Both the position numbers and the translations under genes were made by a program. Of a stretch of DNA of 64,000 nt, positions 1 through 64,000 are shown piece after piece. A model generated the notes under the pieces. It was not told the DNA's origin. It worked only from the letters and a program-made list of their open reading frames with translations, and did not search any database. How positions within the stretch are numbered: position 1 is the stretch's first letter; the number at the start of each line of letters is the position of its first letter. This DNA is from Pseudoxanthomonas kaohsiungensis (GTDB lineage: Bacteria > Pseudomonadota > Gammaproteobacteria > Xanthomonadales > Xanthomonadaceae). The DNA lies in NCBI RefSeq assembly GCF_010211765.1, contig NZ_PDWO01000008.1, forward strand, positions 1 to 64,000. The letters run 5' to 3'.

Positions 1-190
1 GGATGACCGCCGCCAGCCGCGCGTCAGATTGCGAGCGGGCACTGGGAATACGGCCTTGCCAGGCATGGAAGCCGCTGCGCGACACGCCCAGCGCCCGGCA
101 TAAAGCGCTCACCGGGTAGGCCGCTTGCTGGGCCTGGATCCAGGCGTACCGCGCGTCGGTGCGTTCGCGAAGTACGCCTCGGCTTTTTTT
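1..190 (-). CDS. IS3-family transposase OrfB, N-terminal part only
   Basis: This is the start of the DDE transposase, running off the window. In the -1 frame relative to OrfA the minus strand encodes RYAWIQAQQAAYPVSALCRA and then LGVSRSGFHAWQGR, the helix-turn-helix region that opens IS3 OrfB proteins. It has no convincing start of its own. It is most likely made as an OrfAB fusion by -1 slippage on the run of seven A at 190-184 (AAAAAAAG on the minus strand). The catalytic DDE domain is outside the window. The frameshift is inferred from family behaviour. Confidence 0.75.
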
Positions 191-447
191 AGGATCTCAA
201 GCTCCTGCTCGGCCCGCGCCAGGGCGCGTCGCAATCGCATCAGTTCGGCCTGCTCGGGCGAGCGTCGGCCAGACCCAGGAAATGCCTCCTGCTCGCCGTG
301 GGCCTGCACCGCCTGGCTCCACTTGTACAGGCGGTTGCGCGGCACGCCCAGCTCCCGCGACAGCTGCGCAATGGGCTTGTCGCCTACCTGCATCTGCCGC
401 ACCGCTTCCCGCTTGAACTCGGCCGTGAACTGCTGACGCTTGACCAT
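109..447 (-). CDS. IS3-family transposase OrfA (HTH_8 type)
   Basis: This 112-residue protein begins MVKRQQFTAEFKREAVRQM and carries the helix-turn-helix typical of IS3 OrfA (QLSRELGVPRNRLYKW, about residues 27-42), followed by a leucine-rich coiled-coil segment (about 65-90) used for oligomerisation. Known role: it binds the IS ends and, fused by frameshifting to OrfB, forms the active transposase. The A7 slippery run lies near codon 86. The ORF ends shortly after the slip site, as expected for this family. Confidence 0.85.
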   Translation of the reverse strand: MVKRQQFTAEFKREAVRQMQVGDKPIAQLSRELGVPRNRLYKWSQAVQAHGEQEAFPGSGRRSPEQAELMRLRRALARAEQELEILKKAEAYFANAPTRGTPGSRPSKRPTR

Positions 448-507
448 CGAACACCTCCGGGACCATTGTCCCCTTTATCGGGTGTCCGAATTAGCCGGGG
501 CACTCCA

Positions 508-703
508 GGTTTATTTAGTGGCTTTGTCGGATAGGGGGCGGCTTCACGGCCGCCCCTCAATCGCGCATCCACGGGAACCACCCGATCCTTCCTCCTGACG
601 AGCCTTGTGACTGGTCGAGAGATGGAGCTGACCCAAGTATGCCCGATAAGCCTTCCATGGCTCGTTGAGCAAGCTCGGGGTCAGGTTCCGATGTGGCGGA
701 CGG
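508..703. other. Non-coding stretch between IS end and tRNA-Ser repeats
   Basis: No convincing gene is seen. A hairpin with arms GGGGCGGC (535-542) and GCCGCCCC (549-556) sits just outside the IS end; it lacks a T-run and could be the terminator remnant of a gene displaced by the IS. A minus-strand ORF across this stretch has no recognisable domain and I do not call it. Confidence 0.4.
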
Positions 704-903
704 AGAGAGGGGGATGCACCGCGGCGCTTCGTGTCTGTCCCTTCGGTGCGACAGCTTCGCCGTGTCCACCCGCTGCGCGGGTGGGTGAACCGGGCGGGGC
801 AGGTCGGCTGTGCGAGAGGGGGATTCACTGCGGCGCTACGCGCCTTGCCCCTTCGGGGCGACGGCTTCGCCGTCGTGTCCACCTGCTGCGCAGGTGGTCG
901 AAC
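704..903. repeat. Two tandem imperfect repeats derived from tRNA-Ser 3' end
   Basis: Two units of about 87-90 bp start at 704 and 814, about 110 bp apart. Both open with GAGAGGGGGAT and share GCGGCGCT, CCCTTCGG, GCTTCGCCG, TGTCCACC and GCTGCGC in the same order. The opening matches the minus-strand image of the tRNA-Ser 3' end at 987-1000. Each unit contains small palindromes such as CCCTTCGG and GCTTCGCCG. After the second unit, 909-940 reads GGGTTCGAATC and CCTCTCTCCGCCA, a plus-strand copy of tRNA T-arm and acceptor sequence. This looks like degenerate duplication around the tRNA locus. Confidence 0.65.
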
Positions 904-927
904 CCGCTGGGGTTCGAATCAAGCTCA

Positions 928-995
928 CCTCTCTCCGCCAGATAAGCAAAAGGGCCCCCTTGCGGGAGCCCTTTCGCGTATCTGGCGGAGAGAGG
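928..995. repeat. 17-bp perfect inverted repeat around the tRNA-Ser terminator
   Basis: CCTCTCTCCGCCAGATA at 928-944 is exactly complementary to TATCTGGCGGAGAGAGG at 979-995, which is the 3' acceptor end of tRNA-Ser including CCA. The terminator hairpin lies inside the loop. The left arm is an extra copy of the tRNA 3' end in the opposite orientation. Confidence 0.85.
946..974 (-). terminator. Rho-independent terminator of tRNA-Ser
   Basis: On the minus strand the sequence reads AAAGGGC, a short loop region containing GCAA, then GCCCTTTT. It is a GC-rich stem ending in T residues 10 nt past the tRNA 3' end, so it is well placed to end the tRNA transcript. Confidence 0.75.
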
Positions 996-1075
996 GGGAT
1001 TCGAACCCCCGAAGCGCGGTTTAGACGCTTACACACTTTCCAGGCGTGCTCCTTCAACCACTCGGACACCTCTCC
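983..1075 (-). tRNA. tRNA-Ser (anticodon GGA)
   Basis: The minus strand folds as a class II tRNA of 93 nt. The acceptor 5' strand GGAGAGG pairs with TCTCTCC (one G-U pair), followed by discriminator G and an encoded CCA (985-983). The anticodon loop contains TGGAA, giving anticodon GGA (reads UCC/UCU). The long variable arm is GTGTAAGCGTCTAAACCGCGC-like and the T-arm is GGGGGTTCGAATCCCCC. Long variable arm and D-arm are serine features. It is transcribed away from dnaX from the promoter at 1119-1147. Confidence 0.95.
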
Positions 1076-1118
1076 GGAACCTGGGCCGGGCTCGCTCGGA
1101 GCCCGGTCAGGGGCGCGA

Positions 1119-1147
1119 ATTCTAGCGCCCGCGGGCACTTGCCACAA
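1119..1147 (-). promoter_or_regulatory. Sigma-70 promoter of tRNA-Ser
   Basis: On the minus strand a -35 box TTGTGG (1147-1142) is followed after exactly 17 bp by -10 box TAGAAT (1124-1119). The downstream discriminator (TCGCGCCCC) is GC-rich, as in stringently controlled stable-RNA promoters. Transcription would begin near 1112, about 36 nt before the tRNA. Confidence 0.65.
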
Positions 1148-1231
1148 GCGCGGGGGCGGTGCCGGCGCAGGTTGGGCCGAGGTTCGTGGCCGCCGTGGCA
1201 CAATGCCGGTCCTGGTCGAAACGGTCCTCCG

Positions 1232-3253
1232 ATGTCCTACCTGGTCCTGGCCCGAAAGTGGCGCCCGAAGCGGTTTTCCGAGCTGGTCGGGCAGGAACAT
1301 GTCGTGCGCGCGCTGGGCAACGCCCTGGACACCGGGCGGGTCCACCACGCCTTCCTGTTCACCGGCACCCGCGGGGTGGGCAAGACCACCATCGCCCGGA
1401 TCTTCGCCAAGTCGCTGAACTGCGAGAAGGGCACCAGCGCCGAGCCGTGCGGGGTCTGCGCGGCCTGCATGGACATCGACGCCGGGCGCTACATCGACCT
1501 GCTGGAGATCGACGCGGCCTCCAACACCGGCGTGGACGATGTCCGCGAGGTGATCGAGAACGCGCAGTACATGCCCTCGCGCGGGCAGTACAAGGTCTAC
1601 CTGATCGACGAAGTGCACATGCTGTCCAAGGCGGCGTTCAACGCGCTGCTCAAGACCCTGGAGGAGCCGCCGGGGCACGTGAAGTTCCTGCTGGCCACCA
1701 CCGACCCGCAGAAGCTGCCGGTGACGGTGCTGTCGCGCTGCCTGCAGTTCAACCTCAAGCGGCTGGACGAGGGCCAGATCGAAGGCCAGATGACCAGGAT
1801 CCTGGCCGCCGAGGCGATCGAGGCCGATGCCGGGGCGATCCGGCAGCTGGCGCGGGCCGCCGACGGCAGCCTGCGCGACGGGCTGTCGCTGCTGGACCAG
1901 GCCATCGCCTATGCCGGCGGGGCGCTGCGCGAGGACGTGGTCGGGACCATGCTCGGCAGCGTCGACCGCACCCAGGTCGCCGCGCTGCTCGATGCGCTGG
2001 CCGACGGGGACGGCGACCGGCTGATGGCCACGGTCGAGACCCTGGCCGGGTTCGCCCCGGATTGGGGCAACGTGCTCGACGCGCTGGCCGAGGCGCTGCA
2101 CCGGATCCAGGTCAGGCAGCTGGTGCCCGGCGCGGTGCGCGAGGACGAGGGTATAGATGTCGCGGCCTATGCCGGCCGCGTCCGCCCGGAGGTGGTCCAG
2201 CTCTGGTACCAGATGGCGGTCAACGGCCGCCGCGACCTGGAACTGGCGCCGGCGCCGCGGGTGGGGTTCGAGATGAGCGTGCTGCGGATGCTGGCGTTCC
2301 GGCCGGAGGGCGAGGCTGGTGCGCCGGTTGGCGGGCCGGGTGCGGGGGCGGGTGCGGGTGCGGGTGCCCAGGCCGCCGCGGGCAGCAAGGTGGCGGTGTC
2401 GCCACAGGCGGCCGCGACCGTCGCGCCTGCCGCGGTCGCTGCGACTCCGCCCAACGAGCCTGCACGGGATGCCGCGACGCCGAAGGCCGCGGCCCGGCCG
2501 GTCGCCGATGCGTCCGATCCGCCGCCGTGGGAGGTGCCGTCGGCGCCGCGTGCTGCGGCGGCTGCGGCTCCGGAGGCGGCGCGTCCGGCCACCGGCCATG
2601 CACTGCCGGCCGCCGCGCAGGCGCTGGACCACGGCATCGTGATGCCGGCGCGCGCACCCGGCGCCGCGGCGCCAGTGATGGCGGACACCGCCACGGCGTC
2701 GCCGGCTGGCGTGGCGGCGAACGCATCGGTAAACGAATCGGCCAACAGGACAGCCGACACGACCGCCCACGCATTGGCGAGCACCCCGGCGAACGCGCCG
2801 ACCAGCACGAACCTGGCCTCGAACGAGACGCCCCGTGCGTCCCGCCCCGGCGCGACCATCGACGACGCCGAGGACTGGCTGCGGCGCGTGGCCGCCTGCG
2901 ACCTGCGCGGCCCGGCACGCGAACTGGCCGCGCACACCGCCTTCGTCTCGCATGCCGACGGCGTGCTGACCCTGGTGCTGGCGCCGGGCTTCGAATACCT
3001 GCGCACCGAGCGCTCGATCGGGGCGCTGGCCGCGGCGCTGGCCGCTTCGCTCGGCGCCGAACCTCAGGTGGTGATCCAGACCGGCGAGGCGGTCCAGGCC
3101 GAGACCCTCAACGCGCGCCGCGACCGCGAGCGCGACTCGCGCCAGAGCGCGGCCGAGGCGGCCTTCCTCAATGATCCGGCGGTCAAGCGCCTGGTCGAAC
3201 AGCACGGCGCCCACGTGGTGCCCGATTCCATCCGACCCGTAGACGAGAACTGA
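1232..3253 (+). CDS. dnaX: DNA polymerase III subunits gamma/tau
   Basis: This is the clamp-loader ATPase that organises the replicative polymerase. The start MSYLVLARKWRPKRF is the conserved DnaX N-terminus, so ATG 1232 is chosen over upstream in-frame codons. It has Walker A GTRGVGKT (45-52), a four-cysteine zinc site (Cys64, 73, 76, 79) and Walker B LIDEVHML near 126. After the AAA+ and collar domains (to about 375) comes a long Ala/Pro-rich linker (about 375-545), then a C-terminal polymerase-binding domain. At 673 residues it is a full tau. I see no A-rich slippery heptamer of the E. coli kind, so gamma production by frameshift is not supported. It forms an apparent operon with ybaB (4 bp downstream) and recR. 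Confidence 0.97.
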   Translation: MSYLVLARKWRPKRFSELVGQEHVVRALGNALDTGRVHHAFLFTGTRGVGKTTIARIFAKSLNCEKGTSAEPCGVCAACMDIDAGRYIDLLEIDAASNTGVDDVREVIENAQYMPSRGQYKVYLIDEVHMLSKAAFNALLKTLEEPPGHVKFLLATTDPQKLPVTVLSRCLQFNLKRLDEGQIEGQMTRILAAEAIEADAGAIRQLARAADGSLRDGLSLLDQAIAYAGGALREDVVGTMLGSVDRTQVAALLDALADGDGDRLMATVETLAGFAPDWGNVLDALAEALHRIQVRQLVPGAVREDEGIDVAAYAGRVRPEVVQLWYQMAVNGRRDLELAPAPRVGFEMSVLRMLAFRPEGEAGAPVGGPGAGAGAGAGAQAAAGSKVAVSPQAAATVAPAAVAATPPNEPARDAATPKAAARPVADASDPPPWEVPSAPRAAAAAAPEAARPATGHALPAAAQALDHGIVMPARAPGAAAPVMADTATASPAGVAANASVNESANRTADTTAHALASTPANAPTSTNLASNETPRASRPGATIDDAEDWLRRVAACDLRGPARELAAHTAFVSHADGVLTLVLAPGFEYLRTERSIGALAAALAASLGAEPQVVIQTGEAVQAETLNARRDRERDSRQSAAEAAFLNDPAVKRLVEQHGAHVVPDSIRPVDEN

Positions 3254-3257
3254 CGAA

Positions 3258-3584
3258 ATGCGCGGCAATATCGCCCAGCTGATGCAACAGGCGCAGAAGA
3301 TGCAGGAGAACCTGCAGCGCGCCCAGGAAGAACTGGCCCAGCTCGAGGTCACCGGCGGCGCCGGCGGCGGCATGGTCAGCGTGACCCTGTCCGGCACCAA
3401 GGAGTGCCGCAAGGTGCGCATCGACCCGAGCCTGCTCGCCGAGCCGGACGCGGAGATGATCGAGGACCTGGTGGCGGCGGCGTTCAACGACGCGGCCAAC
3501 AAGGTCGACACCGAGTCCAAGGCGAAGATGGGCGCGGCCACCGCCGGCATGCCGATCCCGCCGGGGATGAAGCTGCCGTTCTGA
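3258..3584 (+). CDS. ybaB: YbaB/EbfC family nucleoid-associated protein
   Basis: This 108-residue DNA-binding protein starts MRGNIAQLMQQAQKMQENLQ, the glutamine- and methionine-rich first helix of the family. A glycine-rich turn follows (GGAGGGMV, about 35-42), then the beta segment VSVTLSGTKECRKVRIDPSL. Family members are homodimers that bind DNA with modest specificity and influence nucleoid structure and transcription. It sits between dnaX and recR, the classical arrangement, only 4 nt after dnaX, so cotranscription is very likely. Confidence 0.95.
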   Translation: MRGNIAQLMQQAQKMQENLQRAQEELAQLEVTGGAGGGMVSVTLSGTKECRKVRIDPSLLAEPDAEMIEDLVAAAFNDAANKVDTESKAKMGAATAGMPIPPGMKLPF

Positions 3585-3684
3585 CCTGCGCGCGGGCGCG
3601 TGCGGTCGCGGGGGCCGGCCATGCCGGTGCCCGCGCCGGGATCGCCGCCCGCCCGCGCCCTCGCCATCCAGGCCCGCATCGCCC

Positions 3685-4281
3685 ATGTCCGTCCTGCTCG
3701 AACAGCTGATCGAGGCCTTCCGCGTGCTGCCGGGCGTCGGTCGCAAGACCGCCCAGCGCATGGCCTACCACGTGCTCGAACGCGGCCGCGACGGCGGCCG
3801 CCAGCTGGCGCAGGTCCTGGCCGAGGCGGTGGAGAAGATCGGCCACTGCACCCAGTGCCGCGACTTCAGCGAAAGCGAGGTGTGCGCGACCTGCGCCAGC
3901 AGCGGCCGCGACCGCCAGCAGCTGTGCGTGGTCGAGTCGCCGGCCGACCGCCTGGCGATCGAGACCGCTACCGGCTACCGCGGGCTGTACTACGTGCTGC
4001 AGGGCCGGCTGTCGCCGCTGGACGGGATCGGCCCGCGCGAGCTGGGCCTGGATGCGCTGGCATCGCGGCTGGCCGCCGGCGAGGTCACCGAACTGATCGT
4101 GGCCACCAGCGCCACCGTGGAAGGCGAGGCGACCGCGCACTACCTGGCCCAGCTGGCGCGCCAGCACGGCGCCCGCCCGAGCCGGCTGGCCCAAGGCCTG
4201 CCGCTGGGCGGCGAACTGGAATACGTCGACCGCGGCACCCTCTCGCACGCCTTCGGCACCCGCGGCGAAATGCCGCTGTAG
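3685..4281 (+). CDS. recR: Recombination mediator protein RecR
   Basis: RecR works with RecO (encoded here at 37617) and RecF to load RecA on SSB-coated gaps. The 198-residue protein has an N-terminal helix-hairpin-helix (LPGVGRKTAQRMA, 15-27), a four-cysteine zinc finger (Cys55, 58, 67, 70) and a Toprim domain beginning near LCVVESPADRLAIE. Length is normal. It lies 100 bp after ybaB. The TAG stop at 4279-4281 is part of GTAGGCGCCGG, which is followed by a small hairpin (GCCGG/CCGGC, 4284-4294) and resembles a REP element. Confidence 0.96.
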   Translation: MSVLLEQLIEAFRVLPGVGRKTAQRMAYHVLERGRDGGRQLAQVLAEAVEKIGHCTQCRDFSESEVCATCASSGRDRQQLCVVESPADRLAIETATGYRGLYYVLQGRLSPLDGIGPRELGLDALASRLAAGEVTELIVATSATVEGEATAHYLAQLARQHGARPSRLAQGLPLGGELEYVDRGTLSHAFGTRGEMPL

Positions 4282-4294
4282 GCGCCGGTCCGGC
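4278..4294 (+). repeat. Short GTAG-type REP-like hairpin overlapping recR stop
   Basis: GTAG (4278-4281) is followed by a stem GCCGG/CCGGC with a one-base loop. The TAG of the signature is the recR stop codon. A similar GTAGGCGCCGG occurs after the TraB/GumN gene near 52706. Confidence 0.4.
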
Positions 4295-4356
4295 GACATC
4301 GCGCACGCACGCGGTGATGGTCCGGATGCATCGCCGACTTGGGACGCCTCTCTTTC

Positions 4357-4458
4357 TGTAGGAGCCGATTCATCGGCGACGCGAGGGCGGTCGGGGCCCA
4401 ACGTTCAACGTCGCCCTGATCAAGGCCCTCGCGTCGCCCATAAGGATGGGCTCCTACA
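4357..4458. repeat. Paired GTAG-type REP element (BIME) 1
   Basis: TGTAGGAGCC opens the element and GGCTCCTACA closes it. Each end carries a hairpin (left GCCGATTCATCGGC; right GCCCATAAGGATGGGC) followed by GACGCGAGGGC or its complement. The centre holds an ACGTTCAACGT-type motif. GTAG at the stem base is the signature of REP sequences described in Stenotrophomonas and other Xanthomonadaceae, moved in trans by RAYT (Y1) transposases. No RAYT gene is in this window. Confidence 0.8.
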
Positions 4459-4498
4459 AACGGGGCAGCGCCGTTGCGACTGGCGACTGGCCGCTTTC

Positions 4499-4599
4499 TG
4501 TAGGGCCGATCTTATCGGCGACCCGAGGCTGGCCGGGACGCCGCGTTCAACGTCGCCCCATCCAGGCCCTCGTGTCGCCCATGAGGATGGGCTCCTACA
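4499..4599. repeat. Paired GTAG-type REP element 2, first copy of tandem duplication
   Basis: TGTAGGGCCGATCTTATCGG opens and GGATGGGCTCCTACA closes the 101-bp element. The left hairpin is CCGATCTTATCGG. The same sequence recurs, apparently identical, at 4646-4746, including flanking GGCCGCTTTC before and ATGGGGCA after. This indicates a recent tandem duplication with a 147-bp period. Confidence 0.8.
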
Positions 4600-4645
4600 A
4601 TGGGGCAGTGGCGTTCGATGCCGTCCACGCGTGACGGCCGCTTTC

Positions 4646-4746
4646 TGTAGGGCCGATCTTATCGGCGACCCGAGGCTGGCCGGGACGCCGCGTTCAACGT
4701 CGCCCCATCCAGGCCCTCGTGTCGCCCATGAGGATGGGCTCCTACA
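4646..4746. repeat. Paired GTAG-type REP element 3, second copy of tandem duplication
   Basis: This is an apparently exact copy of the element at 4499-4599. It ends 43 bp before the hinT start codon, so transcripts reading into hinT from upstream would carry the hairpins. Confidence 0.8.
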
Positions 4747-4789
4747 ATGGGGCACAGGCTTCTCCGCCATCGCGAGTACCGGGCATCCC

Positions 4790-5140
4790 ATGAACGACAC
4801 CCTCTTCGGCAAGATCATCCGCCGCGAAATTCCCGCCACCGTCGTCTACGAGAACGACGACATCCTCGGCTTCAAGGACATCGCCCCGCAGGCGCCGGTG
4901 CACGTGCTGTTCGTGCCCAAGGGCGAGGTGATCCCGACCCTCGACGACGCCACGCCGGACCAGGCCGGACTGCTCGGCCGGCTGATGCTGGCCGCTGCCG
5001 AGTACGCGCGGCGCGAGGGCCTGGCGAAGGACGGTTACCGGGTGGTGATGAACTGCCGCGACCACGGCGGCCAGACCGTGTACCACGTGCACCTGCACCT
5101 GCTCGCCGGCGCGCCGCTGGGCCACTTCGGCGCCGCCTGA
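4790..5140 (+). CDS. hinT: HIT family purine nucleoside phosphoramidase
   Basis: HinT hydrolyses AMP-lysine and other nucleoside phosphoramidates. The 116-residue protein begins MNDTLFGKIIRREIPATVVY, has the FKDIAPQAPVHVL strand, and ends with the histidine triad H99-V-H101-L-H103 preceding AGAPLGHFGAA. The start is fixed by family homology (ATG 4790); a longer in-frame reading into the REP repeats is rejected. It is monocistronic, with REP elements on both sides. Confidence 0.95.
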   Translation: MNDTLFGKIIRREIPATVVYENDDILGFKDIAPQAPVHVLFVPKGEVIPTLDDATPDQAGLLGRLMLAAAEYARREGLAKDGYRVVMNCRDHGGQTVYHVHLHLLAGAPLGHFGAA

Positions 5141-5161
5141 GCGGCGCGCGACATTGCGTTT

Positions 5162-5284
5162 TGTAGGAGCCCATCTTCATGGGCGACGCGAGGGCCTGGA
5201 TGGGGCGACGCGAGGGCCTGGATGGGGCGACGTTGAACGTCGCGTCCCTGCCGCCCTCGGGTCGCCGATGAATCGGCTCCTACA
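5162..5284. repeat. Paired GTAG-type REP element 4
   Basis: It opens TGTAGGAGCCCATCTTCATG and closes AATCGGCTCCTACA. Inside, the unit GGGCGACGCGAGGGCCTGGAT is partly duplicated (GGCGACGCGAGGGCCTGGAT at about 5180 and again near 5203), lengthening this copy to 123 bp. It begins 21 bp after the hinT stop. Confidence 0.8.
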
Positions 5285-5324
5285 AAGGCAGCCATGCGGG
5301 GCGTCGTATCGGCGCTCTTTTTTT

Positions 5325-5426
5325 TGTAGGAGCCCATCCTCATGGGCGACGCGAGGGCCTTGATGGAGCGACGTTGAACGCTGCTGCGCCGACCGCCCTC
5401 GGGTCGCCGATGAATCGGCTCCTACA
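5325..5426. repeat. Paired GTAG-type REP element 5
   Basis: It opens TGTAGGAGCCCATCCTCATG and closes GATGAATCGGCTCCTACA. It follows a T8 run (5318-5325) and lies between hinT and the convergent lipoprotein gene. It has the same head and tail hairpins as the other copies. Confidence 0.8.
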
Positions 5427-5488
5427 AAAAGCCATACGTCGCGGCTGCAGGTCGCCGGCGAATGGGGTGCCACGTCGTCACCGGCCAA

Positions 5489-5520
5489 CAAAAAACGCCG
5501 CCCGGGGGGCGGCGTTCTCG
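5489..5520 (-). terminator. Rho-independent terminator of the Slp-type lipoprotein gene
   Basis: On the minus strand AACGCCGCCC pairs with GGGCGGCGTT around a C-rich loop, followed by TTTTTGTTGG. A strong stem with a T-tract 28 bp after the stop codon at 5548 is a clear intrinsic terminator. Confidence 0.85.
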
Positions 5521-5547
5521 CATGCGTTCGTGCTGCGGGCACCGGGC

Positions 5548-6096
5548 TTACCAGCCCCAGTAGCCCCAGCGGCCCCACGGGCCGCCCCATGGACCCCATG
5601 GGCCCCACGGTCCCCAGGGACCCCACGGGTCGGCGACGACGCGCACTTCGCTGACCACCGGCCACAGGTAGACCACGTCGGCGGCGACCATCGGCAGGCG
5701 GTAGTCGTACTCGCCGATGCGCACGGTCTCGGTGCTCTGCACGCGACCGACGAAGGTCACGTCGCGGCCGGTGGTGAAGATCGCCGGGTCGTAGAAGCCG
5801 GCGCGGCAGGCGACGAAGCGGCCCTGGCCGGCGTCGGCGCTGTCGCTGTCCGGGCGGCCGGTGGCGTTGAGCGGGGTGGCGACCACCTGGAAGCAGGTGC
5901 CGTCGGGCCCGGGCTTGGTCTCGACGATGCGGCCGCCCCAGCGCACGGCGGCGCCGATCTGCTGGCCGGCGACGGCCTGCTTGGGGGTGACGGCGAGGAA
6001 ATTGCCCTGCAGCGGTTGCGGTGCGGTGGCACAGGCGCCGAGCAGCGCGACCGCCGCGAGCGCGAGGACGACGGTGAAGGGATTGCGGACAGACAT
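5548..6096 (-). CDS. Slp family outer membrane lipoprotein with Trp/Gly/Pro-rich tail
   Basis: The 182-residue protein has a lipoprotein signal with lipobox LLGAC (Cys22) and then the Slp-type body (AVRWGGRIVETKPGPDGTCF, VATPLNATGRPD, GRDVTFVGRV, YDYRLPMVAADVVYLWP). Slp proteins are starvation- or stationary-phase-inducible outer membrane lipoproteins of uncertain function. The last 25 residues are unusual, repeating WGP and ending in alternating Trp and Gly (WGRWGYWGW). The ATG at 6096 puts the signal peptide at the N-terminus. It is a single gene with its own terminator and lies just beyond the stop of the transglutaminase gene (17 bp). Confidence 0.85.
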   Translation of the reverse strand: MSVRNPFTVVLALAAVALLGACATAPQPLQGNFLAVTPKQAVAGQQIGAAVRWGGRIVETKPGPDGTCFQVVATPLNATGRPDSDSADAGQGRFVACRAGFYDPAIFTTGRDVTFVGRVQSTETVRIGEYDYRLPMVAADVVYLWPVVSEVRVVADPWGPWGPWGPWGPWGGPWGRWGYWGW

Positions 6097-6112
6097 GGCA
6101 GCCTCCGAAGGT

Positions 6113-8083
6113 TCAGGGGCGGTGCCGCCGCAGGTCTTCCACCAGCTGGCGTGTTCCCCCGTTGAGGCCAGCGTAGCGCGCATCGGCGAAACGTTGGCTG
6201 AGCGCGAGCAGGATCTGGCCCGTCCGCGGGTGCGCCGCGCTGACCCGTTCAGCCCAGGCCAGCGCCGGTTCGTGCGGGGCGCGGCCCAGGCCCAGGCGCG
6301 CGTAGCGGCGGCCGAGCCGGTGCCAGGCGCGCAGCAGCGGGTCGCGTTCGCGCTCGCCGCGGGCCAGCAGCCAGACCATGCCGGCCAGCGCCAGCGCGGC
6401 GGCGGCGGTGAACAGCAGCAGCAACTGCGAGGGCTCGAGCCGGTGCAGGCCCAGCGGGCTCAGCAGCTCCTGCTGGCGGCGCGCGTCGAAGCCGAGCACC
6501 AGGTCGTTCCAGCCGCGGCGCAGCCAGTCGGTGAGGTCGCCGATGCCGTCCAGGCGCAGCATGCCCAGGTCGCCGCCGGCACTGCCGGCGCGCTGCTCCA
6601 GGGTGTCGTAGATGCGTTCGGGCGCGACCGCGGCGGTCGGATCCACCCGCACCCAGCCGCGGCCGTCGAGCCAGACCTCGACCCAGGCATGCGCATCCAT
6701 GCGTCGCACGATCCAGTAGTCGCCGAACGGATTGCGGTAGCCGCCGGTGTAGCCGGTGACCACCCGCGCGGGAATGCCGGCCGAGCGCATCAGCACGGTG
6801 AAGGCCGAGCTGAAGTGCTCGCAGTAGCCGCGGCGGGTGTCGAACAGGAACTCGTCGACCGCGTTGCGCCCGGGCAGGCCGGTGTCGAGCGTGTAGATGA
6901 AGTCGCCGCGGATCATGTCCAGCGCGCGGTCGATGATGGCCTGGTCGTTGCTGCCGGCTTCGGCGCGCCACTGCCGGCCGAGCGCGCGGGTGCGCGGATC
7001 GTGGTCGGGCGGCAGCGCCAGCGCGCGCTGGCGCACCAGCGCGCGCAGCTGCGGCTCGAAGCGCAGCGGCGCGGCCGATTGCAGCTGCCAACGGGTCGGC
7101 CCGGACAGGGTCTGCAGCGTTTCCAGGCTGGCCCCGTGCAACGCGCGCGTACCGTCGGGCGCGTCGATGGCCAGGTCCAGTGCCGGCAGGTCGCGGCGGT
7201 CGGTCGCCTCCAGGTCGAGCTGGTAGCGCCATTGCACCGGCCCGGGCTCCACCGCCGGCACCGGCAGCGATTCCAGCCAGCGGTTGCGGGTCCAGGTGCG
7301 GCCGTCGTAGTCGAGCAGCACCGGCCCGCGCCAGTACATCTGCTCCAGCCGCGGCGCCGGGCCCTGGAACTGCACGCGCATCGCCGGGGTGTCGTCGGCC
7401 ATCAGGTCCAGCCAGCCGCCGGGGCTCATGCTGTCGGACAGGCCCGGGGTGGCGATGGCGCGCTCGGGCACGCCCCACAGCGGCGAGGCCAGGCGCGGGA
7501 ACAGCCAGAACGCGATCAGCGCCAGGGGAACGCCGATCGCCACCAGCCGGCCGATCGTGCCCAGCCGCTCCCGCAGCGGCGACGGCGGCACCGCTGCTTC
7601 CAGGTCGGCCAGGCGTTGCAGGGTGAGCAGGCCGGCCAGCACCGCGGCCAGCGCCAGGCCCATCACCAGCGGTCCCTGGTCGAGCAGGAACGCGGCGAAC
7701 GGGGCGAACAGGGCGAAGCCGACCAGGCTGCGCGCGTCGCGCAGGCTGCGCAGTTCGGCCGGCTTGATCGCCAGCATCGCCGCCAGCAGGGCGCTGCCGG
7801 TGTCGCGTCCCAGGCGCGTGCCCATGACCGCGACCACCGCCAGGACCACCGCCAGCGCCAGCACGCCGCGCAGCCAGCCGGGCAGGGGCCGGCGCCAGGC
7901 GAGCAGGGCCACCACCGGCGCGAGCACGCCGAAGCCGGCGCCCAGCTGCGGCGGCAGGGTCAGCAGCAGCGGCAGCAGGGCCAGGCCGGCCGCGGCCAGC
8001 GCCCAGGCACGGCTGCCGCCATCGAGCAGCACCGGCTGCGGGTCGGCCGGAAGCGGAGGCGGGATGGGCGCGGGGCGGCTCAT
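6113..8083 (-). CDS. TgpA-like membrane transglutaminase (DUF3488 and transglutaminase domains)
   Basis: The 656-residue protein has a cluster of about six N-terminal membrane segments (about 27-190), a periplasmic region with a transglutaminase-like core, and a C-terminal membrane helix (LLLLFTAAAALALAGMVWLL). The catalytic triad is visible: Cys in RRGYCEHFSSAF, His in DAHAWVEVW, Asp in VDPTAAVAP. Pseudomonas TgpA of this architecture is essential and acts at the envelope; substrate is unknown. The start ATG overlaps the DUF58 stop as ATGA (8083-8080), so it is translationally coupled as the third gene of the moxR operon. Confidence 0.9.
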   Translation of the reverse strand: MSRPAPIPPPLPADPQPVLLDGGSRAWALAAAGLALLPLLLTLPPQLGAGFGVLAPVVALLAWRRPLPGWLRGVLALAVVLAVVAVMGTRLGRDTGSALLAAMLAIKPAELRSLRDARSLVGFALFAPFAAFLLDQGPLVMGLALAAVLAGLLTLQRLADLEAAVPPSPLRERLGTIGRLVAIGVPLALIAFWLFPRLASPLWGVPERAIATPGLSDSMSPGGWLDLMADDTPAMRVQFQGPAPRLEQMYWRGPVLLDYDGRTWTRNRWLESLPVPAVEPGPVQWRYQLDLEATDRRDLPALDLAIDAPDGTRALHGASLETLQTLSGPTRWQLQSAAPLRFEPQLRALVRQRALALPPDHDPRTRALGRQWRAEAGSNDQAIIDRALDMIRGDFIYTLDTGLPGRNAVDEFLFDTRRGYCEHFSSAFTVLMRSAGIPARVVTGYTGGYRNPFGDYWIVRRMDAHAWVEVWLDGRGWVRVDPTAAVAPERIYDTLEQRAGSAGGDLGMLRLDGIGDLTDWLRRGWNDLVLGFDARRQQELLSPLGLHRLEPSQLLLLFTAAAALALAGMVWLLARGERERDPLLRAWHRLGRRYARLGLGRAPHEPALAWAERVSAAHPRTGQILLALSQRFADARYAGLNGGTRQLVEDLRRHRP

Positions 8084-9036
8084 GCGTCGGGCAGCAGCGC
8101 CAGCGCGCGCAGGCAGGCGTGGTGGTGCTCCAGGCCGCGGCCGGGGCCGAGCTGGGGCTGGCCGGGCAGGCGCAGGCGGTAGCGGCGGCCTTCGCGTTCG
8201 GCCAGGTCGACCCAGGCGGCCAGGCGCGAGATGCGCGCCTCGTAGGGCAGCGCGCGCAATGCGTTCCAGTCGAGCAGGACGTCCTGCTGCAGCGCGCGCT
8301 CGTACTCGCGCACCACCAGGCTGTCGCGGCGCGCGCTGTGCTTCCAGGCGATCGCGCGCGGCGCATCGCCGCTGCGATACGCGCGCAGCTGGTGCGGTTC
8401 TTCGCCCAGCGGATGCACGCGGCTGTGTTCGCTGTCGCCGCCGCTGTCGGGCAGCGGCGGCGGATGGGCCTCGGCGCGCGGATAGACCAGCAGTTGCTGC
8501 CGCGGCCAGATCCGCGTCCATGCGCGCGCCAGGCCGAGCGGCTGGGTGGTCGACAGGCGCAGGCGCCCGGGCTCGAGCCAGCCACGCCGGCGGGTCGGCA
8601 CCGGCAGGGTCAGCTCGGCGGTGCCGTCCTCGCCGGTGCCGGTGAAGGCGCTGGCGCCGTCGAGGTCGCCGCGCAACCCGCGCCGGCGGCGGCCGTCGCG
8701 GGCGGCCAGCGACAGCCGCAGCCACAGCAGCTCGCCGGCGGCCACCGGCTCGGCCGACAGCGCCTCCGCCTGCAGTCCCGACAGCTGCAGGTGGGCGGCG
8801 ATCAGGCTCGCCAGTCCGGACGCGCCCAGCAGCAGGGCCAGCATCAGCGCGGGGTTGTTGTTGTAGTTGAGCGCGCCGAGCACCATCGCCAGCACCAGCA
8901 CGCCATAGAACAGGCCGAAGGCGGTGGGCAGCACGTAGATGCGGCGGCGGCCGATCCGCACCGGCATCCGTTCCGGCGCGCGCGGGCGCTCGAACGCCTG
9001 CAGCCGGCGGCGCAGGTCGCGCAAGGCCTGCCGCAT
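8080..9036 (-). CDS. DUF58 domain-containing protein
   Basis: The 318-residue protein has two membrane helices near the N-terminus (about 33-75) and a C-terminal DUF58 core with the signature GDAPRAIAWKHSARRDSLVV (about 225-245). DUF58 proteins are partners of MoxR ATPases, often carrying or contacting vWA-type domains, in operons for envelope or metallo-complex maturation. The start codon overlaps the moxR stop (TGATG at 9038-9034) and the stop overlaps the next gene, so the three genes form one coupled operon. The substrate is not known. Confidence 0.88.
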   Translation of the reverse strand: MRQALRDLRRRLQAFERPRAPERMPVRIGRRRIYVLPTAFGLFYGVLVLAMVLGALNYNNNPALMLALLLGASGLASLIAAHLQLSGLQAEALSAEPVAAGELLWLRLSLAARDGRRRRGLRGDLDGASAFTGTGEDGTAELTLPVPTRRRGWLEPGRLRLSTTQPLGLARAWTRIWPRQQLLVYPRAEAHPPPLPDSGGDSEHSRVHPLGEEPHQLRAYRSGDAPRAIAWKHSARRDSLVVREYERALQQDVLLDWNALRALPYEARISRLAAWVDLAEREGRRYRLRLPGQPQLGPGRGLEHHHACLRALALLPDA

Positions 9037-9992
9037 CAGTCCACCGGGACCGCGTGCAGCACCGCCTTGGCCAGCGCCGCGCCACTGCCGGCCTCGGCCT
9101 CGCCGACCAGGCGGTGCCCGGCCACGGCGATGAACAGCGCCTGCACGTCTTCCGGCAGCACGTGCGCGCGCCCCAGCAACAGCGCATAGGCGCGCGCGGC
9201 GCGCAGCAGGGCCAGACCGGCGCGCGGCGACAGGCCCACGCGCACGCCGGGCAGCTGGCGGCTGCGCGCCAGCAGCGCCTGCACGTAGCCGACCAGCGCC
9301 TCGCTGGCGTGGACCTGCTCGGCGGCCCGGCGCAGCGCCTGCACCTCGCCGTCGCCGAGCACCGGCACCGCCTGGGCGATCAGTTCGCGGCGGTCGGCGC
9401 CGGTGAGCAGCGCGCGTTCGGATTCGGCGTTGGGGTAGCCGAGCGAGAAGCGCAGCAGGAACCGGTCCAGCTGCGAGTCGGGCAGCGGGAAGGTGCCGGA
9501 CAGGTCGACCGGGTTCTGGGTGGCGATCACGAAGAACGGATCGGGCAGCGGGTGGGTGGTGCCGTCGACGGTGACCTGCTGTTCGGCCATCGCTTCCAGC
9601 AGCGCGCTCTGCGTGCGCGGCGGCGCGCGGTTGATCTCGTCGGCCAGTAGTACCTGGGTGAACACCGGGCCGGGATGGAACTGGAACTGGCGCGAGCCGG
9701 CCTCGTAGACCGACACGCCGAGCACGTCGGCCGGCAGCAGGTCGGAGGTGAACTGGATGCGCTGGAAGCCCAGTCCCACCGTCGCCGCCAGCGCGTGCGC
9801 GAGCGTGGTCTTGCCCAGGCCCGGCAGGTCCTCGATCAGGACGTGGCCGCCGGCCAGCAGCGCGACGAAGGCCAGCCGCACTTCCTGCGGCTTGCCCAGC
9901 ACCAGTGCGTTGACCTGGCGCTGGGCCTGTGACAGCGAGCCGCGCAGTGCGTCGGTTAGGATGGGGGCCGATGCTTCCGCGGTGCGCGTCAT
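9036..9992 (-). CDS. MoxR family AAA+ ATPase
   Basis: The 318-residue AAA+ protein has Walker A LPGLGKTT (56-63), Walker B VLLADE (114-119), followed by INRAPPRTQSALLEAM, and sensor 1 VIATQNPVD. MoxR ATPases act as chaperones that remodel protein complexes with neighbouring DUF58/vWA proteins. It is first in the minus-strand operon with DUF58 and TgpA-like genes. Only 47 bp separate its start from the divergent glycosyltransferase gene at 10040, so the two promoters must share that space. Confidence 0.95.
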   Translation of the reverse strand: MTRTAEASAPILTDALRGSLSQAQRQVNALVLGKPQEVRLAFVALLAGGHVLIEDLPGLGKTTLAHALAATVGLGFQRIQFTSDLLPADVLGVSVYEAGSRQFQFHPGPVFTQVLLADEINRAPPRTQSALLEAMAEQQVTVDGTTHPLPDPFFVIATQNPVDLSGTFPLPDSQLDRFLLRFSLGYPNAESERALLTGADRRELIAQAVPVLGDGEVQALRRAAEQVHASEALVGYVQALLARSRQLPGVRVGLSPRAGLALLRAARAYALLLGRAHVLPEDVQALFIAVAGHRLVGEAEAGSGAALAKAVLHAVPVD

Positions 9993-10039
9993 CGTCTGGA
10001 AAGTCCCTGGGGTTTCGAACCTGGAGTGTAGCGGTAGAG

Positions 10040-11905
10040 ATGGAGGCTGAGCAGCGCGCGCGTCGCGCCTTCTTCTTCTGGTGGACGCTGGCCTGTGCGC
10101 TCAAGCTCGCGGTGGCGGCGCGCTTGCCGCTGTTCGTCGACGAGGCCTTCTACTGGCAGGAAGGCAGGCACCTGGCGTCGGCCTATTCCGACCTGCCGGG
10201 CATGACCGCGTGGCTGGTCCGGCTGGGGACCGCGCTGGGCGGCGAGAACGCGCTCGCGGTGCGCCTGCCGTTCCTGGTGATCGGTGCGCTGGTGCCGTGG
10301 TGGGTGGCGCGGATCGGGCGGCGCTGGTTCGGCGCGATCCATGGCTGGCGCGCCGGCACCCTGGCGGTGCTGCTGCCGCTGGTGGGCACGCTGGGCGTGC
10401 TGGCGCTGCCGGACGTACCGATGGCGCTGGCCACCGTGCTGTGCCTGCACGCCGGTGCGCGGATGCTGCAGGAGCCCACCCCGTTCACCGCGGTGGAGCT
10501 GGCCTTCGGCCTGGCGCTGGGTGCGTTGAGCCATTACCGCTTCGCCGGGGTGGTCGTGGTCGGCGCGATGGTGATGCTGTGGCTGCCGCAGGGCCGGCGC
10601 CTGCTGCGCGATCCGCGCGCCCTGGTGGCGGTGGCGGTGGGCCTGCTGGCTTGGCTGCCGCTGCTGTTCTGGAACCTGGAGAACGGCGAGGCCGGCCTGC
10701 GCTTCCAGCTGGTGGAGCGACATCCCTGGACGCTGCATGCCGGCGGCCTGGCGTTCGTGCCGCTGCAGGCGCTGCTGGTCACGCCGCTGCTGGCCTGGGC
10801 GATGCTGCAGGCCGGCTGGCTCACGGGCTGGAAGCGGCGGCCAGTGCGTCCACAATGGCGCTTCCTGGCGCTGTTCGGCACGCTGGTGCTGGGCGGCATC
10901 TTCCTGCTGGGGTTCGTCACCGACAGCGAGCGCGTCAGCTTCCACTGGCCGGTGCCTGCCTACCTGGCGCTGCTGCCGGCCGCGGCGATGCTGATCGGCG
11001 GCTGGCCGCGGCTCTGGCGGCGCCTGACCTGGGCGAGCGTGGCGCTGGGCCTGTGCGCCGCCCTGGCATGGCTGTCGATGGTGGCTTCGCCGTCGCTGCG
11101 CCAGGCCAGCGCCGGCTCCAAGCATTATCCGCGCAATTTCTCCGGCTGGGACGCGCTGGCCCGCGCGGTACGCGAGGAACTGGAAACGATGCCGGCCGGT
11201 ACGCGCCTGCTGGCCGACGATTTCAAGGTCGGGGCCCAGCTCGGCTTCCTGCTCGGCGACCCCGACATCGAGGTGCTCGACCACCCGCTCAACCATGCGC
11301 ACGGCCGCGCGCCGCAGTTGCAGTTGTGGGGATTGCAGCGCGATGCGGCGCCGCAGGCGCAGACCCTGCTGGTGCTGGCGCCGGGCGATGTTTCCTTCCG
11401 CCACCTGCTGCGCCGCTACCATGCGCTGTGCAGGCGGCTGGGCCCGCTGCCGCCGGCGCGCAGCGTGCTGGTCGACCATGGCGCGCAGCGCTTCCTGCTG
11501 CTGCGGTTGCCGGCGCGCGAACAGCCGCCGGCCGGAACGGAATCCTGCGTCACCCCGGCCCTGGCCTGGATCGACGCGCCGCTGCCGGACCAGGTGCGGC
11601 CTCCGAGGTTCCAGGTCGACGGCTGGGCGTTCAAGAACGGCGTCGGGCTGGCGCGGGTGGAGGTCCTGCTCGATGGCGCGGTGGTCGCCGAAGCCGACTA
11701 CGGATCGGCATTCAACGTCCGCGGACATTTCCCGGAGTCGCGCGATCCCCACCAGCCGCACGTCGGCTTCCGCGCCGAGATCGACCTGCCGGCCAGCCAG
11801 GCTGGGCGGCGCTGGCTTGGCCTGCGCCTGCACGGCGCCGATGGCAGCGTCGAGGACTGGCCGGCGCAGCCTGTGCGGATCGTCGAGGACGGCGGCGGCG
11901 GGTAA
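10040..11905 (+). CDS. GT39-like membrane glycosyltransferase with C-terminal beta domain
   Basis: The 621-residue polytopic protein resembles the ArnT/PMT-type GT-C family. The first periplasmic loop has the acidic motif LFVDEAFYWQEGRHL (about 25-39), corresponding to the catalytic DE motif. About ten hydrophobic helices follow up to about residue 350, then a soluble region. Residues about 505-621 form a separate segment (FQVDGWAF, ARVEVLLDG, HVGFRAEIDLP) that looks like an Ig-like beta-sandwich. Such enzymes transfer sugars from polyprenyl phosphate in the periplasm. ATG 10040 is preceded by GTAGAG. It leads a three-gene plus-strand cluster with a GT2 and another membrane protein. Confidence 0.8.
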   Translation: MEAEQRARRAFFFWWTLACALKLAVAARLPLFVDEAFYWQEGRHLASAYSDLPGMTAWLVRLGTALGGENALAVRLPFLVIGALVPWWVARIGRRWFGAIHGWRAGTLAVLLPLVGTLGVLALPDVPMALATVLCLHAGARMLQEPTPFTAVELAFGLALGALSHYRFAGVVVVGAMVMLWLPQGRRLLRDPRALVAVAVGLLAWLPLLFWNLENGEAGLRFQLVERHPWTLHAGGLAFVPLQALLVTPLLAWAMLQAGWLTGWKRRPVRPQWRFLALFGTLVLGGIFLLGFVTDSERVSFHWPVPAYLALLPAAAMLIGGWPRLWRRLTWASVALGLCAALAWLSMVASPSLRQASAGSKHYPRNFSGWDALARAVREELETMPAGTRLLADDFKVGAQLGFLLGDPDIEVLDHPLNHAHGRAPQLQLWGLQRDAAPQAQTLLVLAPGDVSFRHLLRRYHALCRRLGPLPPARSVLVDHGAQRFLLLRLPAREQPPAGTESCVTPALAWIDAPLPDQVRPPRFQVDGWAFKNGVGLARVEVLLDGAVVAEADYGSAFNVRGHFPESRDPHQPHVGFRAEIDLPASQAGRRWLGLRLHGADGSVEDWPAQPVRIVEDGGGG

Positions 11906-11906
11906 C

Positions 11907-12974
11907 ATGCGCGCCCAGTCCATGGCGGAACGGAACAGCATGCAAGGCACCCGATACGATCGATCCCGCGATGGCGGCCCGGCCGGGCCGTTGCAGGTCG
12001 CGCTGCTGGTGCCTTGCCACAACGAGGCGGCGACCGTGGCGGCGGTCGTCGCGGCATTCCGCGCCAGCCTCCCGGCGGCGGACTGCCACGTCTTCGACAA
12101 CCGTTCCGACGACGGCACCGGCGCGATCGCGCAGGCGGCCGGCGCGCAGGTGCATGCGGTCGCCTTGCGCGGCAAGGGCAACGTGATCCGCCGCGCCTTC
12201 GCCGACATCGAAGCCGACGTCTACGTGATGGTCGATGGCGACGCGACCTACGACGCGGCGGCGGCCCCGATGCTGGTGCAGCGGTTGCTGGACCAGGGCC
12301 TGGACATGGTGGTCGGTGCGCGCGTCGACCAGGGTCCGGCCGCGTACCGCGCCGGCCACCGTTTCGGCAACCGGCTGCTCACGCGTTGCGTCGGCCTGCT
12401 GTTCGGCGACAGCTTCGACGACATGCTGTCCGGCTACCGGGTGTTCTCGCGCCGCTACGTGAAGTCGTTCCCCGCGCACGCGGCCGGCTTCGAGATCGAG
12501 ACCGAGCTGGCGGTGCATGCGTTGCAGCTGCGGATGCCGGTGGCGGAGTTGCCGACCGCGTACGGTGCGCGACCGGAGGGCTCTGCCAGCAAGCTCAACA
12601 CCTACCGCGACGGCGCACGCATCCTCGCCACCATCCTGCGCCTGTTCAAGGCCGAGCGGCCGCTGCTGTTCTTCTCGCTCGGCGCCGGCGCCAGCCTGCT
12701 GCTGTCGGTGCTGCTGGCCATCCCGCTGTTCGTGACCTACATCGAGACCGGCCTGGTGCCGCGCTTCCCCACCGCGATCCTGTGCTCGGCGCTGGTGCTG
12801 CTGTCGGCTGTGCTGCTGGCCTGCGGCCTGATCCTGGATACCGTCACCCGCGGCCGGATCGAGGCCAAGCGCCTGGCCTACCTCGCGATCCCGGCCACGC
12901 ACGGCGCACTGCCGGCCCGTGGCGAGGCGGAGCAGGGGGCCGTGGCCGTGCCGGCCGGCGAAGGGGTGCGCTGA
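11907..12974 (+). CDS. GT2 family polyprenyl-phosphate glycosyltransferase
   Basis: The N-terminal GT-A domain carries LVPCHNEAATV, the Asp motif VMVDGDATYD and GYRVFSRRYVKSFP. Two C-terminal membrane helices (about residues 250-310) anchor it. It resembles dolichyl/undecaprenyl-phosphate sugar synthases (DPM1/GtrB-like), which would load a polyprenyl-phosphate sugar donor for the neighbouring GT39-like enzyme. The start is uncertain: ATG at 11907, 11922 and 11940 are in frame, and none has a strong ribosome-binding site. The first directly follows the upstream stop. Confidence 0.85.
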   Translation: MRAQSMAERNSMQGTRYDRSRDGGPAGPLQVALLVPCHNEAATVAAVVAAFRASLPAADCHVFDNRSDDGTGAIAQAAGAQVHAVALRGKGNVIRRAFADIEADVYVMVDGDATYDAAAAPMLVQRLLDQGLDMVVGARVDQGPAAYRAGHRFGNRLLTRCVGLLFGDSFDDMLSGYRVFSRRYVKSFPAHAAGFEIETELAVHALQLRMPVAELPTAYGARPEGSASKLNTYRDGARILATILRLFKAERPLLFFSLGAGASLLLSVLLAIPLFVTYIETGLVPRFPTAILCSALVLLSAVLLACGLILDTVTRGRIEAKRLAYLAIPATHGALPARGEAEQGAVAVPAGEGVR

Positions 12975-14834
12975 GTGGCGTGGCTGCGCGATGTGGCCGC
13001 GCGCACGTCCGCGCGCCTGGTTCCGCTGGGCGCGCGCCTGCGCGCGCGCTTCGGCTTCGGCACCCGCCGCGGCGTCGCCAACGCGACGGTGGCGGTGTCG
13101 CTGCTGTGCGCGTTGCTGTCGCTGCTGCGTGGCCAGGATGCGAACTGGGACCTGCGCAACTACCACGTCTACAACGCCTGGGCGCTGCTCGAAGGGCGGC
13201 TCGGCATCGACCTGGCGCCGGCGCAGATGCAGAGCTACTTCGTGCCGCTGCTGGACGTGCCGTACTTCCTGCTCGTGCAGCACGCGCCGGCACCGCTGGC
13301 CGGGGTCCTGCTGGGCCTGCTGCACGGCCTGGCGTTCCTGCCGGTGGCCTGGATCGCCTGGCGCGCGCTGGCCACCGATCCGCGACGCGACTGGCTCGCG
13401 CCGCTGCTGGCGCTGGCGGGGCTGGCCAGCGCCGCGTTCCTGTCCGAACTGGGCAACACGATGGGCGATGCGAGCACCGCCGCGCTGGTGCTCGGCGCCC
13501 TGGCGCTGGCAGCGCCGCGCGCCGATGGCCGATGGCGCAGCGGCCCGATCGCGCTGGCCGGCGTGCTGCTGGGCATGGCGGTGGCGTTGAAGCTGACCAA
13601 TGCGATCTACGCGGTGGCGCTTGGCGTGGCCATGCTGGCGCCGGTACAGCCATGGCGCGCGCGGCTGCGGATGGCCACGTGGCTGACCTTGGTGGCGCTG
13701 GCCACGTTCGCGGTCCTGGCCGGGCCGTGGCTCTACCGGGTGTGGAGCGCGTTCGGCAATCCGCTGTTCCCGCAGTTCAATGCCTGGTTCCAGGCGCCGC
13801 TGGCGGCACCGGTGGCAGTCGCCGACACGCGCTGGCTGCCGCAGGGCTGGGGCGAGGCGCTGCTGCGGCCGCTGCTGTTCACCGCCAATCCGTACCTGGT
13901 CAGCGAAATTGCGCTGCTGCAGGTGGTGTGGGCGCTGCTGTACGTGGCGGCGATCGGCGCGCTGGTGCGTTGGGCACTGGTGCGGCGCGATGGGCGGGCG
14001 GTTGCGCCTGCGGCCGAGGCGGCGGTGCGGCGCATGCTTGCGGTGTTCTTCGCCGTGGCGTTCGTGGTGTGGCTGGCGATGTTCAGCATCCACCGCTACC
14101 TCGTGGTGCTGGAGCTGCTGGCGCCGCTGGTGTTGTGGCTGCTGCTCCATTACCTGCTGCCGGCACGCGCGGCCGCGCGTGGCGCGGCCGTGGCGATCGT
14201 GCTGGCCTCGCTGGTCGCGCTGGCGGGGTGGAACGACTGGGGGCACGCCGGCTGGTCGCGCACCGCCTTCCGCGTGCAGGCCCCGCCCGGCCCAGCGGTC
14301 GGCACGGTGCTGCTGGTGGGCGGCGAGCCGCAGGCCTGGCGCATCCCGTACCTGCCGCCGGGTCCGGCCTATGCGTCGGTGGGTTCCAATTTCCCGGAAT
14401 CGCCGGCCTATGCGGCGCGGATCGGAGAGCTGGTGCGCGGCGGGAGCGGAGGCATCGCCGCGATCCTGCCGGTGGCGGTGGACCGGCGCGCCGACAGCAT
14501 CGACCGTCGCAACCTCTGGGCCGGGCGGTTGGGGCTCGATGCCGGCGACTGCCCGCTGCTGCGCCGGCTCGCCGGGCGCAGCCGCAGCCTGCAGCTGATC
14601 GAGCCCGCGCAGTCGCCCAGTGGCCGCTGCCGGCTGGCGCCGGCGGCCGATCGCGTGCTGGCCACGGACCGGGCCAATGAAGCGATCGTGGCCGATGCGG
14701 CGCCGGTGCTGGCGCGCTACGGGCTGCAGCTGGATCCGGCGGCCTGCGTCCAGCGCGAGAGCTGGATCGGCACGCAGCCGCATCCGTACCGCTGGTGCCC
14801 GCTGGTCGTCGTGGCGCCGGGCGCCGGCGGTTGA
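12975..14834 (+). CDS. Polytopic membrane protein, probable GT-C-type glycosyltransferase
   Basis: The 619-residue protein has about eleven hydrophobic helices through about residue 415 and a C-terminal soluble domain. Motif DANWDLRNYHVYNAWALLEG (about residues 55-74) places acidic residues in the first long loop, as in GT-C enzymes, but I cannot assign a named family. The start GTG abuts the GT2 stop (TGA at 12972-12974, GTG at 12975), showing coupling. Context suggests envelope or surface polysaccharide glycosylation. The C-terminal domain has several conserved-looking Cys residues (for example GDCPLL, GRCRL, ACVQR). Confidence 0.65.
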   Translation: MAWLRDVAARTSARLVPLGARLRARFGFGTRRGVANATVAVSLLCALLSLLRGQDANWDLRNYHVYNAWALLEGRLGIDLAPAQMQSYFVPLLDVPYFLLVQHAPAPLAGVLLGLLHGLAFLPVAWIAWRALATDPRRDWLAPLLALAGLASAAFLSELGNTMGDASTAALVLGALALAAPRADGRWRSGPIALAGVLLGMAVALKLTNAIYAVALGVAMLAPVQPWRARLRMATWLTLVALATFAVLAGPWLYRVWSAFGNPLFPQFNAWFQAPLAAPVAVADTRWLPQGWGEALLRPLLFTANPYLVSEIALLQVVWALLYVAAIGALVRWALVRRDGRAVAPAAEAAVRRMLAVFFAVAFVVWLAMFSIHRYLVVLELLAPLVLWLLLHYLLPARAAARGAAVAIVLASLVALAGWNDWGHAGWSRTAFRVQAPPGPAVGTVLLVGGEPQAWRIPYLPPGPAYASVGSNFPESPAYAARIGELVRGGSGGIAAILPVAVDRRADSIDRRNLWAGRLGLDAGDCPLLRRLAGRSRSLQLIEPAQSPSGRCRLAPAADRVLATDRANEAIVADAAPVLARYGLQLDPAACVQRESWIGTQPHPYRWCPLVVVAPGAGG

Positions 14835-14841
14835 AGCCGGC

Positions 14842-15408
14842 TCAGGGCACCGCGTAGCCGGCCTGGCGCAGCAGCCCGGCCAGCGCGATCAGCGGCAAGC
14901 CGACCAGGGCGGTCGGGTCATGGGTCTCGATCGCCTCGAACAGGGCGATTCCCAGGCCCTCGCACTTGAAGCTGCCGGCGCAGTCGAACGGCTGCTCGGC
15001 ATCGACGTAACGCTCGATTTCCGCGGCGGCAAGCGCGCGAAAGCGGACCCGGGTGGTGTCGACCGCGGCCAGTTCGTGGTCGCCTCGGCGCAGGCAGACC
15101 GCGGTGTGGAACTGCACGCTGCGCCCGCCCATCGCGGCGAGCTGGGCGAGGGCGGCCTCGCGTCCCCCCGGCTTGCCGAGGATCCGGCCGTCCAGGTCGG
15201 CGGCCTGGTCCGAGCCGATTACCCAGGCCCCGGGATGGCGGGCGGCCACCGCGTCGGCCTTGGCCCGGGCCAGGCGGCGGACCAGCTGGCCGGGGCTCTC
15301 GCCCCGGAGCGGGGTCTCGTCGACCTCCGGGCGGGCGGTTTCGAACGGCAGCCGCAATCGCTGCAGCAGCTCGCGCCGGTAGGGGGAGGTGGAGGCCAGG
15401 ATCAGCAT
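14842..15408 (-). CDS. yceF: Maf family nucleotide pyrophosphatase (YceF type, 7-methyl-GTP)
   Basis: The 188-residue protein begins MLILASTSPYRRELLQRLRL, the Maf signature, with DE in EVDETPLRGE and the conserved GSDQAADLDGRILGKPG. YceF-type Maf proteins hydrolyse m7GTP, removing modified nucleotides. The location beside yceD-rpmF, divergently oriented, is the usual yceF context and supports this subtype over Maf/YhdE. ATG 15408 matches the family N-terminus; the longer upstream reading is rejected. Confidence 0.9.
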   Translation of the reverse strand: MLILASTSPYRRELLQRLRLPFETARPEVDETPLRGESPGQLVRRLARAKADAVAARHPGAWVIGSDQAADLDGRILGKPGGREAALAQLAAMGGRSVQFHTAVCLRRGDHELAAVDTTRVRFRALAAAEIERYVDAEQPFDCAGSFKCEGLGIALFEAIETHDPTALVGLPLIALAGLLRQAGYAVP

Positions 15409-15488
15409 GGACGGGGCACCGGCGGGGCAGGCCAGTGTCGGCCCGGGCCGGCGCGGCGGCAATGCTGTATGGCGGCCGGTTGCCTGGT

Positions 15489-15517
15489 TTGACAGGTCGC
15501 GGCCGGATCCTTAACAT
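15489..15517 (+). promoter_or_regulatory. Strong sigma-70 promoter of yceD-rpmF
   Basis: A perfect -35 TTGACA (15489-15494) and -10 TAACAT (15512-15517) are separated by 17 bp. Transcription would begin near 15524, only about 4 nt before the yceD ATG at 15528, giving a nearly leaderless message for the yceD-rpmF-fab cluster. Confidence 0.75.
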
Positions 15518-15527
15518 TCAGCGGCTT

Positions 15528-16049
15528 ATGTCCGCAGGTGCGTCCGTCGTGCAGCTTCCCGAAACACTGGATGCCTGGCGCATGGTCGCTGCGAGACGGC
15601 AGTTCGAGGGGGCCTTGCCGCTGTCGGCGATGTCCCGGCTCGGCGGCAGTCTTGCCGACAGCGAAGGCGAATGCCGCTTCGCGCTGGAGTTCGGCCAGGA
15701 TGCGCTGCAGGTGCCCTACGTCGAGCTGTCGATCGAAGCAGGCCTGCCGCTGGTGTGCCAGCGCAGCCTGGAGCGGTTCGTGTTCCCGGTGAAGACCGTG
15801 CAGCGGCTCGGCCTGATCCGCGACGAGGCCGACGAGGCCGCGTTGCCGCCCGGGTACGAGGCGCTGCTGGTGCCGGAGGACGGCCTGCTGCGGCCGGCCG
15901 ACCTGGTCGAGGACGAACTGGTCCTGGCCGTGCCGGTGGTGCCGTTGGCGCCGGACGCCGCACCGGTCGACCGGACCTGGTCGGCGGGCGAAGAGGAAAT
16001 GCAGGCGGCCAGCCCGTTCGCGGCGCTGGCATCGCTGAAGAAGAAGTAG
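15528..16049 (+). CDS. yceD: YceD (DUF177) family protein
   Basis: The 173-residue acidic protein has the DUF177 body, including the segment VPYVELSIEAGLPLVCQRSL and a C-terminal end rich in Lys (ASLKKK). YceD homologues have been linked to 23S rRNA accumulation; the biochemical role is open. It precedes rpmF by 97 bp, the standard arrangement. The start ATG 15528 (MSAGASVVQLPETLDAWR) fits the family and the promoter just upstream. The Cys-rich motif seen in some members is reduced to one cysteine (LVCQRS). Confidence 0.85.
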   Translation: MSAGASVVQLPETLDAWRMVAARRQFEGALPLSAMSRLGGSLADSEGECRFALEFGQDALQVPYVELSIEAGLPLVCQRSLERFVFPVKTVQRLGLIRDEADEAALPPGYEALLVPEDGLLRPADLVEDELVLAVPVVPLAPDAAPVDRTWSAGEEEMQAASPFAALASLKKK

Positions 16050-16146
16050 ACGGCCGCGCCGCCGCCGAAGGCGCCCTGGAATAACACCGGCGGGTGGCTT
16101 GCAGGTCCCACAAGAACACGCAATCTAACGAGTTTGGAGCAATCCC

Positions 16147-16341
16147 ATGGCTGTGCAGAAATCCCGTGTCACCCCGTCCCGCCGTGGCCAGCGCCGTTCG
16201 CACGACGCGCTGACGGCCAAGCAGCTGGCGACCGACCCGACCACGGGCGAGACCCACCTGCGCCACCACGTCACCGCCGACGGCTACTACCGCGGCAAGA
16301 AGGTCATCGCCACCAAGTCTTCGGTCGTCGAAGAAGACTGA
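16147..16341 (+). CDS. rpmF: 50S ribosomal protein L32
   Basis: The 64-residue basic protein begins [20 protein letters not shown], the conserved L32 N-terminus, and continues [17 protein letters not shown]. The zinc-binding cysteines of some L32 proteins are absent (the C- form). A clear ribosome-binding site (TTTGGAG) precedes ATG 16147. It lies in the yceD-rpmF-fab cluster that couples translation and lipid synthesis in many proteobacteria; plsX, often found between rpmF and fabH, is missing here. Confidence 0.96.
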
Positions 16342-16428
16342 GCGTGACCGGCGGCGCGCGCTGCCGGCGCGCGCCGCGCCTGCGTTACTGAACATCCCGG
16401 CTCCGCGGAGCCTCCAGCGGGAACGCGC

Positions 16429-17409
16429 ATGAGCGAGCGGATCTATTCGCGCATCGCCGGAACCGGCAGCTACCTGCCGGAGAAGGTGGTGACCAACGAC
16501 GACCTGGCCAAGGTGGTCGACACCAGCGACGAATGGATCCACTCGCGCACCGGCATCCGCGAACGGCGCGTGGCCGCCGAAGGCCAGACCACCAGCGACC
16601 TGGGCTACCAGGCCGCGCTGAAGGCGATCGAGGCCGCCTGCATCGCCGCCGACGAGATCGACCTGATCGTGGTCGGCACGACCACGCCCGACTATGTGTT
16701 CCCGTCCACCGCCTGCCTGATCCAGCAGAAGCTGGGCGTGGCCGGCTGCGCGGCGTTCGACGTCAATGCGGCCTGCTCGGGCTTCGTGTTCGCGCTGAGC
16801 GTGGCCGACAAGTTCGTGCGCACCGGCACCTCGAAGACCGTGCTGGTGGTCGGGGTCGAGACCCTGACGCGGATGGTGGACTGGACCGACCGCACCACCT
16901 GCGTGCTGTTCGGCGATGGCGCCGGCGCGGTGGTGCTCAAGGCCGACGCCGAAACCGGCATCCTGTCCACGCACCTGCACGCCGACGGCAGCAAGAAGGA
17001 CCTGTTGCGCTGCCCGGTGGGCGTGTCCGCCGGCTTCAGCGAGAACGAGCCCAATGCCGGCGTGCGCATCCAGATGGCCGGCAACGACGTGTTCAAGCAC
17101 GCGGTCAAGGCGCTGGATTCGGTGGTCGACGAGACCCTCGAGGCCAACGGCCTGGACAAGCACGACCTGGACTGGCTGATCCCGCACCAGGCCAACCTGC
17201 GCATCATCGAGGCCACCGCCAAGCGGCTGGACATGCCGATGGAACGCGTCATCGTCACCGTCGACCGCCATGGCAACACGTCGGCCGGCTCGGTGCCGCT
17301 GGCGCTGGACGAAGCGGTGCGTTCCGGGCGCGTGCAGCGCGGCCAGCTGCTGCTGCTGGAAGCGTTCGGCGGTGGTTTCACCTGGGGTTCGGCGCTGCTG
17401 CGCTACTGA
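16429..17409 (+). CDS. fabH: Beta-ketoacyl-ACP synthase III
   Basis: FabH starts fatty-acid synthesis by condensing an acyl-CoA with malonyl-ACP. The 326-residue protein has the catalytic triad Cys116 (NAACSGF), His253 (IPHQANLRI) and Asn283 (HGNTSAGS). The N-terminus [20 protein letters not shown] and the C-terminus [14 protein letters not shown] are typical. Length is normal. It follows rpmF by 87 bp and precedes fabD. Confidence 0.97.
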
Positions 17410-17450
17410 GTCGCGCGCGACCGCTCCGGTCGCCGCCTGGTGTGTTCCGG

Positions 17451-17481
17451 AAGGTCGCGCGGTGCGCGGCCTTCGCGTTTT
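17451..17481 (+). terminator. Possible intrinsic terminator after fabH
   Basis: AAGGTCGCGC pairs imperfectly with GCGCGGCCTT around GGT and is followed by CGCGTTTT. It is a plausible but weak terminator or attenuator separating fabH from fabD. Confidence 0.35.
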
Positions 17482-17532
17482 CCGGCCATCCATCCGTCGG
17501 CTCCCAGCCGCGCCAGCACATACGGCCAAGTA

Positions 17533-17562
17533 CAGACAAACGCGGCGGATCGCCCGTATCAT
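17533..17562 (+). promoter_or_regulatory. Candidate promoter of fabD
   Basis: CAGACA (17533-17538) and TATCAT (17557-17562) are separated by 18 bp. The -10 is good and the -35 matches four of six positions. The start site would be about 20 nt before the fabD GTG. Confidence 0.4.
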
Positions 17563-17591
17563 CGCCGCTCTTTCCCGCTGTGCGACTGCGC

Positions 17592-18533
17592 GTGACCGAT
17601 CCGACGCTCGCTTTTGTTTTTCCCGGCCAGGGCTCCCAGTCCGTGGGCATGCTCGCCGAACTGGCCGAACTGCACCCGCAGGTCCGCGACACGTTCGCCG
17701 AAGCCTCCGACGGCGCCGGCACCGACCTGTGGGCACTGTCGCAGGGCGGCCCCGAGGAAATGCTCAACCGCACCGAGTACACGCAGCCGGCGCTGCTGGC
17801 CGCGGGCATCGCGGTGTGGCGCGCCTGGCAGGCGCAGGGCGGCGCGCAGCCGGCGCTGCTGGCCGGGCACAGCCTGGGCGAATACACCGCACTGGTCGCC
17901 GCCGGCGCGCTGTCCCTGAAGGATGGCGCGCACCTGGTGCGCCTGCGCGGCCAGCTGATGCAGGATGCGGCCCCCGCGGGCACCGGCGCAATGGCCGCGG
18001 TGCTCGGCGCCGAGGACGACGTGGTGCGCGCCGTGTGCGAGGAGGCCTCCGGCAGCCAGGTCGTGGTGCCGGCCAATTACAACTCGCCCGGGCAGATCGT
18101 GATCGGCGGCGACGCGGCCGCGGTCGACCGCGCGCTGGCGCTGCTGGCCGAACGCGGCGTGCGCAAGGCGGTGAAGCTGGCGGTCAGCGTGCCCTCGCAC
18201 ACGCCGCTGATGCGCGAGGCCGCCAACCGCCTGGCCGAGGCGATGGCCGGCATGGCCTGGCGCGTGCCGGCGCTGCCGGTGGTGCAGAACGTCGACGCGC
18301 AGTCGCATGCCGGCATCGATGCGATCCGCGATGCGCTGGTGCGCCAGCTGTACCTGCCGGTGCAGTGGACCGGTTGCGTGCAGGCGCTGGCCGCGCGCGG
18401 CGCCACCCGCGTCGCCGAATGCGGCCCGGGCAAGGTGCTGGCCGGACTGGCCAAGCGCATCGACAAGTCGCTCGACGCGCGTGCGATCGGCGCGGTCGGC
18501 GATTTCGAATCGGCGCTGGCCGACTGGCGCTGA
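17592..18533 (+). CDS. fabD: Malonyl-CoA:ACP transacylase
   Basis: FabD loads malonyl groups onto ACP. The 313-residue protein starts with a GTG codon (VTDPTLAFVFPGQGSQSVGM), has the nucleophile elbow GHSLG with Ser94, and the His motif VPSHTPLM near 203. The GTG start is chosen because the conserved N-terminus begins here; upstream in-frame sequence is unrelated. It is followed by fabG after 61 bp. Confidence 0.96.
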   Translation: MTDPTLAFVFPGQGSQSVGMLAELAELHPQVRDTFAEASDGAGTDLWALSQGGPEEMLNRTEYTQPALLAAGIAVWRAWQAQGGAQPALLAGHSLGEYTALVAAGALSLKDGAHLVRLRGQLMQDAAPAGTGAMAAVLGAEDDVVRAVCEEASGSQVVVPANYNSPGQIVIGGDAAAVDRALALLAERGVRKAVKLAVSVPSHTPLMREAANRLAEAMAGMAWRVPALPVVQNVDAQSHAGIDAIRDALVRQLYLPVQWTGCVQALAARGATRVAECGPGKVLAGLAKRIDKSLDARAIGAVGDFESALADWR

Positions 18534-18594
18534 TACCCTGCGGCGCGGCCGTGGCCATGCCCGGCCCGCCCCCGAACCGGAACACGAGGTCCCC

Positions 18595-19341
18595 ATGAGC
18601 AACCTGCCCCTGAGCGGTGAAGTCGCGCTGGTCACCGGCGCCAGCCGCGGCATCGGCGCGGCGATCGCCGACGAACTGGCCGCGCGTGGCGCGACCGTCA
18701 TCGGCACCGCCACCAGCGACGGTGGCGCCGAGGCGATCGGCGCGCGCCTGGCCGGCGCCGGCGGCCATGGCCGCAAGCTGGACGTCACCGACGCGGCCGC
18801 GGTCGAGGCGCTGATCGATGCCATCGCCAAGGACTTCGGCGCCGTCTCGATCCTGGTCAACAACGCCGGCATCACCCGCGACAACCTGCTGATGCGGATG
18901 AAGGAAGAGGACTGGCAGGCGATCCTGGACACCAACCTGACCAGCGTCTACCGCACGTCCAAGGCGGTGATGCGCGGCATGATGAAGGCGCGCAAGGGGC
19001 GCATCGTCAACATCGCCTCGGTGATCGGCGCCACCGGCAACGCCGGGCAGGCCAACTACGCCGCGGCCAAGGCCGGGATCATCGCGTTCTCCAAGTCGCT
19101 GGCCAAGGAGATCGGCAGCCGCAACGTCACCGTCAATGTCGTCGCGCCCGGCTTCATCGACACCGACATGACCCGCGACCTGCCCGAGGACGCGAAGAAC
19201 GCGATGCTCGGCCAGATCGCCCTGGGCCGCCTCGGCGAGCCGGCGGACATCGCCCGCGCGGTCGCGTTCCTGGCGGGCCCGGATGCCGGCTACGTCACCG
19301 GCGAGACCCTGCATGTCAACGGCGGCATGTACATGGCCTGA
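18595..19341 (+). CDS. fabG: 3-oxoacyl-ACP reductase FabG
   Basis: This NADPH-dependent short-chain dehydrogenase reduces beta-ketoacyl-ACP. The 248-residue protein has the nucleotide-binding motif TGASRGIG (14-21), NNAG (89-92), catalytic Ser142, Tyr155 and Lys159 (NYAAAKAG), and the C-terminal YVTGETLHVNGGMYM. Its position between fabD and acpP confirms the fatty-acid role rather than another SDR function. Confidence 0.97.
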   Translation: MSNLPLSGEVALVTGASRGIGAAIADELAARGATVIGTATSDGGAEAIGARLAGAGGHGRKLDVTDAAAVEALIDAIAKDFGAVSILVNNAGITRDNLLMRMKEEDWQAILDTNLTSVYRTSKAVMRGMMKARKGRIVNIASVIGATGNAGQANYAAAKAGIIAFSKSLAKEIGSRNVTVNVVAPGFIDTDMTRDLPEDAKNAMLGQIALGRLGEPADIARAVAFLAGPDAGYVTGETLHVNGGMYMA

Positions 19342-19532
19342 GCGCCGCCAGGCGCCGAGCCAAGATGAAGGATTTCAAAAGCCGCGTAAGCTTTTGATCT
19401 GGTTGCGGTTGCAGGGCAGTGCCCGCTGCCGCGGCTTTTGACTACACTATCCGCCCTGTGGACAGTGAACCCAGTGCCGCCGCATCGCCGGCGGCTCGTA
19501 TCGACAACCACTCCGCCTGGAGCAGCAAACCC

Positions 19533-19772
19533 ATGAGCACCATCGAAGAGCGCGTCAAGAAAATCGTCGTCGAACAGCTCGGCGTCAAGGAAGAGGAAGT
19601 GACCAACAGCGCATCGTTCGTCGACGATCTGGGCGCCGATTCGCTCGACACCGTCGAGCTGGTGATGGCGCTGGAAGAAGAGTTCGAGTGCGAGATCCCG
19701 GACGAAGAGGCCGAGAAGATCACCTCCGTCCAGCAGGCGATCGACTACATCAAGACGCACGTCAAGAGCTGA
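19533..19772 (+). CDS. acpP: Acyl carrier protein
   Basis: The 79-residue acidic protein [20 protein letters not shown] carries the phosphopantetheine attachment Ser37 in [15 protein letters not shown]. It shuttles acyl chains in type II fatty-acid synthesis. The 191-bp leader after fabG is less GC-rich than its surroundings and contains TTTGACTACACTATCC, whose TACACT may be a -10 box, so acpP may have its own strong promoter as ACP demand would require. Confidence 0.98.
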
Positions 19773-19824
19773 TGCGCGTCGCGACCACGGGCCGCTCGCC
19801 GGCCCGCGGAGCTGCAATACAACC

Positions 19825-19871
19825 GGGGCCGCTGCGTGCGGCCCCGTGCGCGTCTGGCGCCATGGCGCCAG
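19825..19871. other. Stem-loop and 18-bp palindrome between acpP and fabF
   Basis: GGGGCCG and CGGCCCC (19825-19845) can form a hairpin without a T-run. CTGGCGCCATGGCGCCAG (19854-19871) is a perfect 18-bp palindrome. They could lower read-through from acpP into fabF, or the palindrome could bind a dimeric regulator. Function is unproven. Confidence 0.4.
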
Positions 19872-19932
19872 GTGGCGCCGCAACAGGCAACGCTTCGAAG
19901 AATCCATACCGCAGCAAAGCAGGGAGCCGTCT

Positions 19933-21171
19933 ATGAGTCAGCGTCGCGTCGTCGTTACCGGCATGGGCATGGTCTCGCCGCTGGGCAACGACATGGCCAG
20001 CAGCTGGGACGGGATCGTCAACGGCCGCTCCGGCATCGGCGAGGTCACCTCGTTCGATGCGTCCAGCTTCGCCACCCGCATCGTCGGCGAGGTGCGCGGG
20101 CTGGACATCGCCCAGTACGTCAACCCGAAGGACGCGAAGAAGATGGACGCGTTCATCCACTACGGAATGGCGGCCGCGCTGATGGCGCTGGACGACTCCG
20201 GGCTGGAGATCACCGAGGCCAACGCCGAGCGCGTGGGCGCGATCATCGGCTCGGGCATCGGCGGCATCCTGGGCATCGAGCAGCAGACCGAGAAGTTCAT
20301 CGAGGGCGGTCCGCGCAAGATCTCCCCGTTCTACATCCCGAGCACGATCATCAACATGCTGCCGGGTCACCTGGGCATCATGAAGGGGCTCAAGGGGCCG
20401 GGCTTCTCCGCCGTTTCCGCGTGCGCCACCTCCAACCATTCGATCGGCATGGCCATGCGCATGATCCAGTACGGCGACGCCGACGTGATGGTCGCCGGCG
20501 GCGCCGAGCGCGGCTCATCGCCGACCTCAATGGGCGGCTTCTGCTCGATGAAGGCCATGTCCACGCGCAACGACGACCCCACGCGGGCGTCGCGTCCCTG
20601 GGACAAGGACCGCGACGGCTTCGTCATGGGCGACGGCGCCGGCATCCTGGTGATCGAGGAATACGAGCACGCCAAGGCGCGCGGCGCCCGCATCTACTGC
20701 GAACTCGCCGGTTTCGGCGCAAGCACCGACGCGTTCCACATGACCGCGCCAAGCGAGGATGGCGATGGTCCCGCCCGCTGCATGCTGTCGGCGCTCAAGG
20801 ACGCCGGCCTGAACATCGAGCAGGTGGACTATCTCAACGCGCACGGCACCTCGACCCCGCTGGGCGACCTGGCCGAGACCCTGGCGATGAAGCGCGCCTT
20901 CGGCGACCACGCCTACAGGATGATGGTCAGCTCGACCAAGTCGATGACCGGGCACCTGCTCGGCGCGGCCGGCGGCGTCGAGGCGATCTTCTCGGTGCTG
21001 GCGCTGCGCGACGACATCATCCCGCCGACCATCAACCTCGACGAGCCCGGCGAAGGCTGCGACCTGGACTACGTGCCCAACGTGGCGCGCCAGAAGCGGA
21101 TCGACGTGGCGCTGTCCAACGGCTTCGGCTTCGGCGGCACCAACGGCACCCTGGTGTTCAGGCGGCTCTGA
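19933..21171 (+). CDS. fabF: Beta-ketoacyl-ACP synthase II
   Basis: FabF elongates acyl-ACP, including the 16:1 to 18:1 step. The 412-residue thiolase-fold protein has Cys164 (SACATSNHS), His304 (NAHGTSTP), Lys336 and His341 (MTGHLLGAAGG). The start MSQRRVVVTGMGMVSPLGND is the conserved N-terminus with AGGGAG upstream. It is the last gene of the fab cluster. Confidence 0.97.
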   Translation: MSQRRVVVTGMGMVSPLGNDMASSWDGIVNGRSGIGEVTSFDASSFATRIVGEVRGLDIAQYVNPKDAKKMDAFIHYGMAAALMALDDSGLEITEANAERVGAIIGSGIGGILGIEQQTEKFIEGGPRKISPFYIPSTIINMLPGHLGIMKGLKGPGFSAVSACATSNHSIGMAMRMIQYGDADVMVAGGAERGSSPTSMGGFCSMKAMSTRNDDPTRASRPWDKDRDGFVMGDGAGILVIEEYEHAKARGARIYCELAGFGASTDAFHMTAPSEDGDGPARCMLSALKDAGLNIEQVDYLNAHGTSTPLGDLAETLAMKRAFGDHAYRMMVSSTKSMTGHLLGAAGGVEAIFSVLALRDDIIPPTINLDEPGEGCDLDYVPNVARQKRIDVALSNGFGFGGTNGTLVFRRL

Positions 21172-21320
21172 ACGGGGGCGACCGGCAATGACGGCCGCCG
21201 CGAACGGGCGCGCCGTCGTCTCCGGAGGCGCCGCCGCCCGGTAGCCGGCCTCCGCCGACTCGGCGGCGCGGGGCCGGCGCCGTGACGCCACCGCGTCCGC
21301 CCGCCATCCCACAGGCCTGC

Positions 21321-22679
21321 ATGCTGCATTTCCTTCCGCTCCCTGCCGACACCGACCTGCTGGCGCTGCACCGGCAGGCCCCGTCGCGCTATCCACTGCT
21401 GCTCGAATCGGTCGCTTCCGGCACCGTCCAGGGGCGCTGGGACCTGCTGCTGGCCGGCGACGGCAGCGGCCTGCGGCTGGATCCGGACGGCGTCACCCGT
21501 GACCTGGCGGGGCAGGCGTTGGCGGGCACGTTCCTGGAGGCGCTGGACATGGCATGGCGCCCGCTGCGTACCGTGGCGGAAGAGCCGCGCTGGCCCTTCC
21601 ACGGCGGCTGGGCGCTGCTGATGGACTACGAGCTGGCCGCGCAGGTCGAGCCGGTACTGACGCTGCCCATGCGACCGGCCGGCCCCCGGCCGCTGGCGCT
21701 CGCGTTGCGCTGCCCGGCCGCGATCCTGCGCGATCGCGCCAGCGGCGAATGCATCGCCGTGGCCGAGCCCGCGCATGCGGCGCTGCTCCCCGCGATCGCC
21801 GGCGACATCGCCGCCGCACGCGCGCTGCCGCCGCTGCCGGGCTGGCAGCCGCCGGCGTCGATCGTGGAAGACGAACCCCGGCGCTTCCTCGAGGGCGTCG
21901 AGCGGATCCTCGAATACCTGCGCGCCGGCGACGTGTTCCAGGTGAACCTGTCGCGCGGCTGGCGGGCGCGCTTCGACGCGCCGCTGGACCCGGCTGCGCT
22001 CTACGCCCGCCTGCGGCAGGCCAACCCCGCCCCGTTCGCCGGGCTGTTCGCCGGCGACGGCTGGGCGGTGGCCAGTTCCTCGCCGGAGCGGCTGGTCTCG
22101 GTGCGCGGGCGCGTGGTCGAGACCCGGCCCATCGCCGGCACCCGCCCGCGCTTCGAGGGCGACGACGATGCCGCGCGGATCCGCGAGCTGGTCGGCCATC
22201 CGAAGGAGCGCGCCGAGCACGTGATGCTGATCGACCTGGAACGCAACGACCTGGGCCGGGTCTGCGAACCGGGCAGTGTCCAGGTCGACGAACTGATGAC
22301 GGTGGAGAGCTACGCCCACGTCCACCACATCGTCAGCAACGTGCGCGGGATCCTGCGCGAGGACGCCACGCCGGGCGATGTGATCGCCGCGGTGTATCCC
22401 GGCGGGACCATCACCGGCTGCCCGAAGGTGCGCTGCATGCAGATCATCGCCGAGCTCGAGCGTACGCCGCGCGGCGCCTACACCGGTGCGATCGGCTGGC
22501 TCGGCCGCGACGGCGACCTCGACCTCAACATCCTCATCCGCAGCGCCGAGGTGCAGGGCAGGGATGCCGTGTTCCGCACCGGGGCAGGCATCGTCGCCGA
22601 CTCGATACCTGCGCGCGAGCTCGACGAGACCCGGGCCAAGGCGCGCGGCCTGCTGCGGGCGCTGGACCCGTCGGCATGA
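21321..22679 (+). CDS. pabB: Aminodeoxychorismate synthase component I
   Basis: PabB converts chorismate to aminodeoxychorismate for folate. The 452-residue protein has the chorismate-binding domain with PIAGTRPR, the glutamate-rich segment HVMLIDLERNDLGRVCEPG, GGTITGCPKVRCMQII and YTGAIGW. The PIAGT motif (Ala in place of the Lys of classic PIKGT) is common in a PabB subgroup. An in-frame GTG at 21282 is possible, but ATG 21321 (MLHFLPLPADTDLLALHRQ) fits better. Gene order pabB-mltG-tmk-holB is the standard gammaproteobacterial block. Confidence 0.93.
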   Translation: MLHFLPLPADTDLLALHRQAPSRYPLLLESVASGTVQGRWDLLLAGDGSGLRLDPDGVTRDLAGQALAGTFLEALDMAWRPLRTVAEEPRWPFHGGWALLMDYELAAQVEPVLTLPMRPAGPRPLALALRCPAAILRDRASGECIAVAEPAHAALLPAIAGDIAAARALPPLPGWQPPASIVEDEPRRFLEGVERILEYLRAGDVFQVNLSRGWRARFDAPLDPAALYARLRQANPAPFAGLFAGDGWAVASSSPERLVSVRGRVVETRPIAGTRPRFEGDDDAARIRELVGHPKERAEHVMLIDLERNDLGRVCEPGSVQVDELMTVESYAHVHHIVSNVRGILREDATPGDVIAAVYPGGTITGCPKVRCMQIIAELERTPRGAYTGAIGWLGRDGDLDLNILIRSAEVQGRDAVFRTGAGIVADSIPARELDETRAKARGLLRALDPSA

Positions 22680-22709
22680 GCGCCTGCGAGCCCGCCGCGC
22701 CGGCGCGGT

Positions 22710-23978
22710 ATGCTGGACGGCAACACGATCGACGAGGTGGACGTGGCTGGCGGACGTAGACGCGCACTGCGCTGGGGCCTGGGTTTGCTGTGCCTGCTGC
22801 TGCTCGCCGTGGCCGCGGCGGCCGGGTGGGGCTGGATGCACTACCAGCGCTTCGCCGACGCACCGGCCGCCAGCGCCGGCACCGCCGACAGCGTGCGGAT
22901 CGAACGCGGCGATGGCTTCGCCACCGTGCTTGCCCGCCTGCGCGAAGCGGGTATCGACGCCGGCCACGACCTGGAATGGCGCCTGCTGGCACGGCAGATG
23001 GACGCCGCAGGCCGGCTCAAGGTCGGCGAGTACGCGCTGGCGCCGGAGCTGACCCCGCGCGAACTGCTGCAGCGCATGCGCGATGGCCGCGTCCTCCAGT
23101 ACCGGGTGACCCTGGTCGAAGGCTGGAACTTCCGCCAGCTGCGCGCCGCCCTTGCCGCCGCGCAGCCGCTGCGGCACGAGACCGGCGACATGGACGACGC
23201 GGCGCTGATGGCCGCGCTCGGGCATCCCGGCCAGCATCCGGAAGGCCGCTTCCTGCCGGAGACCTACCTGTACCAGCGCGGCGACAGCGACCTGGACATC
23301 CTGCGCCGCGCGCACGCGGCGATGGAACAGGCACTGGCGCAGGCCTGGGAGTCGCGCGCGCCTGACGTGCCCCTGAAGTCCGCCGAGGAGGCCCTGGTGC
23401 TGGCCTCGATCGTGGAGAAGGAGACCGGCCAGGCGCAGGAGCGCCCGCAGATCGCCGGCGTGTTCTCGCGGCGGCTGCAGAAGGGCATGCTGCTGCAGAC
23501 CGACCCGACCGTGATCTACGGCATGGGCAGTGCCTACGCGGGCAACATCCGCAAGCGCGACCTCACCACCGACACGCCCTACAACACCTACACCCGGCCG
23601 GGCCTGCCGCCCACGCCGATCGCCATGCCCGGCCGCGCCGCGCTGCAGGCGGCGGTCGATCCGGCGCCGGGCGACGCGCTGTACTTCGTCTCGCGCAACG
23701 ACGGCAGCCACGTCTTCTCGGCCACCTACGCCGAACACAATGCCGCGGTCGACTGCTACCAGCGGCGGCGCTGTCCGCCTGGCAAGGCGGACAACGGGGC
23801 GCCATCGCCTGGCAAGGCGGACAACAGGGCGCCATCGCCTGGCAAGGCGGACAACAAGGCGCCATCGCCTGGCAAGGCCGGCAACGACACGGGTGCGGCC
23901 GCACCCGAAAGTGCCGGTCCGGCGCCGAAGGCCGATGCCGGCAAGCGCGACGCGCCGGCGTCCACGGAGTCGCCATGA
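22710..23978 (+). CDS. mltG: Endolytic murein transglycosylase with C-terminal repeat tail
   Basis: MltG cleaves nascent glycan strands and sets their length. It has a short cytoplasmic N-terminus, one membrane helix (about 22-42), and the YceG domain with catalytic Glu236 (LASIVEKETG), followed by LLQTDPTVIYGMG and NTYTRPGLPPTPIAMPG. The core ends near residue 350; the rest is a low-complexity tail with repeats of SPGKADN plus three variable residues. ATG 22710 lies in a TATGCT sequence; GTG 22743, preceded by GAGGTGG, is an alternative start giving a shorter cytoplasmic end. Its stop overlaps the tmk start (ATGA). Confidence 0.93.
   Translation: MLDGNTIDEVDVAGGRRRALRWGLGLLCLLLLAVAAAAGWGWMHYQRFADAPAASAGTADSVRIERGDGFATVLARLREAGIDAGHDLEWRLLARQMDAAGRLKVGEYALAPELTPRELLQRMRDGRVLQYRVTLVEGWNFRQLRAALAAAQPLRHETGDMDDAALMAALGHPGQHPEGRFLPETYLYQRGDSDLDILRRAHAAMEQALAQAWESRAPDVPLKSAEEALVLASIVEKETGQAQERPQIAGVFSRRLQKGMLLQTDPTVIYGMGSAYAGNIRKRDLTTDTPYNTYTRPGLPPTPIAMPGRAALQAAVDPAPGDALYFVSRNDGSHVFSATYAEHNAAVDCYQRRRCPPGKADNGAPSPGKADNRAPSPGKADNKAPSPGKAGNDTGAAAPESAGPAPKADAGKRDAPASTESP
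23778..23885 (+). repeat. 30-bp tandem repeat in mltG coding the Pro-Gly-Lys tail
   Basis: About 3.6 copies of a 30-bp unit beginning CCTGGCAAGGCGGACAAC run in tandem; copies differ at a few positions (GGG, AGG, AAG near the end). Each encodes ten residues of the type PGKADNxAPS. Copy number is likely to vary between strains. Confidence 0.9.
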
Positions 23979-24652
23979 CCGAGGCGATCCTGACCCACCC
24001 GCGCTTCATCAGCCTCGAAGGCGGGGAGGGCGCGGGCAAGAGCACCGCGATCGCCTCGATCCGCGACGTCCTGTTGCAGCGGGGCCATGAAGTCGTGCTG
24101 ACCCGAGAGCCCGGCGGCACGCCGCTGGCGGAGAAGATCCGCGCGCTGATGCTCGACAACCGGCAGTCGCTGCGCGGCGAGGGCGACGAGGACGAGCCGC
24201 TGTGCGCCGAGGCCGAACTGCTGCTGGCATTCGCCGCGCGCGCCCAGCACGTGCGCCAGGTGGTGCGGCCGGCGCTGCAGCGCGGCGCGTTCGTGGTCAG
24301 CGACCGCTTCACCGATTCCAGCTACGCCTACCAGGGCGATGGCCGCGGCCTGGACCCGGCCTGGATCGCGGCGCTGGAGCGGCGTGCGGTCGGCCTGCGT
24401 CCGGGGCTGACGCTGCTGCTGGACCTGGACGTGCGCGAGGGACGCGCGCGCACCAGTGGCCGCGACCTGTGGCCGGACCGGATCGAGAGCGAGCAGGACG
24501 ACTTCTTCGAGCGCGTGCGTGCCGGGTTCCGTCGCCGCGCCGCCGCCGAGCCGGCGCGTTTCCGGGTGATCGACGCCGCGCTGCCGCCGCGCGAGGTGGG
24601 CCTGGCGGTCGCAGCGGCGGTCGAGCAATGGCTGGAGTCGCCGCCGCGGTGA
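23975..24652 (+). CDS. tmk: dTMP kinase
   Basis: Thymidylate kinase makes dTDP from dTMP. The 225-residue protein has P-loop GGEGAGKST (16-24), the DRF motif in VVSDRFTDSSYAYQG, and a LID region ARTSGRDLWPDRIESE. It is typical in length and order, overlapping mltG (ATGA at 23975) and holB (GTGA at 24649). Confidence 0.97.
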   Translation: MTEAILTHPRFISLEGGEGAGKSTAIASIRDVLLQRGHEVVLTREPGGTPLAEKIRALMLDNRQSLRGEGDEDEPLCAEAELLLAFAARAQHVRQVVRPALQRGAFVVSDRFTDSSYAYQGDGRGLDPAWIAALERRAVGLRPGLTLLLDLDVREGRARTSGRDLWPDRIESEQDDFFERVRAGFRRRAAAEPARFRVIDAALPPREVGLAVAAAVEQWLESPPR

Positions 24653-25617
24653 GCACGTCGATGGCCCCCTGGCAGCAGCGCGCCCATGACCAGGCGCTGG
24701 CGTCGCTGGCCGCCGGCCGCCTGGGCCACGCGCTGCTGCTGTGCGGCCCGGCCGGCCTGGGCAAGCGTGCGGTCGCCGACCGCCTCGCCGCGCACATCCT
24801 GTCCGCCGGCGCAGACGCCAGTGCGCAGGCGCGCACCCGGGCGCTGATCGCCGCAGGCACGCATCCGGACCTGCACGTGGTGTCGTTCGTGCCCAACAAG
24901 GAAGGCACGCGCCTGCGCACCGAGATCGTGATCGACCAGATCCGCGAACTTGGCCAGCAGCTGGCGCTGACGCCCCAATACGGGGTCGCCCAGGTCGCCG
25001 TGGTCGACCCCGCCGACGCGCTCAACACCGCAGCCTGCAACGCGCTGCTCAAGACCCTCGAGGAGCCGGCGCCGGCGCGCTACCTGTGGCTGGTCAGCGC
25101 GCGCCCGGCGCGACTGCCGGCAACCATCCGCAGCCGCTGCCAGCGCCTGGAGTTCCGCCTGCCGCCGCGCGACGAGGCGCTGGCCTGGCTGCGCGGACAG
25201 GGGCATGACGCCCAGGCCGCCGCCGAGGCGCTGGACGCCGCCGGTGGCCATCCGGGCCTGGCCGCCGAGTGGCTTGGGGGCGATGGCCTGGCGCTGCGGC
25301 GCGGGATCGCCGCGGACCTGGCCGCAGTGGAGGCCGGGCGCGCCGACCCGCTGGAGACCGCGCTGCGCTGGAGTAGCGACGAACTCGCGGTCGAGCGCCT
25401 CCGGCATGCCGCCGAGCATGTGCTGGAGCGGGCCCGGAGCCCGGCCGGCTTGACCGATCCGGACCGATTGAACAAGCTGGCGGCCTGGTTCGACGACGCC
25501 AACCGTGCCCGCGAACTGCTGCGGAGCACGGTACGCGCCGACCTGGTGATGGCTGACCTGCTGCTGGCCTGGCGCGACGCGTCGCGCCAGCAGGCGGGCA
25601 AAGGGGACAATCGATGA
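24649..25617 (+). CDS. holB: DNA polymerase III subunit delta'
   Basis: HolB is the structural AAA+ subunit of the clamp loader. The protein has WQQRAHDQAL, a P-loop relic CGPAGLGKR, NTAACNALLKTLEEPAPARY and the arginine-finger motif IRSRCQRLEF. The GTG at 24649 overlaps the tmk stop; ATG 24661 (MAPWQQRAHDQ) is an equally possible start. The four-cysteine zinc region seen in many delta' proteins is not visible. Together with dnaX this gives two clamp-loader genes in the window. Confidence 0.93.
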   Translation: MSTSMAPWQQRAHDQALASLAAGRLGHALLLCGPAGLGKRAVADRLAAHILSAGADASAQARTRALIAAGTHPDLHVVSFVPNKEGTRLRTEIVIDQIRELGQQLALTPQYGVAQVAVVDPADALNTAACNALLKTLEEPAPARYLWLVSARPARLPATIRSRCQRLEFRLPPRDEALAWLRGQGHDAQAAAEALDAAGGHPGLAAEWLGGDGLALRRGIAADLAAVEAGRADPLETALRWSSDELAVERLRHAAEHVLERARSPAGLTDPDRLNKLAAWFDDANRARELLRSTVRADLVMADLLLAWRDASRQQAGKGDNR

Positions 25618-25967
25618 GTGCTGCAAGTGGGCGCCAGGGCATCCTGTCGCTGGCGGTGAAGGACAAGGCCGCGCTGTACAACGCCTACATGCCCTACATC
25701 CGGCATGGCGGCATCTTCGTGCCCACGCCCAAGCGCTACTTCCTCGGCGACGAGGTGTTCCTGCTGCTGACCCTGCCCGACTCCAGCGACCGCCTGCCGA
25801 TCGCCGGCAAGGTGGTCTGGGTGACGCCTGCCGGCGCCCAGGGCAACCGCACCGCCGGCATCGGCGTGCAGTTCCCCGAAGGTGCCGAGGGCGAGGCGGT
25901 CAAGAACCGGATCGAGACCCTGCTGGCCGGCACGCTCAACGCCGACAAGCCGACCCAGACGATGTGA
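25614..25967 (+). CDS. pilZ: PilZ domain protein, type IV pilus biogenesis
   Basis: The 117-residue protein begins MSAASGRQGILSLAVKDKAA and has the PilZ beta-barrel segment with GGIFVPTPKRYFLGDEV and IAGKVVWVTPAG. The RxxxR and DxSxxG residues that bind cyclic-di-GMP in canonical PilZ domains are not present, as in the Xanthomonas and Pseudomonas PilZ needed for type IV pili. The holB-pilZ order is conserved in these bacteria, and the start overlaps the holB stop by 4 nt. Confidence 0.9.
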   Translation: MSAASGRQGILSLAVKDKAALYNAYMPYIRHGGIFVPTPKRYFLGDEVFLLLTLPDSSDRLPIAGKVVWVTPAGAQGNRTAGIGVQFPEGAEGEAVKNRIETLLAGTLNADKPTQTM

Positions 25968-26017
25968 ACGCCGGCGCGCGCCGGCGTGACCCCGACGGAG
26001 CAGAGCGGGAGAGTGCG

Positions 26018-27073
26018 ATGCGACCCATGTTGCGCTTGGCCGTGGTCCTGCTCGCGGCGGCCGCCGGCGCGTCCCCTGCCCACGCGGACGAAACCGGTGC
26101 GTCGCCGGGCGTGGTGCGGCTGGAAAGCCCGAAGCTGCAGATGGAGATATCGCCGCGCCTGGGCGGACGCGTGCTGCACTTCTCGCTGCCCGGGGCCCCG
26201 AACCTCCTGCGGACCGGCGAAGCGGTGGCGTCGCAACCGGATCCGAAGGTGAGCGCCGCCGGCGAGAACATTCCCTACCTGGGGCACGAGGTCTGGGTCG
26301 GTCCGCAGTCCGGATGGTGGACCGACCAGGCCGTCAATCCGGCGCGTCGCAAGGCGGCCGCGCAATGGCCGCCGGATCCGTGGCTGGCACATGCGCCGGC
26401 GAAGGTGATCGCGCACGAGGACGCCCGGCTGGTGCTGGAAGGCGCCGCCAGCCCGGTCAGTGGCGTGCGCCTGCAGCAGTCCTTCTCGATCGCGCCGGAC
26501 CGCCCCGATACCGCCGAGCTGGCGGTGGAGATGCGCAACGTGCGCAAGCAGCCGGTGTCGCGCGATATCTGGTTCAACACGCGCGTCGCGCCGGAAACGC
26601 GGGTGTTCGTGCCGGTCGCCGCCGATGGCGGCGGCGTGCGCGTGCGCTCGGATACCGGCGACGGTTTCGATGGACTGGTCAGCAGCGCCGCCGACGGCCT
26701 GTTCTCGCTGGAGCTGCTGCCGCCCTCGGATGGCCGCCAGGGTCGGCGTGGCAAGGTCTTCATCCAGCCGCGCGCCGGCTGGATCGCCGGGTTCAATGCC
26801 GGCCAGGCCTTCCTGATCCATTTCGAGCTCGAGCCGCTGGCGCGGATCCATCCGGACCAGGGCCAGGTCGAGCTCTACCTGGACTGGCGCCCGGGCATGG
26901 CCGACACCGGCGTGCTCGAGCTGGAAGTGCACGCCCCGTACGCGACCCTGGCGCCCGGGGAATCGACCACCGCGCATGAGTGGTGGGTGGTGCGTCGCTA
27001 CGACGGCCCCGACCGGCGCGATGCGCAGGTCGCCTTCCTGCAGCGGATGCTGGCCGAGGCCGGCGTCGAGTAG
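26018..27073 (+). CDS. DUF4380-like secreted protein
   Basis: The 351-residue protein has a signal peptide (MRPMLRLAVVLLAAAAGASP and on to AHA) and then a galactose-mutarotase-like beta fold suggested by MEISPRLGGRVLHFSLPGAPN and LGHEVWVGPQSGWW, near the pattern of DUF4380 proteins. Function is unknown; exported sugar-binding or epimerase-like activity is only a guess. GGGAGAG lies before ATG 26018. The TAG stop at 27071-27073 is contributed by the GTAG of the palindrome that follows. It lies 50 bp after pilZ. Confidence 0.7.
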   Translation: MRPMLRLAVVLLAAAAGASPAHADETGASPGVVRLESPKLQMEISPRLGGRVLHFSLPGAPNLLRTGEAVASQPDPKVSAAGENIPYLGHEVWVGPQSGWWTDQAVNPARRKAAAQWPPDPWLAHAPAKVIAHEDARLVLEGAASPVSGVRLQQSFSIAPDRPDTAELAVEMRNVRKQPVSRDIWFNTRVAPETRVFVPVAADGGGVRVRSDTGDGFDGLVSSAADGLFSLELLPPSDGRQGRRGKVFIQPRAGWIAGFNAGQAFLIHFELEPLARIHPDQGQVELYLDWRPGMADTGVLELEVHAPYATLAPGESTTAHEWWVVRRYDGPDRRDAQVAFLQRMLAEAGVE

Positions 27074-27136
27074 AGCGGGGCTTGCCCCGCTGCCCAGGCG
27101 TGGCGGAGAAAAGGCAGCGGGGCAAGCCCCGCTCTA
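27070..27136. repeat. GTAG-type palindrome between convergent genes
   Basis: GTAGAGCGGGGCTTGCCCCG followed by CTGCC is complementary to GGCAG and CGGGGCAAGCCCCGCTCTAC at the other end, with about 18 bp between the arms. Each arm also folds by itself (CGGGGCTTGCCCCG). It is a second REP subfamily with the same GTAG signature, sits between the DUF4380-like and FadJ-type genes, and can act as a bidirectional transcription block. Confidence 0.85.
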
Positions 27137-27149
27137 CGCGGAACGTCGG

Positions 27150-29225
27150 CTACTCCACCGGTTGCCGCAGCAGCGGATTGTCCCAGCCGGGGCGCGGCGC
27201 GAAGCGGTCACCGTGGCGTGCCTGCAACGCCAGCAGCCGCTCCACCAGCGCATCGGCGCCGGTGGCGCGGATGTGCTGGATGGGGCCGCCACGGAACGGG
27301 GCGAAGCCGGTGCCGAAGATCACCCCGGCATCGAGCAGGTCGGCATCGGCGACCACGCCATCGTGCAGGCATGCCACCGCCTCGTTGAGCAACGGCAGGA
27401 TCAGGCGGTCCTCCAGGTCCGACGGTGCCTGGTAGCCGGCCGGCGCCTCGGGCTTCACCGGCTTGCTGCCCTTCTCGTTCTGCTCCCACTTGTAGAGGCC
27501 CTGGCCGTCCTTCTTGCCGCGCTTGCCCGGCTCGACCGAAGCCAGCGCCGCAGGTACCTGCAGGCCGAGGAACGGCGACAGCTCCGCGCCCACGCCCTGG
27601 GCCACGTCCAGGCCGACGGTGTCGATCAGTTCGATCGGGCCCATCGGCATGCCGAACTTCACCGCGGTCCTGTCGATCACCACGCCGGGGATGCCCTCGG
27701 CATAGGCGGTGGCCGCCTCGAGCATGTACGGGAACAGCACGCGGTTGACCAGGAACCCCGGCGTGCCGGCGACCGGCACCGGGAACTTGTCCAGCGCCTT
27801 GCAGAACGCCGCCAGGCGTTTGACCACCGCCGGATCGAGGCGGTCGTGCTGGACGATCTCCACCAGCGGCATCTGCGCCACCGGGTTGAAGTAGTGCAGG
27901 CCGGCGAAGCGGTCCGGGCGGGCGATGTGCTCGCGCAGTTCGTCCAGCGGGATCGAGGAAGTGTTGCTGGTGAGCAGCGCGTCGTCCTTCATCCGCGGCT
28001 CGAGCACGTGGTACAGGTCGCGCTTGGCTTCCGGGTTCTCGATGATCGCCTCGATCACCAGGTCGGCCTCGGCCACGCCGGCGCCGGCCAGGTCGCCCTT
28101 CAGGCGCGCGGCCACGGCCGGGCGCCTGGCGTCGTCCTTCACCCGCTTGGCGAACAGTTCCTGCGCGCGGCCCAGCGCGCCGTCGATGAACCGCTGCTCG
28201 CGGTCCTGCAGGGTGACCTCGAAGCCCTTGTAGGCCGACCAGGCGGCGATGTCGCCACCCATCACCCCGGCGCCGACCACGTGCACGTGGCGGATGCCAT
28301 GGTCCTTTCCGCCCAGGCCCTTGAGCCGCTCGGTCAGGAAGAAGATGCGGATCAGGTTGCGCGCGGTCGGCGTGCCGGCCAGCTTCACCACGGCCTTGCG
28401 CTCGGCATCGAGCCGGGCCTGGATGCCGCTGCCGCCGGCGCGCTCCCACACGCCGATCAGCGCGTAAGGCGCCGGATACTGGTCCTTCTTGGCCTTGCGC
28501 GCGACCTGCTTGGCCATCTGCGGGGCGAGGATCTTCCGCGCCAGCCAGCTGTTGGTCGCCCAGCCCATGAAGCGCTGCTTGAACGTCCGCTGCGTGCCTT
28601 TCAGCGCCAGCGCCGCCGCCGAGTCCTCCAGCAGCGCCGGTTCGACCACCTTGTCGACCAGGCCGATGCCGCGTGCGGCCGGGGCCGACAGCGTGCGTCC
28701 GGTCAGCATCATGTCCATCGCCGCCGGCGCACCGACCAGGCGCGGCAGGCGGGCGCTGCCGCCCCAGCCGGGGAAGATGCCCAGCTTGACCTCGGGCAGG
28801 CCGATCCGGGTGGACGGGTCGTTGCTGGCCACCCGGTAGTCGCAGGCCAGCGACAGCTCGGTGCCGCCGCCCATGCAGAAGCCGTGGATCGCCGCCACCG
28901 TCGGGCAGGGCAGCTCGGCGACCTTCTGGAACACGACCTGGCCTCGGCGGATGGCGTCGTTGACCGTGCCCTTGCGGTCGAAGTCCTGGAACTCCTTCAG
29001 GTCGGCACCGGCGATGAAGCCGGAGGGCTTGGCCGAGCGGAACACCACGCCCTTGGGCGGGTCGATCGCCAGCCGCTCGAGGATGTCGTCCAGCTCGATC
29101 AGCACGTCCTGCGAGAGCGCATTGACCGGCGCGTCCTGCCGGTCCAGCGACAGCACCACCACGCCGTCGTCGCGCTGCGCGGCTTGCCAGTGGCTGAATC
29201 GCAGTCCATCGAAGCCTGGGAGCAT
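27150..29225 (-). CDS. FadJ-type bifunctional enoyl-CoA hydratase/3-hydroxyacyl-CoA dehydrogenase
   Basis: This is a multifunctional beta-oxidation protein of 691 residues. The N-terminal crotonase domain (about 1-190) has GADLKEF and FCMGGGTELSLACDYRVAS with catalytic glutamates, and LPEVKLGIFPGWGG. The NAD-binding dehydrogenase domain begins near 315 (HVVGAGVMGGDIA) and has SNTSSIPL and LHYFNPVAQMPLVEIV. No thiolase gene is adjacent, and the length is closer to FadJ than FadB, so the trimeric partner must be elsewhere. ATG 29225 (MLPGFDGLRFSHW) is chosen over longer readings. Confidence 0.9.
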   Translation of the reverse strand: MLPGFDGLRFSHWQAAQRDDGVVVLSLDRQDAPVNALSQDVLIELDDILERLAIDPPKGVVFRSAKPSGFIAGADLKEFQDFDRKGTVNDAIRRGQVVFQKVAELPCPTVAAIHGFCMGGGTELSLACDYRVASNDPSTRIGLPEVKLGIFPGWGGSARLPRLVGAPAAMDMMLTGRTLSAPAARGIGLVDKVVEPALLEDSAAALALKGTQRTFKQRFMGWATNSWLARKILAPQMAKQVARKAKKDQYPAPYALIGVWERAGGSGIQARLDAERKAVVKLAGTPTARNLIRIFFLTERLKGLGGKDHGIRHVHVVGAGVMGGDIAAWSAYKGFEVTLQDREQRFIDGALGRAQELFAKRVKDDARRPAVAARLKGDLAGAGVAEADLVIEAIIENPEAKRDLYHVLEPRMKDDALLTSNTSSIPLDELREHIARPDRFAGLHYFNPVAQMPLVEIVQHDRLDPAVVKRLAAFCKALDKFPVPVAGTPGFLVNRVLFPYMLEAATAYAEGIPGVVIDRTAVKFGMPMGPIELIDTVGLDVAQGVGAELSPFLGLQVPAALASVEPGKRGKKDGQGLYKWEQNEKGSKPVKPEAPAGYQAPSDLEDRLILPLLNEAVACLHDGVVADADLLDAGVIFGTGFAPFRGGPIQHIRATGADALVERLLALQARHGDRFAPRPGWDNPLLRQPVE

Positions 29226-29455
29226 GGCCTGACCATCCGGTTGTGTATGGAGTAGGCCGCTATCATCCCGAGGTTGTTTCGGCGGCGTCAAATCCCGATC
29301 CGGGATCCGGCCCATCGCGGACGGCGGCGTGCCCGACCATACTGGGCGCGCGGTTAAGGTCACGCATGAAGCGCCTGCGGGTGGCGCGGCGCGGCGCGCG
29401 GACGGGCACGACGCCCCCGTCCGGCCCATCCGGACAGCGGCTTCCGCCGGCCGCT

Positions 29456-29483
29456 GAACTTTTTCCGGCCACGGCGGTCACAA
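29456..29483 (+). promoter_or_regulatory. Sigma-E type promoter of rpoE
   Basis: GAACTT (29456-29461) and TCACAA (29478-29483) are 16 bp apart, matching the RpoE/AlgU consensus GAACTT-N16-TCnnA. Transcription would begin near 29490, about 31 nt before the rpoE ATG, implying autoregulation. Confidence 0.7.
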
Positions 29484-29520
29484 GGCCCGGAACGCCGGGA
29501 CGACAGGAGTGTGGCCCGGC

Positions 29521-30150
29521 ATGGCCGAAGGAACGCCGAAGGATCCGACCCAGGAGCTGGACCTCGAACTGGTCCGCCGCGCGCAGCGTGGCGACAGCGC
29601 CGCATTCGACCTGCTGGTGCGCAAGTACCAGCACCGGATCACCGGGCTGATCGGCCGCTACATCGCGGACTGGAGCGAATGCCAGGACGTGGCCCAGGAG
29701 ACCTTCATGCGCGCCTACCGCGCGCTGGGGAATTTCCGCGGCGACGCCCAGTTCTATACCTGGTTGCACCGCATTGCCGTGAACACCGCCAAGAACCACC
29801 TGGTCGCCCACAACCGCCGTCCGCCCACGGACGACATCGACGCCAGCGACGCCGAGCAGTACGAGACCGGCGCGCGCCTGCGCGACAACGACACGCCCGA
29901 GCGCGAAGCCATGCGCGAGGAGCTGGAGCGGACCGTGATGAAGGCGGTGGACGCGCTGCCGGAGGAACTGCGGACCGCCATCACCCTGCGCGAGGTGGAG
30001 GGCCTGAGCTACGACGAGATCGCGCAGAAGATGGATTGCCCGATCGGAACGGTGCGCTCGCGCATCTTCCGGGCGCGCGAGGCCATCGACCTCGAACTTC
30101 GACCGTTGCTTGATGTCCAAAGTGCTACCCGCGAGCGAAACCGCCCATGA
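29521..30150 (+). CDS. rpoE: RNA polymerase sigma-E factor (RpoE/AlgU)
   Basis: This ECF sigma factor directs the envelope-stress response. The 209-residue protein has region 2 (YQHRITGLIGRYIADWSECQ, DVAQETFMRAYRAL, FYTWLHRIAVNTAKN) and region 4 (LPEELRTAITLREVEGLSYD, CPIGTVRSRIFRAREAI). ATG 29521 has AGGAG at 29505-29509; a GTG at 29509 overlaps that site and is rejected. The stop overlaps the rseA start (ATGA at 30147). The rpoE-rseA-mucD order is as in Xanthomonas. Confidence 0.96.
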   Translation: MAEGTPKDPTQELDLELVRRAQRGDSAAFDLLVRKYQHRITGLIGRYIADWSECQDVAQETFMRAYRALGNFRGDAQFYTWLHRIAVNTAKNHLVAHNRRPPTDDIDASDAEQYETGARLRDNDTPEREAMREELERTVMKAVDALPEELRTAITLREVEGLSYDEIAQKMDCPIGTVRSRIFRAREAIDLELRPLLDVQSATRERNRP

Positions 30151-31028
30151 GCCAAGATCCACGCCCTGCCATCGACAAGCTTGAACTCCACGCCCGCCAG
30201 CAGCTGTCGGCGCTGGTCGATGGCGAGCTCTCGCCCGACGAGGCGCGCTTCCTGCTGCGCCGGCTGGAGCACGACAGCGAGCTGTCCGGCAGCTTCGAGC
30301 GCTGGCAGCTGTACGGCGACGTGTTGCGCGGGCAGGTCACCCGTGCCGCCGACCCGGACCTGGGTGCACGGGTGGCCGCGGCGATCGCGGCCTCCCCCGA
30401 TGCGTCCGTGCAGGCTGCCGCCGGTGGCGGCCGTCGGTTCGCCATCGCCCGCTGGGGCGGGGGTGCGGCGCTGGCGGCCTCGGTCGCGGCGGTGGCGATG
30501 CTGGTCGGGCGTCCCGGTGCGCCCGAACAGGCGCCGGTCGCCGCGCCCGCGTTGGCGGTGCAGGCCCTGCCTTCCACCGAAGCGGTGCTGGCGGAGGTCG
30601 CGCCGGCACGCAGCCCGGTCGTTGCCGACCCTGTGCGATCGACGCCGCGCCCGGCCGTGGCGCCGCGCGTGCAGCGTGAACCGGTGGGCCCGATGGTCGC
30701 CGCGGTGGCCGAGGTGCGGCCGAACCGCCCGGCACAGTCGACCGGGGCGGCACCGGTGCCGGAGATCCAGGCGGCACCGGATGCGGTAGCTGCCGCACCG
30801 CTGCTGCCCAGCGATCCGTTCGCGTCCTCCGCACCGCTGCAGGCCCGGCCGTGGCCGCGCGCGGCGATGCCCGGGGCCAGCTCGGGCTATACCGCCAGCT
30901 TCGAGGAATCCGGTTCGGCGCGTGCGTTCTATCCATTCGAGCCGCGCCTGCCGGCGCCACCGGCCGCGCCCGAAGCCACCGATCCGGACGCCCTGCCGGC
31001 GCCGCCGGATGAAGGTGGCGGGCGCTGA
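30147..31028 (+). CDS. rseA: Anti-sigma-E factor RseA
   Basis: The 293-residue protein has an N-terminal RseA/MucA domain that binds RpoE (QQLSALVDGELSPDEARFLL, ERWQLYGDVLRGQ), one membrane helix (about 104-122, GGAALAASVAAVAMLVG), and an Ala/Pro-rich periplasmic domain. Regulated proteolysis would release RpoE. The periplasmic region is low in complexity and longer than in E. coli RseA (216 residues). No rseB is present; the serine protease follows directly. Confidence 0.9.
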   Translation: MSQDPRPAIDKLELHARQQLSALVDGELSPDEARFLLRRLEHDSELSGSFERWQLYGDVLRGQVTRAADPDLGARVAAAIAASPDASVQAAAGGGRRFAIARWGGGAALAASVAAVAMLVGRPGAPEQAPVAAPALAVQALPSTEAVLAEVAPARSPVVADPVRSTPRPAVAPRVQREPVGPMVAAVAEVRPNRPAQSTGAAPVPEIQAAPDAVAAAPLLPSDPFASSAPLQARPWPRAAMPGASSGYTASFEESGSARAFYPFEPRLPAPPAAPEATDPDALPAPPDEGGGR

Positions 31029-31121
31029 GCGGCCCGACTGCCCGGGCCGGTGCCCGCCGCGCGAGCGTCGCGCCTGCTGCTCACCCTGTTTCCGCGTTAC
31101 GCGGCCCGGATGACCGTGGCC

Positions 31122-31147
31122 GAACTTCCACTGCCCTGAAGGTCTGA
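31122..31147 (+). promoter_or_regulatory. Candidate sigma-E promoter of mucD
   Basis: GAACTT (31122-31127) and TCTGA (31143-31147) are 15 bp apart, one short of the preferred spacing. The -10 ends 5 nt before the mucD ATG, so the message would be leaderless, although GAAGG in the spacer could also act as a ribosome-binding site on a longer transcript. Confidence 0.35.
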
Positions 31148-31152
31148 TCCCG

Positions 31153-32679
31153 ATGAATTCCCGTGTCCGTCCCAGTCTCCTTGCCGCCCTGGTGCTGACC
31201 GCGCCGCTGGCCGCCTGCGCCCGCGCGCCCGAGGCCAGCCCGTCGCCCGTGGCCCAGGCCGCGCCGGCCGCCACGCCTGCGGCACCGTCCGCGCCGCTGG
31301 TCACCGGCCTGCCCGATTTCACCCGCCTGGTCGAGCAGGTCGGCCCGGCGGTGGTGAACATCGAGGCGCGGGTTCCGGCCCGCTATGCCGGTCGCGGCGG
31401 CATGCCCGGCGACGAGGAGCTGCCGGAAATCTTCCGCCGCTTCTTCGGCCCGGATTTCCCGGGCATGCCCGGCCAGCCGGGTCGTCCGGGGCCGGACGCG
31501 CCTTCGGGCCGCTCGGTCGGCTCGGGCTTCATCATTTCCAATGACGGCTACATCCTGACCAACCACCACGTGGTCGATGGCGCCGACAGCATCACCGTGC
31601 GCCTGTCGGACCGCCGCGAGTTCACCGCCAAGCTGGTCGGCAGCGACGAGACCTACGACGTGGCCCTGCTCAAGGTCGACGGCAAGGGCCTGCCGACGCT
31701 GCGCCAGGGCCACTCGTCGGCGATCAAGCCCGGCCAGTGGGTGGTGGCGATCGGTTCGCCGCTGGGCCTGGACCAGTCGGTGACTGCCGGCATCGTCAGC
31801 GCGATCGGTCGCACCGGCGGCCCGGGCCAGCAGTACGTCCCCTTCATCCAGACCGACGTGGCGATCAACCGCGGCAACTCCGGCGGCCCGCTGCTCAACA
31901 CCTCCGGCGAGGTGGTCGGGATCAACTCGCAGATCCTGAGCAACTCCGGCGGCTACATGGGCGTGAGCTTCGCCATCCCGATGGATTTGGCGATGGGCGC
32001 GGTCGACCAGATCAAGAAGAACGGCAAGGTCAGCCGCGGCATGCTCGGCGTGCAGATCCAGGGCATCCAGTCCGGGCAGGCGCGGGCGATGGGCCTGGCC
32101 AGCAACGACGGCGCACTGGTCAACAGCGTCGAGCCGGGCAGCGCAGCGGAGAAGGGCGGGATCGAGGTCGGCGACGTGATCGTCTCGGTCAACGGCCGTC
32201 CGGTCGCCACCAGTTCCGACCTGCCGCCGATGGTCGGCATGCTGCCGCCGGGCACCCGGGCCAAGGTCGGCGTGGTCCGCGACGGCAAGCCGCGCGAGCT
32301 GACCGTCACCCTGGGCGAGCTGCCCAGCGACGCACAGCGCGTGGCGAACGTGGCTGACGACGGCGGCGCTCCGGCCGCCACGGCCTCGGCGGTGTCGCAG
32401 CTGGGCCTGCGCGTGGCCGAACTGGATGCGCGGTCGCGCGACCAGCTGGGCCTGGAGGCGGGCGAGGGCGTGCGCATCACCGCGGTGGACAGCGCAGAGG
32501 CGCGCGAGGCCGGGCTGCAGCCGGGCATGGCGATCCTGCGGGTCGGCCGCACCCCGGTCGGCAGCGTCGCCGAACTGGAGCGGCAGCTGCGCGGGGTCGG
32601 TGCCGGCGATGCGGTGATGCTGCTGGTCCGCAGCCCCTCGGGCCAGACCAGCTTCGTCGCCCTGACCGTCGCCTCCTGA
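31153..32679 (+). CDS. mucD: Periplasmic serine protease MucD/DegP
   Basis: This HtrA-family protease degrades misfolded envelope proteins and tempers the sigma-E pathway. It has a lipoprotein-type signal (LAAC, Cys22), a trypsin-like domain with His139 (TNHHVV), Asp169 (TYDVALLK) and Ser243 (RGNSGGP), and two PDZ domains (about 285-375 and 400-500). The lipobox suggests membrane anchoring rather than a soluble form. At 508 residues it is slightly longer than E. coli DegP because of an Ala/Pro spacer (about 25-50). It is third in the rpoE cluster. Confidence 0.94.
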   Translation: MNSRVRPSLLAALVLTAPLAACARAPEASPSPVAQAAPAATPAAPSAPLVTGLPDFTRLVEQVGPAVVNIEARVPARYAGRGGMPGDEELPEIFRRFFGPDFPGMPGQPGRPGPDAPSGRSVGSGFIISNDGYILTNHHVVDGADSITVRLSDRREFTAKLVGSDETYDVALLKVDGKGLPTLRQGHSSAIKPGQWVVAIGSPLGLDQSVTAGIVSAIGRTGGPGQQYVPFIQTDVAINRGNSGGPLLNTSGEVVGINSQILSNSGGYMGVSFAIPMDLAMGAVDQIKKNGKVSRGMLGVQIQGIQSGQARAMGLASNDGALVNSVEPGSAAEKGGIEVGDVIVSVNGRPVATSSDLPPMVGMLPPGTRAKVGVVRDGKPRELTVTLGELPSDAQRVANVADDGGAPAATASAVSQLGLRVAELDARSRDQLGLEAGEGVRITAVDSAEAREAGLQPGMAILRVGRTPVGSVAELERQLRGVGAGDAVMLLVRSPSGQTSFVALTVAS

Positions 32680-32821
32680 GGCATCGCGATGACGGTGGGG
32701 GCGCTGGTGCGGCGCCTCCACCGCCGTGGCGCGCCCGGCGGCGGGCAGGCCGGGCCTGCAACCGGCCCCGGCGTGCGATAATCCGCCGTTATCCGACGAC
32801 GGCCGAGACCGCCGCTCCCCC

Positions 32822-34630
32822 ATGTCTTCCGATTCGATGCGGTTCATCCGCAATTTTTCCATCATCGCCCATGTCGACCACGGCAAGTCGACCCTGGCCG
32901 ACCGCATCATCCAGCTGTGCGGTGGCCTCGAGGCGCGCGAGATGGAAGCCCAGGTGCTCGATTCCAATCCGATCGAGCGCGAACGCGGCATCACCATCAA
33001 GGCCCAGTCCGTCTCGCTGCCGTACAAGGCCAAGGACGGCAACACCTATTTCCTGAACTTCATCGACACGCCCGGGCACGTCGACTTCTCCTACGAGGTC
33101 AGCCGCTCGCTGGCCGCGTGCGAAGGCGCGCTGCTGGTGGTCGACGCCGCCCAGGGCGTGGAGGCGCAATCGGTCGCCAACTGCTACACCGCGGTGGAGC
33201 AGGGCCTGGAAGTGGTGCCGGTGCTGAACAAGATCGACCTGCCTACCGCCGACGTCGACAAGGCCAAGGCCGAGATCGAGGCGGTGATCGGCATCGACGC
33301 CGACGACGCGGTCGCGGTCAGCGCCAAGACCGGCCTGAACGTGGACCAGGTGCTGGAGGCCATCGTCCACCGCATCCCGCCACCGGTGCCGCGCGACACC
33401 GACAAGCTGCAGGCGCTGATCATCGACTCGTGGTTCGACAACTACCTGGGCGTGGTCTCGCTGGTGCGCGTGATGCAGGGCGAGATCAAGGCCAAGAGCA
33501 AGATCCTGGTGATGTCGACCGGGCGCACGCACGAGGTCGACAAGGTCGGCGTGTTCACCCCCAAGCGCAAGGAACTCCCCGCGCTGCGCGCCGGCGAGGT
33601 CGGCTGGATCACCGCCTCGATCAAGGACGTGCACGGCGCCCCGGTCGGCGACACCCTGACCCTGGCCGGCGACCCGGCGCCGAAGCCGCTGCCCGGCTTC
33701 CAGGAGATGCAGCCGCGCGTGTTCGCCGGCCTGTTCCCGGTCAATGCCGAGGACTACCCGGACCTGCGCGAGGCGCTGGACAAGCTGCGCCTGAACGACG
33801 CGGCGCTGCGCTTCGAGCCGGAGAGCTCGGAGGCGATGGGCTTCGGCTTCCGCTGCGGCTTCCTCGGCATGCTGCACATGGAGATCGTGCAGGAGCGCCT
33901 GGAGCGCGAATACGACCTGGACCTGATCAGCACCGCGCCGACCGTGGTCTACGAAGTGCTGAAGACCGACGGCACGGTGATGCCGCTGGACAACCCGGCC
34001 AAGCTGCCGCAGGCCAACCTGATCGACGAGGTCCGCGAGCCGATCATCCGCGCCAACATCCTCACGCCCGAGGCCTACATCGGCGCGATCATCAAGCTGT
34101 GCGAGGACAAGCGCGGCGTGCAGGTGGGGATCACCTACATGGCCAGCCAGGTGCAGATCAGCTACGAGCTGCCGATGGCCGAGGTGGTGCTCGACTTCTT
34201 CGACAAGCTCAAGTCGGTCAGCCGCGGCTACGCCTCGCTGGACTACCACTTCCTGCGCTTCGAGGCCGGCCCGTTCGTGCGCGTGGACACGCTGATCAAC
34301 GGCGACCGCGTCGACGCGCTGTCGATCATCGTGCACCGCACCCACGCCGACCGGCGGGGCCGCGAGCTGACCGAGAAGATGAAGGAGCTGATCCCGCGCC
34401 AGCAGTTCGACGTGGCCATCCAGGCGGCGATCGGTTCGCAGGTCATCGCGCGCACCACGGTCAAGGCGCTGCGCAAGAACGTGCTGGCCAAGTGCTACGG
34501 CGGCGACATCTCGCGCAAGAAGAAGCTGCTGGAGAAGCAGAAGGAAGGCAAGAAGCGGATGAAGCAGGTCGGGCGGGTGGAGATCCCGCAGGAGGCCTTC
34601 CTCGCCGTGCTGCAGGTGGACAGCAAGTGA
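32822..34630 (+). CDS. lepA: Elongation factor 4 (LepA)
   Basis: LepA is a ribosome-associated GTPase affecting initiation and assembly. The 602-residue protein has G1 HVDHGKST (17-24), G3 DTPGHVDF, G4 NKIDLP, the LepA-specific C-terminal domain ([19 protein letters not shown]) and typical length. The start ATG 32822 or 32837 (MRFIRNFS) are both possible. A GATAAT -10-like box at 32777-32782 lies about 40 nt upstream. It precedes lepB as usual. Confidence 0.97.
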
Positions 34631-34717
34631 GTCCGGCGCGGGCGCCGTCCCGCGCGCAGCCGCCGCTTCCGTCGCTGGTTGTTACCGTGTTCCCGTTCCC
34701 GTCGCCAAGGACTACGA

Positions 34718-35518
34718 ATGAAATGGTTTGAGCTCGGCCTGGTCGTGCTGACCTTCGCCACCGGCCTGATCTGGCTGCTGGACCGCCTGTTCTTCGCCAG
34801 GCGCCGTGCCGAGAGGGACGGCCTGCTGGCCGAGGAGCCGATGGTCGTCGACTACTCGCGCGCCTTCTTCCCGGTGCTGGCGGTGGTGCTGGTGCTGCGC
34901 AGCTTCGTCGCCGAGCCGTACAAGATCCCGTCCAGCTCGATGATGCCCAACCTGCTGATCGGCGACTTCATCCTGGTCAACAAGTTCGCCTACGGCCTGC
35001 GCCTGCCGGTGAACAACCACAAGTTCGTCGCCCTGGGCGAGCCGGTGCGGGGCGACGTGGTCGTGTTCAAGCCGCCGCATGCGCCGGACCAGAACTGGAT
35101 CAAGCGCGTGGTCGGCCTGCCGGGCGACCGGATCGGCTTCCACGGCGACACCCTGTACATCAACGGCGAGGCGGTGCAGTACGAGAAGCTGGGCGAGTTC
35201 ATCGGCCAGGGCCGTGGCGCGGAGATGACCGGCGCTTCCCTGCTGCTGGAGAAGCTGCCCGGGCGCGAGCACAAGGTGCTGGAGTGGCTGGACCGGGCCA
35301 ACCCGGCCGGCCAGGGCGAGTGGACGGTCCCGGCCGGCCACTATTTCGTAATGGGCGACAATCGTGATAATAGCGAAGACAGCCGGTTCTGGGCCCAGAC
35401 CCACTTCCTGCCCGAGGAGAACCTGCGGGGCAGGGCGTTCCTGATCTGGCTGAACTGCGAGGGGTGGTTCTGCAGGGGGAGTTTCGATCCTTCGCGGATC
35501 GGGACGCCGATCAAGTAA
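34718..35518 (+). CDS. lepB: Signal peptidase I
   Basis: LepB removes signal peptides at the periplasmic face. The 266-residue protein has two N-terminal membrane helices (about 3-23 and 48-66), the catalytic Ser74 (PSSSMMPN) and Lys129 (NWIKRVVGLPGD), and the GDNRDNSEDSRFW box. It forms the lepA-lepB-DUF4845-rnc-era-recO block. Confidence 0.97.
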   Translation: MKWFELGLVVLTFATGLIWLLDRLFFARRRAERDGLLAEEPMVVDYSRAFFPVLAVVLVLRSFVAEPYKIPSSSMMPNLLIGDFILVNKFAYGLRLPVNNHKFVALGEPVRGDVVVFKPPHAPDQNWIKRVVGLPGDRIGFHGDTLYINGEAVQYEKLGEFIGQGRGAEMTGASLLLEKLPGREHKVLEWLDRANPAGQGEWTVPAGHYFVMGDNRDNSEDSRFWAQTHFLPEENLRGRAFLIWLNCEGWFCRGSFDPSRIGTPIK

Positions 35519-35589
35519 CGCGGAGCGGGATTGGCATACAACTGCCATCCGTCCGTGCATCCGGATTCAAGCAGCCGAATTCAAGGGGA

Positions 35590-35976
35590 ATGGCAATGAA
35601 GCGCAAGCAAGGCGGTCTGAGCCTGTTGGGGTTCCTGGTGGTGCTGGCGGTGGTGGGCTTCGCCGCCTACGTCGGCATGAAGCTGTTCCCGATGTACCAG
35701 GAGTACTACTCGGTACGTTCGGCGATGAAGGGCCTGGCCAACGAGCCGGGCGTGGCCGACATGGACCCGGCGAAGATCCAGGACCTGTTCTTCCGCCGCC
35801 TGTACATCAACTACTCCGAGAACGTGAAGCCGCAGAACGTGAAGTTCGAGCGCACCGACGGCGGCTGGAAGATGCGGGTGAACTACGAGGTCCGCCGGCC
35901 GCTGGTCGGCAACCTGGACGTGGTCGGCCGCTTCGACAGCACCCAGGAACTCACCCGGCGTGGTGGTGGGGACTGA
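35590..35976 (+). CDS. DUF4845 domain membrane protein
   Basis: The 128-residue protein starts [20 protein letters not shown], a membrane helix resembling a pilin-type N-terminus (about 9-30), followed by a small periplasmic domain ([45 protein letters not shown]). Function is unknown. Its place between lepB and rnc is conserved across many gammaproteobacteria. Its 3' end overlaps the rnc start by 17 nt. Confidence 0.88.
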
Positions 35977-36655
35977 CCGCACGGTATTGCGCGACCGGAT
36001 CGGCCATGGCTTCGCCGATCCGTCGCTGCTGGCGCAGGCGCTGACCCATCGCAGCGCCGGCACGCCGCACAACGAGCGGCTGGAATTCCTCGGTGACGGG
36101 GTGGTCAACCTGCTCGCCGCCGAGGCCCTGTACCAGCGCTGGCCGGGGGCCGATGAAGGCGTGTTGACCCGCGCCCGGGCCGAACTGGTGCGCGAGGCTT
36201 CCCTGGCGGCCATCGCCCGCCGCCTCGAGCTCGGCGAGCGCCTGACCCTGGGCCCGGGCGAGCTCAAGTCCGGGGGCTTCCGGCGCGATTCGATCCTGGC
36301 CGACGCGCTCGAGGCGGTGGTCGCGGCGATCTACCTGGACGCCGGGTACGAAGCCTGCCGGCGCGTGGTGGTGCCGTGGTTCGAGCCGGCCCTGGCCGCG
36401 CTGCCGGTCGGCAAGCCCGAAAAGGACGCCAAGACCCGGCTGCAGGAATGGCTGCAGGCGCGGCAGAAGCCCTTGCCGGCGTATGAACTGGTCTCCGAGA
36501 GCGGCGAGGACCATGCCAAGGTCTTCCTCTCACGGTGTACCCTGAGCGAGCCCGCGGTCATCGCCGAGGGACAGGGCACCTCGCGCCGGCTGGCCGAACA
36601 GGCGGCGGCAGCGGCAGTGCTGGAACGGCTGGAGCCCTCGCCCCGGCAGCCATAA
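35960..36655 (+). CDS. rnc: Ribonuclease III
   Basis: RNase III cleaves double-stranded RNA in rRNA maturation. The 231-residue protein has the signature [11 protein letters not shown] (38-48) with catalytic Glu42 and Asp46, the second acidic pair in [20 protein letters not shown], and a C-terminal double-stranded RNA-binding domain ([35 protein letters not shown]). Translation begins at GTG 35960 inside the DUF4845 gene, so the two are coupled. Confidence 0.96.
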
Positions 36656-36666
36656 GCGGTCATCAC

Positions 36667-37590
36667 GTGAACTCCGAACCCATCCAAGATTCCCACCGCT
36701 GCGGCAGCGTCGCGGTGATCGGCCGGCCCAACGTCGGCAAGTCCACCCTGGTCAACGCACTGGTCGGGGCCAAGGTCAGCATCGTTTCCAACCGGCCGCA
36801 GACGACCCGGCACCGGCTGCTGGGCATCGCCACGGTCGAGGGCGGCCAGCTGCTGCTGGTCGACACGCCGGGGCTGCACCGCGGCGAGGGCCGGTTCAAG
36901 GCGTCGGCGATGAGCCGGGTGATGAACCGGGCCGCGCGCGGCGCGGTCGAGGACGTCGATGCGGCGCTGATGGTGGTCGAGGCCGGGCGCTGGGACGAGG
37001 AGGACACCCTGGTGTTCAACGTCCTGCGCGACGGCGGCATCCCGGTGGTGCTGGCGGTGAACAAGGTCGACCGGCTCAAGGACAAGAGCGCGCTGCTGCC
37101 GTTCCTGGCCCAGGTCAGCGCCGGCCGCGACTTCGCCGCGATCCATCCGGTCTCGGCGCTCAAGCGCAAGGGCCTGGAGGCGCTGGTCGCCGACCTGCTC
37201 AAGCTGGTCCCCGAGGCACCGCCGGTGTACGCGGAGGATGAGATCACCGACCGCAGCCAGCGCTTCCTGGCCGGCGAGCTGGTCCGCGAGCAGCTGATGC
37301 GCCAGCTCGGCGACGAGCTGCCGTACGCGACCACGGTGGAGATCGAGCGCTTCGCCGAGGACGGCGAGCTGCTGCGGATCGGCGCGGTCGTGTGGGTCGA
37401 GCGCGAAGGCCAGAAGCCGATCGTGATCGGCAAGGGCGGCGCGCGCCTGCGCGAGATCGGCAGCAAGGCGCGCCAGCACATGGAGCGTCTGTTCGGCCGC
37501 AAGGTGTTCCTGGAGACCTGGGTCCGCGTGCGCGAAGGCTGGTCCGACGACGAAGCCGCGCTGAAGGCCTTCGGCTACGGCGACAACTGA
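36667..37590 (+). CDS. era: GTPase Era
   Basis: Era binds the 3' end of 16S rRNA in 30S assembly. The 307-residue protein has G1 GRPNVGKS (19-26), G3 DTPGLH, G4 NKVD and a C-terminal KH domain with [18 protein letters not shown]. The start is GTG 36667 ([19 protein letters not shown]), 11 bp after rnc. Confidence 0.97.
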
Positions 37591-37616
37591 GGCGCGGCGC
37601 GCCTTCCGGAGCCCGG

Positions 37617-38348
37617 ATGCGGATCGAAGGCGAAACCGGCTTCGTCCTGCACGCGCGGCCGTGGCGCGAGACCAGCCTGCTGGTGGAAGTGCTGGGCGAC
37701 GGCCACGGCCGCATCGGCCTGGTCGCGCGTGGCGTGCATTCGCCGAAGCGGCAGGTGCTGCGCGCGGCGTTGCAGCCGCTGCAGCACATCCGCTTCGACG
37801 CGGTGCTCGCCGGCGAACTGGCGCAACTGCGCGCGGCCGAATCGCTCGATGCCGCACCGGTGCTGGCCGGCGACGCGCTGCTGGCCGCCTTCTACCTCAA
37901 CGAGCTGGTGCTGCGCCTGGCGCCGCGGCAGGACCCGCTGCCGGGCCTGAGCGCCGCCTACGCGCGCACCCGCGAGCGCCTGCGCGGCGGCGAGCCGCTG
38001 GCATGGGCGCTGCGCCGCTTCGAGCGCGACCTGCTCGATGCGCTCGGCGTGGGCTTCGAGCTGCATTGCGATGGCGACGGCGATGCGATCGATCCGGCCG
38101 CGCGCTACCGGCTCGATCCCGAGCACGGCCCGAGGCGCCTGCTCACCGATCGCGGGCAGGGCGAGCGCAGCGCGGCCGCGACCGGGCGTGCGCTGCTGGC
38201 GCTGGCGCTGGACCAGCGGCCGGAAGCCGCCGACCTGGCCAGCCTGCGCCTGCCGTTGCGATCGGTGCTCGCGCACCATCTTGGGCCGCGGGGGTTGAAG
38301 TCGTGGGAGATGGCGGCGGCGCTCGGCAGGCTGGCGCCTGCGCGCTGA
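37617..38348 (+). CDS. recO: DNA repair protein RecO
   Basis: RecO anneals strands and, with RecR (3685-4281), loads RecA onto SSB-coated DNA. The 243-residue protein has the N-terminal OB fold ([36 protein letters not shown]) and the helical C-terminal region ([37 protein letters not shown]). There are no zinc cysteines, as in E. coli RecO. ATG 37617 is 26 bp after era. Confidence 0.94.
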
Positions 38349-38534
38349 TCGGCCGCAGGAGGGCGGGCTTGCCCGCGACACGCCACCATCGGCACGGGCG
38401 ACACCGTCGAACGCCTGGCGGCGGTGCCGGTGCCGCCGGCCACGGGTCCCGTGCAGAACGCGGCATACGCTGAATGTGCAGGGGGGCGCACGCTCCGTAC
38501 AGGCTCGACGCGACGCCGCAACCGCGTCGACGGA

Positions 38535-38540
38535 TAGAAT
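38535..38540 (+). promoter_or_regulatory. -10 box implying leaderless GNAT transcript
   Basis: TAGAAT ends 6 nt before the ATG at 38547 (TAGAATCCGCGCATG). No good -35 is seen 17 bp upstream. Confidence 0.45.
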
Positions 38541-38546
38541 CCGCGC

Positions 38547-39155
38547 ATGCCTGCGACTCCTGAAGTACGCCTCTACCGCGGTGCGGACATCGCGCCGTGG
38601 CTGGACGACGTGGCCCGTCTGCGCCTCGCGGTGTTCCGCGACTGGCCCTATCTCTACGAGGGCGATGTCGCCTACGAGCGCGACTACCTGGCGGCCTACG
38701 CGCATTCGCCCGACAGCGTGTTCGTGCTGGCGCTGGACGCAGGTCGCGTGGTCGGCGCGTCCACCGGCCTGCCGCTGGCCGACGATGGCGAGGCGTTCTC
38801 GGCACCGTTCCGCGCAGCAGGCATGCCGGTGGTGCAGGTGTTCTACTTCGGCGAATCGGTGCTGCTGCCGGCCTATCGCGGACGCGGCCTCGGCCACGCG
38901 TTCTTCGACCGGCGCGAGACGCATGCGCGCGCGCTGGGGCGGTTCCGCTGGACCGCGTTCTGCGCGGTCGACCGCGCGGACGACGACCCGCGGCGGCCCG
39001 CGGGCCACCGTGGCAACGACGCGTTCTGGCGCAAGCGCGGCTATGTCCGGCAGCCGGGCATGGCGATGCGCCTGGCCTGGAACGAAGCCGCGCGCGGCGA
39101 GGTCGAGCACGCGCTCACGTTCTGGCTGCGCGACTGGAAGGAGGAGGCGGCATGA
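38547..39155 (+). CDS. GNAT family acetyltransferase
   Basis: The 202-residue protein has a GNAT fold with the acetyl-CoA motif LLPAYRGRGLGHAFFDRRE (about residues 110-128) and a distal WTAFCAVDRADDDPRRP region. The substrate is unknown. It overlaps the following carbon-nitrogen hydrolase by ATGA (39152-39155), so the two are coupled and may work on one pathway. Its upstream 198-bp gap holds only the -10 box described and short palindromes (GGCGGGCTTGCCCGC). Confidence 0.85.
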   Translation: MPATPEVRLYRGADIAPWLDDVARLRLAVFRDWPYLYEGDVAYERDYLAAYAHSPDSVFVLALDAGRVVGASTGLPLADDGEAFSAPFRAAGMPVVQVFYFGESVLLPAYRGRGLGHAFFDRRETHARALGRFRWTAFCAVDRADDDPRRPAGHRGNDAFWRKRGYVRQPGMAMRLAWNEAARGEVEHALTFWLRDWKEEAA

Positions 39156-40042
39156 AAGTCGCGGCATGCAAGTATCCGGTCGGACGCCCCGCCGACTTCG
39201 CAGAGTTCGCGGACAAGCAGCGGCGCCTGCTCGGCGAGGCGGCCAGCCTGGGAGCGCGCGCGGCCGTGTTGCCGGAATACCTGTCGCTGGAGCTGGCGGC
39301 GCTGTTCCCGCCGGCGGTCCATGCCGACCTTCGGGCCTCGCTGGCCGCCATCCAGTCCCTGCGCGGTGACTGGCTCGAGCTGTTCGCCGGCATCGCGCGC
39401 GACACCGGCATGTACGTGGTCGCCGGAAGTTTCCTGCTCGCGCAGGCCGGGGGCCGCTATCGCAACCGCAGCGACCTGTTCGCGCCCGGGGGCGGCCACC
39501 TGTGGCAGGACAAGCTGCAGTTGACCGGCTTCGAGAAGGCGGCCGGCGTGATCGAGGGCGGTGACGCGCTGAAAGTGGCGGAGATCGACGGCGTCCGCTG
39601 CGGGATCTCCGTCTGCTACGACAGCGAGTTCCCGCTGCCGGTGCGCGCGCAATACGAAGCGGGGGCGCGGTTGCTGCTGGTGCCCAGTTGCACCGACACC
39701 GCCGCCGGCGCCACCCGGGTCCAGGTCGGCTGCCTGGCGCGCGCGCTGGAGAACCGGATCTTCGTCGTCCAGGCGGTGACGGCCGGCCGTGCACCCTGGA
39801 GTCCGGCCCTGGACGAGAACACGGGCGAGGCCACCGTGTACGCGCCGATGGATGCGGGCTTTCCCGACGACGGCATCCTCGCGCGGACGCGCGGCGACGA
39901 GGCCTGGGCCATCGCCGAACTCGATTTCGGTCTGCTCGAAGCCACGCGCGGGCGCGCCCAGGTCGCCAACGACCGCGACTGGTCCGGGCAGCACGCACCG
40001 TCGCTGGTACGGGCGCGCGTGGAGGGTTTCGAGCCGTTGTAG
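39152..40042 (+). CDS. Carbon-nitrogen hydrolase (nitrilase superfamily)
   Basis: The 296-residue protein has the nitrilase Glu-Lys-Cys triad: Glu42 (VLPEYLSLE), Lys121 (WQDKLQLTGFE) and Cys155 (ISVCYDSEFPL). It resembles amidohydrolases paired with acetyltransferases; the exact amide substrate is not known. The TAG stop (40040-40042) falls in the GTAG of the REP element that begins at 40038. Confidence 0.9.
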   Translation: MKVAACKYPVGRPADFAEFADKQRRLLGEAASLGARAAVLPEYLSLELAALFPPAVHADLRASLAAIQSLRGDWLELFAGIARDTGMYVVAGSFLLAQAGGRYRNRSDLFAPGGGHLWQDKLQLTGFEKAAGVIEGGDALKVAEIDGVRCGISVCYDSEFPLPVRAQYEAGARLLLVPSCTDTAAGATRVQVGCLARALENRIFVVQAVTAGRAPWSPALDENTGEATVYAPMDAGFPDDGILARTRGDEAWAIAELDFGLLEATRGRAQVANDRDWSGQHAPSLVRARVEGFEPL

Positions 40043-40135
40043 GAGCCCATCCTCATGGGCGACCCGACGCCGTCGGTACAGGCGACGTACTCATGGGTCC
40101 GACGGCGCGGTCGCCCATGAGGATGGGCTCCTACG
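40038..40135. repeat. Paired GTAG-type REP element 6, between convergent genes
   Basis: TGTAGGAGCCCATCCTCATG and GCCCATGAGGATGGGCTCCTAC form the two ends; the centre differs from the copies near hinT. The TAG of the left GTAG is the stop of the hydrolase gene, and the right CTA is, on the minus strand, the TAG stop of the PAP2 gene. The element therefore fills the gap between two convergent genes exactly. Confidence 0.85.
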
Positions 40136-40709
40136 ACAGCAGTGTGCCGAGCGCGAGCGAGACGCCGGCCAGCGCCGAGCCGATCGCCGTGGCGGCGAGC
40201 ACGTCGCTGGGATAGTGCAGGCCCAGCACCACCCGCGAGACCGCGACCGAGGCGGTGAAGGGGATCAGCAGCGCCGCCAGCCACGGGTAGTAACCCAGCG
40301 CGACGATGGTGAACGCCACCGCGTGCAACGTGTGCCCCGACGGGAAGCTGAACTCGTCCAGGGGCGCGATCCAGGCCTGGATGCGGCCATCGGCGGCGAA
40401 CGGGCGCGGCCTTCGCGTCCAGCGCTTGAGGTGCCGGTACAGGGTCAGCGCCACCACGCCGGTCGCGGCCAGGTGCGTCGAGGCGGCGAGGCCGGCCATG
40501 CCATCGACGACGACCAGCATCGCCATCAGCGAGTACCAGAACACGCCGTCACCGAGCCGGCTGACCGTGGCGAAGTAGCGCCGTACCGCGCCACGCGCCC
40601 CCCAGCGGTTGGCGCGCACGCACCAGCCGCGGTCGCGGGCGCGCAGGCGCGCGGCACGGCGGCGCGAAGGCGCCAGCGCGGGGAGTCGGTCAGGCGGCGA
40701 GTGCGGCAT
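40131..40709 (-). CDS. PAP2 family lipid phosphatase
   Basis: The 192-residue membrane protein has the three PAP2 motifs: Lys95 in KRWTRRPRP, PSGH (123-126), and SRVVLGLHYPSDV with Arg159, His165 and Asp169, with several membrane helices. Such enzymes dephosphorylate undecaprenyl pyrophosphate or phosphatidate; with a glycosyltransferase alongside, an envelope-lipid role is likely. It overlaps the upstream GT4 gene by 20 bp. Confidence 0.9.
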   Translation of the reverse strand: MPHSPPDRLPALAPSRRRAARLRARDRGWCVRANRWGARGAVRRYFATVSRLGDGVFWYSLMAMLVVVDGMAGLAASTHLAATGVVALTLYRHLKRWTRRPRPFAADGRIQAWIAPLDEFSFPSGHTLHAVAFTIVALGYYPWLAALLIPFTASVAVSRVVLGLHYPSDVLAATAIGSALAGVSLALGTLLS

Positions 40710-41853
40710 CGCGGTCTCCTTGCCGGGCCAGCCCTGCCAGCAATGCGTCGAACTCGGCCGCCACCTGCTCGGGGCGCAGCTTAAGCACCGCGGCGCGCGC
40801 GGCGCGACCCATGGCGCGCAGGCGGTCGTGGTCGCCGGCGAGTCGCACCGCTTCGTCGATGAAGCCGGATTCGTCCGCGACGAGCGCACCGTGGACCTGG
40901 TGCTGCAGGTGTTCGCGCGCCGCGCCGGTGTCGAACGCCACCGTGGCCAGCCCGCTGGCCATCGATTCGAGGGTGACGTTGCCGAACGTCTCGCTCAGGC
41001 TGGGGAACAGGAACAGGTCGCCGCTGGCGAAATGCCGCGCCAGTTCGGCGCCGCGCTGCACGCCGCAGAAGATGAAGTCGGGGTTCTCGCGGGCCAGCGC
41101 GTCGCGTGCCGGACCGTCGCCGACCCAGACGAAGCGGGCGTCCGGGCGTTGCCGGCCGATCGCGCGGAATGCGCGCACCGCCAGGGCCAGGTTCTTCTCC
41201 GGCGCGATCCGGCCGACATGGATCGCAATGGGCGTATCCGGACCCGCGCCCCACCTCGCGCGCAGCGCGTCGTCGCGCCGTTCCGGGGACAGCTGCGCAG
41301 TGTCGACCGCGCGCGCCAGCCGGACCACGCGCTCGAAGCCGTGCGCACGCAGGAACCGGCCCAGCTCCAGGGTCGGCACCAGGGTGGCGTCGGCGCGGTT
41401 GTGGAAGCGCCGCATCCAGGCCAGCGCGGTGCCTTCCAGCCAGGGCATCCCGTAGTCGCGCATGTACTGGTCGAAGCGCGTGTGCAGGCCGGTTGCCACC
41501 GGGATGCCCAGGCGGGCGGCGGCGCGCGCCGCCGACCACCCCAGCGGGCCCTCGGTGGCCACGTACACCGCATCCGGCCGCGCCTGCCGCCAATGCTGGC
41601 CCAGCGTGCGCATCGCCGGCAGCCCGAAGCGCAGGCCGGGATAGCGCGGCAGCGCGGCGCCGCGCATCAGCAGGGTCGCCAGGGCGCCGTCGGAGCGTTC
41701 GCCGGCCGGGTCGTCGTGGTCGCCGGGTTGCCGGGGGCGCACCACCTCCACGGCGTGGCCGCGCACGAGCAGGCCATGGGCCAGGGCCTGCACGGTCAAG
41801 GCGACGCCGTTGATCTCCGGCGGCCAGGTTTCGGTGACGACGGCGTAGCGCAT
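40690..41853 (-). CDS. GT4 family glycosyltransferase
   Basis: The 387-residue GT-B enzyme begins MRYAVVTETWPPEINGVALT and has the donor-site motif HVGRIAPEKNLALAV and the EX7E motif SLSETFGNVTLESMASG. It is close in type to mannosyl/glucosyl transferases that act on diacylglycerol or phosphatidylinositol-like acceptors (MgtA group). The PAP2 phosphatase gene overlaps its 3' end, suggesting a shared glycolipid pathway. Acceptor and sugar are unknown. Confidence 0.9.
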   Translation of the reverse strand: MRYAVVTETWPPEINGVALTVQALAHGLLVRGHAVEVVRPRQPGDHDDPAGERSDGALATLLMRGAALPRYPGLRFGLPAMRTLGQHWRQARPDAVYVATEGPLGWSAARAAARLGIPVATGLHTRFDQYMRDYGMPWLEGTALAWMRRFHNRADATLVPTLELGRFLRAHGFERVVRLARAVDTAQLSPERRDDALRARWGAGPDTPIAIHVGRIAPEKNLALAVRAFRAIGRQRPDARFVWVGDGPARDALARENPDFIFCGVQRGAELARHFASGDLFLFPSLSETFGNVTLESMASGLATVAFDTGAAREHLQHQVHGALVADESGFIDEAVRLAGDHDRLRAMGRAARAAVLKLRPEQVAAEFDALLAGLARQGDRDAALAA

Positions 41854-42026
41854 GCGGGACGGCTCCGGGTTTTGCCCATCCTCCGTCGCGCGGATGCAGG
41901 CGCCGTTACGCCGGGATGACCGCCGGATTACGCATCGTGCGCCGGCCGCCGGCCGCCCAGGGGCAATCGAGCGATCAGCTGGAAACGCGCGCCCGCCGGT
42001 CCGCTACCGTTCGAAGGGTGCGGCGG

Positions 42027-43388
42027 TTACGGAGCCGGTTCCGGCGGCCCGGGTTTCGCCGCATCGACCGTCAGTGCCAGCACGCCGTCGGCCAGGCGCG
42101 CCTGCAGGCGGTCGCCGGGAGCGGCCTGCGCCACCAACCGGACCAGGCGGCCGTCGTCCTCGCGGGCCAGGATCGCGTAACCGCGCGCGACCGTGGCCAG
42201 CGGGCTGCAGGCCTCCAGCGAGCGGGCCAGCGCCCGCAGCTTCAGCGTGTCGCGTTGCAGGGTGCGGGCGATGGCCGCCTGCGGGCGCGCCCGGAGCCGT
42301 TGCAGGCGGGCCTGCAGCAGCGCGAGCCGTCGCCCGGGATGGTGCGCGCGCAGCACCGCCTCGCCGTGGCGCAGGCGCGCGCCACGCTGCTGCTGGCGCT
42401 CGCGCCACGCGGCATGCAGCCTGCGCAGCAGGTCGCCGTGGCGCTGCCGCAGCAGGCGCAGCCTGGCCTGTGGCGACTGCGCCTGCAGGCGCAGCTCCGC
42501 GCGGTCGGCGCGTTGCATTGCCTGGCGCAACCGCTGGCGTTGCAGCGAGAGCAGGCGCGCGGCGATCGCGGCAAGGCGTGCCTGCAGGTCGCGCTGTTCG
42601 GGCACGAGCAGTTCGGCCGCCACCGAGGGCGTGGGTGCGCGTACGTCGGCGGCGAAGTCGGCCAGGGTGAAGTCGGTTTCGTGCCCCACCGCGGAGACCA
42701 CCGGCACCGGCGAGGCGGCGATCGCGCGCACCAGGCGTTCGTCGTTGAACGCCCACAGGTCTTCCAGCGAGCCGCCACCGCGCGCCAGCAGCACCGCATC
42801 GTAACGGCCGCTGTTGCCGGCGCGGCGCAGCAGGTCGGTGATCTGCGCCGCGGCGGTCTCGCCCTGGACCAGGCTGGGCAGGACGTCCACTTCCAGCAGC
42901 GGGAAGCGGCGCGACAGCACGCTGAGCACGTCGCGTACGGCCGCACCGGTGGGCGAGGTGATCACCGCCAGGCGGCGTACCCACGCCGGCAGCGGGCGCT
43001 TGCGCGCGGCATCGAACAGGCCCTCGGCCTCTAGCCGGGCCTTCAGCGCATCGAAGGCGCGGCGCAGGGCGCCTTCGCCGGCTTCCTCCATGTGGTCCAG
43101 CACCAGCTGGTAGTCGCCGCGCGCTTCATACAGGGTGAGCCGGCCCCGGCCGAGCACCTTCAGCCCTTCGCGCGGCACGAACTTCAACCATTGGCTCTTG
43201 GGCTTGAACATCGCGCAGCGCACCTGTGCGCGCGCATCCTTCAGGGTGAAGTACAGGTGCCCGGAACCCGGGCGGGTGATGTTGCCAAGCTCGCCTTCGA
43301 CCCAGACCAGCGGGAACGCGCTCTCCAGCAGGTCGCGCGCCAGCGTGTTGAGCTGGCTGGGGGTCAGGACGGGATTCTGCTCGGGCAT
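42027..43388 (-). CDS. xseA: Exodeoxyribonuclease VII large subunit
   Basis: XseA forms the nuclease subunit with XseB. The 453-residue protein has an N-terminal OB fold ([36 protein letters not shown]), a catalytic core ([53 protein letters not shown]) and a long coiled-coil C-terminus (about 270-410). Start ATG 43388 is fixed by homology. No xseB is in the window. About 70 bp upstream lies a hexanucleotide tract. Confidence 0.95.
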
Positions 43389-43458
43389 CGGGACGCGCGG
43401 GGCGGCGGGACAGGATAGCGCGGGCGGGGTGCGGGTGTGCGCTGGCGGGGGAATCGCC

Positions 43459-43550
43459 GACCGCAACCGCGACCGCAACCGCAACCGCAACCGCAACCGC
43501 AACCGCAACCGCAACCGCAACCGCAACCGCAACCGCAACCGCAACCGCAA
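43459..43550 (+). repeat. Hexanucleotide microsatellite (AACCGC)15
   Basis: Fifteen consecutive units of AACCGC, the first and third being GACCGC, followed by AA. It lies 71-162 bp upstream of the xseA start. Such pure short tandem repeats are prone to slipped-strand changes. Confidence 0.95.
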
Positions 43551-43566
43551 AGGCGCGTGGCGTCGG

Positions 43567-43718
43567 CTTCGGGAGGAGTCCGCCTTCACATGGGGGCAGG
43601 GTCCGCCCCTTCGGGACGACATCCTGTCTTTACGAAGGGTCGTGGCACATCCATGTGCCACTCGGACCCTGCCCCCATGCGAAGGCGGCCTTCGGGTGCG
43701 TCCGGGTTTGTGCCTTCG
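43567..43718 (+). repeat. Structured repeat element, copy 1 (three-way-junction fold)
   Basis: The outer stem pairs 43580-43605 with 43663-43688 (26 bp, one mismatch; contains CATGGGGGCAGGGTCCG). Inside lie two hairpins: CCCTTCG/CGAAGGG around a loop containing GACGACATCCTGTC, and the perfect GTGGCACAT/ATGTGCCAC (43642-43661). Flanks CTTCGGGAGGAGTCCGCC and TGTGCCTTCG match copy 2. No protein-coding reading is convincing. Confidence 0.85.
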
Positions 43719-43860
43719 ATTGGCTTCCTCCAGGGAATTGGCGGGCGCCTCGTGCTGCGCTTGAAGAGGCACGGGCCGGAGAACTACATGTCGACCAGCG
43801 GGTTGCGCGCTCGCTGGGCGGTGGGAGCTTCGGCTCATGGCCCTCGCTTCTGCTGCGTTA
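43719..43860. other. Spacer between the two inverted structured repeats
   Basis: 142 bp without a supported gene. It contains short direct and inverted motifs but no clear coding or promoter signal. Together with the two repeat copies it forms one 446-bp inverted-repeat block. Confidence 0.4.
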
Positions 43861-44012
43861 CGAAGGCACAGGCGCTCGATGAGCCCGAAGGCCGTCGTTG
43901 CCATGGGGTATGGCCCAAGTGGCACATGGATGTGCCACGGCCCTTCGTAAAGACAGGATGTCGTCCCGAAGGGTGGGCCATACCCCATGGCAACGGCGGA
44001 CTCCCCCCGAAG
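43861..44012 (-). repeat. Structured repeat element, copy 2 (inverted)
   Basis: On the minus strand this matches copy 1 through the core (CTTCGGGACGACATCCTGTC, then TTTACGAAGGG, then GTGGCACATCCATGTGCCAC) with nearly no change. The outer stem has different sequence (CCATGGGGTATGGCCCA) yet is again self-complementary over 26 bp with one mismatch. Flanking CTTCGGGGGGAGTCCGCC and TGTGCCTTCG agree with copy 1. It lies 37 bp beyond the queG stop. Confidence 0.85.
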
Positions 44013-44049
44013 CGATCGCCTTTGACTCTGGACGTCGCTGGCCTTTCGC

Positions 44050-45144
44050 TCAGCCAGACACGCCATGCCGCGCCCGCGCCCAGGCGACGTGCTCGCGCAC
44101 CAGTGGCGAGGGGTCGTCGCGGCGCGATTCCAGCGCGGCCAACACTTCCGGCGTGGAAGGCGCGTTGCCCAGCGCCACGGCCAGGTTGCGCAGCCAGCGC
44201 TCGTGGCCGCTGCGGCGTATCGGGCTGCCCTCGGTGCGGCGCAGGAACTCGTCCTCGTCCCACGCGAACAGCTGCGGCAGCGATGCGGTATCCAGGTCGT
44301 TGCGCGCGCGGAAGTCGGGCTCGTCGGAGCGCCTGGCGAACTTGTTCCAGGGGCAGACAAGCTGGCAGTCGTCGCAGCCGAAGATGCGGTTGCCGATCGC
44401 CGGGCGCAGTTCTTGCGGGATCGGGCCCTCGTGCTCGATGGTCAGGTAGGCGATGCAGCGGCGTGCGTCGAGCCGGTAGGGGGCCACGATCGCCTGCGTG
44501 GGGCAGATGTCGATGCAGCGCGTGCAGGTGCCGCAGTGGGCGCTGGCCGGTTCGTCGACCGGCAGCGGCAGGTCCACGTAGATCTCGCCCAGGAAGAACC
44601 AGGAACCGCCATCGCGGTCGATCAGGCAGGTGTGCTTGCCGATCCAGCCCAGGCCAGCGTTGCGGCCCAGCGCGCGTTCCAGCACCGGCGCCGAGTCGAC
44701 GAACACGCGATGGCCGAACGGACCGATCTCCTGCTGCACGCGCATGGCCAGCTTCTGCAGGCGGTTGCGCATGAGCTTGTGGTAGTCGCGCCCCAGCGCA
44801 TAGCGGGCGACGTAGGCACGCGCGCCGTCGGCCAGCGTTTCCCATGCTTCCTCGTCGTCGCGACGGCCGTAGTCCAGGCCCACCGAGATCACGCGCAGCG
44901 TGCCCGGGACCAGCTCGTGCGGCCGCGAGCGCTTCTGCCCGTGCGCGGCCATCCAGTCCATCGTCCCGTACAGGCCCTCGGACAGCCAGTCGCGCAGGTG
45001 CGCCTCGTCCGCGCCCAGCTCGATCCCGGCGATGCCGCAGCGCTGGAAGCCGAGCCCGGCGGCCAGCTCGCGCACGCGCCGGGCGATCGTTGCCGGATCG
45101 GCGCCGGCGCCCACGGGCACCGGAGGAGGCGGGACGGGATCCAT
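44050..45144 (-). CDS. queG: Epoxyqueuosine reductase
   Basis: QueG is the cobalamin and iron-sulfur enzyme that makes queuosine in tRNA. The 364-residue protein has the DUF1730 N-terminal domain, two [4Fe-4S] motifs ([16 protein letters not shown] and [13 protein letters not shown]), and a C-terminal HEAT-like end ([20 protein letters not shown]). ATG 45144 has a TATAAT box 6 nt before it; a longer in-frame reading through the nnr gene on the other strand is rejected. Confidence 0.95.
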
Positions 45145-45150
45145 GGCGGA

Positions 45151-45156
45151 ATTATA
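45151..45156 (-). promoter_or_regulatory. -10 box implying leaderless queG transcript
   Basis: On the minus strand TATAAT is followed by TCCGCC and then ATG 45144, so transcription would begin at or next to the start codon. The hexamer matches the consensus fully. Confidence 0.6.
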
Positions 45157-45197
45157 GGGATGGCGCGCGCCGGCGCCTGCGCCAGGCGCGGCGCGGC

Positions 45198-45203
45198 TAG
45201 AAT
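45198..45203 (+). promoter_or_regulatory. -10 box implying leaderless nnr transcript
   Basis: TAGAAT is followed by CGCCCCG and then ATG 45211. It is divergent from the queG box 41 bp away. A -35 is not apparent. Confidence 0.5.
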
Positions 45204-45210
45204 CGCCCCG

Positions 45211-46716
45211 ATGCACGACATGCCTGCCCTGTACGACTCGGCCGCCGCGCGCGAGATCGACCGCCTCGCCACCGCGGCGCTGGGCGGCGACGGCTACGCG
45301 CTGATGCAGCGCGCCGGCCGGGCGGCATGGCGCGTGCTGCTGCAGCGCTGGCCGCAGGCGCAGCGGATCACGGTCGCCTGCGGCAGCGGTAACAATGGCG
45401 GCGATGGCTATGTGCTGGCACGGCTCGCGCTGCAGTCCGGGCGCCGCGTGCGCGTGGTGCACCCGCCCGGCGGCGGGCCGCGCGCCGCGCTGGCGCAACG
45501 CGCCTGCACCGACTACGTCGCCGCCGGCGGCCGGGTCGACCTCTTTCCCACGTCCCTGGACGATGCCGACATGCTGGTGGACGCGCTCTTCGGCATAGGC
45601 CTGCACGAAGCACCCCGCGCCGACGCGGCCGCGCTGATCGAGGCACTGGACGCAGCGCCGGCGCCGGTGTTCGCCCTGGATGTGCCCAGCGGCGTCGATG
45701 CCGATCGCGGCAGCGCGCCAGGCAGGGCGGTGCACGCGCGATGCACGCTGCAGTTCATCGTCGCCCATGCCGGCCTGCAAACCGGCACGGCGCTCGACCA
45801 CGCGGGAGAACTGCTGCTCGACACGCTGGAGATCGATGCCGCCGCGTACGCCAACGTGGCCGCGCCGTGCGCACGCCAACTGCACGGCGCCACGCTGCGC
45901 CGCTGGCTGCGGCCGCGCCACCGCGACACGCACAAGGGCGAATCGGGACGCGTGCTGTGCGTGGGCGGCGACCACGGCGGCGGCGGCGCGATCATGCTGT
46001 GCGCCGAAGCGGCGTTGCGGGCAGGCGCCGGGCTGGTCCGGGTCGCCACGCGGGAAGTGCACGTGGCCGCGCTGCTGGCCCGGCGCCCGGAAGCGATGGT
46101 GCGCGGCGTGGAAGGAACCGGCGAGTTCGCGGCGATGCTCGAAACCGCCGCCGTCATCGCCTGCGGGCCGGGCCTGGGGCAGGGAGAGTGGGGGAGGGCG
46201 TTGTTCGCCCGCGTGCTGGCGAGCGCCGCGCCGCAGGTGCTCGACGCCGACGCGCTCAACCTGCTGGCGGCGACGCCCCGCGCGCTCGACGACGCGATCC
46301 TGACCCCGCATCCCGGTGAAGCCGCGCGCCTGCTCGGCACCGATGTCGCGACCGTGCAGCGCGATCGCCTCGCCGCGGCGCGCGCACTGGTCGAACGTTA
46401 CCGCTGCACCGTCGTGCTCAAGGGCGCCGGCACCATCGTCGCCGCACCGGCGCAGTTGCCTTGCGTGCTGGCGGCGGGCAATCCCGGCATGGCCACCGGC
46501 GGCATGGGCGACCTGCTCACCGGTACGATCGCGGCGCTGCGGGCGCAGGGGCTCGCTGCCTTCGATGCGGCCCGTGCCGGCGCGTTGCTGCATGCGCTCG
46601 CCGGGGATGCCGCGGCCGCCGACGGCGGGCAGCGCGGAATGCTGCCCTCCGACCTGCTGCCCTGGCTGCGTCGCCATGCCAACCCGGAGGACACCGATGT
46701 CGATCCCGCTCGCTGA
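45211..46716 (+). CDS. nnr: Bifunctional NAD(P)HX epimerase/dehydratase
   Basis: This enzyme repairs damaged hydrated NAD(P)H. The N-terminal YjeF epimerase domain (about 1-210) has ACGSGNNGGDGYVLARL and ALDVPSGVDAD; the C-terminal ADP-dependent dehydratase (about 225-495) has KGESGRVLCVGGDHGGGGA, LTPHPGEAARLLG and GNPGMATGGMGDLLTG. At 501 residues it is the normal fused form. It overlaps tsaE by 20 nt, a conserved pairing. Confidence 0.95.
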   Translation: MHDMPALYDSAAAREIDRLATAALGGDGYALMQRAGRAAWRVLLQRWPQAQRITVACGSGNNGGDGYVLARLALQSGRRVRVVHPPGGGPRAALAQRACTDYVAAGGRVDLFPTSLDDADMLVDALFGIGLHEAPRADAAALIEALDAAPAPVFALDVPSGVDADRGSAPGRAVHARCTLQFIVAHAGLQTGTALDHAGELLLDTLEIDAAAYANVAAPCARQLHGATLRRWLRPRHRDTHKGESGRVLCVGGDHGGGGAIMLCAEAALRAGAGLVRVATREVHVAALLARRPEAMVRGVEGTGEFAAMLETAAVIACGPGLGQGEWGRALFARVLASAAPQVLDADALNLLAATPRALDDAILTPHPGEAARLLGTDVATVQRDRLAAARALVERYRCTVVLKGAGTIVAAPAQLPCVLAAGNPGMATGGMGDLLTGTIAALRAQGLAAFDAARAGALLHALAGDAAAADGGQRGMLPSDLLPWLRRHANPEDTDVDPAR

Positions 46717-47173
46717 CAGCCAGGCCACCGAGGCCCTGGGCCGCGCGCTCGCCGGCACGCGGCCGGCCCGGGCGGTGGTCCACCTGCGCGGCGAGCTCGG
46801 CGCGGGCAAATCCACGCTGGCGCGCGCGCTGTTGCGCGAACTCGGCGTGCAGGGGCCGATCCGCAGTCCCACTTACACCCTGGTCGAGCGTTATCCGATA
46901 CCGGGCGGCGAGGCCTGGCACCTCGACCTGTACCGGATCGGCAATGCCGCCGAGCTGGACTTCCTCGGCCTGGACGGCGACGAGGCGACCCTCTGGCTCG
47001 TCGAATGGCCCGAGCGCGGCGGCCAGGCGCTGCCGGCGCCCGACCTGCGGATCGACCTGGCCCAGGCCGGAACCGGGCGCGAGGCCGGGCTGGAGGCGGG
47101 GACCGCAACCGGGCGTGCGTGGCTGGAGGCCTTGCGGGAAAAAGCCTGGTTGCAGCCCCTTTCTGCCGGCTGA
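46697..47173 (+). CDS. tsaE: tRNA threonylcarbamoyladenosine biosynthesis ATPase TsaE
   Basis: TsaE is the P-loop partner of TsaB/TsaD in making t6A37 in tRNA. The 158-residue protein has GELGAGKST (32-40), SPTYTLVERY and HLDLYRIGNAAELDFLGLD. It begins 20 nt before the end of nnr, and amiC follows, matching the widespread nnr-tsaE-amiC-mutL order. Confidence 0.95.
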   Translation: MSIPLADSQATEALGRALAGTRPARAVVHLRGELGAGKSTLARALLRELGVQGPIRSPTYTLVERYPIPGGEAWHLDLYRIGNAAELDFLGLDGDEATLWLVEWPERGGQALPAPDLRIDLAQAGTGREAGLEAGTATGRAWLEALREKAWLQPLSAG

Positions 47174-47218
47174 CCCTAGGAACATCCTTCAGGCTCCGGA
47201 TTATTAAGGGAAAAATAC

Positions 47219-47247
47219 TTGCATTCCTTGGCGCACGGTGATTGAAT
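47219..47247 (+). promoter_or_regulatory. Sigma-70 promoter of amiC, leaderless
   Basis: TTGCAT (47219-47224) and TTGAAT (47242-47247) are separated by 17 bp. The -10 ends 7 nt before the amiC ATG at 47255, so the transcript would start at or next to the start codon. The stretch is AT-rich compared with its surroundings. Confidence 0.55.
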
Positions 47248-47254
47248 CCGGCCC

Positions 47255-48805
47255 ATGCGCCAGGGGACGTCCCGGATCCAGCCATGGTTGAGCGTGGGCC
47301 TCGTGCTCGCCGCGCTGCTGTGCTGCGGCGCCGCCTGGGCCGGCCAGGTCAACGCGGTCGGACTCGAGCAGGGCGCCACCGGAACCCGCGCCGAGATCCA
47401 GCTGCAAGGCGCCGGCCAGTACCGCACCCTGTCGCTCACCGCACCGCACCGGCTCGTGGTCGACCTGCCGGATTCGCAGGCGGCCCGTGGCATGCGCCTG
47501 CCGGCCCCGGCCGGCGTGGTGACCTCCGTGCGCACCGGACAGCCGGTGCCCGGCACGCTTCGCATCGTCTTCGAGCTCGCCGCGCCGGTGGCCGCGTTGC
47601 CCTTGCGCATGGAACCCTCGCGCGACGGCGCGCGGCTGCTGATCGAATGGCCCGGCGACGGCGCCCCGTCAATGACTGCGGCGGCGCCGGCCGTCGTGCC
47701 TGCCGCAGCGACGACGCCATCGGCCGCCGCATCGGCCGACAGCCGTGCCGAAGCCGCACGCGCCACCGCCCTGCTGACCGCGCAGGTCACCGAAGCGCTG
47801 AGCCGCCCGCCGACCCCGGCGCCCGCCGCGCCGCCGACGGTGCCCGCGCCCGTGGCCGCCGCCTCCGCCCAGGCGATCCTCGAAGGCCGCTCGCCGGGCA
47901 TGGCGGCGGCAGGTGCCGCACCGGCGCCGGGCCCCGCGGTGGCTGCGACGCAAACCCCGCCAGTCGCCAGCGCGCCGCCGCAGGCCAATCCGGTCGCCGC
48001 CGCCGCGCCGGTTCCGGTGGCGCCGCGTCCGTCGATTTCCGCCGCCGGCATGCGCCCGCTGGTCGTGGCCATCGACGCCGGGCATGGCGGCCAGGATCCC
48101 GGGGCGATCGGCCCGACCGGCAAGCGCGAGAAGGACGTGACCCTGGCCATGGCCCGCGAACTGGCGCGCCAGATCAACGCCACGCCGGGGCTGAAGGCCT
48201 TCCTGGTGCGCGACAGCGACGTCTTCATCCCGCTGCCGATGCGCGCCCAGCGCGCGCGCGCGGCCAAGGCCGACATCTTCGTCTCGCTGCACGCCGACGC
48301 GGCCGAGAACCGCAGCGCGCGAGGCTCGTCGGTCTACGTGCTGTCGACCAAGGGCGCCTCCTCGCAGCGCGCCCGCTGGCTGGCCGACAAGGAAAACGCC
48401 GCCGACCTGGTCGGCGGCGTGCGCCTGCAGCAGACCGAGAACGTGCTCGCCGGCGTGCTGCTGGACCTGGCCCAGAGCGGGCACATGCGTGCATCCGAGG
48501 ACGCGGCCAACCATGTGCTCGGTGGCCTGAAGCGGGTGGGCAACAACCACAAGCCGAACATCGAGCGCGCCAACTTCGCCGTGCTGCGGACTTCGGACAT
48601 GCCGGCGATGCTGGTGGAGACCGCCTTCATCTCCAACGCCGAGGAAGAGAAGCGGCTGGTCGACCCGGCGTACCAGCGCAAGGTCGCCGGCGCGGTGGTC
48701 GACGGCATCAATACCTTCTTCACCCGGCAGCCGCCACCGGGCACGCTGTTCGCCGCGCGCGCCGAGGCCGAAAGCGTGGCCATGGCCGGGGGCGGCACCC
48801 CCTGA
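47255..48805 (+). CDS. amiC: N-acetylmuramoyl-L-alanine amidase AmiC/AmiB type
   Basis: This periplasmic amidase splits septal peptidoglycan. The 516-residue protein has a signal peptide (about 1-29, ending AAWA), an AMIN domain (about 33-130), a long Ala/Pro linker (about 140-262) and a zinc amidase domain with IDAGHGGQDPGAIGP, the conserved Glu in REKDVTLAM, HADA (FVSLHADAAEN), and VETAFISNAEEE. AMIN domains target the protein to the septum. The linker is longer than in E. coli AmiC. Confidence 0.93.
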   Translation: MRQGTSRIQPWLSVGLVLAALLCCGAAWAGQVNAVGLEQGATGTRAEIQLQGAGQYRTLSLTAPHRLVVDLPDSQAARGMRLPAPAGVVTSVRTGQPVPGTLRIVFELAAPVAALPLRMEPSRDGARLLIEWPGDGAPSMTAAAPAVVPAAATTPSAAASADSRAEAARATALLTAQVTEALSRPPTPAPAAPPTVPAPVAAASAQAILEGRSPGMAAAGAAPAPGPAVAATQTPPVASAPPQANPVAAAAPVPVAPRPSISAAGMRPLVVAIDAGHGGQDPGAIGPTGKREKDVTLAMARELARQINATPGLKAFLVRDSDVFIPLPMRAQRARAAKADIFVSLHADAAENRSARGSSVYVLSTKGASSQRARWLADKENAADLVGGVRLQQTENVLAGVLLDLAQSGHMRASEDAANHVLGGLKRVGNNHKPNIERANFAVLRTSDMPAMLVETAFISNAEEEKRLVDPAYQRKVAGAVVDGINTFFTRQPPPGTLFAARAEAESVAMAGGGTP

Positions 48806-48970
48806 CAGCGTGCGCGCCCGCGCATGCGCGGGCCGACTGATCCCGCTGCCCTGGCTGTTCCCATTGCCTCGGGCGTCCTGCCGGGGCGCCCGCTTCGCGA
48901 ACCGCCGCGACCCGCCTGCGGCTATCATCACGCGCATGTCTTCCGATCCGGCGCCCGACGCCGCGACGCC

Positions 48971-50797
48971 GTGCCGATCCGACCGCTTCCGGACACCCTC
49001 ATCAACCAGATCGCCGCCGGCGAGGTCGTCGAACGACCTGCCTCGGTGGTCAAGGAACTGGTCGAGAACGCACTCGATGCGGGCGCGCGCCGCGTGGACA
49101 TCGACCTGGAGGAAGGCGGCGTCCGCCTGATCCGGATCCGCGACGACGGGGGCGGCATCGCCGCCGACGAGTTGCCGCTGGCGGTCAGCCGGCATGCCAC
49201 CAGCAAGATCGCCTCGCTCGACGACCTGGAGGCGGTGGCGACGCTGGGTTTCCGCGGCGAGGCGCTGCCGTCGATCGCCTCGGTCAGCCGCTTCCAGCTC
49301 GCCTCGCGCCGGCCCGGCGACGAACACGGCGCGTCGCTGCAGGTCGATGGCGGCCGCGTGGGCGAGATCGCGCCGAAGGCGCACGCGCCGGGCACGACCG
49401 TCGAGGTTCGCGACCTGTTCTTCAACGTGCCGGCGCGGCGCAAGTTCCTGCGCGCCGAGCGCACCGAGCTGGGCCACATCGAGGAGTGGCTGCGGTCGCT
49501 GGCGCTCGCGCGCCCGGACGTGGAGCTGCGGGTCAGCCACAACGGCAAGCCGTCGCGCCGCTACAAGGCCGGCGACCTCGACGCCGCCGCGCGGCTGGGC
49601 GAGACGCTGGGCGAGGACTTCGCCCGCAGCGCGCTGCGCATCGACCACAGCGGCGCCGGCCTGCGCCTGCATGGCTGGATCGCGCAGCCGCACTACTCGC
49701 GCTCCAGCGCCGACCAGCAGTACCTCTATGTCAACGGCCGCTCGGTGCGCGACCGCAGCGTCGCCCATGCGGTGAAGCTGGCCTACCAGGACGTCCTGTT
49801 CCACGGCCGCCAGCCGGCCTACGTACTGTTCCTGGAACTCGATCCGACCCGCGTCGACGTCAACGTGCACCCGGCCAAGCACGAGGTGCGCTTCCGCGAT
49901 TCGCGGCTGATCCACGATTTCGTCTATCGCACGCTGCAGGAGGCGCTGGCGCAGACCCGCGCGGGCACCGATGTCGCTTCCATGCCGGGCGCACCGGCGG
50001 CAGGCGGATCGCCCGCCTTCGGGTCCGCGGGTGCGATCCAGGGCGCGGCGACGATGGCGGCGTGGACGCCGCAGCCGCAGTCGCTGGGCCTGCGCGTGGA
50101 CGAGGCGGCAGGCGCCTACGCGGCGCTCTACGGCAGGGCGGAGGCGCCGCCGGAAGCATTCGCGCCGGCCATGCCGCGCCAGGACGCCACGCTGCCGGCC
50201 GGCGATGGCCAGGTGCCGCCGCTGGGCTATGCGGTCGCGCAGCTGCATGGCATCTACATCCTCGCCGAGAACGCCGAAGGCCTGGTGGTGGTCGATATGC
50301 ATGCGGCGCACGAGCGCATCGGCTACGAGCGGCTCAAGGCCGCGCACGACGGCATCGGCCTGCGTGCGCAGCCGTTGCTGGTGCCACTGGTGCTGGCGGT
50401 GGGCGAACGCGATGCCGACGTGGCCGAACGCGAAGCGCCGACCCTGGCCGAACTGGGCTTCGACGTCACCCGCAGCGGTCCGCAGGCGCTGAGCGTGCGC
50501 AGCGTACCGGCGCTGCTGGCGCATGCCGAGCCGGAGGGCCTGCTGCGCGACGTGCTGGCCGACCTGCGTGAACACGGTGCCACGCGCCGGGTCGCCGCCG
50601 CGCGCGATGAGTTGCTGTCGACGATGGCGTGCCATGGAGCGGTGCGTGCGAACCGGCGCCTGACGGTGCCGGAAATGAACGCCCTGCTGCGCGACATGGA
50701 AGCCACCGAGCGCTCGGGGCAATGCAACCACGGCCGCCCGACCTGGGCGCGCTTCAGCCTGGGGGAGATGGATCGATGGTTCCTGAGGGGAAGATGA
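48971..50797 (+). CDS. mutL: DNA mismatch repair protein MutL
   Basis: MutL links mismatch recognition to strand cutting. The 608-residue protein starts at GTG 48971 ([20 protein letters not shown]) and has the GHKL ATPase motifs [18 protein letters not shown] and LGFRGEAL. The C-terminal domain has [12 protein letters not shown], close to the endonuclease motif DQHA(X)2E(X)4E but with Met for Gln, plus CHGAVRANR and QCNHGRPT. This argues for a nicking, MutH-independent MutL. A TATCAT -10-like box lies at 48923-48928. Its stop overlaps the next gene (ATGA). Confidence 0.95.
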
Positions 50798-51753
50798 GGT
50801 TCGGAAGGTGGGTCGGCGTCGCCATGGGGATGGCGATGCTGCCGGCGATGCTGGCCGGCTGCGGTGGATCGGGCGGCGGCGATGCGGACCGGCAGGCCGC
50901 GCCGAAGGTGGACCAGGCGTTCATGGCCGAACAGCAGGCCTGGCGCAACCGGCGGGTGGAAGACCTGCTGCGGCCCGATGGCTGGACCAGCCTGGTCGGC
51001 CTGCACTGGCTCGAGCTCAAGGCGCACTACATCGGCAGTGGCGCGCGCATCGGCAACGGCGTGCGCTTCGCGTTCGGCCCGGAGAAGATGGGCATGGTGA
51101 CGCGCGACGATGCCGGCAAGTGGTGGTTCACGCCGGAGAGCGGGGTCGCCCTGACCTTCAACGGCGAGCCGCTCAAGGGCCGCGTGGCGCTTCCCAGCGA
51201 CCAGGATCCGGAGCCGGGCGTGATCGGCTTCGACGAAGGCAAGGGCCTGGTCACCCTGCTCAAGCGCGGCGACCGCCATGCGTTGCGGGTGCGGCATGCC
51301 GAAGCCAGGACCCGGCTGCAGTTCGCCGGGCTGAGCTACTGGCCGACCGATCCGTCCTGGCGGATCCCGGCGCGGTTCGTGCCGCACCCACCGGGCAAGA
51401 CCCTGCCGGTCGCCGACATCGTCGGCACCCAGAGCGATTCGCCCAGCCCCGGCGTGGTCGAGTTCGAGCGCGACGGACGGACCTACCGGCTCGAAGCGCT
51501 GGGCGAGGCAGGCCGCGAGCTGTTCTTCGTCTTCGCCGACGGTACGAGCGGCCACGGCAGCTACCCGGCCGGGCGGTTCCTCGAGGCCGCATGGCCCGAG
51601 GCCGACGGCAAGGTCATGCTCGACTTCAACCGTGCCTACAACCCGCCCTGCGCGTTCACGCTGTTCGCCACCTGCCCGCTGCCACCGGCGGGCAACCGCC
51701 TTGACCTGGCCATCGATGCGGGCGAGAAGAACTACAAGTTGCCGGTGCAATGA
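50794..51753 (+). CDS. DUF1684 lipoprotein
   Basis: The 319-residue protein has a lipobox LAGC (Cys23) and the DUF1684 body ([54 protein letters not shown] with [12 protein letters not shown]). DUF1684 proteins are conserved, function unknown; the C-terminal segment resembles sugar- or nucleoside-hydrolase-like folds only loosely. It is translationally coupled to mutL (ATGA at 50794) and to the following TraB gene (ATGA at 51750). Confidence 0.85.
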
Positions 51754-52697
51754 GCGCCGGCCGGCCCCTGGGAGTCCTCCACGCGATGCCACTGAAGCGT
51801 TTCATCAGCGGACTGGCGGCCGCGCTGTCGCTGCTGCTCGCCGGTGCCGCGCCGGCCCACGCCGGTCCGCCGGTTCCACTGCTGTGGAAGGTCTCCGATG
51901 CCGACAATGCGGTGTACCTGCTCGGTTCCTTCCACCTGCTCAGGCGCGAGGACTACCCGTTGTCCGCCGATGTCGACGCCGCCTTCGCCGATGCCGAGGG
52001 GCTGGTGTTCGAACTCGCGCCGGAGGAGGCCAACGCGCCGGATCTGCCGGCGAGGATGGCGCAGGCGGCGATGCGGACCCGCGCCGGCACCCTCGAGCGG
52101 GACCTAGGGCCGGCGCTTTGGGGAAAACTGCAGGGGTACGCCGCGGCCCACCAGCTGCCGCTGGCGCAACTGGCGGCGTTCGACCCGTGGTTCATCGGCC
52201 TGACCATCGCCCTGATGGAAATGGGCAAGCAGGGACTGGATCCCGCGTTGGGGCTCGACCGCCATTTCATGGAGGGCGCCGCGCGCGCGGGCAAGCCGAC
52301 CGCGGGCCTGGAACGTGGCGACGAGCAGATCGCGGTGCTCGCAGGCATGAGCCTGGACGAACAGCGGCAGATGCTGGCCGATGCGCTGCAGCAGGTGGAG
52401 GAAGGCCAGGATCGCTACCGCGACCTGCATGCGGCCTGGCGCGCGGGCGATGCGGAGCGGATGTGGAGGGAGATGGCCGCGGAGATGAAGCGCGACTATC
52501 CGGCGCTGTACCGCCGCATCAACGTCCAGCGCAACGACGCCTGGCTGCCGAAGCTCGAGCAGCGCCTGGCAAGGCAGGACGACGACACCCTGGTCGTGGT
52601 CGGCGCGCTGCACCTGCTCGGCGAGGACGGCGTGGTCGAGAAGCTGCGCGCGAAGGGCTACACCGTCGAGCGGATCTGCTCGGCCTGCAGGCCGTGA
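51750..52697 (+). CDS. TraB/GumN family protein
   Basis: The protein has a signal peptide (about residues 13-38, RFISGLAAALSLLLAGAAPA) and the TraB/GumN domain with YLLGSFHLLRREDYPL, FDPWFIGLTIALMEMG and the C-terminal VVVGALHLLGEDGVVEKL, where paired GxxH motifs suggest a metalloprotease-like TIKI fold. GumN is named for the Xanthomonas gum cluster, but no other gum gene is here. ATG 51750 is coupled to DUF1684; ATG 51786 (MPLKRFIS) gives a more ordinary signal peptide. Confidence 0.85.
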   Translation: MSAGRPLGVLHAMPLKRFISGLAAALSLLLAGAAPAHAGPPVPLLWKVSDADNAVYLLGSFHLLRREDYPLSADVDAAFADAEGLVFELAPEEANAPDLPARMAQAAMRTRAGTLERDLGPALWGKLQGYAAAHQLPLAQLAAFDPWFIGLTIALMEMGKQGLDPALGLDRHFMEGAARAGKPTAGLERGDEQIAVLAGMSLDEQRQMLADALQQVEEGQDRYRDLHAAWRAGDAERMWREMAAEMKRDYPALYRRINVQRNDAWLPKLEQRLARQDDDTLVVVGALHLLGEDGVVEKLRAKGYTVERICSACRP

Positions 52698-52761
52698 CCC
52701 CTTCGTAGGCGCCGGCCTTGCCCGCGTCGTGCGCGGCAGCGGGATCTCCAGCCCGGACGGG

Positions 52762-53199
52762 TCAGGCCGCGTCCGGGCGCAACTCCATCACGATGCAGTC
52801 CACCGGGCACGCCGGCACGCACAGCTCGCAGCCGGTGCACAGCGGATCCAGGACCACGTGCATCAGTTTGTTGGCGCCGATGATCGCATCGACCGGGCAG
52901 GCCTGGATGCACTTGGTGCAGCCGATGCAGTCGGCCTCCACCACCACGGCCACCTGCGGCGGTTTGTGCTCACCACGGGTCCGGTCGTACGGCGCCTCCG
53001 GCACCGCCAGCACATGCGCAAGCGCGCGCGCACCGGCGTCGCCACCGGGCGGACACCGATCGATGCCCGCCTCGCCGCTGGCCATCGCTTCGGCGTAGGG
53101 ACGGCAGCCGGCGTAGCCGCACTGGCCGCACTGGGTCTGCGGCAGCAGGCGGTCGAGGCGCTCGACCAGGTCCGTTGCGGCGATGGGAGGCGTGGTCAT
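52762..53199 (-). CDS. rsxB: RnfB/RsxB-like ferredoxin, short form
   Basis: The 145-residue protein has a Fe-S cluster motif with Cys24, Cys27, Cys32 and Cys49 (QCGQCGYAGCRPYAEA) and two [4Fe-4S] ferredoxin motifs (Cys91-94-97-101 and Cys121-124-127-131). It lacks the hydrophobic N-terminal anchor of full RnfB, and no other rnf/rsx subunit gene is nearby. A nearby metG is the common context of this orphan form in Xanthomonadaceae, as I recall; its partner is unknown. Confidence 0.82.
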   Translation of the reverse strand: MTTPPIAATDLVERLDRLLPQTQCGQCGYAGCRPYAEAMASGEAGIDRCPPGGDAGARALAHVLAVPEAPYDRTRGEHKPPQVAVVVEADCIGCTKCIQACPVDAIIGANKLMHVVLDPLCTGCELCVPACPVDCIVMELRPDAA

Positions 53200-53284
53200 G
53201 GGGCGGCGGCGACGTCGTGTCCGGCGTCACGCCGGCGCTGCATTATCCATCAGCGCGCCGCCGCGGCAGGGCGACCCGCGGGCG

Positions 53285-53875
53285 TCAGGCGAGGCGACGC
53301 CCGCGGTACCAGCGTTCGTGCGCCAGGGCCAGCATCGGCCGGTCCTCGGCGCTGTCGCCATAGGCGTGGATGCGCCGGTACCGCGACAGGTCGTAGCGTG
53401 CGCGGATGTCGGCGGCCTTGTGCGCGCCGCGATCACCACCGAGATAGCGGCCGGTGAGGCGTCCCTCGGCCACTTCGAGCCGGTTGCACAGCAGCTCCAT
53501 GCCATGTCGGTGGCACCAGGGGGCCAGGTAAAGGTCGAGCGAGCCGGATACCAGGACCAGGGTGTCGCCGCGCGCACGGTGCCAGGCGATGCGTTCCATC
53601 ATCCAGGGACGCAGCAGGCCAGGCAGCGCTTCGTCGGCATAGCGCCGGCCGGCGGCGGCGACCGCCGCCGGATCGCCGCCGGTGAAGACCAGCCGGGTCA
53701 CGCGCGTGCGCAGGGCGGTGGCCGAAACCAGGCCCAGCCGGTAGCCGGCCAGCCAGGGTCCGACACGCCAGGCCTCGCCCGCACGCTGCTGCGGGCTGGC
53801 GATGCCGCGCAGGAAGCGGGCGTAGGTGTCGCAGGTGGTGACGGTGTGGTCGAAGTCGACCAGGGCCAGATCCAT
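53285..53875 (-). CDS. HAD-IB family hydrolase
   Basis: The 196-residue protein has HAD motif I DFDHT (Asp7, Asp9), motif II VLVSGS, a conserved Lys in HKAADIRARY and motif III YGDSAEDRPML. Such HAD-IB enzymes include phosphoserine-phosphatase relatives; the substrate cannot be inferred. It lies 85 bp before rsxB and 101 bp after metG on the same strand. Confidence 0.88.
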   Translation of the reverse strand: MDLALVDFDHTVTTCDTYARFLRGIASPQQRAGEAWRVGPWLAGYRLGLVSATALRTRVTRLVFTGGDPAAVAAAGRRYADEALPGLLRPWMMERIAWHRARGDTLVLVSGSLDLYLAPWCHRHGMELLCNRLEVAEGRLTGRYLGGDRGAHKAADIRARYDLSRYRRIHAYGDSAEDRPMLALAHERWYRGRRLA

Positions 53876-53976
53876 GGTGTCGCCGGCGCACGGGTGCCTG
53901 GGGGCAGGGTGGATGCGGTGCCGCGACAACGGCGCTGCCTGCCCGCGGCGCGTCCGCAACGCCAGGAACGTCCGCT

Positions 53977-56088
53977 TCAGCGGACGGGCATGCCAGGCTG
54001 CGCCGCGGGATCGGCGTCGAGCAGGGCCAGCGCGCCGCCGTCGAAGCCGGCGGAGAGGATCATGCCCTCGCTCACGCCGAAGCGCATCTTGCGCGGGGCG
54101 AGGTTGGCGATGAACACCACGTTGCGTCCAACCAGCTTCTCCGGTTCGCCGTAGCTGGCGCGGATGCCGGAGAAGATCTGGCGCTGACCCAGCTCGCCGG
54201 CGTCGAGCAGGAAACGCAGCAGCTTGTCGGAGCCGTCGACGAAGCCGCATTCGAGGACCTTGCCGATGCGCAGGTCGAGCTTGGCGAAATCCTCGATGCC
54301 GATGTGGGCCGTGGCCTCGCCCGCAGGCGCCGGCGCGGCTTCCGGCTTCTTCGCATCGGCCTTCTTCGCCTCGACGGGCTGGGCCGGAGCGGCGGCGAGG
54401 GTGTCCTTGGAGGCGTCGGTCATGGCGTCGATCAGCTTGGGGTCGATACGGGTGAACAGCGGGACGTAGCCGGAGGGCAGGGTGCGGCCATCGAGGTCGA
54501 TGCGGCGGTCCACCGCCAGCTCCACCCCCAGCCAGGCCTCGGCCCGGCCGATGGTCGACGGCACGATCGGCTTGAGGACGCCGGCGATGTCGGCGAACGC
54601 CTGCAGCGCGGTGCCCAGCACCAGGTGGAGTTCGTCGCGCCGCGCCGGGTCCTTGGCCAGCGCCCACGGCGCCGCCTGGGCGATGTACTCGTTGACCTGG
54701 TCGGCAGCGGCCATCGCATTGCGCGCCACCGCGGCGAAGTTGTCCTCCGCGTAGAGAGCGGCAGCCACGTCGTGCGTATGCGCGCCGACGCTGCCGAGCA
54801 GTTCGACCCGCTGGCGCCAGGCATCGCCCAGCGCCTCGGCGTCCGCGGCCAGCGCCGGCGCGGCCCACAGCACGTTGCCGAAATGCGTCTCCAGCAGCTT
54901 CGCGCAGCGGCTGGCGATATTGACGAACTTGCCGACCAGGTCGCTGTTCACGCGGGCGACGAAGTCGGACAGGTTGAGGTCCAGGTCGTCGACGCCGCCG
55001 GAGGACTTGCACGCGAAGTAGTAGCGCAGCGCATCCGGTGCCAGGCCCACGTCCAGGTAGGTGCGGGCCATGATGAAGGTGCCGCGCGACTTGGACATCT
55101 TGGCCCCGTCCACGGTCAGGTAGCCGTTGACGTGCAGGCGCGTGGGCGCGCGCAGGCCGGCGCCGTGCAGCACCGCCGGCCAGAACAGGCCATGGAAGTT
55201 GACGATGTCCTTGCCGATGAAGTGGTGCAGTTCGGCGTCGCTGCCGGCCCGGAGGATGGCATCGAAGTCCGCGCCGTTCTCCGCGCACAGGGTGCGGAAG
55301 CTGGACAGGTAGCCGATCGGTGCGTCCAGCCACACGTAGAAGTACTTGCCCGGCTGGCCGGGGATCTGGAACCCGAAGTACGGGGCATCGCGCGAGATGT
55401 CCCACGCGCGCAGGCCGCCGTCGGCGTCCAGCCACTCCATCAGCTTGGCCTTCACCCCGGGCAGCGCCACGTCGCCGGCCAGCCACTCGCGCAGGAAGCC
55501 CTCGAAGCGCCCGACCTCGAAGAAGAAGTGCTCGGAGTCGCGCATCTCCGGGGTGGCCCCGGACAGCACCGACTTCGGCTCCTTCAGGTCGGTCGGCGCG
55601 TAGGTGGCGCCGCAGACCTCGCAGTTGTCGCCGTACTGGTCCGGCGACCCGCAATTGGGGCAGATGCCCTTGATGTAGCGGTCGGGCAGGAACATGCCCT
55701 TGGCCGGGTCGTAGAACTGGGCCACGTTGCGCCGCGTGATGTGGCCGCCGGCCTCGAGGCGCGCGTAGAACTGCTCGGTCAGTTCGCGGTTCGCGGCGGA
55801 GTTGGTCGAGTCGTAATGGTCGAACGCCACGCCGAACGCGGCGAAGTCGCGCTCATGGCTGGCCTGCATGCCGGCGATGAAGGCTTCGGGCGTGACCCCG
55901 GCCTTCTCGGCGGCGAGCATGATCGGCGTGCCATGGGTGTCGTCGGCGCACACGTAGTGCACCGTGTCCCCGCGCATGCGCCGCGCCCGCACCCAGATGT
56001 CGGCCTGGATGTAGCCGACCAGGTGGCCCAGGTGCAGCGGGCCATTGGCGTAGGGCAGGGCGTTGGTGACGAGCGCAGGGCGGGTCAT
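53977..56088 (-). CDS. metG: Methionyl-tRNA synthetase
   Basis: MetRS charges tRNA-Met. The 703-residue class I enzyme has HLGH (19-22), a zinc knuckle (Cys143, 146, 156, 159), the KMSKS loop AKMSKSRGTF, and a C-terminal tRNA-binding domain (DLRIGKVLECGF) linked by an Ala/Lys/Pro spacer (about 565-595). ATG 56088 is preferred to the upstream GTG 56097. In many gammaproteobacteria metG is divergent from mrp, which here lies 6.8 kb away at 62913. Confidence 0.97.
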   Translation of the reverse strand: MTRPALVTNALPYANGPLHLGHLVGYIQADIWVRARRMRGDTVHYVCADDTHGTPIMLAAEKAGVTPEAFIAGMQASHERDFAAFGVAFDHYDSTNSAANRELTEQFYARLEAGGHITRRNVAQFYDPAKGMFLPDRYIKGICPNCGSPDQYGDNCEVCGATYAPTDLKEPKSVLSGATPEMRDSEHFFFEVGRFEGFLREWLAGDVALPGVKAKLMEWLDADGGLRAWDISRDAPYFGFQIPGQPGKYFYVWLDAPIGYLSSFRTLCAENGADFDAILRAGSDAELHHFIGKDIVNFHGLFWPAVLHGAGLRAPTRLHVNGYLTVDGAKMSKSRGTFIMARTYLDVGLAPDALRYYFACKSSGGVDDLDLNLSDFVARVNSDLVGKFVNIASRCAKLLETHFGNVLWAAPALAADAEALGDAWRQRVELLGSVGAHTHDVAAALYAEDNFAAVARNAMAAADQVNEYIAQAAPWALAKDPARRDELHLVLGTALQAFADIAGVLKPIVPSTIGRAEAWLGVELAVDRRIDLDGRTLPSGYVPLFTRIDPKLIDAMTDASKDTLAAAPAQPVEAKKADAKKPEAAPAPAGEATAHIGIEDFAKLDLRIGKVLECGFVDGSDKLLRFLLDAGELGQRQIFSGIRASYGEPEKLVGRNVVFIANLAPRKMRFGVSEGMILSAGFDGGALALLDADPAAQPGMPVR

Positions 56089-56184
56089 GGCGGGCACGAT
56101 GCGAGGGGGCGGGGATTATCGCCCGCGGCCGGTGCGGGGCCCGCCGCCACTGGCGACGCACGGGCCCATGCCCCCGGAAAAGCG

Positions 56185-56208
56185 ACGACCCGGCCGAAGC
56201 CGGGTCGC
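56185..56208 (-). terminator. Stem-loop downstream of the DUF2147 gene
   Basis: CGACCCGGC pairs with GCCGGGTCG around CGAA. It lies 23 bp past the stop of the minus-strand DUF2147 gene at 56231 and before metG. There is no T-run, so it may be a weak terminator or a mRNA-stabilising hairpin. Confidence 0.45.
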
Positions 56209-56230
56209 AGGCACGCCTGGCGGGGCGGGA

Positions 56231-56680
56231 CTACTGCCGCAGCCAGGTCTGCGACTTGCAGATGAAGGCGATGCAGCCGGACACCTCCAGCTTCTTGCCG
56301 CCCTCGACCAGTTCCATCTTCGACTTGTAGACCTTGCCCTCGTCGGGCTTGAGGATGGTGCCGCCGGCGTACTTGCCGCTGCCGGACGCCTTCATGCCGC
56401 GGATGATCTCCATCCCGGTGATCGGCTTGTTCTTGCGGTCGTCGCTGCACTTGTCGCAGACCGGATTGGGCTTGCTCGGGTTGAGCAGCTCGACGATATG
56501 GCCGCTGAGGGCGCCGTTGGGCGCCTGGGTGATCTCGACGATCGACTTGGGCTTGCCGGTCTCGCTGTCGATGGTCTTCCACTTGCCGACCACCGGGTCG
56601 GCGGCGAGGGCCGAACCGGCGGCGAACAGCGCCGGCAGCAGCAGCGCGGCGTAAATCGATTTGAAACCGGTATTGCGCAT
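56231..56680 (-). CDS. DUF2147 family secreted protein
   Basis: The 149-residue protein has a signal peptide (ending SALAA) and the DUF2147 domain: VVGKWKTIDSETGKPKSIVE, GHIVELLNPSKPNP, GMEIIRGM and a closing MELVEGGKKLEVSGC. Four cysteines (CDKC and CIAFIC) suggest disulfides or metal. Proteins of this family are small, periplasmic and uncharacterised. It is the first gene of the minus-strand group between metG and mrp. Confidence 0.88.
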   Translation of the reverse strand: MRNTGFKSIYAALLLPALFAAGSALAADPVVGKWKTIDSETGKPKSIVEITQAPNGALSGHIVELLNPSKPNPVCDKCSDDRKNKPITGMEIIRGMKASGSGKYAGGTILKPDEGKVYKSKMELVEGGKKLEVSGCIAFICKSQTWLRQ

Positions 56681-56773
56681 ATCCCCTCCAGGATGTGGGG
56701 GCCGGGCGTCGGAACCCGGGCCGTGGCGCCACTCTAGCGCAGGCGCAAGGGGATGCCTACGCCCGCGTACGGT

Positions 56774-57604
56774 TCAGCGCCCGGGCTTGTCGCCGAGGAC
56801 CGTATCGTCCGGTTCGGGGCTCCGTGGCTCGGGCGCATCGGTCTGCGGGGCGGTTGCCGGCACGCGGGAATTCGGGTTTCCGTCCGCGCCGATCTGCTGG
56901 ACCGGGCCGACGTCGACGCGACCGGTGTAGGAGCGCGCCCAGATCGAATCCTGCAGGGCGCGGTACTGCTTGGGATCCCAGTAGCGTTCGTCGTAGTACT
57001 TGGACCCGTCGATCTGGTCGTATGTTCCGCCGGGGCCGGGGACGTAGATCTTCAGCGTGCTGCTGAATCCGGTGCGGCTGCCGGTCTGCTTGGCTCGCTC
57101 GCGTCGCAACACCGCCTCGAGCCGCGGTTCGGAGGCGGCGTCGCCGTATTTCGCGTAAACCTCGCGGCCGACCTCGATGGCACGCGCGCGTTCGGCTTCG
57201 TCCAGCGCGGCCCAGTAGCGCTCGCGATGGGTGACGAAACCGTCGTAACCGCGCTCCGCCGCCAGGTCCATCCACGCATACGCACGCGGCCGATCCTGGG
57301 CCACGCCCTTGGCGGTCCAGAGCATCTCCGCGACCATGCCCTGGGAGGGCTTGTCGCCATACCAGGCCGCGCGCTGGAAGAAGTCGAAGGCGTCGGCGTA
57401 GTTGCCTTCACTGAAGCGCTTCTGCCCGTTCAGGCGGAAGCGCAGGTCCGGATGCGAAGAGAGGAAGCCGGCGCTCATCATCAGCGCGTCCTCGGTCGGA
57501 TCCGGGGGTGGCTTTCGGGTTGGCGTGTCGGCGGCGAACGCGGCCGGAGCCAGCAGCGAAGTGACCAGCAGCAATCCCGCCGCCTTCCAGTGCCTTGTGT
57601 GCAT
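56774..57604 (-). CDS. Sel1-like repeat secreted protein
   Basis: The 276-residue protein has a signal peptide (MHTRHWKAAGLLLVTSLLAP), then a Sel1/TPR-like helical region (NYADAFDFFQRAAWYGDKPS, QGMVAEMLWTAKGVAQDRPR, YAWMDLAAERGYDGF), and a proline-rich C-terminal end. Sel1-like repeats mediate protein contacts. An AGGAGG-like site precedes ATG 57604. Its partner is unknown; it sits 132 bp downstream of the S9 peptidase. Confidence 0.8.
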   Translation of the reverse strand: MHTRHWKAAGLLLVTSLLAPAAFAADTPTRKPPPDPTEDALMMSAGFLSSHPDLRFRLNGQKRFSEGNYADAFDFFQRAAWYGDKPSQGMVAEMLWTAKGVAQDRPRAYAWMDLAAERGYDGFVTHRERYWAALDEAERARAIEVGREVYAKYGDAASEPRLEAVLRRERAKQTGSRTGFSSTLKIYVPGPGGTYDQIDGSKYYDERYWDPKQYRALQDSIWARSYTGRVDVGPVQQIGADGNPNSRVPATAPQTDAPEPRSPEPDDTVLGDKPGR

Positions 57605-57736
57605 GCCATTCCTCCTTGTGGGCGCGACCGTGCGCCTGGCCATTCTGGCCGCGTCGCCGGCACGCCGGAATGGCCGTTAGTCACCCCGACCGCAGGGATG
57701 GTTCCCGGGTCGGCGGCGCCGGCCCGGGACCGGCGG

Positions 57737-59734
57737 TCAGTCGCCCCCGGCGGGTGCGCCCGCCATGGCCGCCGCCCCGATGTTGCGGTCGAAGAACGCC
57801 AGCATCTTCGTGTAAAGGGCCAGGTTGTTCTCTTCCTTGTAGAAGCCGTGCATTTCGCCGGACTGGATGAGGGTTTCCACAGGCGGGTTGCCGGCCCTGG
57901 CCAGCGCGTCGCGCATCGCCTCGGTCTGCTCGGGCACGGCGCGTTCGTCGCGCGCGCCGGCCACCAGCAGGACCGGGATGCCGACTTTTTCCGCCTGCGC
58001 GGTGGGCGAGGCGGCGAGCAGCTCGGCCTTCTCTGTCCCCAGGGTGCGGCGCAGGTACCGCTGCCCGGAGGTGCGCCTGGGGATGTCGCCCTTGGTGAAC
58101 ATCATCTCCATGTCGTAAACGCCGACGTAGCCGACCGCGCACTGGAACAGCCCCGGAGCGCGGATCGGCGCCATCAGCGAGGAGTAGCCGCCGAAGCTGC
58201 CGCCGTAGATGCAGATCCGCTCCCTGTCGGCGTAGCCCTGGTCGATCGCCCAACGCGTGGCATCGATGATGTCGTTCTGGATGCCTTGCGCCCACTGCCT
58301 GTGGCCGGCGTCGCGGAACGCATCCCCATAGCCGCCCGATCCGCGGAAGTTGACCTGCAGGACGGCGTAACCCCGGTTGGCCAGTAGTTGTGCTTCGCTG
58401 TTGAAGCGCCAGCTGTCACGTGGTCCGATCGGGCCGCCATGCGGGTTGACGATCATCGGCAGATTCTTGCCCGTCGAGCCCTTGGGCAGGGTGAGGTAGC
58501 CGTAGACGGTCGTGCCGTCGCGGGTCCTGACCGAGAACGGCTTGACCGACGCCATCTGCTTCGGGTCCAGCCACGCGCGGCCCTGCATCAGGAATCGGGC
58601 CTTGCCTGCCTTCCGGTCGTACAGGTACAACTCGCCCGGATTGCTGTCGCTGTAGACCGAGACCACTATCTGCTCGCCATCGGTGGTGGCGCTGGCGAAG
58701 TCGACCATCTGCCCGGGGAATGCGGCGGCCAGCGAGCCATAGATCTCCGCATCGGGATGCGCTTCGTCGATCAGGGTCACGGTGGGCGCGCCGGCCTCGG
58801 TGACCACCGCGATGAGGCTCTTGTCGTCGGTGGACCAGATGGTGCGGCTGATCTCGGCGACCTTGTCCTGGTGCAACGGCGTGAACGAGCCGGTGTTGGT
58901 GTCGAGCGTGCCGATCGCATCGGGCGCCTTGCCATCGCTCTGCGAGGCGTAGACCGTGCCATCGGCCGTGGTACGCACCACGCTGAGGTGCTTGCCATCG
59001 GTCCTGGACGCGTTGACCAGCGTCCAGGTGCCGTTGTCCTCGCGGCGGTAGAGCTCGCTGCGCTCGTCGTACTCGCCTTCGTCGCCGCGGCTGGACGTGC
59101 AGACCGCGAAGCGGGCCTTCTTGGCTGCGTCGAGCGTCATGCTGCATTCTGGCTTGGGTGCGCGCCCGAGCGACGTGCGACGGCCGGTGAGCGTGTCCAT
59201 CATCACCAGCTCTGTGCCCGCGCCTTCCTTGGAAAGCGGGAAGTTCACTTCCATGATCACGTTGCGGTCGTCGTCACGGAGCGTATCCAGCAGCGAGAAG
59301 CGCTCGTTGTCGACCTGCTTGTTGCGCTGGGTCGCATCCCGGGTGCCGTAGAAGATCAGCGGACGCGGCTGGCTGCCGTCGGCATTGACCGCGAACCACT
59401 CGCCGGTGCCGAACGGCTGCTCGAAGCTGCCGACCTTGCGCACCGCGGTGAACATGAGCCGCTCCGGGCTTGTCCAATGGAACGCACCGACGCTCTTGTC
59501 GTCGGGCAGCTGGTTGACCTTGACCACCGACAGGTTGTCGGTGCGCAACACCGTGAGGACGTCCTGCTCGCCCCGGTCGACGGTCATGGCCAGGTATTGA
59601 CCGTCCGGCGAAATCTTGACGCCGCTGTAGGTCGGATGCCTGACGAAATCCTCGATTGGTATGGTGGGCGCGGCGGCATGGGTGGGCGCGCTTGCGATCC
59701 CGGCAAGCAGCGCAAGGGCAATCCTGCGGTTCAT
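57737..59734 (-). CDS. S9 family prolyl oligopeptidase, secreted
   Basis: The 665-residue protein has a signal peptide (MNRRIALALLAGIASAPTHA), a beta-propeller-like N-terminal region (about 30-400) and an alpha/beta-hydrolase domain with Ser in YGGSFGGYSS, Asp in AGARDERAV and His in SGEMHGFYKE. It resembles the dipeptidyl/oligopeptidyl peptidases common in Xanthomonadaceae that feed peptides to TonB-dependent uptake. A GGAGG site precedes ATG 59734, and the receptor gene upstream ends with its own terminator. Confidence 0.93.
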   Translation of the reverse strand: MNRRIALALLAGIASAPTHAAAPTIPIEDFVRHPTYSGVKISPDGQYLAMTVDRGEQDVLTVLRTDNLSVVKVNQLPDDKSVGAFHWTSPERLMFTAVRKVGSFEQPFGTGEWFAVNADGSQPRPLIFYGTRDATQRNKQVDNERFSLLDTLRDDDRNVIMEVNFPLSKEGAGTELVMMDTLTGRRTSLGRAPKPECSMTLDAAKKARFAVCTSSRGDEGEYDERSELYRREDNGTWTLVNASRTDGKHLSVVRTTADGTVYASQSDGKAPDAIGTLDTNTGSFTPLHQDKVAEISRTIWSTDDKSLIAVVTEAGAPTVTLIDEAHPDAEIYGSLAAAFPGQMVDFASATTDGEQIVVSVYSDSNPGELYLYDRKAGKARFLMQGRAWLDPKQMASVKPFSVRTRDGTTVYGYLTLPKGSTGKNLPMIVNPHGGPIGPRDSWRFNSEAQLLANRGYAVLQVNFRGSGGYGDAFRDAGHRQWAQGIQNDIIDATRWAIDQGYADRERICIYGGSFGGYSSLMAPIRAPGLFQCAVGYVGVYDMEMMFTKGDIPRRTSGQRYLRRTLGTEKAELLAASPTAQAEKVGIPVLLVAGARDERAVPEQTEAMRDALARAGNPPVETLIQSGEMHGFYKEENNLALYTKMLAFFDRNIGAAAMAGAPAGGD

Positions 59735-59760
59735 TCGGCCTCCAAATCGTGTTTTGCAAA

Positions 59761-59788
59761 GAGAAGCCCGGCTTTCGCCGGGCTTCTC
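59761..59788 (-). terminator. Rho-independent terminator of the TonB-dependent receptor gene
   Basis: On the minus strand GAGAAGCCCGGC pairs with GCCGGGCTTCTC around a GAAA tetraloop and is followed by TTTGC. It lies 18 bp after the receptor stop and separates it from the S9 peptidase gene. Confidence 0.75.
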
Positions 59789-59805
59789 GGTCACGCACCT
59801 GGCCG

Positions 59806-62750
59806 TCAGAAGCGCCAGTTCAGGTTCAGGTAGAAACGGCGGCCGAGCGGGTCGGCGCCGATCCACGGCTGGTAGAACGGGTAGGCGGTGAAGCTGTTGT
59901 CGAGGCGGTACTGGTTGTCCAGCACGTTGACGACCTGCAGCTCGGCGCTGACGTTGTCGCCGAACCGCTTCTGAACGGACAGGTTGTACAGCATGTACGG
60001 CGGGAGCCGGCGCGGGTACCAACCGCCGGCGGCGTTGGTGCCGTCGACCGCGGCGTTGGAGTACGCCGAGCCCAGGCGGGTGCCGAATACCGTAGTGGTC
60101 CAATCGCCGTAGTTCCAGCTCACGCTGCCGCGCACGCGGCTGCGCTGGGGAGTCCAGTAGTAGGGCGAGCGGTCGCGGTAGTCGATCAGGTCGTCACCCT
60201 CGAGCTGCTTGTACTCGTTGGTCAGGACAAGCGTGTAGGCGAGGTCGGTGGTGAAGGTGCCGTAGCGGTCGGTGTCGTAGCCCCAGCGGTAGGTGGCGTC
60301 GATGCCGCTGGTATCGGTCAGCGCGGTGTTGATGTATGCGGAGTTGATCCGCTGGATGCGCTGATCGGTCGGCGCGCCCGGCGAATTCTCTCGGGTGATC
60401 AGGGTCAGCACGCTGTCGCAGATCGCCTGGCTCGGGGCCGGGCTGCCGTCGCTAAACGAACCCAGGCGGCAGGCCGCCTCGCTTTGCAGCAGGTAATCGT
60501 TGGAGAACTGCGATGCCGCGTCCTCAAGCTTGATCCGGTAGTAGTCGATCGACGCGGACATGCTGTCGGTGATGTCCCACACGAAGCCGGCGCCCCACGA
60601 CTCGCCTTCTTCTTCCTTCAGCTCCGGGTTTCCGGCGATGAGGGTCTGGGCCTGGTAGATGGTCGGGTCGCCGGTGACGTTGCACTGGGTGCGGGTGCGC
60701 GGGCCCTGCGCCGCGCCTGCGCCGGTGCCGGAACGGCAGGCGTACTCGTCGAGCACGCTCGCGAACGACGCCGAGCCCTCGGCATAGACCAGCTGCATGT
60801 CCGGGGCGCGGAAGCTGGTGGCATACGAGCCACGCAGCAGCAGGCTGTCGACCGGGCGCCATTCGAGGCCGAGGTTGTAGGTGACCGCGTCGTCGACGTT
60901 GGAGATGTCGTCGTACTGGTCCCAGCGCGCCGCCGCCTGTGCGGTCAGCGTCTCGAAGATCGGAATGCGGAATTCGGTGCCGATCGCGAAGCGGTCACGT
61001 TCGCCGACCGTACGGCCCGAGCTGGTCAGGTTGTAAATCGTCTGGTCGTCGATGGGGCGCAGCTGGTCGGTGCGCGGATCGCTGCGCAGGTCCACCGTCT
61101 GCCGGTTCCACTCGGCCACCGCCGCCCAGCCCAAGGCGCCGGCCGGCAAGTCGAAGAGGTCGCCGTTGATGTTGAAGCCGGCATTGGACGAGCTCGTCTC
61201 GCCTTCGTTGATGACCCGGGTCGAGAACGAACGGTAGATGTCGGGCGTGATCGGTGCCGACCACTTGGCCAGGTCGATGTTGTGGACCGGGTACAGGCCG
61301 GTGGCGCTGATCACGCCGGTCGAGCTGGCCCAGCCCAGGCGCGGGCCGAGGAAGTAGTTGTGCACCGCCTGGGCGAGCAGGCGCGGACGGTCCTGGCGGT
61401 AGCTGTAGTAGCCGTAGCTGCCGAAGGCGTCCCAGTTGAAGCGGTCGCCGATCACGCCGTTCACGCCGGCGGCGATGTCGTAGGTGTACTCATCGAACTT
61501 CGAAACCGCTGCCTCGGGCCCGCCCAGTTCCTCGGGCGAGAACACGCGCTGCAGCTGGACCAGGTCGCGGGTGCTGGTATTCCACAGGAACGCGGTCGTT
61601 GCACCGGTGCGGGTGGTGTTGAAGCGGTCGCCGCTGGTGCCCCAGAACTCGGTGCCGGAGCTGGCGGCCGACTCGCTTTCGAAGTAACTGGCCGTGGCCC
61701 AGGCCTGGGTGGTGTCGGTGATGTCGAACGTGCCGTGGCCGTAAACGCTCATCGCCTCCTGCTTGTTGGAGATCGAGCGGGATGCCGGCTGGGTGAAGGA
61801 GCCACAGTACAGGCCGCGCGCGCTGGTGGTGCGCGTCTCGAAGCCGAGCGCGTCGCACGCCGCCTGGCCCGGGTAGTAGGCGTTGTGGTTGACCGGGCCG
61901 TTGGCGTTGGCGACGCCGCGGATCATGATCAGCGACAGCGCCGGATTAGTGAAGTCGTAGCCGAGCGGGCCCTTGCGGGTGTCGGACAGGAAGTCGCGCT
62001 GGTCCGCGAACACGGGGTCGGTGGCGCGGTACTGCGCCGCCCACACTGCGCTCCAGCGATCGCCGGTCCTGCCGCCGAGCAGTTCGAAGCCGCCCGTGTC
62101 GCCGCCGCCATTGGCGGTGGTGCCGGCGGTCAGCCGGAGCTGGTTGCCATCGAAGTTCTCGCGCAGGACGATGTTCACCACGCCGGCGACGGCATCGGAG
62201 CCGTAGATCGCCGATGCGCCGCCGCTGAGCACTTCGATGCGCTCGACCGCCGAGCTCGGGATCGCGCGGACGTTGACCACGTTGTTGTCGCGGTTGTAGG
62301 GCTGCGGATACTGCGCCGGGCGACGGCCGTTGATCAGGACCAGCGTGTAGCCGGGTCCCAGGTTGCGCAGGTTCACGACCTGGGCATTGGGCGAGAATCC
62401 GGTGACGCCGAGGTCGCCGGTATAGGATGTGGTCGCGTTCTGGCTCAGGCTCTGGAGCATGTCCGCGACGCTCTGGAAACCTTCGCGGTCAATGTCTTCG
62501 CGGGTGACGACCGTCACCGCGGTCGGGCCCTCGATCTCGGCGCGCTTGATGCGCGAGCCGACCACCGTCACCTTGTCCAGGGTGGCGGTGCCGCCGGAGG
62601 CCGTGGCCTGCCCGGAGACGGTCTCCTCGGACGCTGCGCTCACGGTGTCGGCCTGCTGGGCGAAGGCGTGCCCGGCCAGCGGCAGGACCAGGGCGGAGAG
62701 AGGGCAGCGCTCAAGCGGTTCCGGGCAGCTCCGGAGACGTTTCTGGCCAT
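59806..62750 (-). pseudogene. TonB-dependent receptor, frameshifted in the signal peptide
   Basis: An outer membrane receptor with plug domain (KVTVVGSRIKRAEIEGPTAV, VVNLRNLGPGYTLVLINGRR, LSGGASAIYGSDAVAGVVNI) and a beta-barrel ending YLNLNWRF. ATG 62750, with AGGGG upstream, opens MARNVSGAARNRLSAAL, but the next codons are out of frame by 2 nt in the CT run at 62696-62702. Removing one CT pair restores ALVLPLAGHAFAQQ, an ordinary signal peptide end. As sequenced, only a leaderless GTG at 62643 begins the rest. Restored length is about 980 residues. It could be a phase-variable gene, a true mutation or a sequencing error. Confidence 0.8.
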
Positions 62751-62875
62751 CTAGTTTTCCCCTAAGATATTGATTTGAATCGGCTTTTCTTCCCCAGAGC
62801 CGAAACCTGAACGAGGCCGTAATGCTCGACCTGGATCGACGTTAACACGCTTTTAATTCCGTTTGCATCCATTTG

Positions 62876-62899
62876 TCACAATGACGTTCGTCACAGTGA
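62876..62899. promoter_or_regulatory. Imperfect palindrome, possible operator between receptor and mrp
   Basis: TCACAATGACGTTCGTCACAGTGA is a dyad with arms TCAC..TGACG and CGTCA..GTGA; 18 of 24 positions are symmetric. It contains two GTCACARTGA direct repeats 15 bp apart (62875 and 62890). It lies 14 bp before the mrp start in the AT-rich divergent intergenic region. Confidence 0.4.
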
Positions 62900-62912
62900 G
62901 TTCGATAATTTC

Positions 62913-63986
62913 ATGAGCAACCACCAAGTCCTGACCGCCTCGCTTGAACGGCTGGTCGAGCCGTCTTCACAGCTGCCGCTGGCGGCGCCGCTCGCCCGCT
63001 GGAGCGTCCGCGAGCAGGCGCCGGGGCTGGGGGTCGAATTGCTGATTGGATTCCCCGTGACGGCCGATGGCGTCGCAGGCCTGGAGCGGCAGGCGCGGAC
63101 GCGACTGGAGGCGGCCGGCGCCTCGCTCGCCGTCTTCGACGTCCGCACCCGCATCGCCGCCCACGCGGTCCAGCCCGGCCTGTCGCCCGCGCCGCGCGTG
63201 CGCAACGTAATCGCGGTCGGCTCGGGCAAGGGCGGCGTTGGCAAGTCGACCACCGCGGTCAACCTGGCGCTGGCGCTGCAGCGCCTGGGTGCCCGGGTCG
63301 GCGTGCTGGACGCGGACGTCTACGGCCCCAGCGTGCCGGCGATGCTCGGCCTGTCCGGCCGGCCGGAGAGCCCGGATGACAAGTCGATCGAGCCGATGCG
63401 CGCGTTCGGCGTGGAGGCGATGTCGATCGGCCTGCTGGTCGACACCGACACGCCGATGATCTGGCGTGGACCGATGGCCACTTCGGCGCTGACCCAGCTG
63501 TTCACCGACACCCGCTGGGGCGACCTGGACTACCTGGTCGTCGACCTGCCGCCGGGCACCGGCGACATCCAGCTCACCCTGGCGCAGAAGATCCCGGTGG
63601 CCGGCGCGGTGATCGTGACCACGCCGCAGGAGATCGCCACGCTCGATGCGCGCAAGGCGCTGAAGATGTTCGAGAAGGTCAACGTGCCGGTGCTGGGCAT
63701 CGTCGAGAACATGGCCGTGCACGTGTGCTCGAACTGCGGCCATGCCGAGCACCTGTTCGGCCAGGGCGGCGGGCAGGCGATGGCCGCGCAGTACGGCGTG
63801 CCGCTGCTGGGGTCGCTGCCGCTGGACCTGCGCATCCGCGAGCAGGGCGACGCCGGCACGCCGGTGGTCGCCGCCGCGCCGGACTCGGCGCCCGCGCAGG
63901 CCTACCTGGCCGCCGCGCAGGCGCTGGCCGCGCACCTGGCGGGGCGGCCGCGGGCCTCCATCCCGATCGCCTCGAGCCTGGCCTGA
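62913..63986 (+). CDS. apbC: Mrp/ApbC iron-sulfur cluster carrier ATPase
   Basis: This P-loop protein delivers Fe-S clusters. The 357-residue protein has an N-terminal MIP18-like region, a deviant Walker A GSGKGGVGKST (103-113), DADVYGPSVP, VVDLPPGTGDIQLTL and a cluster-ligating CxxC (Cys272, Cys275 in VCSNCGH). ATG 62913 gives the family N-terminus. It is divergent from the TonB receptor; in most relatives metG would be next door. Confidence 0.95.
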   Translation: MSNHQVLTASLERLVEPSSQLPLAAPLARWSVREQAPGLGVELLIGFPVTADGVAGLERQARTRLEAAGASLAVFDVRTRIAAHAVQPGLSPAPRVRNVIAVGSGKGGVGKSTTAVNLALALQRLGARVGVLDADVYGPSVPAMLGLSGRPESPDDKSIEPMRAFGVEAMSIGLLVDTDTPMIWRGPMATSALTQLFTDTRWGDLDYLVVDLPPGTGDIQLTLAQKIPVAGAVIVTTPQEIATLDARKALKMFEKVNVPVLGIVENMAVHVCSNCGHAEHLFGQGGGQAMAAQYGVPLLGSLPLDLRIREQGDAGTPVVAAAPDSAPAQAYLAAAQALAAHLAGRPRASIPIASSLA

Positions 63987-64000
63987 TATCCGGCCCAGGG

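Follow-up and report, generated by a model that had tools for sequence, protein, structure and literature searches.

The sponge RNAs CsrB/CsrC and RsmX/Y/Z are each encoded by a single gene that has its own promoter, and the TwoAYGGAY RNA of Rfam has two hairpins with AYGGAY loops. Xanthomonas campestris, the host of RsmU, belongs to the same bacterial family as Pseudoxanthomonas. RsmU is described as a 3'-UTR RNA of XC1332 (predicted ComEA) that binds RsmA and carries four GGA motifs, its binding in vitro persisting after all four had been changed (PMC7694677). In RsmZ, the hexaloop ANGGAX and the pentaloop AGGAX both occur; on the basis of RsmE structures, an ANGGAX hexaloop placed directly on a stem has been proposed as the high-affinity site, in which the presence of N matters, not its identity, and in which binding is weaker when N is absent (PMC4005645). 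SELEX with CsrA gave the consensus RUACARGGAUGU, in most cases on hairpins with no more than 4 contiguous pairs, and the bridging range reported for a CsrA dimer is 10–63 nt (PMC7652899). As for dispersed repeats, REPs are described as palindromes that lie between convergent or tandem genes and are often paired head to head, and the GTAG/CGTC REPs as tagged single hairpins of 20–40 bp with loops varying between families (PMC3733652). In Coxiella burnetii, QMITE1 and QMITE2 are reported as families of about 50 dispersed non-autonomous copies each, with three derived small RNAs (PMC5896051).

The element described here was found in a window of 64,000 nucleotides (positions 1–64000 of contig C82) in the source genome of Pseudoxanthomonas kaohsiungensis (G000; 3.76 Mb, 85 contigs). 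Its fold, strand, covariation, fixed loops, pair layout and gene context, and its presence or absence at one orthologous site, were computed. Like CsrB/CsrC and RsmX/Y/Z, it has several GGA hairpin loops on one strand of each RNA (PMC4005645); unlike them, it is found as at least 82 dispersed matches, mostly paired, each copy having two sites and a long stem. It is similar to RsmU in its GGA motifs and as a 3'-region RNA for which RsmA binding is predicted, whereas RsmU, by its description, is set apart by its single locus and its four GGA motifs (PMC7694677). With the dimers of GTAG/CGTC REPs, as presented in the same survey as above, the element shares dispersal, head-to-head pairing and a convergent or tandem gene context, but its loops are fixed, its stem of about 25 bp bears two inner hairpins, and no link to a RAYT was found (PMC3733652). 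It is like QMITE1/QMITE2 in its many dispersed, plausibly non-autonomous copies with a proposed RNA connection, but CsrA, RsmA and GGA occur 0 times in the main text of that report (PMC5896051). Rfam gave no family match, known sponge families included, either for the window at gathering scores or for 43400–44060 at E ≤ 10, the seven matches at the latter threshold (six microRNA families and psaA RNA) being far below the cut-offs; also the TwoAYGGAY RNA, in spite of its likeness in having two hairpins, was not reported by either scan. The first-pass annotation, made from the letters of the window, did not recognise the element as a described family, and no description of it was found by these scans or among the best-matching papers of a literature search. 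By analogy, the element would act like an Rsm sponge module, yet by the features tested it stands outside the described sponge families and the GTAG/CGTC REPs. We consider it probable, at roughly 60%, that it is a dispersed repeat, once or still mobile, whose RNA carries two predicted RsmA-binding hairpins; the earlier suggestion of a non-autonomous mobile element is plausibly right.

The inverted pair between xseA and queG

Two inverted copies lie at 43567–44012, where the first-pass annotation had placed them, and, compared in inverted orientation over the 152 bp that it assigned to each, have 81% identity (43607–43696 and 43884–43973 are 88% complementary). Both copies contain the hairpins it had read as CCCTTCG/CGAAGGG and GTGGCACAT/ATGTGCCAC, and their outer arms do pair: in copy 1, 29 nt do so at 93%, and with G.U allowed 27 of 28 positions are paired in either copy. 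The arms of copy 1 are unlike those of copy 2 in sequence. A structured element was correctly recognised; what had been missed are the folding strand, the divergent pair as the unit and the two fixed CsrA/RsmA-like loops. In fact, the strand used was the complement of the informative one, and the supposedly unpaired GACGACATCCTGTC loop is, on the folding strand, a small hairpin, GAC-AGGAU-GUC, the stem of which has 5 or 6 bp in other copies.

On its RNA strand, copy 1 occupies 43578–43691 (minus) and scores 110.3 bits with the covariance model R1 (opposite strand 36.6), and copy 2 occupies 43889–44001 (plus) and scores 123 bits (opposite strand 41.3); both belong to R1's own alignment, and with the model R2, built without them, they score 60.5 and 70.2 bits, respectively. 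In copy 1, all on the minus strand, the 5' outer arm at 43663–43691 pairs as an inverted repeat (93%) with the 3' outer arm at 43577–43605. Hairpin 1, with the loop CA-UGGA-UG (ANGGAU), is at 43642–43661, as identified by pattern and descriptor scan; hairpin 2, whose outer stem CCCUUCG/CGAAGGG was found by pattern, is at 43607–43639, and its tip GAC-AGGAU-GUC, seen in the sequence and in the descriptor scan, at 43618–43628. In copy 2, on the plus strand, the descriptor scan placed the 5' and 3' outer arms at 43889–43916 and 43974–44001; hairpin 1, again with the loop CA-UGGA-UG, and hairpin 2 were found by pattern at 43919–43938 and 43941–43973, and the tip GAC-AGGAU-GUC, by sequence and descriptor scan, at 43952–43962. 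The coordinates of the R1 matches define a spacer at 43692–43888, from which the two RNA strands point outward.

The pair is placed between xseA (42030–43388; NCBIfam TIGR00237, 460 bits) and queG (44053–45171, stop codon at 44050; NCBIfam TIGR00276, 493 bits), both on the minus strand. No promoter-like site of the sigma-70 type, the sole promoter type covered, and no terminator-like site was found in 43300–44120. Fifteen tandem repeats of ACCGCA are present at 43460–43550, close to copy 1, and 6-base arrays of the AACTGC, GAAGCC, AGAGGC and AACAGC types adjoin several other copies.

A fold on one strand and its constant loops

The element, about 113 nt long, consists of a GC-rich stem of about 25 bp, a three-way junction and two inner hairpins, and its folds are predicted to be very stable. 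In an alignment of 39 copies, 96.3% of the cells are paired, double changes occur in 33 of 43 pairs, and covariation is 0.460, whereas slid controls do not exceed 0.102; none of 500 shuffles, which ignore relatedness, reached any of the five pairing and covariation measures. Arms failing to covary had been named at the outset as an argument against a structured element; in these 39 copies, the arms covary. On the strand opposite to the one first described, the arm cells comprise 861 Watson-Crick, 57 G.U, 1 A.C and 16 other combinations.

A search blind to the loops, in which both strands were treated alike, covered 226 loci, minus those longer than 9 kb or with N runs, and gave 223 distinct long-armed structures; their G.U-richer strand carried GGA loops in 168 cases, TCC loops in 2 and neither in 19, with 34 ties. 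When 125 stringent copies were oriented by loop, 2769 Watson-Crick, 164 G.U, 5 A.C and 62 other combinations were counted; 107 copies leaned towards G.U and 1 towards A.C (17 ties), and the mean identity of the inner 5' arms was 41%. Since a double-stranded palindrome would give nearly equal numbers of G.U and A.C, the 164 against 5 observed on one strand argue for selection on one single strand. The same counts bear on the idea of a functionless palindrome kept by the DNA copying machinery, by gene conversion or by the correction of quasi-palindromes. Templated correction readily affects inverted arms, and gene conversion between copies could be a source of double changes; such correction, however, leaves G.T and A.C equally by strand and does not explain the fixed loops, and we give this idea hardly any credence.

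In the 201,807 bases of the window and the loci, a structural descriptor found 51 distinct matches; after one mononucleotide shuffle of these bases in 200-base blocks it found 0, a contrast that speaks for the specificity of the descriptor only, since the loci had been fetched because they bear the element. The consensus of a further model, R3, built from 32 diverse copies and used in no search, lacks the second hairpin; the invariant loop columns of the R3 and A1 alignments were not counted, because the 32 rows of R3 had been picked for the two loop motifs.

BLAST with the 152 bp, which demanded no motif, gave 45 matches in the source genome, corresponding to 44 copies, a number that makes the element more than a product of chance. 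In all 44, hairpin 1 carries CA-N-GGA-X-G and hairpin 2 carries CA(N)GGA-X-G, although this conservation is partly a product of copy finding, as the locus queries included the loops. Among the 223 loop-blind structures, two CA(N)GGAXG motifs are present in 183, one in 12 and none in 28, the last group including GTAG-type repeat dimers; broken loops, with GGC or GAGA replacing GGA, occur in some structures. In the 183, the first motif is CATGGATG (122), CAGGGATG (49), CAGGGACG (4), CAAGGATG (3), CATGGACG (3) or CACGGATG (2), and the second is CAGGACG (65), CAGGATG (57), CAGGGATG (18), CAGGGACG (13), CATGGATG (11), CATGGACG (6) or another sequence (13). Loop position N varies freely and GGA is fixed. 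In 60 sampled copies, the median probability of GGA being unpaired in the predicted ensemble was 1.000 for one loop and 0.998 for the other, with values below 0.5 in 0 and 3 copies, respectively. The stems of hairpin 1 have 6–8 bp; in the 125 stringent copies, the two loops are 26–30 nt apart, and hairpin 2 lacks N in 94.

The source genome has a CsrA-family gene at C1:47152 (94 bits), the sequence of which we take to be the usual CsrA sequence. Two weaker CsrA-family matches are at C77:40009–40161 (46.8 bits) and C77:5027–5185 (31.6 bits). Judged by their letters, both fixed loops match the high-affinity CsrA/RsmA motif. When set against the RsmE sites, as far as these are described, the copies fit, the lower-affinity form without N included (PMC4005645); with respect to the SELEX data reported for CsrA, the motif and the 26–30 nt spacing fit, but the long stems do not (PMC7652899).

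Copies, pairs and neighbouring genes

The model R1, built from the 39 copies, was run on the source genome at E ≤ 0.001, the best 150 of 4338 first-look candidates being scored, and gave at least 100 matches; 18 are weaker opposite-strand matches of strong ones, which leaves at least 82. These lie in at least 49 places (30 pairs, 18 singles and one group of four) and, among the matches listed, 30 of the 31 multi-copy places hold just one inverted pair, divergent and in the same order each time. Of 60 adjacent pairs, 57 are RNA-divergent, 3 tandem and 0 of the reverse, RNA-convergent order; moreover, many BLAST singles have an inverted partner from a more distant subfamily. That partners avoid each other, with the arms of a pair less alike than random, was not supported: arm identity averaged 0.455 between the partners of the 57 divergent pairs and 0.416 between randomly paired copies, and in 1909 of 2000 shuffled pairings the mean was no higher than the observed one. 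An arm identity of 0.9 was reached by none of the 57, but this says little, random pairing being expected to give about 1.4 such cases.

Genes were called on both sides at 46 of the 49 places (3 were dropped) by a simple codon model trained on the window, the calls being rough (queG was extended to 46677). By these calls, the neighbours of the units are convergent in 23 cases, tandem in 20 and divergent in 3, against 5, 34 and 6 of the 45 control gaps in the window. Of 68 gene ends that face a unit, 20 are separated from it by a terminator-like hairpin; in the window control the figure is 4 of 32. Open reading frames cross the xseA–queG locus, yet called genes overlap 0 of the 46 units, and a protein-coding reading of the element was rejected. 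This intergenic position and the very stable folds would also suit a transcript-end structure that blocks exonucleases or transcription, like 3'-end REPs, with no loop-specific protein partner. A barrier of this type, however, needs neither fixed loop bases nor a three-way junction, and terminator-like signals are absent from 43300–44120; we regard it as improbable.

Three features favour the RsmA reading: the fixed bases coincide with those contacted by RsmA, the distance between the loops is suitable for one dimer, and the pairs have the layout described above. Each element RNA would form a long stem and a three-way junction with two hairpins, one with the loop A-N-GGA-U on a stem closed by C-G, the other with A(N)GGA-X; both loops are predicted docking sites for RsmA/CsrA, at a distance that a single RsmA dimer could bridge. 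As the pairs point outward between convergent or tandem genes, read-through from either side would carry one sense element, and the terminators before 20 of the 68 ends suggest that part of the copies would be reached by read-through alone. The most likely action would be the binding of RsmA to 3'-end or intergenic RNA segments: the copies would jointly soak up RsmA, and each would couple its host transcript to the RsmA level. We infer transcription, RsmA binding and titration, as well as a means of copy spread. The stems of 6–8 bp, the hairpin 2 without N and the lack of a promoter-like site at the locus count against the RsmA reading.

A wider proposal, for which we see somewhat less than an even chance, is that a mobile repeat has spread RsmA-binding modules family-wide as direction-free divergent pairs, which would amount to a genome-wide sponge; insertion beside any gene would add exactly one RsmA dimer site to the read-through transcript. 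If true, the RsmA/CsrA pool would be buffered by dozens of scattered copies, beyond one or two sponge genes, a repeat family would have recruited, or would exploit, a global regulator, and a dispersed bacterial repeat would gain a clear protein partner. In addition, hundreds of natural variants, with A.GGA kept and N, X and stem varied, would provide a data set on RsmA recognition.

Mobility, REPs and spread in the family

The gap between queG and the next gene was compared in 17 genomes of the genus, by the presence of a CA.GGA.G hairpin with at least 5 pairs. In the 16 readable ones (G015 ends too soon), the hairpin is present in 7 (G000, the source, G003, G006, G007, G011, G013 and G016) and absent in 9 (G001, G002, G004, G005, G008, G009, G010, G012 and G014, the last with an interrupted queG frame). 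The gaps of G000 and G011 hold divergent pairs of different subfamilies, that of G003 a further copy, partly duplicated, and those of G012 and G005 appear relic-like by eye. In P. koreensis (G004), near-identical copies occur at several sites, the outer ends of its pairs being inverted and of the AGCGTCGGCTCCGG type, with target-site duplications not readable by eye; some element copies are at contig ends.

The presence and absence at queG, the near-identical P. koreensis copies and the copies at contig ends would also be expected of a mobile hairpin of single-stranded DNA, REP- or TIR-like, whose loops are the site of an HUH-type or other transposase and whose likeness to RsmA sites is accidental. 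The head-to-head pairs and the convergent or tandem gene neighbours, both known from descriptions of REPs, agree with this too (PMC3733652); one-strand specificity fits recognition of single-stranded DNA equally well, and the G.U bias of one strand would suit such DNA when folded. On the other hand, a DNA hairpin of this sort gives no reason for a fixed A.GGA with varying N and X, leaves two such loops on different stems in other genera unexplained, and is at odds with the absence of a GTAG tag and of the element from 23 Y1 loci in 14 genomes. We hold it to be unlikely, with a weight that it keeps because mobility and strand bias fit it equally well.

Taken in the strict sense, the earlier suggestion of a REP-like target finds no support: GTAG was not seen by eye at the foot in the aligned ends of 44 and 39 copies, and the element is beside none of the 23 Y1 (RAYT-type) transposase loci found in 14 of the 17 genus genomes. 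Neither does it have the 8–9 bp stem, 4–5 nt loop and CGTC tag of the CGTC REPs; on the opposite strand, many copies do have CGTC after the arm. At three of the 23 loci, a solitary CA.GGA.G hairpin lies close to where the Y1 match ends, and the single model match at these loci (29.8 bits, L257) is a GTAG repeat dimer. L257, from G013, has a Y1 transposase gene with GTAGGAGCCGGTCTTGCCGGCGACC repeat dimers on both sides (within 700–1500 and 1985–2084), an arrangement that resembles an ordinary RAYT accompanied by REPs of its own. A separate repeat family is represented in the window by a GTAG-type REP inverted pair (GTAGGAGCCCATCCTCATGGGCGAC and its reverse) at 40038–40134, between two genes. 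Repeats of the GTAG type (GTAGAGCGGGGCTTGCCCCGCTGCTCT) come after the element, on its spacer side, at two P. koreensis loci, L108 and L111; at L108 they are located between the two pair members.

At E ≤ 1e-4, R1 matched 15 of 17 genus genomes, the source included (two had no match), 3 of 19 genomes from other genera of the family and 0 of 24 from other families of the order. A wider draw at E ≤ 1e-5, with no more than 12 candidates scored per genome, gave matches in at least 81 of 297 genomes and at least 18 of 54 genera of the family. The exact pattern of one subfamily, searched in a named genome collection, was found in Pseudoxanthomonas alone, which NCBI taxonomy places in Lysobacteraceae; the 45 stretches are from P. 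koreensis, P. jiangsuensis, P. broegbernensis and one MAG.

Seven orthologous element pairs of two close species (G003 and G012) were compared on each sequence's own fold, as a count on the consensus fold is biased, no broken pairs being scored there. Among 20 changed pairs, 9 were double changes that kept the pair, 4 single changes that kept it, 6 single changes that broke it in one species and 1 a double change that broke it. Gene conversion between copies could explain the clustering of matched changes. Four of the 8 unpaired changes fall at loop position N, and in one ortholog GGA is shifted.

In three other genera, 30 distinct structures were found, 19 with two motifs and 11 with one (six of these being a different hairpin). 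Their stems are unlike those of the Pseudoxanthomonas element, and in the 19 with two motifs G.U outnumbers A.C by 22 to 3; the loops are here partly selected, since the loci were found with the loop-containing R1, but the different stems are not. At six loci of the genome G019 (L093 at 1165, L227 at 1167, L230 at 1860, L233 at 1172, L236 at 1171 and L239 at 1856), the element is accompanied, at a distance of about 340 nt, by another type of long-armed hairpin, which encloses GGCCGCCC...GGGCGGCC and is perhaps the pair partner of the element in that genus.
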